Positions 1 to 41,780 of a stretch of DNA of 41,780 nucleotides are shown here, piece after piece; within the stretch, counting starts at the first letter, position 1; the number at the start of each line of letters is the position of its first letter. The stretch spans positions 1 to 41,780 of the forward strand of contig JANYFR010000003.1 in NCBI GenBank assembly GCA_025362585.1. Reading direction: 5' to 3'. The position numbers and the translations under genes were made by a program. The DNA is from Acidimicrobiales bacterium (GTDB taxonomy: Bacteria > Actinomycetota > Acidimicrobiia > Acidimicrobiales > RAAP-2). The notes under the pieces were generated by a model. It saw nothing but the letters and a program-made list of their open reading frames with translations, made no database searches and was not told the DNA's origin.

Positions 1-430
1 GACGGAGCGCCCGTCGAATGATGGCGTGAGCCTGGCGGACGGTGGCCGAAGACAACCCGATTCTCCTTGTGAGACCCTGGTAGAGATCGTCGAGCTCCAT
101 AGGCTTGATGCTGCTCACCGGTCGGTCACCGAGAGCCGGAAGAATTCGCTTTGACAAGAGATTCTTATAGCGTCGCAGTGTTGTTGGGCTGAGGTCGTGC
201 TCAACGAGGGCAAGCCATCGGGTGCTCAGTTCTTCGAACGTGCCTGATTTCCCAACCGTTCTACCAGCTTCGGCTTCAGCGACAAGGGCATTCAGCGCCT
301 GTTGTGCATGTCGCTTATTTCCACGCACGTTTCGGCTTAACTGGCGTCGTTGACCGGTAACTGGGTCCCGACCGGACTCGTACCGGACTTGCCAGATCCC
401 GGGATACTTCTCTCGGAGGGTTCCGCTCAT
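1..430 (-). CDS. Tyrosine-type site-specific integrase, N-terminal part (runs off the left edge)
   Basis: Reading the minus strand from the ATG at 428-430 gives 143 codons with no stop up to base 1, so only the N-terminal part is visible. Residues about 10-55 (REKYPGIWQVRYES, then DPVTGQRRQLSRNV and an Ala-rich helix) look like the arm-type DNA-binding domain of phage and ICE integrases. Residues about 60-140 (GTFEELSTRWLALVEHDL, TLRRYKNLL, LGDRPVSSIKPMELDDLY) look like the SAM-like core-binding domain. The catalytic Arg/His/Tyr domain would lie outside the window, so activity cannot be judged. The gene starts 97 bases from the 3' end of a tRNA and is read away from it, the usual arrangement of an integrase beside its attachment site. 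Domain identity is secure; whether the gene is intact is unknown. Confidence 0.85.
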   Translation of the reverse strand, partial: MSGTLREKYPGIWQVRYESGRDPVTGQRRQLSRNVRGNKRHAQQALNALVAEAEAGRTVGKSGTFEELSTRWLALVEHDLSPTTLRRYKNLLSKRILPALGDRPVSSIKPMELDDLYQGLTRRIGLSSATVRQAHAIIRRALR

Positions 431-461
431 GAATCTCAACGTAACACCAAAACACACTTTG

Positions 462-483
462 GAGGCCTATTCGAGGCCTATTC
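462..483. repeat. Perfect 11-bp tandem direct repeat between integrase and tRNA
   Basis: GAGGCCTATTC occurs twice head to tail (462-472 and 473-483). It lies 32 bases upstream of the integrase start and 45 bases from the tRNA 3' end. Short direct repeats in this position are typical of arm-type integrase sites or of operators controlling int. The repeat is seen directly; the function is inferred. Confidence 0.6.
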
Positions 484-527
484 AATTGCTCCGATGCTTC
501 CATACCTCTGAAAGTCCTTTGTTTTAC

Positions 528-603
528 TGGTGGGCCGCCCGGGTCTCGATCCCCGCACCTTGGGATTAAAAGTCCCCTGCTCTTCCCGATGAGCTAGCGG
601 CCC
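528..603 (-). tRNA. tRNA-Lys (anticodon UUU), CCA encoded, slightly degenerate
   Basis: On the minus strand the acceptor arms GGGCCGC and GCGGCCC pair perfectly and are followed by A and an encoded CCA (528-530). The D stem GCTC/GAGC is intact. The anticodon loop CTTTTAA carries TTT, which reads lysine codons. Two stem mismatches are visible, G27-A43 and G50-G64. The T loop reads ATCGAGA instead of beginning TTC, so the usual T54-A58 contact is lost. It is either a divergent functional tRNA or a decaying copy. Its 3' end faces the integrase gene, which suggests it served as the integration target. Confidence 0.8.
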
Positions 604-1042
604 TCGTCAGCTTTTAAGTATCCAAATTTAACTTTTCCAAGCACCGTTCGCTGTTGACCGTTCTTAACTTCCCGGACCCGTGGCATGGTCAACTGATTTC
701 GAAGAATACTGCGAAGCAGCCTATCCACATTTCAAGGAGTGGAAAGCATTCGCAGCCCGCAATGGCAACCTCGTCGCACGAAGGGTGAGTTGACGGGACA
801 GGTGGTCCGAGGCATTGATAGTGGTGTTCTGATCCCCAAGGGATCAAGAACTCCGAGAGATGAAGTCCATCGGTCAACTGCTCTCCTAAAGGTCTCGGAG
901 ATCGGACGATCGGATGCGGCTCGACCATCGTCCCAGCCCAGCGAGTCCGCCAACGCCGGCGACGAAAGCCGCCACAACGATGCCGGTCAGGCGTGCGGGG
1001 AGCGCCCTAGGTTCGTCGAGGGTCGCCGGAACGTCGTTCTTT
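604..1042. other. Stretch without a recognisable gene
   Basis: Between the tRNA and the kinase remnant I see no supported gene. Bases 604-670 are AT-rich, upstream of the minus-strand tRNA, and could hold its promoter. Open frames here (for example from 739) have no recognisable motif, no clear ribosome site and no family look. It may be scarred flanking DNA of the element or the lost 5' part of the kinase gene. Confidence 0.5.
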
Positions 1043-2147
1043 CCTCCCGAAACCCAGTACGTCGTACAGGTCTTCCACTCGCACGGGCGATTGACCGAAT
1101 CGAATCAGGCCGCCGGCGCCGCTTCTCTCTTGACCACTCGGCATTTGCAACTCGTAAAGCAACGCTCGATGGTCCTTGACGTGTTCGGACTGAAGGGGGA
1201 TCGTATGCGACTGCTGGCCGCGCCGACGTCGAGGTCGAATTCGAGGGTGGTGCTCGTCGGAGCGTCGCTCGACACGATCAACCGGTTGGTGGCGAGGGTG
1301 CGCCGCGACGACGACTGCGCCGACAGGTCGAAGAACTGTCGGCGGCCGACCGCGAGGTCGCGGTGGACGTGCCCAAACCGAAGGACGAGATCGCCGCGCT
1401 GGCGAAGACGATGAATACGCTCCTGGGCCGCTTGCAACGAGGCCTCATTCGCCAGCGCTCGTTCGTCGCCGATGCCGGACACGAGTTGCTGACCCCCTTT
1501 GCCGTACTGGAACTCGCGGGACGCCCTGGACGGACCCGCGCGGAGCTCGAAGCGGCGATCGAACGAGCACCGTTTGAGACGGAGCGCCTCTCACACCCGG
1601 CCGAAGATCTCCTCTTTCTGGCCCTCAGCAACGAGGGTGGCGCGCCAATGGAACGAGGACTTCGGTGCGCGACGTGCTCGTTCGCTCGGTGGACCTCTCG
1701 CAACATCGCGCGCGCGACGTGGGGGTGACGTTGCACGTTCAAGCGATGACGGATCTCGAGGCCCCGATGGACGCTGGCCCGGTCCGTCAAGCGATCGAGA
1801 ACGTCGTGGACAACGCTCGCCGCTACGCCCCGCCCGGTAGTGAGATCACGGTGTCGGCCGTCCACGGTGCGTGCGAGGGTGACGACGCGCGAATTAGTGT
1901 GGCCGACCGCGGTGCGGGTTTTTCTCCCGAGTTCCTCCCTCACGCCTTGGAACGATTTCGTCGACCCGATGACGGTCGGGCGAGGTCCGAAGGCGGCGCG
2001 GGACTTGGTCTCGCTCTGGTTGCCTCGATCGCGGACAGTCACGGCGGAGAGTGCACGGCGGAAAATCGAGAGGGAGGGGGCGCCGTGGTGACGATCATCA
2101 TCCCGGCGGGTGGACCCTCGTCGAGACGCTCAGCGCGCGGACGCTGA
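1043..2147 (+). pseudogene. Broken sensor histidine kinase (sensor, HAMP, HisKA and HATPase in three frames)
   Basis: Three successive frames carry consecutive pieces of one two-component sensor kinase. From 1043 to about 1310 a frame encodes an extracytoplasmic sensor segment (PPETQYVVQVFHSHGRL, then RVVLVGASLDTINRLVARV). From about 1311 to 1660 a second frame gives the end of a HAMP linker and HisKA (PKPKDEIAALAKTMNTLLGR, FVADAGHELLTP with the phospho-acceptor His). From about 1665 to 2147 a third frame gives the ATPase domain with N box (NVVDNARRYAPPG), G1 (DRGAGFS) and G2 (GGAGLGLALV). The second membrane helix and the first part of HAMP, expected between pieces one and two, are missing. 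The HisKA motif is also eroded (usually SHELRTP). No response regulator gene is adjacent. It is almost certainly non-functional as a receptor; the ATPase fragment could be translated alone but probably means nothing. Confidence 0.8.
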
Positions 2148-2214
2148 GGTATCGTTCGCTGCGCTGCAGTGCTGCGTCGCTCTCATTGCTGGCCAATCAA
2201 CTCGACCACCGCAC

Positions 2215-2247
2215 CGCACGACGGCGATCGCACAGTGTCGTCGTGCG
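2215..2247. repeat. Long inverted repeat (11-bp stem, 11-base loop)
   Basis: CGCACGACGGC (2215-2225) pairs with GTCGTCGTGCG (2237-2247) through 11 positions, one of them a G-T wobble. It lies 67 bases after the end of the kinase remnant and 80 bases before the next gene. No T-run follows, so it is not a classic intrinsic terminator, but it may end transcription of the former kinase operon or be an operator. The structure is seen; the role is inferred. Confidence 0.5.
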
Positions 2248-2327
2248 CGCCAGCGCCCCACCGACGTCGTACGCCGTGGCGGCACGGGCGTGGAAACCGA
2301 TCAAAGTGAGAGGACTATCGTAGCGAC

Positions 2328-2516
2328 GTGTCCGAATTCAGTAACGAGAGCGTCAGTGCGATCGAGGCAACGTTGAACGACGTCGATCGAGCACTGGAGC
2401 GACTTCGTGTCGGGACGTACCGGTCGTGCCAGGTCTGCGACACCCCGATCGACGAGGCCCAACTCGTTGCCAATCCACTGCTCGCGAACTGTCCCGCCCA
2501 CCCCGAACTGGCGTAG
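2328..2516 (+). CDS. Very small DksA/TraR-type zinc-finger protein
   Basis: A 62-residue protein from a GTG start. Residues 1-30 form a short acidic helix (AIEATLNDVDRALERLRVGT). They are followed by a zinc ribbon with C34-x2-C37, a 17-residue spacer, then C55-x2-H58. The spacing is that of the C-terminal finger of DksA/TraR proteins (GTY..C..C...I...L), with the last Cys replaced by His. The long coiled-coil that lets DksA reach into the RNA polymerase secondary channel is absent, so classic DksA action is unlikely. TraR-like mini-regulators of similar length exist, and binding to polymerase is possible but unproven. It converges on sodN, with a hairpin between the two genes. The family call is good; the function is unknown. 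The start codon is uncertain because no strong ribosome site is visible. Confidence 0.75.
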   Translation: MSEFSNESVSAIEATLNDVDRALERLRVGTYRSCQVCDTPIDEAQLVANPLLANCPAHPELA

Positions 2517-2545
2517 CGGTCACGGTGCTCGTCACACAGTGGGCG

Positions 2546-2563
2546 CGGTGGCGAACGCCACCG
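2546..2563. terminator. Hairpin between convergent genes, candidate bidirectional terminator
   Basis: CGGTGGC (2546-2552) pairs perfectly with GCCACCG (2557-2563) around a GAAC tetraloop. It sits in the 57-base gap between the stop of the small zinc protein and the stop of sodN. Its position fits a shared terminator, but no T-tract is present, so termination is inferred. Confidence 0.45.
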
Positions 2564-2573
2564 GGCGCGTCGA

Positions 2574-2990
2574 CTACTTCTTGGTCGCCCAGAAGATCTC
2601 GGCGATGGCGTCAATCTCACTGAGGAGGCGATCGCCCACGCTGACGTCATTGCTCTTCTTCGCCTCGCCGGCGGACTTGGTGGCGGCCCAAAAGAGGTCG
2701 TGAAGGTTGGGATACTCCTTCAAGTGATCGGCCTTGAAGTAGTCCGTCCAGAGCACCCACAGGTGGTGCTTCACGAGTTCGGCGCGCTCCTCTTTGATGA
2801 AGGTCGCACGGACCTTGAAGTCGGCGTCACTCGACGCGCTGTACTTCTCCATGCAGGCCTTCACCGACTGCGCCTCGATGCGGGCCTGGGCTGGGTCGTA
2901 CACGCCACAGGGGAGGTCACAGTGCGCCGAGGCGACGATCGGAGTGGTGGTGGCGTCCAGCAGTGCGTTGATGCGTGAAAGAAGCGTCAT
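2574..2990 (-). CDS. sodN: Nickel superoxide dismutase precursor
   Basis: Encodes 138 residues. The nickel-hook motif HCDLPCGVYDPAQARIEAQS begins at residue 23, so a 22-residue leader must be removed to expose the His that ligates nickel together with the two hook Cys residues (C24 and C28 of the precursor). The mature protein of about 116 residues matches the Ni-SOD family, an all-helical homohexamer that dismutates superoxide in the cytoplasm. The ATG at 2990 is chosen because it is preceded by AAAGGCGAAGCC and gives the expected leader length; a longer upstream frame has no ribosome site. The maturation protease gene sodX lies next door on the other strand. Family members are often controlled by nickel availability, but I could not find a convincing Nur-type operator by eye. 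Identification is firm. Confidence 0.95.
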   Translation of the reverse strand: MTLLSRINALLDATTTPIVASAHCDLPCGVYDPAQARIEAQSVKACMEKYSASSDADFKVRATFIKEERAELVKHHLWVLWTDYFKADHLKEYPNLHDLFWAATKSAGEAKKSNDVSVGDRLLSEIDAIAEIFWATKK

Positions 2991-3086
2991 GGCTTCGCCT
3001 TTCGGTGGTCGTGGTCGGCGCCTGGGGCACCGGTGGTCTCTATATAGTCGCAGGCTAGTCACAGCGCTCGTCTATCGTTCACCTTA
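2991..3086. promoter_or_regulatory. Divergent sodN/sodX control region
   Basis: The 96-base gap must hold the promoters of both genes. A self-complementary TATATA at 3041-3046 could serve as a -10 element for either direction, lying 50 bases from the sodN start and 40 from sodX. No good -35 partner is evident. No nickel-regulator operator was recognised. Confidence 0.3.
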
Positions 3087-3413
3087 ATGAGCCGGCTGCT
3101 CGAGTTCTTCCTTCGTCGAGTGACCGTCGAGGGCTCCTCGATGGTGCCGACCTACGTGCCCGGCGAGCGGTTGACGGCGCTGCGTCGCTGGCGCCGCGTG
3201 CGCGCCGGTGACGTGGTGGTCGTGCGCGACCCACGCGGCCCCGACCGGTGGCTGTTGAAGCGGTGCGCGGGGCGAGTGGGGACGTTACTGGACTTGCGAG
3301 GTGACAACGCCGCGGCCTCCACCGATTCGCGTGATTTCGGGCTCGTTCCGAGCCGTGACGTCATCTACATCGTCCCGTCGCCCGTCAATCAGCGATGGCT
3401 CTCTCCTCGATGA
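3087..3413 (+). CDS. sodX: Nickel-type superoxide dismutase maturation protease
   Basis: A 108-residue S26-family peptidase (signal peptidase I-like) without a membrane anchor. The catalytic Ser lies in EGSSMVPT (S18) and the general-base Lys in WLLKRCAG (K58), the usual Ser-Lys dyad of the family. The compact size, the absence of a transmembrane segment and the position beside sodN identify it as the peptidase that removes the SodN leader and exposes the nickel-binding His. It is transcribed away from sodN, whereas in Streptomyces the two genes usually run in the same direction. It ends 26 bases before mshA and may share transcripts with it. Starts at ATG 3087. Confidence 0.9.
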   Translation: MSRLLEFFLRRVTVEGSSMVPTYVPGERLTALRRWRRVRAGDVVVVRDPRGPDRWLLKRCAGRVGTLLDLRGDNAAASTDSRDFGLVPSRDVIYIVPSPVNQRWLSPR

Positions 3414-3439
3414 ATCAGGGGCGACACCGGTAGGCTGCC

Positions 3440-4660
3440 GTGGTGGCCCGACTCGCCGTTCTCTCGTATCACACGTCGCCATTGGCCCAACCGGGTACCG
3501 GTGACGGCGGGGGCATGAACGTCTACGTCCGCGAACTGTCGAGCGCGCTCGGTCGCCTGGGCCACGAGGTTGACGTGTACACGCGACGCGACAACACCCA
3601 AGTACGCGACACCGTGGCCGTCGAACCGGGTTTTCGGGTTCATTACGTCACGGCCGGCCCGGCCCGGGTCCTCACTCGCGACGAGCTACCCGACTTCGTG
3701 GGCGAGTTCACCGACTCAGTCGCGACGCACTTTCGCTGCGCCGGCGCCCCCGACGCGATCCACGCCAACTACTGGCTCAGCGGTCTCGCGGGGCACCGCC
3801 TGAAGCACGACCTCAACATTCCGCTCATCATGACCTTCCACACGCTCGAGCGCGTGAAGGCCGAGACCTTCGCCGAGGAGTCCGAGGATCGCGCCTTCCA
3901 GGAGGCGGCGATCTTCGCCTGCGCCGACGCCGTCCTCGCGAGCTGTGAGGGGGAGGCCGAGCAGTTCGTTCGCTACTACAACGCCGAGCCGTCACGCGTG
4001 CACGTCGTGCCCCTCGGCGTCGAGCACGCGTTCTTTGCGCCCGGCTACCGACCGCAGGCCCGTCGGGCCCTCGGGATCGACCCGGAGACGACGATGCTGC
4101 TCTTCGTTGGACGGCTCCAAGCCCTGAAGGGGGTCGACGTCGCCCTCGAAACCCTCATTGAGTTGCGCGAGCGGGGCCGCGACGCGATGCTCGCGATCAT
4201 TGGCGGGCCGTCGGGGCCCGACGGGCGCGAAACGCTCGCGGCGCTGCACCGGCGCGTCGCCCAGGCCGGCGTGATTCGCAACGTCCACTTCGTCGCGCCC
4301 CAGGCGCACCAGTTGCTCTCGACGTGGATGCGCGCCGCCGACGTGATGCTCGTGCCCTCGCGGTCCGAGAGCTTCGGCCTGGTCGCGCTCGAGTCGTCGG
4401 CCTGCGGCACGCCCGTCGTCGCCAGTGCCGTCGGCGGACTGATGACCCTGGTCGATCCGGGGGTCACGGGCTTCCTCGTCGCCGAGCGCGACGCGTGCGT
4501 GTGGGCAGACGCCGTCGAGGTCGTTCTCGAACCCGAGCAGGCGACCGCCATGTCGAACGCCGCCGTGCTGCTCGCGCGCCCGTACACCTGGCGTTCGGCG
4601 GGCCAGTCCCTCGCCGCGCTGACCGAGCGGTTGGCGCTCTCGGGCCTCGTGCGCTGCTAG
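3440..4660 (+). CDS. mshA: D-inositol-3-phosphate glycosyltransferase, mycothiol biosynthesis
   Basis: A 406-residue GT4-family, GT-B-fold glycosyltransferase. It opens with the MshA signature VLSYHTSPLAQPGTGDGGGM and NVYVRELSSALGRLGHEV, where the acceptor and UDP sites meet. It continues with HANYWLSGLAGHRLK in the N-domain, LLFVGRLQALKGVD at the start of the C-domain, and the nucleotide-sugar motif ESFGLVALESSACGTPVVAS near residues 310-330. MshA joins N-acetylglucosamine from UDP-GlcNAc to 1L-myo-inositol-1-phosphate, the first committed step of mycothiol synthesis. Its presence points to an actinobacterium. The next gene is a YbjN-domain protein, the same order as in mycobacteria (mshA-Rv0487). 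The start is GTG 3440 or the adjacent GTG 3443. Confidence 0.93.
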   Translation: MVARLAVLSYHTSPLAQPGTGDGGGMNVYVRELSSALGRLGHEVDVYTRRDNTQVRDTVAVEPGFRVHYVTAGPARVLTRDELPDFVGEFTDSVATHFRCAGAPDAIHANYWLSGLAGHRLKHDLNIPLIMTFHTLERVKAETFAEESEDRAFQEAAIFACADAVLASCEGEAEQFVRYYNAEPSRVHVVPLGVEHAFFAPGYRPQARRALGIDPETTMLLFVGRLQALKGVDVALETLIELRERGRDAMLAIIGGPSGPDGRETLAALHRRVAQAGVIRNVHFVAPQAHQLLSTWMRAADVMLVPSRSESFGLVALESSACGTPVVASAVGGLMTLVDPGVTGFLVAERDACVWADAVEVVLEPEQATAMSNAAVLLARPYTWRSAGQSLAALTERLALSGLVRC

Positions 4661-4662
4661 CG

Positions 4663-5148
4663 GTGACGCGCGCACCGGTCGGAGCGTCTGGAGCGTCCGA
4701 GCGACTCGACGCGACAATCAACGAGTGGGCCCTGCAGTGGAACGCCGGGGCGCTGCTCGGCATTGAACACCAGGCTGGCCCCGACGACCGTGGTCACGTT
4801 CACTGGCTCGTGCGCCTGAAGGGCGACGAGCGTGACGTGATCACGATCTGGCTCTCGCTGCGCCAGCGCAGCGTGCACGTCGAAACTGAAGTGATGGGTG
4901 CGCCCGAGGAGAATCGTGAAGCCCTCTATCGCTACCTGCTCGTGAAGAACGCCGAACTCCGAGAGCTGCACCTCGCGATTGGCCCCGAGGACGGCATTTA
5001 CCTCGTGGCGAAGGTGCCCATCAACGAAGTGACGGTCGAGCGCCTCGACGAGCTGGTCGGGGCGGCCCTCACCTACGTCGATGAGATCTACCCCACGGTG
5101 ATGACGATGGGGCTCTCCTCGCTCTATCGACGGCGACGCCGGCCGTAA
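4663..5148 (+). CDS. YbjN-domain protein
   Basis: A 161-residue protein from GTG 4663, two bases after the mshA stop, so the two are probably cotranslated. The fold-defining parts are INEWALQWNAG, WLVRLKGDERDVITIWLSLR, VHVETEVMGAPEENREALYR and YLVAKVPINEVTVERLDELV, then an Arg-rich tail (YRRRRRP). They resemble the YbjN / type III secretion chaperone-like family found next to mshA in many actinobacteria. There is no catalytic motif, signal peptide or membrane helix. The biochemical role is unknown; the conserved pairing suggests a helper in thiol metabolism or protein stability, which is inference only. Confidence 0.8.
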   Translation: MTRAPVGASGASERLDATINEWALQWNAGALLGIEHQAGPDDRGHVHWLVRLKGDERDVITIWLSLRQRSVHVETEVMGAPEENREALYRYLLVKNAELRELHLAIGPEDGIYLVAKVPINEVTVERLDELVGAALTYVDEIYPTVMTMGLSSLYRRRRRP

Positions 5149-5175
5149 GGAATTTCGACCTTGTAGCGTTGAACC

Positions 5176-5982
5176 ATGGCGTTCGAACTGGTGATCATTG
5201 GTGGGGGCCGCATGGGCTCGGCGCTCGCCGAGGGCCTCCTCAGCGCCCACTGGTGCGTCGCTGAGCAGCTGGCGGTCGTCGAGACGTCGCTCGACGCGCG
5301 CGCCGCGCTGGCGGAGCGACTGTCGGGCGTCAGCATCGTCCAATCGTTCGATGCCGGCCACGTCGGGGCGACGACCGGCGCGGTCTTGTGCGTCAAGCCC
5401 GATCAGGCCGAGGCGGCCGCCCGACTCGCGGGGGCGACGGGCGTCACGAGGTTGTTGTCGGTCGTGGCGGGCCTGTCGAGCGCCCGCATCGAGGCCCTCT
5501 TTCCTGGGCCGGTCGCCGTCGTGCGCGCCATGCCCAACACGCCAGTACTCGTTCGAAAAGGAGTCAGTGCCATCGCCGGGGGTTCGCACGTCGTGAAGGA
5601 CGACCTCGACTGGGCCGAGTCGATCCTCGGCGCCGTCGGCACCGTCGTGCGCGTCCCCGAGCGCCACCTCGACGCCGTCACGGGCCTCTCGGGTTCGATG
5701 CCCGCGTACCTCTACCTGGTGGTCGAGTCCCTGATCGACGCCGGGGTCCACCAAGGACTCGCGCGCGAGGTGTCGCGTGCACTCGTCGTTGGCACGTTCG
5801 AGGGTTCGGCGGCCCTGCTCACTTCCTCGGGTGCGTCACCCGAGGAACTGCGCGCTCAGGTGACCTCGCCGGGCGGAACAACCGCGGCGGGCCTGCGTAT
5901 GCTCGAGGGCCGTGCCGTGCGAGCGGCCTTCCTCGAGGCGGTCGCGGCCGCCGCTGAGCGCAGCCGCCAGTTGGGGCGCTGA
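5176..5982 (+). CDS. proC: Pyrroline-5-carboxylate reductase
   Basis: A 268-residue enzyme catalysing the NAD(P)H-dependent last step of proline synthesis. The N-terminal Rossmann motif is VIIGGGRMGSALAEGL. VLCVKPDQAE and VRAMPNTPVLVRKGVSAIAG follow in the cofactor domain. The C-terminal helical dimerisation domain shows the family hallmark TGLSGSMPAYLYLVVESLID and TSPGGTTAAGLRMLE. The length is typical. Starts at ATG 5176, 27 bases after the YbjN gene, and is followed 23 bases later by rex. A proC gene just upstream of the haem genes is common in actinobacteria. Confidence 0.95.
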   Translation: MAFELVIIGGGRMGSALAEGLLSAHWCVAEQLAVVETSLDARAALAERLSGVSIVQSFDAGHVGATTGAVLCVKPDQAEAAARLAGATGVTRLLSVVAGLSSARIEALFPGPVAVVRAMPNTPVLVRKGVSAIAGGSHVVKDDLDWAESILGAVGTVVRVPERHLDAVTGLSGSMPAYLYLVVESLIDAGVHQGLAREVSRALVVGTFEGSAALLTSSGASPEELRAQVTSPGGTTAAGLRMLEGRAVRAAFLEAVAAAAERSRQLGR

Positions 5983-6005
5983 GAAGGCTCCACTAGCGTA
6001 GGGTG

Positions 6006-6701
6006 ATGGCGACACCGCGTCTTCGCACGAGGAGACTCTCCGAGCCGACTATCGCGCGCCTGCCGGTCTACCAGCGAATCGCTGAAGGTTGGGCGCTGCG
6101 CGGACTGAACCGCATTGACTCCCAGCAGATCGGCGAACTGGCCGGCGTGACCGCCACGACCGTGCGACGCGACCTGGCCGGCCTGGGATCGTTCGGTACC
6201 CGCGGGGCCGGCTACGAAGTGCGGGTGCTCCACGAGCGCATCGGTGAAGCCCTCGGCCACGACCGCGAGTACGACGTGGTCGTCGTGGGCGTTGGCAACC
6301 TCGGGCGGGCGCTCGTGAACTCGTCCAACTTCCTTATCCGCGGTGCGCGTCTGGCCGCTCTCTACGACGTTGACGCCGCTGTCGTGGGTACCAGGGTCGC
6401 CGACCACGTCGTGCTGCCCTTCGACGGTCCCATCGCCCGCGCCACCGTCGGAGTGATCTGCGTGCCCGCCCTCGACGCGCAGATGGTCGCCGAGCGGCTC
6501 ATCGAGGCCGACGTCCACGCCTTGCTCAACTTCGCACCGCAAGTCCTCACCGTGCCGATCGGCACCGCGGTCCACTACGTGGACTTCTCCATTCAGCTGC
6601 AGATCCTGATGTATCACCTCAACAACGGCACTGGACCGCTCGGTGGGGGCCTGCTGCACTCGCTCGGCATCGCCACGCCGAATCAACTGCGGGTGCCGTA
6701 G
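6006..6701 (+). CDS. rex: Redox-sensing transcriptional repressor Rex
   Basis: A 231-residue protein from ATG 6006 (GTG 6003 is an alternative). Residues about 1-80 form the winged-helix DNA-binding domain (SEPTIARLPVYQRIAEGW, DSQQIGELAGVTATTVRRDL, GSFGTRGAGYEV). Residues about 85-200 form the NAD(H)-binding Rossmann domain (VVVVGVGNLGRALVN). The C-terminal swapped helix is also present. Rex binds its operators when the NADH/NAD+ ratio is low and usually controls respiratory genes and itself. Here it leads the haem operon, as in Streptomyces. I searched by eye for the TTGTGAA-N4-TTCACAA type operator upstream of rex, hemA and nuoA and did not find a clear one, so direct control of those genes is unproven. 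Confidence 0.95.
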   Translation: MATPRLRTRRLSEPTIARLPVYQRIAEGWALRGLNRIDSQQIGELAGVTATTVRRDLAGLGSFGTRGAGYEVRVLHERIGEALGHDREYDVVVVGVGNLGRALVNSSNFLIRGARLAALYDVDAAVVGTRVADHVVLPFDGPIARATVGVICVPALDAQMVAERLIEADVHALLNFAPQVLTVPIGTAVHYVDFSIQLQILMYHLNNGTGPLGGGLLHSLGIATPNQLRVP

Positions 6702-6725
6702 CGTGAGAGCCCCCGGAACATTCCC

Positions 6726-7988
6726 GTGGCGTTGATCTCGGTCGGGATCGACCACGAGCACGCGTCCCTCGACCTGCTCGAACGCGCCACCATCGTGGAG
6801 CACGAGTGGAACAAGGTACTGCGCTCGCTGATGAGTCAGCGCAACATCCACGAGGCCGTCTTCGTGTCCACGTGCCTGCGCACCGAGGTCGTCGCCGTCA
6901 TTGACCGCTTTCACGGCGCCATTGAGGAGATCACGCGCACCTTGTCCGACGTGACCGGACTGGCGCCCGACAAGTTCGCCGACCACCTCACGGTGCACTT
7001 CGACCGGGGCGTCGCGAATCACCTCTTCGGCGTGGCGGCCGGACTGCACTCCGTTGTCTTGGGTGAGTTCGAGGTGCTCGGCCAACTGCGCCGCGCCCTC
7101 GAGCTCGCCGTCGAGGAGCAGACCGCTGGGACCGAGCTCTCCGACCTCTTCCAGCGCGCCATCGCGTCGGGTCGACGGGTTCGCCACGAGACCCAGATTG
7201 CGCGCGGCACGACGAGCTTCGCTCAGGCGTCGGTGTCGATGGCTACCAACGAACACGGGGTCAATCTCAACGACGCGATTGTCGTGGTCATCGGCGCCGG
7301 CCAACTGGCGAGCGGCATCGCGCGCAACCTCCTCAACTCGCCGTCGCGCCTGCGTAGGCTCACCATCTGCAATCGAACACTCGCGAGAGCCGAGAGTCTG
7401 CGCGCCGAGCTGCGCGATGACCGAGTTCACGTGGCCCCCCTGCACGACGTGGCGGCGTGCATCACCGAGGCTCGCTTGGTGGTGGCGGCGATCGAAATCG
7501 CCACGCCGATCGTCACTCGACGTGACCTCGAGCGCTGTGACCAAAATGTCCTCTTCGTTGACCTCGGTCTTCCCCGGGCGATTGCGAGCAACGTGCAGGG
7601 CCTCGACCATGTTCGGCGCGTCGACATTGGCGACCTGCGCGAGCGCATCGAGCAGGCGCTGGGCGACCGCCACGACGCCGTCGACGCTGCGCGCGACATC
7701 GTCGTGGAGGACGTCGAGAAATACCTCACTGACCAACGGGCCCGCGGAGCGTCGGTCATTGTCAGCGAACTGCGCGAGTACTTCGACGACGTGGTCGCCG
7801 GTGAGTGGATCCGACGAGAGCACGACTTCGACGACCTCACGGTGGCGCAGCGAGAGACCGTCGCCTCCCTCGTGCGCTCGGTCGTCGCCAAGATTGCTCA
7901 CCGACCGACGATCGCACTGAAGGAGGCCGCCGGGACGGACCAGGGGACCCGACTCAGCGAATCGACCCGCACGCTCTTTGATCTATGA
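6726..7988 (+). CDS. hemA: Glutamyl-tRNA reductase
   Basis: A 420-residue enzyme that reduces the glutamyl group of Glu-tRNA to glutamate-1-semialdehyde, the first dedicated step of the C5 tetrapyrrole pathway. The catalytic Cys is C50 in VFVSTCLRTEVVAV. The substrate-site motif LFGVAAGLHSVVLGEFEVLG and the NADPH-binding VVIGAGQLASGIARNLLN are present, followed by a helical dimerisation domain. The highly conserved Asn after the catalytic Cys (STCNR) is Leu here, an oddity to check against relatives. The GTG start at 6726 comes 24 bases after rex. The stop overlaps the hemC ATG, so the two are translationally coupled. Confidence 0.95.
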   Translation: MALISVGIDHEHASLDLLERATIVEHEWNKVLRSLMSQRNIHEAVFVSTCLRTEVVAVIDRFHGAIEEITRTLSDVTGLAPDKFADHLTVHFDRGVANHLFGVAAGLHSVVLGEFEVLGQLRRALELAVEEQTAGTELSDLFQRAIASGRRVRHETQIARGTTSFAQASVSMATNEHGVNLNDAIVVVIGAGQLASGIARNLLNSPSRLRRLTICNRTLARAESLRAELRDDRVHVAPLHDVAACITEARLVVAAIEIATPIVTRRDLERCDQNVLFVDLGLPRAIASNVQGLDHVRRVDIGDLRERIEQALGDRHDAVDAARDIVVEDVEKYLTDQRARGASVIVSELREYFDDVVAGEWIRREHDFDDLTVAQRETVASLVRSVVAKIAHRPTIALKEAAGTDQGTRLSESTRTLFDL

Positions 7989-8884
7989 GCGGGCTACGAC
8001 TGGCGACGCGTCGCTCACCGCTCGCGCTGCGCCAAGCCGAATCGGTACAGCGCCGGCTGACGTCGGTGGGCGTCGAGAGCGCGCTCGTGCCCGTCGACAC
8101 GCACGGAGATCGTCATGGCGACAGCCCGCTCGACGAGATGGGCGGCATGGGGGTATTCGCCCTCGAGGTGCAGCGCGCGCTGCTCGACGGTGTTGCGGAC
8201 GTGGCGGTCCACAGCGCGAAGGACCTGCCGAGCGCCACACCCGCGGGACTCGCCTTGGTCTGTGTGCCAGAGCGGTTGGACAGCGCCGACGCGCTGGTCG
8301 GACGGTCCCTCGCGGGACTCGGACCCGGTGCCACGGTCGCGACGGGCTCGCCCCGGCGTCGAGCGCTCTTACTCGAGCGTCGTCCGGACCTGCGAATTGT
8401 CACGCTGCGGGGCAATATGGCGACGCGGCTCGCGGTCGCTGGTCGTGACGGCGTCGACGCCGTGGTCGCCGCCGTGGCGGCCCTCGAGCGCCTCGACGAG
8501 GGGGACCTCGTAAGCGAACGCCTCGACCCGTCGTGGTTCGTGCCCCAGGTCGGTCAGGGCGCGCTGGCGCTCGAGACCCGGCGCGACGACGACGACGTGC
8601 GCGCGGCCCTCGCGGCGATCAATGACGACGCGGCCTTCGAGGGCGTGATCGCCGAGCGCGCATTTTTGCGAGAGCTCGGGGCGGGCTGCTCGATTCCCGC
8701 GGGGGCCAATGCGACCCGTCACCACGATCAGATCTCGTTGAGTGGGGTGATGGTGGCACGCGACGGATCGCGAAGCGTACGCGCGACACTGGCGGACGTC
8801 GACGCCGAGGTGGTGGGATGCAACCTCGCGCGCCTGTTGCGCGACGAGATGGACGGGGCGTCGCTGCCCGGATGGGAGCGCTGA
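7985..8884 (+). CDS. hemC: Porphobilinogen deaminase (hydroxymethylbilane synthase)
   Basis: A 299-residue enzyme polymerising four porphobilinogens to hydroxymethylbilane. The N-terminal motif LRLATRRSPLALRQAE, the catalytic Asp in VHSAKDLPS (D80), the Arg-rich substrate loop TGSPRRRALL and LRGNMATRLA are all present. The cofactor Cys is in LRELGAGCSIPAGAN (C235) and carries the dipyrromethane primer. The ATG overlaps the hemA stop by four bases, and the next gene follows three bases after its stop. Length and motifs are standard. Confidence 0.96.
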   Translation: MSGLRLATRRSPLALRQAESVQRRLTSVGVESALVPVDTHGDRHGDSPLDEMGGMGVFALEVQRALLDGVADVAVHSAKDLPSATPAGLALVCVPERLDSADALVGRSLAGLGPGATVATGSPRRRALLLERRPDLRIVTLRGNMATRLAVAGRDGVDAVVAAVAALERLDEGDLVSERLDPSWFVPQVGQGALALETRRDDDDVRAALAAINDDAAFEGVIAERAFLRELGAGCSIPAGANATRHHDQISLSGVMVARDGSRSVRATLADVDAEVVGCNLARLLRDEMDGASLPGWER

Positions 8885-8887
8885 ACG

Positions 8888-9559
8888 GTGCGCATTGTCC
8901 TCACGCGCGAGAGCGGCCGCAACGAGTCCATGGTCGAATGGCTGCCTAGCGACGCCGAGATCGAAGAGGTGCCCCTCACCGCGACGCGCTTCTACGACGA
9001 GTCCGCGGTCGCCACGGTCATTCGTTCGTCGACGTCGTTCGGTTCCTTTCGCGCACTCGTCGTGACGAGCGCGCGAAGTGCCCGCTACGCGAAATTGGCC
9101 ACGAGGGCGCTCGCCAGCAGCGGCGAGGTTTTGAGCGTGGGGGCGGCGACGACCAGAGCACTCGACGAACGCGGCGTCGAGGTGCGTGCGCAGTCCGCCG
9201 GTGCGGCGACTGACCTCGTGGGTCAGGTCCTGCGTGGTCCGGTCCTCGTGCTCGGGGCCGAGACAATGCGCGACGAACTCACGACGGCGCTGCGCGAAAG
9301 GGGCCTCTTCGTCCAAGTGGTTGTCTGCTACGAAACGATGGCGCTGACGCCCGACGAGCGCGGAATCCAGTCGTTGCGCGACGCCGACGTCGTGATGATC
9401 GGCGCTCCGTCGGCGTGGTCGGTCGCGGCGCCGTTCGTGCGCTCGGACGCGTGGGTGGTCGTGCCGGGGGCCACCACCGCGGCGACGGTGCGCGTGGACC
9501 ACCATTACGTCGTCGAGGGTTGGGGTCCCTCGCTGCGCCAACGCCTCGCCGCACTGTAG
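8888..9559 (+). CDS. hemD: Uroporphyrinogen-III synthase
   Basis: A 223-residue protein from GTG 8888 in the position where hemD normally follows hemC. HemD is poorly conserved. The support is the two-lobed Rossmann-like pattern (RIVLTRESGRNESMVEWL, ALVVTSARSARYA, VLSVGAATTRALDERGVEV) plus the second-lobe serine/threonine region VVMIGAPSAWSVAAPFV. It closes and inverts ring D of hydroxymethylbilane to give uroporphyrinogen III. It is somewhat short for the family. It is not fused to a uroporphyrinogen methyltransferase, as happens in some actinobacteria. Function is inferred from motif pattern plus context. Confidence 0.85.
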   Translation: MRIVLTRESGRNESMVEWLPSDAEIEEVPLTATRFYDESAVATVIRSSTSFGSFRALVVTSARSARYAKLATRALASSGEVLSVGAATTRALDERGVEVRAQSAGAATDLVGQVLRGPVLVLGAETMRDELTTALRERGLFVQVVVCYETMALTPDERGIQSLRDADVVMIGAPSAWSVAAPFVRSDAWVVVPGATTAATVRVDHHYVVEGWGPSLRQRLAAL

Positions 9560-9627
9560 GTCCTCGAGGTCTCGCGGGAGCGCTGCGCGCTTGAGAGGGG
9601 GCGGGGCACGGGCAATAGGCTGGGTCC

Positions 9628-10608
9628 GTGTTTCCCACCGAACGTCCCCGGCGCCTTCGTCGCACGCCCGCGCTCCGTCGACTCGTCGCCGAAACGAATC
9701 TCGCGCCGCACGACTTTGTGGCACCGCTCGTCGTCGCCGACGGAATCGACGAGCCTCGAGCTATCGCGTCGTTGCCCGGCCAGTTCCAGCACACGATCCC
9801 GTCACTGGTCGACGAGGTCCGGGCCCTGCACCACGCCGGGGTCGGGGGGGTCATACTCTTCGGCGTTCCATCGACCAAGGACGAGCGGGGCAGCGGCGCC
9901 TGGGACCCCGAGGGCGTCGCCCAGGTGGCGCTGCGCACGCTGCGCGACGAGTTCGGCGACGACGTGGTCGTGATGGCCGACCTCTGTCTGGACGAGTACA
10001 CCAGCCACGGTCACTGCGGCGTGGTGCGCGACGACGGGACGGTCGACAACGACGCGACCCTCGAGCTCTACGGCCGTGTGGCGGTCGCCCAGGCGAAGGC
10101 CGGGGCGGCGGTCGTCGCGCCGAGCGGCATGATGGACGGTCAGGTTGGCGCTATTCGCGACGCCCTCGACCAAGCGGGGTTCCCCGAGACGATCATCATG
10201 GCCTACGCGGCCAAGTACGCCAGTGGCCTCTACGGACCGTTTCGAGACGCCGTCGGAGTCGAGATTGTCGGGGGCGGCGACCGCAAGGCCTACCAGCAGG
10301 ACCCGCGCAATCGTCGCGAAGCGTTGCGCGAGGCGCGCGCCGACGTCGACCAGGGCGCCGACATCGTCATGGTCAAGCCCGCCATGTCGTACCTCGACGT
10401 CGTGAGCGATCTGCGTGACGAACTCGACGTGCCGCTCTGCGCGTACCACGTGAGCGGCGAGTACGCCATGGTGAAGGCGGCCGCGGCCAACGGCTGGATC
10501 GACGGCACCGTCGTCGCGATCGAGCAACTCACCGCGGTACGACGCGCCGGGGCCGACTTCGTCCTCACCTACTTCGCGCGCGAGATCGCCGAGGAGCTCG
10601 GTCGTTGA
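9628..10608 (+). CDS. hemB: Delta-aminolevulinic acid dehydratase (porphobilinogen synthase)
   Basis: A 326-residue enzyme condensing two 5-aminolevulinates to porphobilinogen. The two Schiff-base lysines are K196 (AAKYASGLYGPFR) and K250 (MVKPAMSYLDV). The metal loop MADLCLDEYTSHGHCGVV has Cys at 120 and 130 but Asp at 122, a mix between the three-Cys zinc type and the Asp/Ala magnesium type. GDRKAYQQDP and YHVSGEYAMVKAA are typical. The GTG start at 9628 lies 68 bases after hemD, the only real gap in the hem run. That gap contains a small perfect hairpin, AGCGC-TGC-GCGCT at 9579-9591. The stop overlaps the hemL start. Confidence 0.96.
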   Translation: MFPTERPRRLRRTPALRRLVAETNLAPHDFVAPLVVADGIDEPRAIASLPGQFQHTIPSLVDEVRALHHAGVGGVILFGVPSTKDERGSGAWDPEGVAQVALRTLRDEFGDDVVVMADLCLDEYTSHGHCGVVRDDGTVDNDATLELYGRVAVAQAKAGAAVVAPSGMMDGQVGAIRDALDQAGFPETIIMAYAAKYASGLYGPFRDAVGVEIVGGGDRKAYQQDPRNRREALREARADVDQGADIVMVKPAMSYLDVVSDLRDELDVPLCAYHVSGEYAMVKAAAANGWIDGTVVAIEQLTAVRRAGADFVLTYFAREIAEELGR

Positions 10609-11882
10609 CGAATCTCAATCAGGCGTGGTTCGACCGCGCCCAAGTGGTGATTCCCGGTGGCGTCGACTCACCGGTGCGCTCGTTCGGTTCAGTGGGCGGC
10701 ACCCCGTACACCGTCGCGCGAGGTGCGGGCGCGTACGTGTGGGACGTCGAGGGCACCCGCTACCTCGATTACGTCCAGTCTTACGGGGCGAGCCTCCTCG
10801 GTCACGCCCACCCCGCGGTCGTCGAGGTGTTGCGCGACGCGGCCGCGCTCGGCACGACTTTTGGTGCCCCGACGCCGGGCGAGGTCGTGTTGGCCGAGCT
10901 CATGACCGAACGCGTCGCGGGCCTTGAGCAGGTCCGACTCGTCTCGTCGGGCACCGAGGCGGTGATGAGCGCAGTGCGTCTCGCGCGGGGCGCCACCGGT
11001 CGCGACAAGATTGTCAAGTTCGATGGCTGCTACCACGGACACTCTGACGCGCTGTTGGTGGCGGGCGGGAGTGGCGTGGCCCAGATGGGTCTCCCCGGAT
11101 CGGCCGGAGTGACGGCCGGGGCCGTCGGTGACACCATCGTCGCGCCCTACAACACGGTGCCGCGCCTCGACGACGCCGTGGCCGCCGTCCTCGTCGAGCC
11201 GGTGGCGGCGAACATGAATCTGGTGGCGCCCTCGAGCGAGTTCTTGCAAGGGCTGCGCGCCGAGTGCGATCGGGTGGGCGCCCTGTTGATCTTCGACGAG
11301 GTGATCACCGGCTTTCGACTCGACTTCGCGGGCGCCGAGCACTACTTCAACGTCACGCCCGACCTGTGGTGCTTCGGCAAGGTGATCGGGGGAGGACTCC
11401 CGGTCGGAGCCTTTGGCGGCAGATCCGCGGTGCTGTCCTCGCTCGCGCCGCTCGGCCCCGTCTATCAGGCCGGCACCCTGTCGGGCAATCCCCTCGCCAC
11501 CGCGGCCGGCGCGAAGGTGCTGCGCCTCGTCGCGCGCAGCGACTACGCGGCGCTCTCCGCGCGGGTGGCGGCGTTCGCGTCGGGTCTCGCCGAGGCGATC
11601 GGCGCGGCGGGACTCTACGTGGCGGCGCCGGTGGCGGGTCCGCTCCTCGGACTGTTCTTGTCCCGCGAGCCATTTGACGTCCCGCGCGACTTCAGCGGCG
11701 TCAAGGCGCTCTGCGAGAACGGGCTCTACCGTTCGTTCTTTCACGCAATGCTCGAACGCGGCGTCGCCCTCGCGCCCGGCGCCTACGAAATCCTCTTCGT
11801 CTCGATGGCGCACAGTGACGAGGACCTCGCCCGTACGGTGGCGCTCGCGGGGCAGGCCGCGGAAGTCGCCGCTAGATCATGA
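10605..11882 (+). CDS. hemL: Glutamate-1-semialdehyde 2,1-aminomutase
   Basis: A 425-residue PLP enzyme converting glutamate-1-semialdehyde to 5-aminolevulinate, the partner of HemA. PLP and substrate motifs include VIPGGVDSPVRSF, VSSGTEAVMSAVRLARG, KFDGCYHGHSDALLV, IFDEVITGFRLD and the PLP lysine K259 in LWCFGKVIGGGLPVGAFGG. The TTG start at 10605 overlaps the hemB stop by four bases. It is preferred because the N-terminal family segment starts immediately after it and no ATG is nearby. The stop overlaps the ATG of the next gene, continuing the coupled chain. Confidence 0.95.
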   Translation: MTNLNQAWFDRAQVVIPGGVDSPVRSFGSVGGTPYTVARGAGAYVWDVEGTRYLDYVQSYGASLLGHAHPAVVEVLRDAAALGTTFGAPTPGEVVLAELMTERVAGLEQVRLVSSGTEAVMSAVRLARGATGRDKIVKFDGCYHGHSDALLVAGGSGVAQMGLPGSAGVTAGAVGDTIVAPYNTVPRLDDAVAAVLVEPVAANMNLVAPSSEFLQGLRAECDRVGALLIFDEVITGFRLDFAGAEHYFNVTPDLWCFGKVIGGGLPVGAFGGRSAVLSSLAPLGPVYQAGTLSGNPLATAAGAKVLRLVARSDYAALSARVAAFASGLAEAIGAAGLYVAAPVAGPLLGLFLSREPFDVPRDFSGVKALCENGLYRSFFHAMLERGVALAPGAYEILFVSMAHSDEDLARTVALAGQAAEVAARS

Positions 11883-12997
11883 GCACACTCCTGCGTAGTG
11901 ACGGATGGTCGGTGCGGCCCAGTTTTGTGCCGAACGGCGCTACGGCGCCGGTCACCCTGCTGTGTGACGAGTTGGGACTGACCCAACTCGCCGGTGAGCC
12001 GCCCGTCGCCTGGCAGACGCCCTGGACTGAGATGACCAACCTCCAGCTGGTCCGCTTCGCGGGCGGCGTGGCCCTCATCGCCACCGTCGACGGCGTGCGC
12101 TACTGCTGGCGTAAGCGTGAACGCCACGACTACGAGTCGTGGCGTGAACTGGTCGTCGCCCACGGGGGGAGCGTGGAGCGGCGACGGCGCCGTGCGGGCG
12201 TCGCGGTCGTGGCCGTCGTCGTGCTCGCGGCGTCACTCGCCGGAGGACTCGGCGCCGTACTCAATCGCGCCACGAGTGGCGCGGGCGAGATTGCGGCCGC
12301 CTCCGCGGTGAACTTGACGGCGAAGGACCTGCCCACCGATTGGACGCCCACGACGACCCAGGGCTGTTCGATCGGCTCGGCCCTGTCGTGCCTCTTTCCC
12401 TCGAGCACCGCCGTGATCACTTCAACGACCGGGGCGTCGCCGGCGCCCAAGGCGACGTCGCTCTTCGCGCGGGTGTCGGCGATCTTCCAGCGCTGCCTCG
12501 GGGTGACGCCGGCGAGCGACCGCGTGTACGGGGCGGCCGGTCAACAGCCCGACTACCAGGTGACCTCCCCGGTGTTCGGCTCCGCCTCGTTCGGCGGCAT
12601 CCAAGTCGCCGCCACGACGCAGTACTACCGCGCGACGTCAATGGTCCGTCGTGACACCGCCGAGATGTCCAGACCGAACTTCGGTCCGTGCTTCGTCACG
12701 TCCCAGGACGCACTGCTACGAGGGGCCGCCGGCAAGGCGCTGCCCCGCGCCAACGTCGCGACCGACTGGCGACCGGTCACGTTCGTGGGTGGCTGGTCGC
12801 GTGGGGCCGTTGCCTCGATCACCCTGCCCGGCGTCGTCGGGCCGTTGTACCTGGTCGAAGCGGTGACGACGGCCGGACACTTCGAGTCCACGCTCGGCGC
12901 GTTGGTGGCCAAGTGGCCCGCGTCTCGAACGTTCCTCAACAGTCTCGTGGGCGTGCTGCTCTCGCGTATGACGTCGGGATCGTCCGCGCCGGCCTGA
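11879..12997 (+). CDS. Unrecognised one-pass membrane protein coupled to hemL
   Basis: A 372-residue protein that I do not recognise. Residues 1-100 are soluble with beta-rich stretches (VTLLCDELGLTQLAGEPPVAW, LQLVRFAGGVALIATVDGV), somewhat like a PH-type domain. A basic stretch RRRRR at 101-105 precedes a single membrane helix (106-129). The remaining 240 residues, Ser/Thr/Ala-rich with four Cys (C163, C171, C206, C271), would lie outside by the positive-inside rule. There is no lipobox or signal peptide. The ATG overlaps the hemL TGA by four bases, so it is cotranslated with the haem genes and ends that operon. A role in haem handling is only suggested by position. The coding call is strong because the frame is uninterrupted and typical of the neighbours. 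Confidence 0.8.
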   Translation: MSTLLRSDGWSVRPSFVPNGATAPVTLLCDELGLTQLAGEPPVAWQTPWTEMTNLQLVRFAGGVALIATVDGVRYCWRKRERHDYESWRELVVAHGGSVERRRRRAGVAVVAVVVLAASLAGGLGAVLNRATSGAGEIAAASAVNLTAKDLPTDWTPTTTQGCSIGSALSCLFPSSTAVITSTTGASPAPKATSLFARVSAIFQRCLGVTPASDRVYGAAGQQPDYQVTSPVFGSASFGGIQVAATTQYYRATSMVRRDTAEMSRPNFGPCFVTSQDALLRGAAGKALPRANVATDWRPVTFVGGWSRGAVASITLPGVVGPLYLVEAVTTAGHFESTLGALVAKWPASRTFLNSLVGVLLSRMTSGSSAPA

Positions 12998-13143
12998 CGC
13001 CGAGGAGTGGCGCGCCGCGCCGAGGATCGAGACGTGCGATGCGACCAACCACTCGCCGCCACCGCGATCGACCGCGACGCCGCCTCGTTTACTCTCGGCG
13101 CTCACGCTCGCGAACGGGTGCTCGACGCGAACGAACCGCCGGT

Positions 13144-14481
13144 CTAGTCGCCGCGCTTCACGTCGCCGAGCAAAAGATGGTACGCCTGTTCGGGAATCAC
13201 GTCGGCTAGTCGAACCAGTGCGCGATAACCGACCTCCGCGGGACCGCGCCGATCGTTGCGCATCAGGTTCGCCATGATGTTGAGCAGTTCACGCATCAGG
13301 GGCTCGATACGCATGCCGACCCCCACGCAGGCGGTAAGGATTTTCGGCTCGGAGATGATGCGCACGAAGGCCCGCGCCACCTTGTAGTAGTCACCGTACG
13401 CGGCGTCGAGGCGTTCATCGTAGAGCGCGAGGGCGCCCTGGTCCCCGGCGAGGAGGGCCTCGGCGAGGACGCCGGCGGCGAGGCGCCCAGTCTCGTAGCC
13501 GTAAGCGATGCCTTCGCCGTTGAAGGGGTTGACCGTGCCCGCGGCGTCGCCAATCATCATGGTGTTGGCGCCGACGCGCGGCCCGATCGACAGTCCCATC
13601 GGCAGACGACCGCCAGTTGCCGGCCCGCAGCAACTCTCGTCGTTGAGTCCCCACGCCGCACCGGTCTGGGAGACGAAGTACTCCTGCAGCTTCGTGGTGT
13701 TCACGCCCTTCCACGCCCCGCCCGTTGAGAGCAGCCCGACCCCGACGTTCACTCGGCCATCGCCGAGCGGGAAGATCCACCCGTAGCCCGGCACGACGTC
13801 GCCCTTGGGGTCGCGGATGTCGAGGTGGGAATCGATCCAGGGTTCGTCGTGGCGCTCGCTGGTGTAATAACCGCGCAGCGCCATCCCCATTGGCCAGCTG
13901 CGATTGCGCGTCGTGCCCAGTTCGCGCCCGAGCCGCGAGTTCTGTCCGTCGCCGGCGACGACGTAGCGGCCCCTGATCTCGCCCGTAGTCCCGGTTCTCT
14001 TTTCGACGACCGTGACGCCGCTCGCCCCGCGCAAGCCACCCAGGTCGGACTCGGTCGCCTCGACGAGTCCGACCGCTTCGACGCCATTCAACAGCACCGC
14101 ACCGAGTTCCTGGGCACGTTCGGCCACGAGTCCGTCGAGGTTGAAGCGCGTGATGGTGTAGCCGTAGTTCGGAAAAACGGGGTGATCAGGCCATTTCATC
14201 GTGACCGAGGCGCCAAAGCCGAATCCGCGCAGCCCGTTGTAGCGGTGCCCGTTGGCGGCGACGATTCCTTCGAGACCCATCGCGGCCAACTGGTGGACGG
14301 CTCTCGGGGTGAGGCCGTCACCGCAGGTTTTCTCGCGGGGGAACTGCTTCTTCTCGACGAGACAGACCGACCAGCCGGCCTGGGCGAGCCACAGCGCGCA
14401 GGCCGATCCACTGGGTCCGGCGCCAACAATCACGACGTCAAAAACCGTGGCCTTCGCAACGACGTCGTTGAGGCTTGTCAC
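13144..14481 (-). CDS. menJ: Geranylgeranyl-reductase-family flavoprotein, probable menaquinone reductase
   Basis: A 445-residue FAD enzyme. The dinucleotide motif is FDVVIVGAGPSGSACALWLA (GxGxxG at 20-25), followed by EKKQFPREKTCGDGLTPRAV with the family Cys-Gly-Asp-Gly motif. The second FAD motif is MMIGDAAGTVNPFNGEGIAY, with substrate-domain residues toward the C-terminus. The family saturates isoprenoid double bonds; the mycobacterial member MenJ reduces one double bond of the menaquinone side chain. A member next to nuoA also occurs in Streptomyces, which supports a quinone substrate here; archaeal-type lipid reduction is a less likely alternative. Starts at GTG 14481, divergent from nuoA, and converges with the gene ending at 12997. 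The 146-base gap between them has no obvious terminator. Confidence 0.82.
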   Translation of the reverse strand: MTSLNDVVAKATVFDVVIVGAGPSGSACALWLAQAGWSVCLVEKKQFPREKTCGDGLTPRAVHQLAAMGLEGIVAANGHRYNGLRGFGFGASVTMKWPDHPVFPNYGYTITRFNLDGLVAERAQELGAVLLNGVEAVGLVEATESDLGGLRGASGVTVVEKRTGTTGEIRGRYVVAGDGQNSRLGRELGTTRNRSWPMGMALRGYYTSERHDEPWIDSHLDIRDPKGDVVPGYGWIFPLGDGRVNVGVGLLSTGGAWKGVNTTKLQEYFVSQTGAAWGLNDESCCGPATGGRLPMGLSIGPRVGANTMMIGDAAGTVNPFNGEGIAYGYETGRLAAGVLAEALLAGDQGALALYDERLDAAYGDYYKVARAFVRIISEPKILTACVGVGMRIEPLMRELLNIMANLMRNDRRGPAEVGYRALVRLADVIPEQAYHLLLGDVKRGD

Positions 14482-14549
14482 CCCAACAGCCTAGGTCGTG
14501 CTCCTTGATTCGGAACTTCCAAGAGGCCCGGTTGATTCTGGTAGAAATG
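14482..14549. promoter_or_regulatory. Divergent menJ/nuoA control region
   Basis: This 68-base gap must drive both the quinone reductase and the 15-gene nuo chain. It is relatively AT-rich and contains the palindrome GGAACTTCC at 14512-14520, flanked by CTTG and CAAG. No canonical -35/-10 pair is clear. The palindrome is a candidate operator and does not match the Rex consensus. Confidence 0.35.
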
Positions 14550-14999
14550 ATGTCCGTGGACCAGTACCTACCAATACTGATGCTCCTCGTGCTCGGAGTG
14601 CTCTTCGGTGCGGGATCACTGATGATGTCCGCGCTCGCGGCCCCGCGTAAGCGTCCCACGGACGCGAAGTTGGCGCCGTACGAATGCGGCATCGTGCCCG
14701 AAGTCGAGCCGCCCCAACGCTTCCCGGTGCGCTTCTATCTGGTGGCCATGATCTTCGTGATCTTCGACATCGAGGTCGTCTTCATGTACCCCTTCGCGGT
14801 CGTCTTTCGCCAGTTAGGGGTCTTCGGACTCGTGGAAGTCCTCGTCTTCTCGGTGACGGTCTTTGGGGCACTGCTGTTCTTGGTGAGCGAGGGAGCCCTG
14901 TCGTGGGGTCCGGTCAAGCACCTCGTGACGGGCCTGCCGTCACGCACGAGCTCGTCGACCATCCTGCGCATTGGCGCGGACGACGACAGGGCGGCCTAG
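14550..14999 (+). CDS. nuoA: NADH-quinone oxidoreductase subunit A
   Basis: A membrane subunit of 149 residues with three predicted helices. The conserved loop KLAPYECGIVPEVEPPQRF, whose Cys senses the active/deactive state in other complexes, and the acidic second helix FVIFDIEVVFMYPFAVVF are present. The start at ATG 14550 is chosen over the adjacent ATG 14547 because of the spacing to GGTAG. An upstream extension reads into menJ and lacks a ribosome site. NuoA helps form the quinone channel and the first proton path of complex I. nuoB follows with no gap. Confidence 0.93.
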   Translation: MSVDQYLPILMLLVLGVLFGAGSLMMSALAAPRKRPTDAKLAPYECGIVPEVEPPQRFPVRFYLVAMIFVIFDIEVVFMYPFAVVFRQLGVFGLVEVLVFSVTVFGALLFLVSEGALSWGPVKHLVTGLPSRTSSSTILRIGADDDRAA

Positions 15000-15563
15000 G
15001 TGGCCCTCGAGGATCTGCAGCACAACTTCCTCACCGGACGTCTCGAGGACGTCGTTCGCTGGGCCCGACGGGCCTCGGTGTGGCCAGCCTCTTTCGGGCT
15101 GGCGTGCTGCGCCATCGAGATGATGGCGACGGGCGGCGCCGATTTCGACATTGCGCGCTTCGGGATGGAGGTCTTTCGAAACTCGCCCCGTCAGGCCGAC
15201 CTCATGATCGTCGCCGGGCGAGTCTCTCAGAAGATGGCGCCGGTGCTGCGTCAGGTGTACGACCAGATGATGGAGCCCAAGTGGGTCATCTCGATGGGCG
15301 TCTGCGCCTCGACCGGGGGCCTCTTCAATAACTACGCAATCGTCCAAGGGGTCGACCAGATTGTGCCCGTGGACGTGTACGCGCCGGGATGTCCCCCGAG
15401 TCCCGAGACCCTGATGCACGCGATCCTCACGCTGCACGAGCAGATCCGCACCGGAGAGATTCTGAAGCGCCGCGTCGAGGATCGTCCGTTGCACCTCGAT
15501 GAGGCCCAGAACCTGTGGACCCCCGAGGTCCCTGTCGCCGTGAGGGTAGGCACGCCGAAGTGA
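15000..15563 (+). CDS. nuoB: NADH-quinone oxidoreductase subunit B
   Basis: A 187-residue peripheral-arm subunit carrying the terminal [4Fe-4S] cluster N2, which passes electrons to quinone. The four ligands are visible: the tandem pair C36-C37 ([16 protein letters not shown]), C102 (MGVCASTGG) and C131 ([10 protein letters not shown]). The GTG start directly follows the nuoA stop. The stop overlaps the nuoC start as GTGA. The length is typical of the family. Confidence 0.96.
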
Positions 15564-16054
15564 CCTCACTCGCTCCAGTGGCCCCCCCAGGCGTCGTGAC
15601 CTCAACCGGTCTCGCCGCGGACCTGTGCTGTTACCCCACCCGCGAGCAGTACTTCTCCTTGATTGCGTCGTTGAAGTGCGACGGCTTCGAGATGTGCGTC
15701 GACGTCTGCGCCGTTGACTACCTCAACTTCGCCGATCGCTCACTCCCGGACGGGGTGGCGCCCACGCGCTTCGAGGTCGTCACCAATCTGCTCAGCCTGT
15801 CGAAGAAGCAGCGCGTGCGCGTGCGCGTCCAGGCCGGCAACGACCGACCGGAGGTCGACTCGCTCTTCACGCTCTACCCGGGCACCGAGGCCCTGGAGCG
15901 CGAGGCCTTCGACCTGCTCGGCGTGCTCTTCACCAACCACCCCGACATGACGCGGATCTTGATGCCCGAAGAGTGGGAGGGGCACCCACTGCGAAAGGAC
16001 TACGGCGTCGGCAAGGTGCCCGTGCAGTTTAAGGAAGCACCGGGTCCCCGATGA
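15560..16054 (+). CDS. nuoC: NADH-quinone oxidoreductase subunit C
   Basis: A 164-residue 30-kDa-type subunit of the complex I connecting module. The signature block is [20 protein letters not shown] and [20 protein letters not shown]. The GTG at 15560 overlaps the nuoB stop by four bases; upstream in-frame residues belong to nuoB in another frame and lack a ribosome site. It is shorter than many actinobacterial NuoC proteins but keeps the whole core domain. It is separate from nuoD, not fused. Confidence 0.93.
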
Positions 16055-17403
16055 ACGAACCGACCGTGCGGACCGCTGAGCGCATCGAGCTGTTGACGGC
16101 CGAGACCTCCGAGGGTCTCCAGGAGCTCCAGCGTCGCGACTCGACCACGAGTGACGAACTCGGGCGCGAGGTCGGAGCCGTCCTGCGCCTGAAGGGGCTG
16201 ACCCTCGACCCCAACGCCGTCGACTTCGATCGACGCGACGACGAGACGATGATCATCAACATGGGCCCGTCGCACCCCTCGACTCACGGGGTGTTACGAC
16301 TCATGCTCGAACTCGACGGTGAGTTCGTGCTGCGCACCAAGCCGGTGATTGGCTACTTGCACACCGGCATGGAGAAGACGGGTGAGGAGCTCAGCTACAT
16401 CCAGGGCGCGACGAACGTGACGCGGATGGACTACCTGAGCCCGGTGATCAACGAGCTGTGCTACTCCATGGCCGTCGAGAAGCTGCTCGATATCGACGTG
16501 CCCGCCCGGGCGGTGTGGATACGGATGCTGATGAGCGAACTCAATCGCGTCTCGTCGCACCTGGTGTGGATGGCGACCAACGGCATGGATCTCGGGGCGT
16601 CGTCGATGATGATCTACGGACTGCGCGAACGCGAATTGATCCTCGCCTTCTTCGAAAAGACCGCCGGTCTGCGCATGAATCTCAACTACGTGCGTCCGGG
16701 CGGCGTCGCGGCCGACCTGCCCGACGGCTGGCAGGACGACGTGCTGGTCATCTGCGACACGATCTACGCCCGCACCTTCGAGTACGACCAGCTGCTCACC
16801 GGCCAGCCAATCTTTCGTAATCGTATGGTGGGCGTCGCGCCGTTGACCGCCGAAGAGGCCCTCGCGCTCGGCGTGACCGGACCGCTGTTGCGCTCGACCG
16901 GCGTGCCGTGGGACCTGCGTCGCTCGATGCCGTACCTCGCCTACGACCAGGTCGACTTCGACGTGATTGTCGGTACGTTCGGTGACAACTTCGACCGTTA
17001 CGCCATTCGCCTAAACGAAATACGCGAGTCGCTGCGCATCGTGCGCCAGTGCATCGACAAGATGCCCGCCGGTGACTACCGCAGCCAGGACCCGAAGGTC
17101 ACGCCGCCACCGCGCGCGCGCATTGGCGAGTCCATGGAGGCGCTGATCCACCACTTCAAACTCTTTACCGAAGGATTCCACGTGCCACCGGGCGAGGTCT
17201 ACCTGGCGGTCGAGTCACCGCGCGGTGAACTGGGCTGCTACATCGTCGCGGACGGCGGACCCAAGCCCTACCGCCTGCACGTGCGCGGTCCCAGTTTCGT
17301 GAACCTCCAGGCCGTGTCGCTGCTGATGCGTGGTGGTTCGATGTCGGACACCATTACGGTGATCTCGACGATCGACCCGGTGATGGGCGAGGTCGATCGA
17401 TGA
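16051..17403 (+). CDS. nuoD: NADH-quinone oxidoreductase subunit D
   Basis: A 450-residue 49-kDa subunit, related to the large subunit of NiFe hydrogenases, that forms the quinone-binding pocket with NuoB. Conserved parts are INMGPSHPSTHGVLRLMLEL (the His and Ser/Thr near quinone), GYLHTGMEKTGEELSYIQG, MDYLSP and RVSSHLVWMATNGMDLGA. The C-terminal VPPGEVYLAVESPRGELGCY and GGSMSDTITVISTIDPVMGE are complete. A 60-residue N-terminal stretch precedes the core. Overlaps nuoC and nuoE as ATGA. Confidence 0.97.
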   Translation: MNEPTVRTAERIELLTAETSEGLQELQRRDSTTSDELGREVGAVLRLKGLTLDPNAVDFDRRDDETMIINMGPSHPSTHGVLRLMLELDGEFVLRTKPVIGYLHTGMEKTGEELSYIQGATNVTRMDYLSPVINELCYSMAVEKLLDIDVPARAVWIRMLMSELNRVSSHLVWMATNGMDLGASSMMIYGLRERELILAFFEKTAGLRMNLNYVRPGGVAADLPDGWQDDVLVICDTIYARTFEYDQLLTGQPIFRNRMVGVAPLTAEEALALGVTGPLLRSTGVPWDLRRSMPYLAYDQVDFDVIVGTFGDNFDRYAIRLNEIRESLRIVRQCIDKMPAGDYRSQDPKVTPPPRARIGESMEALIHHFKLFTEGFHVPPGEVYLAVESPRGELGCYIVADGGPKPYRLHVRGPSFVNLQAVSLLMRGGSMSDTITVISTIDPVMGEVDR

Positions 17404-18017
17404 GTCACTTCCGCGTCGAGTTTCGCCAGCGCGCCGAGGAGCTCATCGCCCTCTACCCGCGGCCGCGTTCAGCAATGCTGCCGCTCCTGCACCTCGCCCA
17501 GGAGCAGGACGGCTACCTCTCCGGCGAAGCCATCGCCGAAGTCGCCGAACTGACCGGCACGACGAGCGCCGACGTGCGCGGGACGGCGCTGTTCTACGAC
17601 ATGTTCCATCTCGAGCCGGTGGGCCAGTACGTGGTTGCCGTGTGTACCAACATCGCCTGTCTGCTGGCCGGCGGCGTGGAGATGCTCGAACACGCCAGCG
17701 CGACGCTCGGCTGCTCGGTGGGCGCCACGTCGCCCGACGGCCTATTCACGCTCGAGGAGAGCGAGTGCCTCGCCGACTGTGACGTCGCGCCGTGCGTGCA
17801 GGTCAACCACCGCTACGTGCGTACGAACACGCCCGCCGCCTTCGACGCGTTGGTCGAGGACCTGCGCGCCGGTCGACGCGACCACGACGTGCCCCACCAC
17901 GGCACCCTCATTCGGGTCCGTCGCAACGGCGGCCTGCACGCGCCGCGCACCGTGGTGGCCGCGGAGCGCCTCGAGGCCCGCGCGGCCCGCGACGCGCGTG
18001 CGACGGAGACGAAGTAG
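17400..18017 (+). CDS. nuoE: NADH-quinone oxidoreductase subunit E
   Basis: A 205-residue 24-kDa subunit with a thioredoxin-like [2Fe-2S] domain holding cluster N1a. The ligands are C82 and C87 (VCTNIACLLAGG) and C123 and C127 (ESECLADCDVAPC). An N-terminal helical bundle (MLPLLHLAQEQDGYLSGEAI) packs on NuoF. The roughly 45-residue tail after the domain is Arg/Ala/His-rich and not conserved in the family. The ATG overlaps the nuoD stop and the TAG overlaps the nuoF GTG by one base. Confidence 0.95.
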   Translation: MSHFRVEFRQRAEELIALYPRPRSAMLPLLHLAQEQDGYLSGEAIAEVAELTGTTSADVRGTALFYDMFHLEPVGQYVVAVCTNIACLLAGGVEMLEHASATLGCSVGATSPDGLFTLEESECLADCDVAPCVQVNHRYVRTNTPAAFDALVEDLRAGRRDHDVPHHGTLIRVRRNGGLHAPRTVVAAERLEARAARDARATETK

Positions 18018-19321
18018 TGGCCACGCTGAGCGCGCCGCGCATCGTCACCTCGCGCGCCGAGTTCGCCGACTCGTACACGATGTCGCGCTACCTCGCGACG
18101 GGCGGTTACGTTGCCTTGCGCAAGGCCCTCACGATGTTCCCCGAGGAGGTCGCGGCCGAAGTGGACGAGGCGTCGCTCCTCGGTCGAGGCGGCGCCGGGT
18201 TTCCCGCGGGTCGTAAGTGGTCGATGCTGCGCAAGGCTCCGGTCTCCTACCTCGTCGTCAACGGCGACGAGTCCGAACCCGCGACCTTCAAGGACCACTT
18301 CCTCGTCGAACGGGACCCGCACCAACTGATTGAGGGGATCGTCATCGCCGCCTACGCGCTCCAGGTCACCCAGGCCTTCCTCTTTATGCGCGGCGAGTTC
18401 GCCCTCGGTCTCGAGCGCGTCCAGCAGGCCGTCAATGACGCCTACGACCACGGCGCCCTCGGCGCCAAGATCTTCGGCTCGAACTTCTCGCTCGACATCG
18501 TCGTGCACCCCGGGGCCGGCGCCTACATCTGCGGCGAAGAGACGTCGCTCATCGAAGCGCTCGAGGGCAAGCGCGGCTTTCCCCGCATCAAGCCGCCGTT
18601 CTTCCCCGCCGTGACCGGCCTCTACGGCGAGCCGACGGTCGTCAACAACGTCGAGACGATGTCGAACCTTCCCTGGATTGTCGAGAACGGGGGAGCGGCC
18701 TTCGCGGCGCTCGGCGCCGGTCGCTCGACCGGTACCCGGCTCTTCGCCCTGGCCGGTCGGGTGCGCAATCCCGGCGTCTACGAGGTCGAGATGGTGAAGA
18801 ACACGTTTCGCGACCTCATCTACGATCCCGCGTTCGGCGGCGGCGTGATCGGCGACGCCGCCATCAAGGCCATCATCCCCGGCGGCGTCTCGGCGCCGTG
18901 GTTCGGGCCCGATCTCCTCGACCTGCCCCTCGGCCAGGACGAGGTCGCCGAGAAGGGGTCGATGCTCGGTTCGGGCTCGATCGTCGTGCTCGATGAGACG
19001 ACGTGCGTCGTGCGCGCCGCGTGGCGCATCACCAAGTTCTTCGCGCGCGAGTCCTGCGGTCAGTGCACCCCGTGCCGTGAAGGTTCGGGCTGGATCGAGC
19101 GGGTCATGTACCGGCTCGAGCACGGCGGGGGACGACTCGAGGACATTGACCTCCTGCTCGATCTCTGTGACAACATCGCCCCGGGCCTGACCTGGCCGCC
19201 CCAGCAGACGACCATCTGCGTACTCGGCCCGTCGATCCCCTCGTCGGTCCACTCGGCGATCCAGATGTTCCGCGACGACTTCGTCGCGCACGTCGAGCAC
19301 GGCGGCTGCCCCCATGACTGA
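18017..19321 (+). CDS. nuoF: NADH-quinone oxidoreductase subunit F
   Basis: A 434-residue 51-kDa subunit, the NADH-oxidising entry point with FMN and cluster N3. The NADH/FMN motif LLGRGGAGFPAGRKWSML lies around residues 55-70. VVNGDESEPATFKDHFLVER and YICGEETSLIEALEGKRGFP follow. The N3 ligands are C347, C350 and C353 (ESCGQCTPCREGSGW) plus C401 (TTICVLGPS). It starts at a GTG one base into the nuoE stop; an apparent upstream extension lies within nuoE in another frame. It overlaps nuoG by eight bases, the largest overlap in the operon. Confidence 0.97.
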   Translation: MATLSAPRIVTSRAEFADSYTMSRYLATGGYVALRKALTMFPEEVAAEVDEASLLGRGGAGFPAGRKWSMLRKAPVSYLVVNGDESEPATFKDHFLVERDPHQLIEGIVIAAYALQVTQAFLFMRGEFALGLERVQQAVNDAYDHGALGAKIFGSNFSLDIVVHPGAGAYICGEETSLIEALEGKRGFPRIKPPFFPAVTGLYGEPTVVNNVETMSNLPWIVENGGAAFAALGAGRSTGTRLFALAGRVRNPGVYEVEMVKNTFRDLIYDPAFGGGVIGDAAIKAIIPGGVSAPWFGPDLLDLPLGQDEVAEKGSMLGSGSIVVLDETTCVVRAAWRITKFFARESCGQCTPCREGSGWIERVMYRLEHGGGRLEDIDLLLDLCDNIAPGLTWPPQQTTICVLGPSIPSSVHSAIQMFRDDFVAHVEHGGCPHD

Positions 19322-21920
19322 CGTCATCAAGTCCTCGGTGACGATCACCGTCAACGGTCGAGCGGTGGAGGCGCGCCCCGGCGAACTCTTGATTGAGGCG
19401 GCCGAGCGGGCCGGCACCTACGTGCCGCGTTTCTGCTACCACCCGCGCATGGAGCCGGTGGGAATCTGTCGCATGTGCCTCGTCGAGGTCGACGGGCCCC
19501 GCGGCGCCACGCTCCAACCGGCCTGCTTTTTGAAAGTGAACGACGGCATGAACGTCGTGACTGACTCGGAGAAGGTGAAGAAGGCCCAGGATGGCGTCCT
19601 CGAGTTTCTCCTCGCGAACCACCCCCTCGACTGCCCCGTCTGTGACAAGGGTGGCGAGTGCCCGCTCCAGGACCAGACCCTGGCGCACGGTTCGGGTGAG
19701 ACTCGCTTCGTCGAGGAGAAGCGTCACTTCGTCAAGCCCGTCGAAATCGGCGAACTCGTGCTGCTCGACCGCGAACGGTGCATCCAGTGCGCGCGCTGCA
19801 CGAGGTTCGCGAGCGACGTCGCCGGTGACGCCCAGATTGCCTTCGCCGGGCGCGGCGACCTGATCGAGGTCGCGCCGTCCCCGACCCAGCCCTTCGACTC
19901 GGTCTTCTCCGGCAACACCGTGCAGATCTGCCCCGTGGGGGCCCTGACCGCCAAGCCCTACCGCTTCAGCGCGCGGCCCTGGGACCTCGAACAGGTGGAG
20001 AGCACGTGCACCACGTGCGCGGTCGGCTGTCGCGTCGCCGTGCAGTCGTCGGGCAACCGACTGAGCCGGGTGCTTGGCGTCGACAGCGACCCCGTCAACC
20101 ACGGGTGGCTCTGCGACAAGGGCCGCTTCACCCTCGACTCGGTCGACGGCAACGAGGCGTCGAGCGATCCCCTTCAGGCGTCGACGCGCATTACTGAGCC
20201 AATGGTGCGCCGCGACGGCGTGCTCACGGCCGTCAGTTGGGGCGAGGCGCTCGCCGCCGCGGCGCGACTCCTGCGCGCGGCGGCCGCGACCCCCAATGGC
20301 GTCGGTGCCATTGGTGGGGCGGCGCTGACCAACGAGGGCGCCTTCGCGTGGGAGCGGTTCCTTCGCGGCGTGCTCGGCACCGACCACCTCGACGCCCAGT
20401 ACGGCGACGGCCTCGACGCGGCGCTCCTGCAGTCCCTGCCCGCGGCCACCATCGACGAGGCCGCCGGTGCGCCCGTCGTACTGACGCTGACGGGTGACCT
20501 GCGCGAAGAGCTGCCAATCCTGTTCCTGCGACTTCGCGAGAGCGCCGTGCGCTACCACCGCGACATCGTCGAGCTGGCCTATGGCGCCAGCGCGCTTCGG
20601 GCGGTCGCGCGCGTCTCGCTGCCGGTTCGTCCCGGCGAAACGCATCTGCTGGTCGAGTCGCTCACCCGAGCGGACGGGGGCGTGCCCCACGAGTCCGTCG
20701 TGCACGAAGGCGACCTCAACGCGGCTCGACGCCTGATTGGCGAGACCGGTGAGGGCCTCGTCGTCATCGTTGGACGGGCGAACCTCGCCGAGGACGCGTC
20801 GGTGATCGAGACCGCGATTCGAACTATCGCCGAGCGCTTGCCCCGGGCGAAGTTTCTGCCGGCCCTGCGCCGTTCGAACGTGCGAGGGGCTCTCGATATG
20901 GGCCTCAGCCCGCAGCTGCGCCCCGGACGGGGCTACGACGCCTCGTCGAACGGGCGCGACACGCTGGCCCAACTCGAGGCGCTGCGCTCGGGCGAGCAAC
21001 GTGCGCTCGTCTTGCTCGGGGGAGGCCTCCTCGGCAACGTCCTCGACGTCGCCGGCGCCCGGGAGGCGCTCGAGGCGGCCGAGGTCGTCGTAGTCACCGG
21101 CCACGGTGGGGCCTCCCTCGCCTACGCCGACGTTGTCCTGCCGGCCGCCGTCCAGCACGAGCGCACCGGCACCGTCACCAACATCGAGGGTCGCGTCACC
21201 GCCGTCGCCGCGAAGGTCGTGGCCCCCGGTTCGGCGTGGCCCGACGTCGCCATCGCCGCCGAGCTCGCCGAGGAGTTCGGCCAGCACCTCGGACTGACCT
21301 CCGTTGAACAGGCCGCCAAAGCCCTCGAGGACGCGACCGGCTACCCGGCACTGTCGGCGTTGCACGACGCGACCTCCGACGGAATCCTGGTGGGGCGCGA
21401 ACACGATCGAGTGGCGCGCCGTCCCCTCGACCCGATGGCCTTTCCCGGGATCCGCTCGACCGAGACCGTCGGCCTCGGCGCCCACACCGGCGCGACGTCG
21501 TTCGTGTCGGCCTCGGCGGCCCCGGCACCCGCTCGAGCGCTGCTCGAGCGGGTGCGCGCGGGACGGGGCGCGAACGTGCCCCTCGCCGACGCCTACTCCC
21601 TGCGCGTCAACCTCTCCCGCCGGCTCTACGACAACGGCATCGCCATGCAGGGTTCGCCGGCGCTCGCCAACCTGCGCGCCGTCGCGGTGCTGCGCCTCAA
21701 CCACTTCGACCTCGACCGTCTGGGCGTCGTCACCGGAGACGCCGTGAACGTCGTGGGAGTTCGAGGCGCGACGCGCCTGAGCGTCGCCCTCGACGACGCG
21801 GTGCCGCGCGGTACGACCGAGGTCGCCTTTGGCGCGCTCGACGCCGCCGGTGACGACGTGCTGCGCCCGATCCTCGATTGCCGTCAGGTCGTCTCCCAGG
21901 TTCGACTGGAGACCAAGTGA
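19314..21920 (+). CDS. nuoG: NADH-quinone oxidoreductase subunit G
   Basis: An 868-residue subunit bearing most of the electron wire. N-terminal [2Fe-2S] N1b ligands are C41, C52, C55 and C71. N5 has the His-plus-three-Cys pattern H103, C107, C110, C116. N4 has C156, C159, C162 and C206. The optional off-path cluster N7 also appears to have all its ligands (C232, C235, C239, C267). The remaining 600 residues are the vestigial molybdopterin-oxidoreductase domain, which no longer binds a molybdenum cofactor and is quite divergent here. The ATG at 19314 lies inside the end of nuoF. The stop overlaps nuoH as GTGA. Confidence 0.96.
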   Translation: MTDVIKSSVTITVNGRAVEARPGELLIEAAERAGTYVPRFCYHPRMEPVGICRMCLVEVDGPRGATLQPACFLKVNDGMNVVTDSEKVKKAQDGVLEFLLANHPLDCPVCDKGGECPLQDQTLAHGSGETRFVEEKRHFVKPVEIGELVLLDRERCIQCARCTRFASDVAGDAQIAFAGRGDLIEVAPSPTQPFDSVFSGNTVQICPVGALTAKPYRFSARPWDLEQVESTCTTCAVGCRVAVQSSGNRLSRVLGVDSDPVNHGWLCDKGRFTLDSVDGNEASSDPLQASTRITEPMVRRDGVLTAVSWGEALAAAARLLRAAAATPNGVGAIGGAALTNEGAFAWERFLRGVLGTDHLDAQYGDGLDAALLQSLPAATIDEAAGAPVVLTLTGDLREELPILFLRLRESAVRYHRDIVELAYGASALRAVARVSLPVRPGETHLLVESLTRADGGVPHESVVHEGDLNAARRLIGETGEGLVVIVGRANLAEDASVIETAIRTIAERLPRAKFLPALRRSNVRGALDMGLSPQLRPGRGYDASSNGRDTLAQLEALRSGEQRALVLLGGGLLGNVLDVAGAREALEAAEVVVVTGHGGASLAYADVVLPAAVQHERTGTVTNIEGRVTAVAAKVVAPGSAWPDVAIAAELAEEFGQHLGLTSVEQAAKALEDATGYPALSALHDATSDGILVGREHDRVARRPLDPMAFPGIRSTETVGLGAHTGATSFVSASAAPAPARALLERVRAGRGANVPLADAYSLRVNLSRRLYDNGIAMQGSPALANLRAVAVLRLNHFDLDRLGVVTGDAVNVVGVRGATRLSVALDDAVPRGTTEVAFGALDAAGDDVLRPILDCRQVVSQVRLETK

Positions 21921-23152
21921 CCTGGGTCGCGTCGGTCGACCCGCTCTTCGCCCACGGGGTCACGTGGGTGGTAGCGCTGATCGTCGCTATCAAGGTCCTG
22001 GCGGGCTTCTCCATGCTGATGGGCGGCGTCATCTTGATGATCTGGTTCGAGCGCAAGGCGATCTCGGACATGCAGAGTCGCATTGGGCCCCAGCGGTGGG
22101 GTCCCTTCGGACTGCTGCAGACTCTCGCCGACGGCCTCAAGTTGATCCTGAAAGAGGACCTGGTGCCGGCCCAGGCCGACCGCTTCGTCTTCAAATTGGC
22201 ACCGTACCTCGTCTTGTTGCCGGCCCTCGTGACCTTCGCGATCATCCCGATCGGCGGGACGTTGACGATCGCGGGACACCCGGTGATGCTCCAGGTGGTC
22301 AACCCCCCGATGGGGATTCTCGTGATGCTCGCGATGTCGGGCATCTCGGTCTACGGCGTCATGCTCGCGGGTTGGGCGTCGGGCTCGAAGTACCCGATGC
22401 TCTCCTCGGTGCGCGCGAGCGCCCAGATGATCAGCTACGAGGCGGCCCTCGGTATGACCATCGTCACCATCGTGCTCGCGACCGGTTCACTGTCGTTGCA
22501 CAACATCGTCGCCTCCCAGGCGGGCGGCGTCTGGCACTGGAACATCATTCGTCTCGGCGTCGTGCCGTTCGTGGTCTTCATTATCGCGATCACCGCCGAA
22601 CTCAACCGGCCCCCCTTCGACGTCGTCGAAGCCGAGAGCGAGCTCGTCGGTGGCTTCCACACCGAGTACTCGTCGTTTCGCTTCGCGATCTTCTTCCTCG
22701 CCGAGTACATGAACACGATCACCATGTCGGCGATCATCGTGACCCTCTTCCTCGGTGGGCCGGCCGGGTGGATCCCCAACGTGTCGCACCTGCGTTTTCT
22801 CTTTCCGATTGCCTGGTTCCTCGTGAAGACCGTCGGCTTCGCCTTCTGCTACATCTGGTTTCGCGCGTCGTTGCCGCGGTTTCGCTACGACCAGTTGATG
22901 GACCTCGGCTGGAAGCGCCTGATTCCGCTCAGTCTCGGGTGGATGCTGATTGTGGCAGGCTTCCTCGTCGCGCGGGGCTGGGGTTTCATCATGGCCGCCG
23001 CCGTCGTGCTCGCCTGGACGTTCCTCAGTCGGGCCTTCGAACTGGGCCAGAGTCGCGAATCCGGTCCCGACTCGGTGCTGCCGGTCGTGGGCGAACGGCC
23101 GCTGCCCGGCGCCCGACTGCGCTCGATGACCAACGACGAGGAGGAGAAGTGA
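21917..23152 (+). CDS. nuoH: NADH-quinone oxidoreductase subunit H
   Basis: A 411-residue membrane subunit (ND1 type) with about eight helices that forms the lipid-facing entrance for quinone. The hallmark loop is WFERKAISDMQSRIGPQRWG, and PFGLLQTLADGLKLILKEDL follows. The acidic loop AELNRPPFDVVEAESELVGG and TEYSSFRFAIFFLAEYMNT carry the E-channel residues. A 50-residue hydrophilic C-terminal tail follows the last helix. The GTG start overlaps the nuoG stop as GTGA. Confidence 0.97.
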   Translation: MTWVASVDPLFAHGVTWVVALIVAIKVLAGFSMLMGGVILMIWFERKAISDMQSRIGPQRWGPFGLLQTLADGLKLILKEDLVPAQADRFVFKLAPYLVLLPALVTFAIIPIGGTLTIAGHPVMLQVVNPPMGILVMLAMSGISVYGVMLAGWASGSKYPMLSSVRASAQMISYEAALGMTIVTIVLATGSLSLHNIVASQAGGVWHWNIIRLGVVPFVVFIIAITAELNRPPFDVVEAESELVGGFHTEYSSFRFAIFFLAEYMNTITMSAIIVTLFLGGPAGWIPNVSHLRFLFPIAWFLVKTVGFAFCYIWFRASLPRFRYDQLMDLGWKRLIPLSLGWMLIVAGFLVARGWGFIMAAAVVLAWTFLSRAFELGQSRESGPDSVLPVVGERPLPGARLRSMTNDEEEK

Positions 23153-23898
23153 GCAGTCCCCTCAGCTTCTTTGGCGGTCTGAAATTGACGCTCCAGCACA
23201 TGGCGCGCCCGACGGTCACCACGAGCTACCCCCAAGCCAAGCGGCCCAAGCAGCCCCGCCAGCACGGTCGTCACGTCCTCAACCGCTACGAAGACGGCAT
23301 GGAGAAGTGCATTGGCTGCGAGCTGTGCGCGGGCGTCTGCCCGGTCAACTGCATCTACGTGCGCGGCCTCGACAATCCACCCGACCACCCGGTCAGTCCC
23401 GGCGAGCGCTACGGCTACGTCTACGAGATTAACTACCTGCGCTGCATCCACTGCGACCTCTGCGTCGAGGCCTGCCCGACCCAGGCGATCACCGAATCAA
23501 AGATGTTCGAGTTCTCCTTCACCAACCGGGCCGACGCCATCTACACCAAGGCCGAACTACTGGTGGACGACCAGGGCTACCCCCAGCGACTGCCGTGGGA
23601 GGACTGGCGTGAGGGCGAGGCCGCGATGACCGGGGGCTGGATGCGCGCCACGTCGCCGTCGGGCGACGCCGCCTACGAGGGCGTCGTCCAGTGGACCGGC
23701 GACTTAGGCGTGGGCGTGCGCGCCCCCGAGGGTGGCCAGTCCGAGCACCGCGACGACGTCGCGACCGGCTCGAAGCAGATTCGCGAGGTCTTCCCCAAGC
23801 ACCTCGAGCCCGAGGACGTGCCGCTCGGGTTGCGCGGAGTGCCGGGCCTGATGAAGAGCGTCCGCGAGAAGATGCCGCGCCGGAGGCGTGCAACGTGA
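23149..23898 (+). CDS. nuoI: NADH-quinone oxidoreductase subunit I
   Basis: A 249-residue ferredoxin-like subunit holding two [4Fe-4S] clusters, N6a and N6b. The ligand sets are C54, C57, C60, C64 (KCIGCELCAGVCPVNCIYV) and C99, C102, C105, C109 (RCIHCDLCVEACPTQAIT). The amphipathic N-terminus (LSFFGGLKLTLQHMARPTVT) anchors it to the membrane arm. The hydrophilic C-terminal extension after about residue 150 makes it longer than the usual 160-200 residues. The GTG start overlaps the nuoH stop as GTGA. Confidence 0.96.
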   Translation: MSSPLSFFGGLKLTLQHMARPTVTTSYPQAKRPKQPRQHGRHVLNRYEDGMEKCIGCELCAGVCPVNCIYVRGLDNPPDHPVSPGERYGYVYEINYLRCIHCDLCVEACPTQAITESKMFEFSFTNRADAIYTKAELLVDDQGYPQRLPWEDWREGEAAMTGGWMRATSPSGDAAYEGVVQWTGDLGVGVRAPEGGQSEHRDDVATGSKQIREVFPKHLEPEDVPLGLRGVPGLMKSVREKMPRRRRAT

Positions 23899-24467
23899 TC
23901 GCCGGAGCGTACGCCGTGCCGAGCGTCCTGATCTTCGTGACCTGCGTCGTCCTGATCCTGGTGGGGGCGGTCGGGGTCATCACCGTGAAGAACCCGGTGC
24001 ACGCCGCCCTCAGCCTCATTTTGACCTTGCTCGGCGTCGCGGTCGCCTTCGTCGCCCAGTCGGCTGACTTTCTCGCCGCGGTCCAGATCATTGTCTACGC
24101 CGGCGCCATCGTCGTGCTCTTTCTCTTCGTGATCATGTTCCTCGGTGTCGACACCCGGCGCCACGTCGAGATCGAACCGCTCGTGGGCCAGCGCGCCTTC
24201 GCCGCCGTCGGCGTGGTCGTCACCGTGGGCGGGCTGATCACCTTGATGGCGAAGTCGCACTGGGTGAGCGGCGCGCTCTCGGTCTCGAACGGCGGCCAGC
24301 CGATCGCCACGGGCCAGGGCAACGTGCAGCAGCTCGGCACCGCGGTCTTCACCACCTACCTCTTCGCCTTCGAGGCCACGGCCGCGCTGCTGATCATCGC
24401 GGTCGTCGGCGCGGTGCTGCTGGCGCGTCGCGAGCGCGCCGTCGCGAGCGAGGACGTCGGCTCGTGA
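23895..24467 (+). CDS. nuoJ: NADH-quinone oxidoreductase subunit J
   Basis: A 190-residue membrane subunit (ND6 type) with five predicted helices. The conserved third-helix region [20 protein letters not shown] carries the pi-bulge Tyr-Ala-Gly motif, followed by [32 protein letters not shown] lies in helix two. The GTG at 23895 overlaps the nuoI stop as GTGA, and its own stop overlaps nuoK the same way. Confidence 0.95.
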
Positions 24468-24769
24468 ACGTCCCCGCCGCGTGGTACCTGATCCTCGCCG
24501 CCGTCCTCTTCGGCATCGGCGCGTTCGGGGTGCTGACTCGTCGCAGCGCACTGATCATCCTGATGTGCGTGGAACTGATGCTGAACGCGGTCAATCTCAC
24601 TTTCGTCACGTTCTCGCGCACGTTGAGTGACATCAGCGGCCAGGCGATTGTCTTCTTCGTCATGGTCGTCGCCGCGGCGGAGGTCACGATCGGCCTCGGA
24701 ATCGTCGTCGCCGTCTTTCGGCGTCGTTCGTCGACGTCGGTCGACGAGCTCGCGGAGTTGAAGGGCTGA
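24464..24769 (+). CDS. nuoK: NADH-quinone oxidoreductase subunit K
   Basis: A 101-residue subunit (ND4L type, MrpC-like) with three helices. The buried glutamates of the proton path are in [20 protein letters not shown] and [20 protein letters not shown]. The length is exactly that expected. The GTG start overlaps nuoJ; nuoL begins one base after the stop. Confidence 0.96.
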
Positions 24770-24770
24770 G

Positions 24771-26639
24771 ATGGCGCACGTCGCGACGCTGATCCTGCTC
24801 TTTCCCCTCGCGGGCTTTCTCTTCGTGATGTTGAACGGTCGCAACATGAGCGAACGTTTCGTCGGCGTGGTGGGTACTGGTGCCGTGGCGGCCAGTTTCG
24901 TCCTCTCGGTGATCACCTTCGTGCTCTTGCTCCACCATCACTCGCGCGAGGTCACGGTCAAGCTCTTCGACTGGCTGAACGTCGGCACGTTGCACGTCCC
25001 GGCGGCACTGCTCGTCGACCCGCTCTCGATCACGATGTGTCTGTTCGTCACCGGCATCTCGGCCCTGATCCATCTCTATTCGACGGGTTACATGCACGCG
25101 GAGAAGGACTACCGCAAGTTCTTCCTCTACTTGAACCTCTTCGCCTTCTCGATGCTCCTGCTGGTCCTCGCGAACAACCTCGTGCTGACCTTCGTGGGCT
25201 GGGAGGGCGTGGGACTCTGCTCGTACTGGCTCGTGAGCTTCTACTTCGAACGCGACGCGGCCGCCTCGGCCGGCAAGAAGGCGTTCATCTACAACCGCGT
25301 CGGCGACGTCGGTCTGCTGATCGCGATGTTCCTCCTCTTCAGTCGCACCGGCACGCTGACCTACCTCGGGGTCTTCGCCCGCGCCGGCACCTTGACGCCG
25401 ACGATCGCGACGCTGACGGTGCTCGCCCTGCTGCTCGGCGCCACCGGCAAGAGCGCACAGATTCCTCTCTTTAACTGGCTGCCCGACGCCATGGAGGGCC
25501 CGACACCGGTGTCGGCCCTCATCCACGCGGCAACTATGGTCACGGCCGGGGTCTACCTGCTCGTGCGGATGTCGCCGGTCCTCGCGATGTCCAGTTCGGG
25601 ACGCCTGACGATCGCGGTGATCGGTGGGGTGACCGCGTTCGTCGCGGCGACCATCGCGACCTCTCAGAAAGACATCAAAAAGGTCCTGGCGTTCTCGACG
25701 GTCTCCCAGATTGGCTACATGGTGCTCGCGGTGGGCGTCGGGGCGTACGCCGCCGCAATTTTCTTGATGATCAGCCACGCCTTTTTCAAGGCGCTGCTCT
25801 TCCTCGGGTCCGGTTCGGTGATCCATTCGCTCAACGGTGAACAGGACCTGCGCCTGATGGGCGGATTGCAGAAGTACCTGCCACTCACGTTTCCGACGTT
25901 TCTCATCGGCTGGCTCACGATCTCGGGGATCCCGCCCTTCGCCGGGTTCTGGTCCAAGGGTGACGTCCTCACCAACGTGTTCGAACATAACCGGGCCCTG
26001 TGGGCCCTCGGGGTGTTGACGGCGGTCCTCACGGCCTACTACATGAGCCGTCTCTTCGTGCTGACGTTTCGCGGTACCGAGCGGTTTCGCGCCCTCACCG
26101 ACGGCCACGATCCTCACGAGTCGCCTTGGGTGATGACGGTGCCGCTGGTGGTGCTGGCGGCGCTGTCGATTGTCGGGGGCGTCATCGACCTGCCCTGGAT
26201 CCACCGCAACTCGCTGGCCGGCTTCCTGTCGCCGACCTTCGGGTACGTGGCGGCCGGTCACGCCAGCACCGGGGCCCAGTACGGGCTCGCGCTCGTCGAC
26301 GTCGCCGCGGCGCTCTTCGGTCTACTCGCCGCCTTCTCGATTTGGCGCAACATCACGAGCTCGACGCGCTACGAGTCCTCGTTCTTCGAGCACGTCTGGC
26401 GCTGGGACGACTTCTACGTTGCCACGATCGGTCGTCCGCTCGAGCGCGTGGCGCAGTTCTCCGATGACGTCATCGAGCCCCGCGTCATCGACGGGGCGGT
26501 GAGCGGTGTCGCGCTGGTCGCCGCGCGCAGTGGCGAGGGACTGCGCAAAGTCCAGTCGGGCTTCGTTCGCCACTACGCGCTCGCGACGGTCCTCGGGGTC
26601 GCGGTCATCGTCGTGTACCTCGTGGCGAGGGTCGGCTGA
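24771..26639 (+). CDS. nuoL: NADH-quinone oxidoreductase subunit L
   Basis: A 622-residue antiporter-like subunit (ND5 type), the distal proton pump, with about 14-16 membrane helices and the long lateral helix near the C-terminus. Hallmarks are VGWEGVGLCSYWLVSFYFER (pump Glu), LPDAMEGPTPVSALIHAATM, VTAGVYLLVR, the KDIKKVLAFSTVSQIGYMVL region with the pumping Lys, and ISGIPPFAGFWSKGD. The ATG at 24771 sits one base after nuoK; nuoM follows after two bases. Confidence 0.97.
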   Translation: MAHVATLILLFPLAGFLFVMLNGRNMSERFVGVVGTGAVAASFVLSVITFVLLLHHHSREVTVKLFDWLNVGTLHVPAALLVDPLSITMCLFVTGISALIHLYSTGYMHAEKDYRKFFLYLNLFAFSMLLLVLANNLVLTFVGWEGVGLCSYWLVSFYFERDAAASAGKKAFIYNRVGDVGLLIAMFLLFSRTGTLTYLGVFARAGTLTPTIATLTVLALLLGATGKSAQIPLFNWLPDAMEGPTPVSALIHAATMVTAGVYLLVRMSPVLAMSSSGRLTIAVIGGVTAFVAATIATSQKDIKKVLAFSTVSQIGYMVLAVGVGAYAAAIFLMISHAFFKALLFLGSGSVIHSLNGEQDLRLMGGLQKYLPLTFPTFLIGWLTISGIPPFAGFWSKGDVLTNVFEHNRALWALGVLTAVLTAYYMSRLFVLTFRGTERFRALTDGHDPHESPWVMTVPLVVLAALSIVGGVIDLPWIHRNSLAGFLSPTFGYVAAGHASTGAQYGLALVDVAAALFGLLAAFSIWRNITSSTRYESSFFEHVWRWDDFYVATIGRPLERVAQFSDDVIEPRVIDGAVSGVALVAARSGEGLRKVQSGFVRHYALATVLGVAVIVVYLVARVG

Positions 26640-26641
26640 CG

Positions 26642-28141
26642 ATGCACTCCTCACTCTGGCTGGCCGCGCTCATCCTCGTGCCCGTGGTCGGGTCCCTCGT
26701 CGCGCTCGGCGTGGGGAAGGTCGAGGGCCTCGCCTACCGCGTGGCGGTCGCGACCGCCGCCGTGCAGATGGTGCTCACGCTCGTCGTGGCGTTCCTCTAT
26801 AACAACCACGTCACGGGCGCCTCGAGCTTCGACTTCTACTCGCGCCACGTACTCTCGGTGCCCCTTGGCCTCGCCTACGACGTGGGCGTCGACGGGATCT
26901 CGTTGCTGATGGTGGTGCTCACGTCCCTCGTCCTACTGCTGTCGCTGCTCGGCGCGCGTGATCGACGTCGCGAGCCGGCCTTCGTCGGCTGGCTGCTCAT
27001 GCTCACGAGCTTCACGATGGGCAGCTTCCTCTCCCACGACCTGCTCGAATTCTTCATCTTCTTCGAGCTCACGCTCATCCCGTGCTACTTCATCATCAGC
27101 CAGTGGGGCGGCGCGCAGCGCGCCCGGGCCGCGCTCAAGTTCTTCATCTACACCTTCGCCGGGTCGGCCTCGTTGCTGGTGGGCATCCTCTACCTCGGCT
27201 TCTTGCACCAGCACCAGGTCGGCGGGGCGATCAGCTTCGCCTACGGCACGCTCTCGACGACCGTGATGAGCCACGGCACCGCCGTGTGGCTGTTCGTGGC
27301 CTTCGCCGTGGCCTTCGCGGTGAAGGCGCCCCTCTGGCCCTGGCACACCTGGTCGCCCCTCGCCTACGCCGAGGCGCCGACGGCCGGCTCCATTGAGATG
27401 TCGGCGCTACTGGCCAAGCTCGGCACCTACGGACTGTTGCGCTTCGCGGTGGGCCTCTTCCCCCTCGCCCTCGCCGACGTCCGTCCGGTCGTCCTGAGCC
27501 TCGCGGTCATTGGGATCCTCTACGGTTCGATCCTGGCCTGCGTCACCCCGGATCTCAAGCGTCTGGTGGCCTACTCGTCGGTCGCCCAGATGGGCTTCAT
27601 CGTGCTCGGCGTGATGTCGGGCTCGCAGATCGCCACGGTCGGCGCCGTCCTCTTGATGTTCAATCACGGCGTCATCACGGTCGGCTTCTTCTTGATCATC
27701 GGCTTCATCGAGCAGCGTCGGGGCAGCATCCTGGTGAAGGACTTCACCGGGCTCCAGGGCCCCGCCCCGGTCATGGCGGCCCTGTTCACGCTGGTAATGC
27801 TCGCCTCCATTGGGCTGCCGGGCCTCTCGGGCTTTGTTGGCGAGTACTTCATTCTGATCGGCACGTTCGCCACGCACGCCTGGTGGTCGGTCGTGGCGAC
27901 CTTCGGCGTGGTCGCGGCGGCCCTCTACCTGCTCTGGGCCTACCAGCGGGTCTTTCACGGACGGGCCGAGGGGGCGAACGCCGCTATCCCCGACGCCACG
28001 TCGCGCGAGCGTTGGGTGCTGGTGCCGGTCGTCGTGCTGATCGTCGCGCTCGGCGTCTTTCCCAAGCCCGTCATCGACCGCATCAGCCCGTCGGTGCAGG
28101 ACCTCGTGCACCACACCGCGCCGGGCGGGGTGACCAAGTGA
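26642..28141 (+). CDS. nuoM: NADH-quinone oxidoreductase subunit M
   Basis: A 499-residue antiporter-like proton-pumping subunit (ND4 type) with about 14 helices. The pump Glu lies in DLLEFFIFFELTLIPCYFII. HTWSPLAYAEAPTAGSIEMS, the Lys-bearing DLKRLVAYSSVAQMGFIVLG and GLPGLSGFVGEYFILIGTF are typical. The ATG start is two bases after nuoL; the stop overlaps nuoN as GTGA. Confidence 0.97.
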   Translation: MHSSLWLAALILVPVVGSLVALGVGKVEGLAYRVAVATAAVQMVLTLVVAFLYNNHVTGASSFDFYSRHVLSVPLGLAYDVGVDGISLLMVVLTSLVLLLSLLGARDRRREPAFVGWLLMLTSFTMGSFLSHDLLEFFIFFELTLIPCYFIISQWGGAQRARAALKFFIYTFAGSASLLVGILYLGFLHQHQVGGAISFAYGTLSTTVMSHGTAVWLFVAFAVAFAVKAPLWPWHTWSPLAYAEAPTAGSIEMSALLAKLGTYGLLRFAVGLFPLALADVRPVVLSLAVIGILYGSILACVTPDLKRLVAYSSVAQMGFIVLGVMSGSQIATVGAVLLMFNHGVITVGFFLIIGFIEQRRGSILVKDFTGLQGPAPVMAALFTLVMLASIGLPGLSGFVGEYFILIGTFATHAWWSVVATFGVVAAALYLLWAYQRVFHGRAEGANAAIPDATSRERWVLVPVVVLIVALGVFPKPVIDRISPSVQDLVHHTAPGGVTK

Positions 28142-29610
28142 CCATCACGATCCCGTCGGTGCACTACCTGGCCATCCTGCCGGTCCTCTTCTACTTCGGC
28201 GCCGCCTTGGCCCTGTTGCTCGCGACGGCCCTCTCGCGTAACAAAGTCACGCTGCGCGTCGGTACCGCGACCACCGTGCTGGCCTCGATCGCGGCACTCG
28301 TCGCGAACTGGTTCCAGTGGCGCTGCGTCGCGAGGACGGGGGCCAGTACCACGGTCGCCCACGCGATCGTGCTCGACGACTTTGCGGTCATCGCGTCGGC
28401 GGTCATTGCCCTCAGTGTCGCAATGACGGCCCTCGTGGCGCACGACTGGGCGGCGCGCGAGCGCGTCACGGGCGTCGAATTCCACGTCCTCGCCCTCGCC
28501 TCGAGCGCCGGGGCGCTGCTGATGACCCAGGCGAACGACCTCATCGTCATCTTCCTCGGCATCGAGATCCTCTCGATCGGCCTGTACGTCCTGGTCGCCT
28601 TCGACCGCCACCGGACGACGTCGTTCGAGGCGGCCCTGAAGTACTTCCTGCTCGGCGGGTTCGCTTCGGCGATCTTCATCTACGGCGCGGCCCTCGTCTA
28701 CGGGGCGACCGGCTCGACGAACTTGACGGCGGTGTCGTACTTCCTCGGCACCAACGTGCTGCTGCGTCCGGCGCTGCTCTACGCGGGTGGGGCCCTCCTG
28801 CTCGTTGGTTTCGCCTTCAAGGTCGCGGCCGTGCCCTTCCACCTCTGGTCGCCCGACGTCTACGAGGGCGCCCCGACGCCGGTGACCGGCCTGATGGCGG
28901 CGATCGTGAAGGTCGGCGCCTTCGCCGCCCTCGTGCGCGTCCTCATCTCGGCCCTCGGCACCCAGCTCGACACCTGGCGGCCCATCCTGTGGGCGCTGGT
29001 GGTGCTCTCGACCGTCGTTGGCGCGACCGCCGCCCTGGTGCAGCGCAACGCCAAGCGCCTACTCGCGTACTCGTCGATCAACCACGCCGGCTTTATCATG
29101 CTCGGCGTCTGGGCCGGCACCGTACGCGGCACGGCCGCGACGCTCTTTTACCTCATGACCTACGCCCCGACGGTCGTGGCGAGCTTCGCCATTGTGACCC
29201 TCGTCGGCGGACCGGGCGACGAGCACCACGCCATCGAGCGCTACCGCGGTCTCGCTCGACGCCAGCCCTGGCTCGGCGGCGCCCTCGCGGTGCTGCTGCT
29301 CAGCCAACTCGGCGCACCACTCACGACGGGCTTCTACGCGAAGTTCACGGTGCTCGCCGCGGTCGTTGACGCCGGGGGCGGCGCCCTCGCCCTGATCGCC
29401 CTACTCAGTGCCGCCGTCGCCGCCTTCTTCTACCTGCGTTGGGCCATGACGCTCTACGCCGACGACGACCTCGAAGCCACCCGCGTCGAGGTGCCGCGCC
29501 TCACCGGTTCGGTCATCGCCCTCGGCGTGGCGCTGACGCTGGTGTTCGGCGTGTGGCCCGGGCCGCTCGCCACGCTCGCCCAACACGCGACCGTGCTCTT
29601 CACGCCGTGA
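28138..29610 (+). CDS. nuoN: NADH-quinone oxidoreductase subunit N
   Basis: A 490-residue antiporter-like subunit (ND2 type) with about 14 helices, lying between NuoM and the NuoA/J/K core. Diagnostic parts are LIVIFLGIEILSIGLYVLVA (pump Glu), EAALKYFLLGGFASAIFIYG, FHLWSPDVYEGAPTPVTGLM and QRNAKRLLAYSSINHAGFIM. The GTG at 28138 overlaps the nuoM stop. Its TGA overlaps the GTG of the following ATP-grasp gene, so translation appears to continue past the canonical end of the operon. Confidence 0.96.
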   Translation: MTITIPSVHYLAILPVLFYFGAALALLLATALSRNKVTLRVGTATTVLASIAALVANWFQWRCVARTGASTTVAHAIVLDDFAVIASAVIALSVAMTALVAHDWAARERVTGVEFHVLALASSAGALLMTQANDLIVIFLGIEILSIGLYVLVAFDRHRTTSFEAALKYFLLGGFASAIFIYGAALVYGATGSTNLTAVSYFLGTNVLLRPALLYAGGALLLVGFAFKVAAVPFHLWSPDVYEGAPTPVTGLMAAIVKVGAFAALVRVLISALGTQLDTWRPILWALVVLSTVVGATAALVQRNAKRLLAYSSINHAGFIMLGVWAGTVRGTAATLFYLMTYAPTVVASFAIVTLVGGPGDEHHAIERYRGLARRQPWLGGALAVLLLSQLGAPLTTGFYAKFTVLAAVVDAGGGALALIALLSAAVAAFFYLRWAMTLYADDDLEATRVEVPRLTGSVIALGVALTLVFGVWPGPLATLAQHATVLFTP

Positions 29611-30446
29611 GCCGGGTCGCGATCGTCACGTGCCTCGGGGCGAACGACCCCGACAATCCGATCCTGCTGGACGCCATCGCCATCGCGGGCGTGCCCGCCG
29701 ACGTCGTGGTCTGGGACGACCCGTCGGTACGGTGGGAACGGTACGACTTGGTGGTGGTTCGCTCGACGTGGGACTACTCGAAACGTCGTGGTGAGTTTCT
29801 CCAGTGGGCGAAACAGATCAAACACCTCGCCAACCCGTACGGGGTCGTCGAATACTCGACCGATAAGCACTACCTTTCCGATTTGAAGGATCATGGTCTC
29901 AGAATCGTTCCCTCACACTTCTGCAACGTGGGCAAAAAGCCCCGCTTTTTCGATCACGATTTCGTGGTGAAGCCCTGCGTCGGTGCCGGATCGATGGACG
30001 CGGCGCGCTACCACGCCGACGAACACGACGCGGCACTGACTCACGTGAAGGCCCTGCACGCCGCGGGTCGCGACGCGCTGCTCCAGCCCTACGTCGACTC
30101 CGTGGATTCCCTCGGCGAGCGCGCGCTCATCTTCATCGACGGAAAATATTCGCACGCGCTGCGAAAGGGTCCGATGCTGAACGTCACTGAGCTCGAGCGC
30201 AGCCCACTCTTTCGCCGCGACCAGATGGCCGCAGCCGTTGGTGAACCCGACGCCATTCTCTACGGCGAAAAGGTGTTGAACGCGAAGGGCTTCGATCATC
30301 TGCTCTACGCGCGCGTCGACCTCGTGATGATGGACGACCACTGGGCCGTCATGGAACTCGAACTGGTCGAACCGTCGCTCTTCTTCGCGTTCGACGAGGG
30401 TGCGGCGACGCGACTGGCCCAAGCCATCGCCAAGCGCGTCCACTGA
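29607..30446 (+). CDS. ATP-grasp-fold protein of unknown substrate, cotranslated with nuoN
   Basis: A 279-residue protein with an N-terminal pre-ATP-grasp domain (RVAIVTCLGANDPDNPILLD, DLVVVRSTWDYSKRRGEFLQ). The ATP-binding domain follows: VEYSTDKHYLSDL, FVVKPCVGAGSMDAARY for the phosphate loop, GERALIFIDGKYSHALRKGP, and acidic metal ligands near WAVMELELVEPSLFF. It resembles glutathione-synthetase/RimK-like ligases that join a carboxylate and an amine using ATP. There is no signal peptide or membrane helix. The GTG overlaps the nuoN stop by four bases, so it is the last gene of the nuo chain. Substrate and pathway are unknown; modification of an amino acid or peptide is possible. Confidence 0.82.
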   Translation: MSRVAIVTCLGANDPDNPILLDAIAIAGVPADVVVWDDPSVRWERYDLVVVRSTWDYSKRRGEFLQWAKQIKHLANPYGVVEYSTDKHYLSDLKDHGLRIVPSHFCNVGKKPRFFDHDFVVKPCVGAGSMDAARYHADEHDAALTHVKALHAAGRDALLQPYVDSVDSLGERALIFIDGKYSHALRKGPMLNVTELERSPLFRRDQMAAAVGEPDAILYGEKVLNAKGFDHLLYARVDLVMMDDHWAVMELELVEPSLFFAFDEGAATRLAQAIAKRVH

Positions 30447-30580
30447 CGGCGCTCTTCGACTGCGGTGTCGCAACTACGAGCCGACCACGTCGAGCCCTTC
30501 GTCGCCGAATCGAGGCGGTGACTGACCCCTGCGACGCCAATCCTTCGATCGTCGGGGCCACCGGCTTGCAAAAGATTGGC

Positions 30581-30674
30581 TGCTATTCTCCTCGTGAGCA
30601 TTCCAGACTTCTTTCATGCAACGCGCCGGACTGCGGTCCGAGCAGAGCGCATGAATCGACACTCGGAGCAGAGA
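30581..30674 (+). promoter_or_regulatory. Candidate promoter and structured leader of the M1 aminopeptidase gene
   Basis: An extended -10-like TG-C-TATTCT lies at 30581-30589, about 100 bases before the ATG; no convincing -35 is seen. Downstream, a perfect hairpin CGGAC-TGCG-GTCCG (30627-30640) shares bases with an alternative pairing TCCGAG (30637-30642) to CTCGGA (30662-30667). The two cannot form together. GAGCAGAG also occurs twice (30640-30647 and 30667-30674, the latter just upstream of the start region). Function is speculative. Confidence 0.25.
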
Positions 30675-30688
30675 AAGAGTTGGGGCAA

Positions 30689-33229
30689 ATGTCCGTAGCA
30701 GAGATCACCCGAGATGAGACGACTGCGCGAGCGAAGCTCGTGAATGAACTGTCCTATGACGTCAGCCTGGATCTGACTCGTGGCGACGAGATATTCGGTT
30801 CTGCGTCCGTGATCACGTTCCGATGCACGACACCCGGCGCCTCTACCTACGTGGACTTGATCGCGCAGTCGGTCCATGAGATCGTGCTCAACGGCGCGGT
30901 GGTGGAGCCCGCCACCGCCTGGAGCCACGGACGAATCGCGCTCTCCGGTCTCGCCGAGTTTAACGAGCTACGAATCGTGGCCGATTGCCGGTACGCGAAC
31001 GACGGCACCGCAATGCACCGCTCCGTCGACTCTGCGGATGCACGAGTGTACGTGTACACGGCCCTCGAGCCCGCGGACGCGCGCAGGGTCTACGCGAACT
31101 TTGAGCAACCGGATCTGAAGGCCGCGTTCACGTTTCACGTCACCGCGCCGGCGCACTGGGCCGTATTCTCAAACCAGCCCACTCCCGAACCCACGCCACT
31201 CGCCGAGGGCACCGCGCAGTGGGACTTCGCGGCGACGCCCCGCATCTCTACCTACCTCACCACGGTGGTGGCCGGTGAGTACGTGGTGGCCCGTGACGCT
31301 CACACTTCCGTCACGGGTCAAGTCATTCCGTTGGCTCTGGCCTGTCGCGCGTCCTTCGCCGAGTTTCTTGACGTCGACGACCTGTTCGACGTCACGAAAC
31401 GCGGACTTCACTTTTTCACCCAACTGTTCGCGACGGACTACCCCTTCGCCAAGTACGACCAGGTCTTCGTGGCGGAGTTCGACAGCGCCGTCGAGAATGT
31501 TGGCTGCGTGGTTATCTCCGAGGAGTTGCTGTTCCGATCCCGCGTGACGGATTTGATGTACGAGGAGCGTACGAACATCATTCTTCACGAGATGGCCCAT
31601 ATGTGGTTCGGCGACCTCGTGACGATGCAGTGGTGGGACGACCTGTGGCTCAACGAGTCGTTCGCGGAGTTCTGCGCCACCCTCGCCTGCGCTGAGGCAA
31701 CTCGCTTTACTGACGCGTGGTCGACGTTCGCCCACTCGCGCAAGACGTGGGGCTACACCCAAGACCAGTTACCAACCACACACCCGATCGCGGCTGACGT
31801 GTCGACGGTGACCGAGGCGGAAGCGAACTTCGATGGGATCAGCTACGCCAAAGGCGCGTCGGTGCTGAAGCAGTTGGTTGCCTACGTCGGGAGGGACACC
31901 TTCTTTACCGCGATCAAGTCCTACCTCGTTCGTCACGCCTGGGGCAACGCCACGCTCGCCGACTTGCTCGAAGTACTGGAAGCGGAATCGGGTAAGAGCC
32001 TGTCGTCGTGGTCGAAGGCGTGGCTGGAAACGGCGGGCCCGAGTACCCTACGATGCGAATTCGAGATCGACGAAGAAGGTCGATTCACCTCGTTCGCGGT
32101 GCTGCAGGCCCCGCCCGAGCAGCACCCCACGCTAAGACCTCACCGGCTATCAGTCGGCCTGTACGACCGGGTGGACGGTGCACTGCGACGAACGCGCGCT
32201 ACGGAGGTGGAATTCTCGACTGCCCGCGCGCACGTCAGCGAGCTCATTGGGGTCGATCAACCGGACCTGCTGTTGCTGAACGACGATGATTTCGGCTACG
32301 CCATTATCCGCTTCGATGCCCGGTCGTTCGACACGTTGACCCGTTCAATCGGAGAACTGACCGACCCACTGGCGCGCGCGGTGTGCTGGGTGGCGGCCTT
32401 CGACATGGCCCAGCAGGCGGAACTTTCGATTCGCTCGTTGGTGCAGATGGTGTCGACCGCCATGGAGACTGAACTGTCGGTCACGGTGGTGCAGACGCTG
32501 CACCACGAGACCGCCCAGTTGATCGCGCGATTCGCCGACCCGCGCGAGGTGAGTGAATTCAAGAATCAGCTCGCCGCGGTCGCGGTGCGTCTGCTCTACG
32601 CCGCTGCAGCCGGCAGTGATCATCAACTGGCCTGGGCGCAGCTACTGGGATGGACCGCGAACTCCAAAGAGCAAGTTGAGCTGGTCGCGGCGCTGCTGGG
32701 CGCCAGCGCGGTGGTCCCGGGACTCGTCATCGATACCGAACTTCGATGGTCGCTGCTCGGTCGGCTCGTGACCAGCGGTGGCGCGGCCGACGCCGAGATC
32801 GACGCCGAGTTGGAACGCGATCCCACCGACTCGGGTCTCCGACGGGCGGCAACGTGTCGAGCAGCCGTACCGGACGCTCAGCACAAAGAAGCGGCGTGGC
32901 AACTCTTGACCGTGACCGACACGCTCGGCGTCCAGGGCGTTCTCGAAGTCGCTGAGGGCTTTACGCAGTGCGAGCACGCCGAACTCCTCGTACCGTACGC
33001 ACGACGGTATTTCGATGTCATTCAAGATATCTGGTCCCGCCACGGGGACCATTTCAGAGTGGTCCTTAGTAAAGCGCTTTTTCCGGCGACGGCACCTCCG
33101 CAGGAAGTGATGGCGCTCATCACTTCATTCCTCGCCTCCCGGCAGGTCGATCCCGGTCTGGAACGGGTCCTGGTCGAATTTCGCGACATCGCCGAGCGAG
33201 CACTTCGCTCCCGTGCACTACGTCCCTAA
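30689..33229 (+). CDS. pepN: M1-family zinc aminopeptidase (aminopeptidase N type)
   Basis: An 846-residue metallopeptidase that removes N-terminal residues from peptides. The zinc motif is ILHEMAHMWFGDLV (H300, E301, H304), followed 18 residues later by E323 in DDLWLNESFAEFCATLA. The catalytic Tyr is probably Y386 in FDGISYAKGASVLKQL. The substrate-anchoring exopeptidase motif, normally GAMEN, reads SAVEN (266-270), unusual in two positions. The C-terminal half is the helical ERAP1-like domain. The start at ATG 30689 gives MSVAEITRDE and the normal length; a longer in-frame extension has no family similarity. It probably acts in the cytoplasm, since there is no signal peptide. It lies ahead of a peptide-importer cluster, consistent with digestion of imported peptides. 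Confidence 0.93.
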   Translation: MSVAEITRDETTARAKLVNELSYDVSLDLTRGDEIFGSASVITFRCTTPGASTYVDLIAQSVHEIVLNGAVVEPATAWSHGRIALSGLAEFNELRIVADCRYANDGTAMHRSVDSADARVYVYTALEPADARRVYANFEQPDLKAAFTFHVTAPAHWAVFSNQPTPEPTPLAEGTAQWDFAATPRISTYLTTVVAGEYVVARDAHTSVTGQVIPLALACRASFAEFLDVDDLFDVTKRGLHFFTQLFATDYPFAKYDQVFVAEFDSAVENVGCVVISEELLFRSRVTDLMYEERTNIILHEMAHMWFGDLVTMQWWDDLWLNESFAEFCATLACAEATRFTDAWSTFAHSRKTWGYTQDQLPTTHPIAADVSTVTEAEANFDGISYAKGASVLKQLVAYVGRDTFFTAIKSYLVRHAWGNATLADLLEVLEAESGKSLSSWSKAWLETAGPSTLRCEFEIDEEGRFTSFAVLQAPPEQHPTLRPHRLSVGLYDRVDGALRRTRATEVEFSTARAHVSELIGVDQPDLLLLNDDDFGYAIIRFDARSFDTLTRSIGELTDPLARAVCWVAAFDMAQQAELSIRSLVQMVSTAMETELSVTVVQTLHHETAQLIARFADPREVSEFKNQLAAVAVRLLYAAAAGSDHQLAWAQLLGWTANSKEQVELVAALLGASAVVPGLVIDTELRWSLLGRLVTSGGAADAEIDAELERDPTDSGLRRAATCRAAVPDAQHKEAAWQLLTVTDTLGVQGVLEVAEGFTQCEHAELLVPYARRYFDVIQDIWSRHGDHFRVVLSKALFPATAPPQEVMALITSFLASRQVDPGLERVLVEFRDIAERALRSRALRP

Positions 33230-33260
33230 GGTCTGTCGGGCCCCGAGGTACCAGAGTGAG

Positions 33261-33291
33261 TTGGAGTGCACGTGCAGGAGAGTGCTACAAC
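33261..33291 (+). promoter_or_regulatory. Candidate promoter with embedded palindrome upstream of the small ORF and oppF
   Basis: TTGGAG (33261-33266) and TACAAC (33286-33291) could act as weak -35 and -10 elements with a 19-base spacer. The perfect 10-bp palindrome TGCACGTGCA (33267-33276) lies between them, a natural place for a repressor. All of this is pattern only; no experiment or comparison supports it. Confidence 0.3.
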
Positions 33292-33329
33292 TGCAAGAAG
33301 GTCGCGAACAGGTCGAGAGGGAGGAAACT

Positions 33330-33482
33330 GTGAAAGCGACGAAGGTGAGGTGTCGATCGATGAAGAGCGCTGCCGCCGGCCACGGTTCTGGGGCCCACAT
33401 TGCCCACTCTCTCTGCAGGCAATGTGGAGTCAAGCGGCGCATTCCGTTGGGAGTTGAGCTTGTCAGCAACGCCGGTTCTTGA
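33330..33482 (+). CDS. Small Cys/His-rich ORF (50 residues) in front of oppF
   Basis: A GTG-started frame of 50 codons preceded at ideal spacing by AGGGAGGA (33318-33325), the strongest ribosome-binding site in this part of the window. The peptide is basic, with Cys at 8, 29 and 32, His at 18, 23 and 26, and the segment AHSLCRQCGVKRRIPLG. It could bind a metal as a mini zinc knuckle. It overlaps the likely oppF start by 23 bases in another frame, so translational coupling or a leader-peptide role is possible. I recognise no family. It may be a real small protein, a regulatory leader, or chance. The coding case rests on the ribosome site and position. Confidence 0.4.
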   Translation: MKATKVRCRSMKSAAAGHGSGAHIAHSLCRQCGVKRRIPLGVELVSNAGS

Positions 33483-34494
33483 GGTACGCGGACTTGAAAT
33501 GCATTTTCCGCTGCGCCGGTCGTCCCTCTCGATCGTGCGACGCAGGCCGGCGGAGTCGGTACGCGCAGTTGATGGTGTCAATTTCACGATTGAACGTGGT
33601 GAGTCAGTTGGATTAGTGGGCGAGTCCGGGTGCGGAAAATCCACCCTCGGTAGATGCATCGTCGGTCTCTATAAGAGTACTGCTGGCGAGGTTCGCCTCA
33701 ACGGTCTGCCAGTGGTGGCCAACAAGCGACAGCGAAATGCCAACCCTCGCGTGGCGCAGATTATCTTTCAAGATCCGTACTCGTCTCTCAATCCGCGCAT
33801 GACCGTCCGACAAGCCGTCCTGGAAGCGCTGCACGTTCACCACGCGATCGCGCGCCCGGACGCTGAGCGACGTTGTTCGGAACTGTTGGACCTGGTCAGG
33901 TTGAGCTCACGGGTAGCCCACGCCTACCCGCGACAGCTTTCGGGAGGTCAGCGCCAGCGTGTCAGCATCGCCCGAGCGTTGGCGGTGGAACCGGAACTGC
34001 TCGTTGCCGACGAGCCGGTCTCTGCTCTCGACGTCTCCGTGCAAGCCACCGTTCTCAATCTTCTGGCGGACCTGCGCAAAGACCTCGGCCTCACTCTGCT
34101 ACTCATTGCTCACAACATGGCCGTCGTGCGTCACGTCTGCGATCGAACAATGGTCATGTACCTTGGGCGCATCATCGAGACGGGTCCCACGGAGCGCGTC
34201 ATCGCCGACCCGCAGCATCCCTATACCCAAGCCCTCCTCACGGCGATTCCGCGCCTGGAGCCGGGGCGTCGCTCGACAGCACCCGCACTGCTCGGAGATC
34301 CACCGAGCCCGATCCGACTTCCGCCGGGCTGCCGATTCAATCCCCGGTGCTCTCGCGCCGAAGGCATCTGTTACGAAATCGAACCCGGTCTCATTGGGGG
34401 GGCGGGCGAAGGGACCGTGCACGCCGCGGCGTGTCACTTCGCGTGGACCACTCCTTCCACGGTGTCGATCAGTGAGCCGCCCTCGAGCCAATGA
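33460..34494 (+). CDS. oppF: Oligopeptide/dipeptide ABC transporter ATP-binding protein, OppF/DppF type
   Basis: An ATPase of about 344 residues. It has Walker [22 protein letters not shown]-loop IIFQDPYSSLNPRMTVRQAV, signature LSGGQRQRVSIARAL and Walker B LLVADEPVSALDVSV. The family's C-terminal oligopeptide-transporter domain is present (PPGCRFNPRCSRAEGICYEI) and is thought to carry an iron-sulphur or structural Cys set. The TTG at 33460 is preferred because GGGAG precedes it by six bases; an upstream TTG at 33400 is in frame. The gene is on the plus strand while its partner genes are on the minus strand, and its 3' end overlaps oppD by 26 bases. Its substrate is probably a peptide or peptide-like amino acid. 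Confidence 0.9.
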   Translation: MSATPVLEVRGLEMHFPLRRSSLSIVRRRPAESVRAVDGVNFTIERGESVGLVGESGCGKSTLGRCIVGLYKSTAGEVRLNGLPVVANKRQRNANPRVAQIIFQDPYSSLNPRMTVRQAVLEALHVHHAIARPDAERRCSELLDLVRLSSRVAHAYPRQLSGGQRQRVSIARALAVEPELLVADEPVSALDVSVQATVLNLLADLRKDLGLTLLLIAHNMAVVRHVCDRTMVMYLGRIIETGPTERVIADPQHPYTQALLTAIPRLEPGRRSTAPALLGDPPSPIRLPPGCRFNPRCSRAEGICYEIEPGLIGGAGEGTVHAAACHFAWTTPSTVSISEPPSSQ

Positions 34495-35488
34495 CCGGAT
34501 CGGCGTGGGCCGCGTTGCGGCACAGGACCTGGTGAATGCAGGAGGAGGCCCGACCCTCCTCGGTGAACTGCAGTGGGAAATCACCAGTGGCGCAGTCTTC
34601 TTGTGCGAATTCGCAGCGCGGTCGAAAGCGACAGCCCTCAGGTGGATCAACGAGACTGGGCGGAATGCCCGGAATCGGGTCAAGCATCGCTTTCACCTTG
34701 TCGAAGTCGGGCACCGCGCGAAGTAGTCCCAGCGTGTACGGGTGCGTGGGGTCGGGCAACACTGACGCCACCAATCCAAACTCGACAAGTTCAGCCGCGT
34801 ACATCACGGCCAGGCTCTGACACATCTGGGAGACGACGGCGAGGTCGTGCGTCACAAAGATCATGCTGACTCCGGTCGACTCTTGCAAGTGGAGCAGCAG
34901 TTTCAATATTTGATCCTGAATGGTGACGTCGAGCGCCGTCGTTGGTTCATCGCAGAGGAGTAGCTGTGGCTCGCAGGCGAGAGCAATGGCGATCATGACG
35001 CGTTGGCGCATCCCACCGGAGAGTTCGCTGGGATAGGCCCGGAAGCGCCGGCGCGCGTCGGGGATGCCCACCTGCTGCATCAGTTCCACCGCCCGCTGGC
35101 GACCAGCCTTCTTCGTGTAGCCCAGGTGGGCAATCGGTCCTTCAGCAATCTGATCGCCCACGTGCATCACTGGATTGAGTGCCGTCATCGGCTCCTGGAA
35201 GATCATGCCGATCGACCGGCCCCGCACGTCGCGACGCTGTTGGTTGTTCAGTGAGAGCAGATCGGTCCCTTGGAATATGACCTGTCCGCCGGTGACGCGT
35301 CCTCCCCGAGGAAGTAGACCGAGAATCGCCCGCAGCAGCATGCTCTTGCCGCACCCCGACTCGCCAACGATGCCGAGGGTTTGACCTGCACCGAGATCGA
35401 ACGACACGTCTTCGACCGCGTGGACGACCTCTCGGTGGGTCGCGAGCTCGACCCGAAGATTCTTCACGGACAGCAGCAAATCGGTCAC
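34469..35488 (-). CDS. oppD: Oligopeptide/dipeptide ABC transporter ATP-binding protein, OppD/DppD type
   Basis: A 339-residue ATPase with Walker [22 protein letters not shown]-loop [20 protein letters not shown], signature [18 protein letters not shown] and Walker [21 protein letters not shown]. The C-terminal segment [18 protein letters not shown] closes the domain. The GTG at 35488 is one base after the oppC stop; longer in-frame starts lie inside oppC and are rejected. It pairs with OppF to form the ATPase dimer. The gene converges with and overlaps the 3' end of oppF. Confidence 0.93.
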
Positions 35489-35489
35489 G

Positions 35490-36356
35490 TCACTCCACTC
35501 GCAGACGGTCAGCGATTCCGTCGCCGAAGAGCGATAGTCCAATGCCAATGATGACGACGGCAATGCCCGGCACCGTCGCCAACTGCCAGTGCGAGGTGAT
35601 GAACTGTTGTCCATCGGACATCATCGATCCCCACTCCGGGGTCGGTGGCGGCACCCCCAGCCCCAGGAAGCCGAGCGTCACGATCGTGAGAATCGTGAAG
35701 ACGATGTCGGACATCGAATAGACGATGGCCTGTGTAATGACGTTGGGGATGAGGTGGCGAATGATGATTCGCAGGGGTCGGTAGCCGAGAGCGCTCGCGG
35801 CAAGAATGAACTCCAGTCGCTTGGTGCTCAAGATCTCCTTGCGGATAATCCACGTGTACGACACCCAGTCGGTGGCGATGATGGCGATATAGATGCTCTT
35901 GGTGCCGGGACCCAGAATGAAGACCAGTGCGATGACGAGTACGAAGAACGGAAAAGCCAGGATGACGTCGACGGCGCGCATCGCCACGACGTCAGCCCAC
36001 CCGCCGAAGAATCCGGCGACGCACCCCACGGCCGTGCCGAAGACGAAGGAAGCGAGCACTGCCAGGAAGGCGATTTCGAGGTCCACGCGCGCTCCGTAGA
36101 GCAAACGGGTCCACACGTCGCGCCCCAGTTCGTCGGTGCCCAGGAGGTGATGCAGCGAGGGCGCGAGCAGTCCCTGGCTCGGGTTCAGCACGGTGGGCGA
36201 GTAGCTCGTAATGAGCGGCGCCGCGAGTGCGAGACCGATGATCACCAAGAGGATTGAGGAGCCGGCGATGAGAGTAGGGGAGAGTCTCCGTGCGCCTCGG
36301 CCACGTTGCAGTTCATCCGGTGCTGGCGGAATCGGCAATGACGTCTCTTGAGTCAC
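35490..36356 (-). CDS. oppC: Oligopeptide/dipeptide ABC transporter permease, OppC/DppC type
   Basis: A 288-residue membrane permease with six helices. The N-terminal OppC module (RLSPTLIAGSSILLVIIGLA) precedes HHLLGTDELGRDVWTRLLYG, the diagnostic OppC periplasmic motif. The cytoplasmic coupling loop, with EFILAASALGYRPLRIIIRH, contacts the ATPase. LGFLGLGVPPPTPEWGSMMS follows. The GTG start at 36356 lies two bases after the oppB stop, so the two permease genes are coupled. Together OppB and OppC form the translocation channel. Confidence 0.94.
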   Translation of the reverse strand: MTQETSLPIPPAPDELQRGRGARRLSPTLIAGSSILLVIIGLALAAPLITSYSPTVLNPSQGLLAPSLHHLLGTDELGRDVWTRLLYGARVDLEIAFLAVLASFVFGTAVGCVAGFFGGWADVVAMRAVDVILAFPFFVLVIALVFILGPGTKSIYIAIIATDWVSYTWIIRKEILSTKRLEFILAASALGYRPLRIIIRHLIPNVITQAIVYSMSDIVFTILTIVTLGFLGLGVPPPTPEWGSMMSDGQQFITSHWQLATVPGIAVVIIGIGLSLFGDGIADRLRVE

Positions 36357-36358
36357 GT

Positions 36359-37300
36359 CTATTCGAACCGAACTCGTGGATCAAGGAGTGAGTGGACAAC
36401 GTCAGTGCCGAGATTCGTGAGAATGACCGCCAGCGCTAGGACGAACGTGACGCCTTGGACGACGGGAAAGTCCCGGCGATAGATGGAGTTCACCATTAGT
36501 GCTCCAACCCCGGGAAGGGCAAACACCGTTTCGACGACGAGTGTTCCGCTAATCAAGAAGGCGATTTGCAGTCCGAGAATGTTGAGGCTCGAAGCGAGTG
36601 CGTTACGAATCGCGTGGCGAATCAGTACTCGATATTCATGAATGCCCTTGGAACGCGCCGTAGTGACGTAGTCCGCGTCGAACGCGTCGATCAGGCTCGA
36701 TCGCAGACTGCGGACTAGTAGCGGGGCGATGCCCAGAGAAAGCGTGAGACCGGGAAGAAACAGTGAATCGAGATGACCGAGGACGCCAGGCTGGAGGCCG
36801 GCGACGGGGAAGAGGTGAAACTTGAGACCCATCAGCAGGATGAGCATGATGGCGATCCACGCCGAGGGCATGCCCATTCCAATGAGCGGGATGGCTCGGA
36901 CCGCCTGATCCGAAATACCGTTGCGATGAGTGGCCGCAAGGACGGCGAGCGGGACGGCGATGACCACGGAGAGGACGACCGCGTAGACGATCAATGACAG
37001 CGAGACCAACGACGCCGAGAGAATGATTCCCGTCGCCGAGGAGTTGTAGAAGAGTGAGACGCCGAAATTTCCCCTTACGACGCGAGTCAGGAAGAGCCAG
37101 TATTGCTCGTACAAGGGCTTATTGAGGCCCCACTCCCGGTGGAGGGCGGCGACTGCCTTAGGGGTGGCCCGGACGCCCAGCATCGTCACCGCGGGGTCTC
37201 CGGGGATCAAGTGGATCATTAGAAACGTCACTAACGTGACCCCGAACGCGGTGGGCAGCATGAGCAGAAGTCGTCTTCTGATGTACATGCCTCGTGTCAC
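36359..37300 (-). CDS. oppB: Oligopeptide/dipeptide ABC transporter permease, OppB/DppB type
   Basis: A 313-residue permease with six helices. The N-terminal family signature is MYIRRRLLLMLPTAFGVTLV, then MIHLIPGDPAVTMLG. REWGLNKPLYEQYWLFLTRV lies in the periplasmic part. The coupling motif ADYVTTARSKGIHEYRVLIR and VVETVFALPGVGALMVNSIY follow. The GTG at 37300 is used; ATG 37288 is a possible alternative that starts at MYIRRR. It lies 62 bases downstream of oppA on the minus strand. Confidence 0.94.
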   Translation of the reverse strand: MTRGMYIRRRLLLMLPTAFGVTLVTFLMIHLIPGDPAVTMLGVRATPKAVAALHREWGLNKPLYEQYWLFLTRVVRGNFGVSLFYNSSATGIILSASLVSLSLIVYAVVLSVVIAVPLAVLAATHRNGISDQAVRAIPLIGMGMPSAWIAIMLILLMGLKFHLFPVAGLQPGVLGHLDSLFLPGLTLSLGIAPLLVRSLRSSLIDAFDADYVTTARSKGIHEYRVLIRHAIRNALASSLNILGLQIAFLISGTLVVETVFALPGVGALMVNSIYRRDFPVVQGVTFVLALAVILTNLGTDVVHSLLDPRVRFE

Positions 37301-37362
37301 GGAGAGCTCCTACTCGTCTTCGATTCGCTGAGGCCGCGCTTAGCTACGTGCGCGGAGGATTC

Positions 37363-38961
37363 TTACGAGAGCCAGACGTCCTCGAGATGGTAGGCGCCCG
37401 TCGGCGGAACTTTGAAACCGTGCACCTTGGACTGCTGCGCGTAGGGATACGGGCTGTAATAGAGCATTGCAAACGGACAGTCCTGCGCCACGATTGTCTG
37501 GATCCGGGCGTACATTTTTGCCCGCGCGGCCGTGGCAACCGTGAGTTCTGATTGATGGGTCAGTTGTAGGACTTTGGCGCTGTTGTACGACGTGTACGCG
37601 GAGTTGATGCCGCCGTAGGCGCCCGCCACCGCTGCCGGGACGTTCTCATCGGGATCGCCGATATCAAGGGTCATCAAGCCCGGCGACATGTCGTAGTGCG
37701 CCGAGGACTGAAGGGTCGCGAGGGTGCTCGGGTCGTAGGACTGAATCGCCACGTCGATCCCAATGACGCTGAGGTTCGATTGGACAATCTGGGCGATGGT
37801 GCCATTCAAGTTATCTCCAGAGGCCAGGGCGAACGTCGTCTTGAAGCCCTTCGGGTACTTCGACATCGCCATCTGGTGCTTCGCGGCCGCGGGGTCGTAC
37901 CAGAGCTTGGGAGTGTTGGCCTGGTAGAAGGGCCACGCCGGAGAGAAGAAGGACGCTGCGGGCGTGCCGTGTCCGAACAGCACGTCCTTGATGATCGTCG
38001 CGCGGTCAATCGCGTACGAGATGGCTCGACGAACGTGAACGTCGGCGAAATGTGCCTTCTTCTCATTCATTGCGATAAACGACACCGCGGAGGATTTGAA
38101 CAGATTGACGTCGATGCCCGGAGTGCTCTTCAACGCCGCGATGCTCGAGTACGGCGCGCCCTCCATGATGTCCGCTTGGCCACCTCGCAGTTGAAGGAGC
38201 CTCGTATTGTCGTCGGGAACTGTCAGCAACGTAACGGAATCCAAATACGGCTTACCGTTCTGCCAGTAGTGCGGATTCCGCTTCATTTGCAGCTTTTGGC
38301 CCTTGGTCCAAGATTCGAGAATGAAGGGTCCCGTCCCGATGGGGTGCTCGAAAAACTGCGCCGCCGTCGCCCCGCGCAGGTTGTTGGGCAAAATCGCATT
38401 CGAATACATGGACATGTCACCCAGCAGCGGCCCCCACGGGTGCGCCGTGTGGATGACGACCGTTGAAGCATTGGGCGTGTCGATTGCGTTGACCGCTGAC
38501 AGGATGTAGGAGTTCGGACCCTTGAGGGCTCGTTCGAGAGTGAAACGAACGTCCGTGGAGTCGAGGGGCCGACCGTCGGAGAACTTCACGCCGGGTCGTA
38601 AGTGGAAGGTCCACGCGCGCTGGTCTTGGGAGATGTCGTAACTGACAGCGAGCCAAGGTGTCGTCCGGTGCCCGTCAGCCGTGACGTTGTAGAGACATTC
38701 GTACAGGCTCAGGCAGGTCCAAATTGACTCGGTGTCTATTGCCGCGCTCGGATCGATGGTTTGGGGGTCGGCAACTCTAGCGAATGTCAGGTCACCGCCG
38801 CGGCGCGCGGCGCTGGCTCCGGCGAAGGGGTCCACCAGCAAGGAGCCGAAGGCGGTCGCCCCACCGACGACGGCTCCTCCGGCAGCCATCGTCTTGAGGA
38901 AGCTCCGTCGCGAAACCGAATTCAGCACTTCCGATTGATAAGCGTTCACCCTGTCAGTCAT
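37363..38961 (-). CDS. oppA: Peptide ABC transporter solute-binding protein with Tat signal
   Basis: A 532-residue family 5 extracellular solute-binding protein (OppA/DppA). The N-terminus carries a perfect twin-arginine motif VSRRSFLKTMAAGG (R18, R19), a hydrophobic stretch and an AxA-type site near residues 49-51. There is no lipobox Cys, so it is probably exported folded and not lipid-anchored in the usual way. The body shows DPQTIDPSAAIDTESIWTCL, LRPGVKFSDGRPLDSTDVRF and FADVHVRRAISYAIDRATII, all standard. The ATG at 38961 is fixed by AAAGGAG eight bases upstream. It is the first gene of the oppABCD run. The ligand cannot be told from sequence alone. Confidence 0.93.
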   Translation of the reverse strand: MTDRVNAYQSEVLNSVSRRSFLKTMAAGGAVVGGATAFGSLLVDPFAGASAARRGGDLTFARVADPQTIDPSAAIDTESIWTCLSLYECLYNVTADGHRTTPWLAVSYDISQDQRAWTFHLRPGVKFSDGRPLDSTDVRFTLERALKGPNSYILSAVNAIDTPNASTVVIHTAHPWGPLLGDMSMYSNAILPNNLRGATAAQFFEHPIGTGPFILESWTKGQKLQMKRNPHYWQNGKPYLDSVTLLTVPDDNTRLLQLRGGQADIMEGAPYSSIAALKSTPGIDVNLFKSSAVSFIAMNEKKAHFADVHVRRAISYAIDRATIIKDVLFGHGTPAASFFSPAWPFYQANTPKLWYDPAAAKHQMAMSKYPKGFKTTFALASGDNLNGTIAQIVQSNLSVIGIDVAIQSYDPSTLATLQSSAHYDMSPGLMTLDIGDPDENVPAAVAGAYGGINSAYTSYNSAKVLQLTHQSELTVATAARAKMYARIQTIVAQDCPFAMLYYSPYPYAQQSKVHGFKVPPTGAYHLEDVWLS

Positions 38962-39220
38962 ATGCCGGGCTCCTTTCTCTCGTCCCGAGGACGTCAATGA
39001 AGAAATTCAGTGCAAAGTCGTATGAGTGGTGTTCACTCGATCGTAGCAAAGCAACTGACCGAAATTACGTTGGTGACGCGACGACGTCATGTCTGCGGCG
39101 TCCCTACTTTGTCCTCCCGTCCGCGCTCGTTCAGCGCGAGGGGCGCGAGGAGGTGAGACCACTTGACCGCACACTCGAATCAAAGTCGAGAGTCCGCGAC
39201 AGTAGCCCTACCGTACGTGG
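38962..39220. promoter_or_regulatory. Upstream region of oppA (259 bases) with a small hairpin
   Basis: This gap should hold the oppA promoter and the end of the dehydrogenase transcript; both genes are read leftward. A hairpin CGCGCT-CGTTC-AGCGCG lies at 39122-39138 without a T-tract. No convincing -35/-10 pair was found. I recognise no riboswitch. Confidence 0.3.
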
Positions 39221-40258
39221 CTACGTCCGACAAGAATCGTCAAAGCCAATGTGCAGGACATCGGCGAGGAGTCCGTAGGCGGTGTCCGCCAATTGCGGAT
39301 TACTGCAACTTATGGTGAGGGGCTGCAACAGGCTGGTCTCGAAGCAGAGACCTAGGGAAGTTCCGGTGAGCGCAAAGAACACACTCTCGGGGCCGATCTC
39401 CTCAATTTCTACCCTTGCTTGGACGGCTTCATTCGAGCGTTGCCACTCGAGTGTTGCCATGCTCACGAGGCGATTCCCTCGTTCGCGGGCGTCGAGTGCC
39501 TTAGTAGCCAGGACGTCGCTCACTGGTGCGCGTTCGACGTCCGCGACGTGAATTGGTTTGTCCCATAGTGATGCCGAGAGCGCACACAACTTGACGGCGG
39601 TATCCCAGCCGTCTAGGTCGAACCGTGCGTCGTCTTCGACGATCCCCAGCCTCTGCGCCCTCTGGATGCCCTGAGAGACGCTGCCTCCTTCACTAAGGAC
39701 CTGGAGGACGACGCCACTGGTCGAATTCAACAGACCCGTGACGGCGGTGACGTTGGCACACGGGAGAGAACGCTCAATCAAACTGAAAACCGGCATGCCG
39801 TCGGCAACCGCCGACTCGTATCGATACCGCACGCCGTGACGTCGGGCCAAATCTTTCAGTGCACGTAGGTCGTGAGCTACCGGACCCTTATTGGCGCTCG
39901 CGACGCTGCGCCCCGCAGCGAGTGCGGCACGGATAATCGCGATCCCGACTGTTCCGGTAAACGGCTCCAGCGGCGTCGTCTCCACGACGATATCGGCGTG
40001 GCAGCTGGCGACGAACGCGGTGGGCTCTTCGTGAGGACCGTGGGGCGTACCGGCGATCGCACGGTCAAGCGCACGTTGTAGATCGACGCCCGAGGGATTG
40101 GCAATGGATCCAAAACGGGCGGTACAGATACCCGTCACGGCGAGGTCGAGACCCGTCTCCGATTGCAAACGGTCGTGCTCTCGGAGTAGTAACTCCGCGA
40201 AGGCGCGACCAACGTTGCCAAACCCAACGAGACACAGGCGTAGCCTTCGAATCGACAT
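39221..40258 (-). CDS. Homoserine-dehydrogenase-like oxidoreductase
   Basis: A 345-residue NAD(P)-dependent enzyme. The N-terminal Rossmann motif is LVGFGNVGRAFAELL. Catalytic-domain landmarks of homoserine dehydrogenase are retained: K124 in VASANKGPVAHD, E148 in YRYESAVADGMPVFS, and D214, D219 and K223 in RFDLDGWDTAVKLCALSAS. The normally conserved GILNGTTNYIL is changed to GLLNSTSGVVLQVL. There is no C-terminal ACT domain and no aspartokinase fusion. The gene is not near threonine biosynthesis genes but between an Opp importer and a PLP enzyme, so it may oxidise a homoserine-like hydroxy amino acid in catabolism, and not in threonine synthesis. That is inference. It abuts the downstream-coded neighbour with two bases between, indicating one transcript. 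Confidence 0.85.
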   Translation of the reverse strand: MSIRRLRLCLVGFGNVGRAFAELLLREHDRLQSETGLDLAVTGICTARFGSIANPSGVDLQRALDRAIAGTPHGPHEEPTAFVASCHADIVVETTPLEPFTGTVGIAIIRAALAAGRSVASANKGPVAHDLRALKDLARRHGVRYRYESAVADGMPVFSLIERSLPCANVTAVTGLLNSTSGVVLQVLSEGGSVSQGIQRAQRLGIVEDDARFDLDGWDTAVKLCALSASLWDKPIHVADVERAPVSDVLATKALDARERGNRLVSMATLEWQRSNEAVQARVEIEEIGPESVFFALTGTSLGLCFETSLLQPLTISCSNPQLADTAYGLLADVLHIGFDDSCRT

Positions 40259-40260
40259 CC

Positions 40261-41505
40261 TTACGCTGCGGCGAGGTGGAGGCGCAGCTCTTCGACGCAG
40301 CGATGAATTTCGGCTCCAGTGTTGTAGTGCATGAGGCCGAGGCGCAGCAGGCCCTCCTCAAGATCGAGGCCGAGATGTTCAACGATGCCCTGCGCGTAGA
40401 AATTGCCGTTCCAGGTGTAGATGCCTTTCGCTCCTAGGGCCCGAGAAAGTAGCGCCGGACTTTCTCCCTGGACGATGAGGCCGAACGTTCCGACACGCTG
40501 GCTCGGCTCGGCCCCCGGCACTCCGGTCACCCGTACGTTGGGCACGTCGCTCAGGGCGCTGATCAACTGTTGTGCCAACTCGGTCTCGCGGCGCTCGATC
40601 GCGCCGTAGGCGGAGTCGAGACGACTCCGAAGGTTGTCTCCCTCGCCCAAGGAGGCGAGGTAGTCAACGGCGGCCGCGAAACCCGCGATATTCTCGTGCA
40701 GCTGCGTTCCAGTCTCGAAGCGATGTCCGGGAGGTTTCGATCCGGCGGGTCGCACCCTTTCGGCGGGCAGAGTCTCGGCAAGGTCGGTCTTCAGCCACGA
40801 CATCCCGAGGTGCGGACCAAAGAATTTGTACGGGGAACATAACAGCACGTCACAACCCAAGGCTTCGACGTCAATACGGCGGTGCGGCGCGTAGGCCACG
40901 GCATCGGCCCAGACCAGCGCGCCCACTTCGTGGGCGAGCCTGGAGACCTCGACGGCCGGTGTCAAGGTTCCGACGGCGTTCGAAGCAAGACAGAAAGCCA
41001 CCACCTTCGTCCTATCGTTCAGCTTCGCCTTCAGGTCCTCGAGATCCAGATTCAAATCTTCCGTCACGCCCACCTGTCGCACCACGAGGCCACGGTCGGC
41101 CGCCATCAAGAGCCACGGTGCGACGTTCGCGTCGTGGTCGAGCACCGTAGTGATAATTTCATCGCCCGGCTTCAACGTTCGACCCAACGCCCGGATCAAA
41201 TTGAAGTTCAACGTTGTCATGTTGGGCCCGAAGGAAATACCGTCGGAGGATCCGCCCACGAAAGTGGCACCGTAGCTGCGCGCCTGAGCAATCAGTTCAT
41301 CCGTCGATGCTGACGTCGCAAACTCTCCTTCAATATTCGCGTTGCTACCCGACAAGTAGTCCGAGATGGCTCGGATGACGGAACTCGGAACCTGGGTACC
41401 ACCAGGTCCGTCCAAGAAGACCGCAGGTTCGCCGCCCACGGCCGCACGTTGCAGTGCAGGAAAGTGCTTTCGCACCGCATCGACATCAATTGTCAGGGCT
41501 GACAT
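40261..41505 (-). CDS. Cysteine-desulfurase-like PLP enzyme (class V aminotransferase fold)
   Basis: A 414-residue PLP enzyme of the cysteine-desulfurase-like VC1184-type family. It starts AVFLDGPGGTQVPSSVIRAI, has GPNMTTLNFNLIRALGRTLK, the cofactor-facing VLDHDANVAPW, the PLP Asp in VWADAVAYAPHRRIDV (D201) and the PLP lysine K227 in LLCSPYKFFGPHLGM. It lacks an obvious flexible Cys loop as in IscS, so sulphur transfer is doubtful; beta-elimination, gamma-elimination or transamination of an amino acid are alternatives. The ATG at 41505 is preceded by AAGGAG nine bases upstream. It is followed two bases later by the dehydrogenase gene, so the pair is an operon. Confidence 0.85.
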   Translation of the reverse strand: MSALTIDVDAVRKHFPALQRAAVGGEPAVFLDGPGGTQVPSSVIRAISDYLSGSNANIEGEFATSASTDELIAQARSYGATFVGGSSDGISFGPNMTTLNFNLIRALGRTLKPGDEIITTVLDHDANVAPWLLMAADRGLVVRQVGVTEDLNLDLEDLKAKLNDRTKVVAFCLASNAVGTLTPAVEVSRLAHEVGALVWADAVAYAPHRRIDVEALGCDVLLCSPYKFFGPHLGMSWLKTDLAETLPAERVRPAGSKPPGHRFETGTQLHENIAGFAAAVDYLASLGEGDNLRSRLDSAYGAIERRETELAQQLISALSDVPNVRVTGVPGAEPSQRVGTFGLIVQGESPALLSRALGAKGIYTWNGNFYAQGIVEHLGLDLEEGLLRLGLMHYNTGAEIHRCVEELRLHLAAA

Positions 41506-41659
41506 TCGCTACATCTCCTTGGTCGCTCTTCGGGCGAGTCCGAGTCATATTACGGTCCGGTCGAGCAACGTTTCTCTTCTCGAAAGAAGAATAGTTGTCT
41601 GGTTTGGCCGGGATGCCAACACTCTCCGGCTGGCGCCAAAGTCACTGGGATCGGACTCT
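41506..41659. other. Upstream region of the PLP-enzyme gene
   Basis: 154 bases that should hold the promoter of the two-gene minus-strand operon. An AT-rich TAATAT (minus strand, about 41550) is a weak -10 candidate. A short inverted repeat TCTTC/GAAGA brackets about 41574-41589. Nothing else is recognised. Confidence 0.3.
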
Positions 41660-41780
41660 CTAGCCAACGACCCGTGACGAAGGTGTGTCTTTGGGGCCGT
41701 TACCCGTCGGTGGAATGCGCCTGTTGAGCGTGTCAATGACGTCGGATGTCAATGAGGGGTCATCGGCGGCGAACATCAGA
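41660..41780 (-). CDS. Possible C-terminal end of a gene entering from the right edge
   Basis: Reading the minus strand from 41779 gives 39 codons, open to the window edge, ending in TAG at 41660-41662. The residues (LMFAADDPSLTSDVIDTLNR, then RIPPTGNGPKDTPSSRVVG) have the feel of a hydrophilic C-terminal tail. There is too little to name a family. Another frame on the same strand is also open, so this is tentative. Confidence 0.35.
   Translation of the reverse strand, partial: LMFAADDPSLTSDVIDTLNRRIPPTGNGPKDTPSSRVVG

Follow-up and report, generated by a model that had tools for sequence, protein, structure and literature searches.

The stretch of DNA analysed here (the window; 41,780 nucleotides from an Acidimicrobiales bacterium) is the entire contig C12 of its genome assembly, which comprises 2.09 Mb and is 96% complete. 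Base 1 of the window is the contig end. The features found at this left end are listed in Table 1.

Table 1. Features at the left end of the window.
Feature	Position	Strand	Basis
Tyrosine integrase gene, first 143 codons, truncated at the contig end	2..430	-	Phage_int_SAM_3, Phage_int_M
Arm-like direct repeat AGGCCTC GAAT AGGCCTC, period 11, between tRNA and integrase	462..479	-	
att core, from anticodon loop to tRNA 3' end, block repeated in relatives	528..572	-	blastn-short, relatives' loci
Complete tRNA-Lys(TTT) gene, ending (3') at 528	528..603	-	ARAGORN

The tRNA-Lys(TTT) was the sole tRNA detected by ARAGORN in the window. Its 3' end and the integrase start codon, an ATG, are 97 bp apart, and both genes are read leftward until the integrase ORF runs off base 1 after 143 residues. 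The sequence-only reading, which had described a tRNA-Lys adjoined by an integrase reading away from it, was therefore correct on this point. It had also assigned an arm-binding plus core-binding N-terminus to the integrase. The core-binding part was confirmed by matches to Phage_int_SAM_3 (1.5e-13) and Phage_int_M (3.2e-7), both above the curated Pfam cut-offs; an arm-binding part is likely, its match to Arm-DNA-bind_4 being weak and under the cut-off (E 0.03; 14.3 bits against 22.3). The attachment site copy expected at about 528-570 agreed with the block repeated in relatives, which was often found to start at the anticodon loop (window position 572) and to end at the tRNA 3' end, with core copies extending in some relatives to about position 516. 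Because base 1 is the contig end, the body of the window's element is not seen.

On the other side of the tRNA, about 1.7 kb (window 604-2327) separates it from a dksA/traR-like gene, and this interval contains frame-broken pieces of a sensor kinase, with a HATPase_c match of 1.4e-25 and weak matches to HisKA and HAMP. In three relatives (G005, G015 and G022), the tRNA match was located just about 60 bp from the match to the dksA/traR-like gene.

Related integrases were searched for with P0002, a complete 410-aa integrase from G005 that is 65% identical to the 143 aa of the window. The catalytic Phage_integrase domain is present in P0002, and the corresponding part of the window's gene would lie beyond base 1. 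Matches were found in 70 of the 99 genomes of the genus and were absent from 29 (E ≤ 1e-10). Six of the 30 best-matching loci had the integrase beside a whole tRNA-Lys(TTT), at 96-97 bp (the window, G029, G074, G075, G091 and G118), and two others (G005 and G062) lay at a copy of the 3' end of this tRNA at a contig start. Since the five sister integrases of the former group were all located 96 bp from the same tRNA, the arrangement is not due to chance. Further sister integrases were found 96-124 bp from tRNA-Met, tRNA-Lys(CTT) and tRNA-Val. The stretch from tRNA to integrase was 97.8% identical between G029 and G075 over 982 bp, and in G074 a small HTH protein adjoined the integrase (HTH_17, 4.7e-6). 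A tree of 13 integrases did not fix the placement of the window fragment. The named genome collection contained one relative at 64% and a weak one at 35%, and the plasmid matches listed were at most 27.8% identical. It was also observed that in five relatives (L041, L050, L052, L053 and L054), as in the window, the contig stopped no more than about 0.9 kb beyond the 3' end of this tRNA-Lys, which makes this position a recurrent assembly break.

The 3' half of tRNA-Lys(TTT) was then used as a query (38 nt, up to 3 mismatches) against the 99 genomes. It was found in 77 of them, with at least two copies in 38, at least four in 17 and a maximum of 12; the 22 genomes with no match may reflect absence, divergence or incompleteness. 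The same pattern read backwards gave zero matches in the 99 genomes. The results for tRNA-Lys(CTT) were alike (82 of 99 genomes, at least two copies in 27, maximum 11), and tRNA-His was found in 77 of 99 genomes and never in more than one copy. In the fetched loci, the 3'-end copies often formed arrays and nearly all had the same orientation, one reversed copy being found in G073 and none in the hold-out loci described below. A different arrangement was observed in L114 (G089; 8612-10177), where two copies of tRNA-Lys(TTT) with matches of 74 nt each lay about 1.5 kb apart and shared their 3' flank, unlike the usual 3'-half repeats.

The best-resolved sister element at the same tRNA was found in G075, where the integrase is 64% identical to that of the window. 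The tRNA is followed there by the integrase, a coupling protein of the VirD4/TraG type (T4SS-DNA_transf 4.3e-18) and a relaxase (TrwC 1.5e-74 in Pfam, with an AAA domain), and then, at a distance of 51.6 kb, by another copy of the 3' end of this tRNA. The element also encodes an ArdC-like protein and a ParA-like ATPase; its match to a VirB4-like domain (AAA_10, E 0.0064) is weak and below the cut-off, and ATCCCTAA arms are present at both element ends. The direct repeat lies within about 100 kb, the limit that the sequence-only reading had set for such a repeat. Together with the genomes that have no integrase match, which show that the integrase-tRNA pair is not core in all relatives, it supports the proposal that the left end of the window is the edge of an integrated element. 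We consider it very likely that the left end is such an edge, located at a tRNA hotspot. Window positions 1-603 probably represent the integrase-bearing, tRNA-proximal side of an integrative element at the 3' end of tRNA-Lys(TTT), an accretion hotspot in this genus; the element is most likely an ICE of the T4SS type or a derivative of one.

It is possible, though less likely, that the element is a prophage or a small IME instead of an ICE, in which case the chemistry of insertion would be the same and the cargo different. Such an origin would suit the window, which displays an integrase alone, and the tRNA-Lys(CTT) sister integrase of G091 (G091C14), which sits on a different gene set, as well as the complete integrases of a second type (B) found at tRNA-Lys(TTT) on bounded segments of 5.2-9.0 kb in G068, G072 and G078. 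However, both a relaxase and a coupling protein are carried by the G075 element, the phage matches listed were at most 29.6% identical (20 of 22 records), and no relative was confirmed in the IMG/VR scan.

The integrase at base 1 could also be what is left, in truncated form, of an old insertion whose element has largely or wholly disappeared, but this is unlikely. Such a remnant is exemplified by G118, in which a 190-aa ORF at tRNA-Lys(TTT) includes the N-terminal 167 aa of an integrase (99% identity to P0002) and is followed by other genes, and remnant or partial integrases adjoin att copies in G001, G012, G067 and G071. Moreover, in the window's own assembly the relaxase of the G075 element had no match, an empty search that alone shows nothing, and no C-terminal half matching the integrase fragment of the window was recognised. 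Against this, all 143 codons are open and similar to those of the intact sister P0002, and the gene is cut by the contig end rather than by a visible deletion. The third explanation, that integrase and tRNA are an old host core pair with no element, is highly improbable. Nothing was found in its favour, and it was rejected because 29 of 99 genomes have no integrase match, just eight of the 30 best loci lie at tRNA-Lys(TTT) or a copy of its 3' end, and 38 of the 99 genomes contain this 3' end more than once.

With up to 3 mismatches allowed, a single copy of the tRNA 3' end was found in the window's own assembly, in which the contig stops at base 1. P0002 matched two further places in this genome (C53, 36%; C18, 28%), and other Phage_integrase matches were located on C1, C26, C3 and C29, none of which was recognised as the missing half. 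C29 and C3 were considered as the continuation of the integrase gene and rejected, since the recombinases at these contig ends appear by eye to be of another kind and differ in their N-terminal parts; no exact overlap of the ends of C29 or C3 with base 1 was found. The recombinases at the right end of L010 (C29) and the left end of L005 (C3) are similar to each other and by eye XerC/D-like, and perhaps represent a repeated gene. L010 also contains, at 12315-12915, a C-terminal integrase remnant near tRNA-Gly(TCC) (PF00589 4.4e-6, just below the cut-off). On C53 (L008, around 928), a type C integrase starts just past the 3' end of what appears by eye to be an acyl-CoA dehydrogenase-like frame, accompanied by four tandem ATCCCTAC-type repeats.

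The unusual part of this system is the accretion array at the tRNA-Lys site in the relatives. No A/B-type integrase was found by tblastn in 48 of the 56 bounded segments; the loci had been picked for holding att copies, and this share is therefore not a genus-wide rate. Profile searches identified complete integrases in four segments (G068, G072, G075 and G078) and weaker matches in the segments of G001 and G012, and remnants in G067 and G071 were detected by tblastn only. One of the 48 segments (G028) has another tyrosine recombinase. In the hold-out loci, all 16 segments were free of A/B-type integrases (15 of 15 when a duplicate locus was removed). The integrase-free segments of at least 600 bp (n = 46) had a median length of 3.5 kb (range 1.15-12.7 kb) and often contained several genes, which were called with our own codon-usage script. 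Their cargo is mixed, with no single theme: the 125 proteins gave Pfam matches across 206 families, the commonest with six members, and PADLOC matches across 74 families, none with more than three (top 25 families shown in each case).

The ends of the segments were studied with arm motifs and end families defined on the discovery loci; the motifs were then frozen and applied to a hold-out of 40 new regions, partly from the same species and located on other contigs. Four arm-like classes were found to adjoin the core: ATCCCTAA (with the integrase of G075), AGGCCTC (window), ATCCCAC (G062) and TGTAGCCA/GTCTAGCCA (type B integrase). The AGGCCTC repeat, with a period of 12, ends many segments in the relatives, including many integrase-free ones. 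In the discovery set, arms were present at the right ends of 42 of 54 segments, compared with none of 162 interiors of the same segments, and at the left ends of 28 of 54, compared with one of 162 interiors. In the hold-out set, the right ends had them in 36 of 49 cases and the left ends in 17 of 54 (34 of 47 and 17 of 52 when the duplicate locus was removed), compared with three of 400 random windows. The hold-out right ends included 19 of the TGTAGCCA type and nine with AGGCCTC, which is thus not the leading class everywhere. Because the cut-off for left-end families (0.65) is below the 99th percentile of the background (0.67), single left-end labels are unsure. The tRNA-Lys(CTT) arrays often had the same layout, with repeats spaced by 12 bp to the left of the core and AGGCCTC among these repeats; the nine tRNA-Lys(CTT) loci yielded no A/B-type integrase.

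A further motif, ATCCCAACGGTCGC, was found at the left ends. It occurred 28 times in eight of the ten genomes searched, and the reversed pattern did not occur. By reading, 23 of these sites lay just downstream of a 3'-end copy of tRNA-Lys(TTT) or tRNA-Lys(CTT), two were unclear, and three had other locations, including a site next to a type C integrase and a site on C60 of the window's own genome. The distance between the core and ATCCCAACGGTCGC in L186-L213 was mostly 27 bp and otherwise 32-50 bp, and in places this gap contained tandem 10-12-bp blocks such as CCCACTAAAG. Near the type C integrase of C53, GCGACCGTTGG is the reverse complement of part of ATCCCAACGGTCGC.

The arm classes at the two ends of a segment were compared. 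All eight segments with an integrase or a remnant had one class at both ends (shuffles were equal in 737 of 20,000). Among the integrase-free segments of the discovery set, the classes agreed in 12 of 17 (153 of 20,000 shuffles were as high), which hinted at a rule by which each integrase-free segment would have a single arm class at its two ends; this rule was dropped because the classes agreed in just one of four such segments of the hold-out. With this result, many integrase-free segments look mosaic or decayed. Mismatched arm classes may be read as mosaic or decayed ends, and CIME-like decay would fit them better than a clean cassette code. The integrase of the window was the only one of the AGGCCTC class seen at tRNA-Lys(TTT) among the 30 best-matching loci, so that the link between this integrase and the AGGCCTC segments rests on one example. 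A more far-reaching proposal can be made, tentatively and as a somewhat unlikely one, in which two tRNA-Lys genes anchor an integron-like system with a common core derived from the tRNA, an arm code drawn from an orthogonal set (ATCCCTAA, AGGCCTC, ATCCCAC or TGTAGCCA) and often ATCCCAACGGTCGC, its mostly integrase-free blocks being moved in trans by an arm-matched integrase.

Several comparisons bear on movement between genomes. A one-gene segment of 1.2 kb was 93.8% identical between G073 and G078 over 1,225 bp, with different right-hand neighbours, and in G078 its left att lies at the contig end; the nuo region of the same two genomes was 73.2% identical over 5.3 kb. The difference between 94% for the cassette and 73% for nuo lends indirect support to movement of the cassette. 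As the genomes are MAGs, sharing between species could be a binning error, and the 94% cassette, not being identical, is less open to this reading. Part of another segment was shared by G072 and G071 (93.6% over 1,036 bp). Two hold-out loci of different species, L127 (G029:C57) and L128 (G009:C96), were 99.98% identical over 17,890 bp, which may reflect a shared contig, a very recent transfer or bin contamination; L128 is the duplicate locus removed from the hold-out counts given above.

Taken together with the preferred reading of an ICE-like element at a hotspot, these observations suggest the following course of events. The integrase would recombine a core starting at the anticodon loop, where the relatives' repeats start, and would probably bind the repeated arm pairs, whose spacing is 11 bp on the integrase side and 12 bp on the far side. 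A copy of the tRNA 3' end supplied by the element would keep the tRNA whole, as it is in the window and in relatives. Newcomers would enter at the tRNA restored in this way and displace older elements outward, and tandem segments parted by 3'-end copies would result, as in the arrays of the relatives. The integrases would then decay, as the remnants suggest. What remains would be segments without an integrase that have retained their core and arms, and an integrase with arms of the matching class could mobilise them in cis or in trans. If it is true that arm codes let one integrase move many unrelated blocks that lack an integrase, gene sets of 1-13 kb could be traded by these little-known bacteria in a modular way, gene blocks at a shared tRNA site would need no mover of their own, and the arm codes would predict which integrase acts on which block. 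MAG contigs that break at tRNA genes may hide such arrays.

Integrons are arrays of mobile gene blocks beside a tyrosine recombinase. The arrays described here are similar in having mobile blocks next to such a recombinase; they differ in that tRNA 3' ends, accompanied by arm repeats of their own, serve as the sites and in that the integrase-free segments are 1.15-12.7 kb long and often hold several genes. T4SS-based ICEs of actinobacteria, according to the excerpted text of PMC3218068, were sought as a combination of an integrase, a relaxase, a VirD4-like coupling protein and a VirB4-like ATPase. The same excerpts report for the related AICEs that tRNA 3' ends serve as sites, that close integrases use tRNA-Lys or tRNA-Met, and that an AICE tandem is located at tRNA-Lys in Frankia. 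The G075 element resembles T4SS-based ICEs in its integrase, relaxase and VirD4-type coupling protein, whereas the window has an integrase alone and the VirB4-like part of G075 is weak.

In CIME accretion, as outlined in the excerpts of PMC3146451 and PMC5704250, tandem islands are separated by direct repeats of the 3' end of an RNA gene; of the Dehalococcoides ssrA islands, 16 have an integration module and 15 do not, and the latter were suggested to be cis-mobilizable (PMC3146451, PMC5704250). The arrays of the relatives are alike in their att-bounded segments without integration genes (48 of 56). In contrast to the serine integrase and ssrA of Dehalococcoides, they combine a single tRNA-Lys core with two types of tyrosine integrase and with four arm classes, and their left-end motif is common to arrays at two tRNA-Lys genes. 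For Methylophilaceae, in which additive flexible genomic islands and tycheposons are described, the excerpts of PMC10872708 report additive islands that are variable in gene content and are delimited by repeats of the final 20 bp of tRNA-Lys(ctt). These are likewise additive islands marked by tRNA-Lys 3'-end repeats; they belong to another phylum, and arm classes are not among the features described in that excerpted text. None of the three titles found for Acidimicrobi- in the open PMC literature deals with such arrays. As far as the excerpted sources reach, the element itself is of a known kind, matching the T4SS-type ICEs of actinobacteria together with CIME accretion, with the additive islands of Methylophilaceae alike (PMC3218068, PMC3146451, PMC5704250, PMC10872708). 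What is less usual is the presence of several arm classes on one shared core and of a left-end motif common to two tRNA sites.
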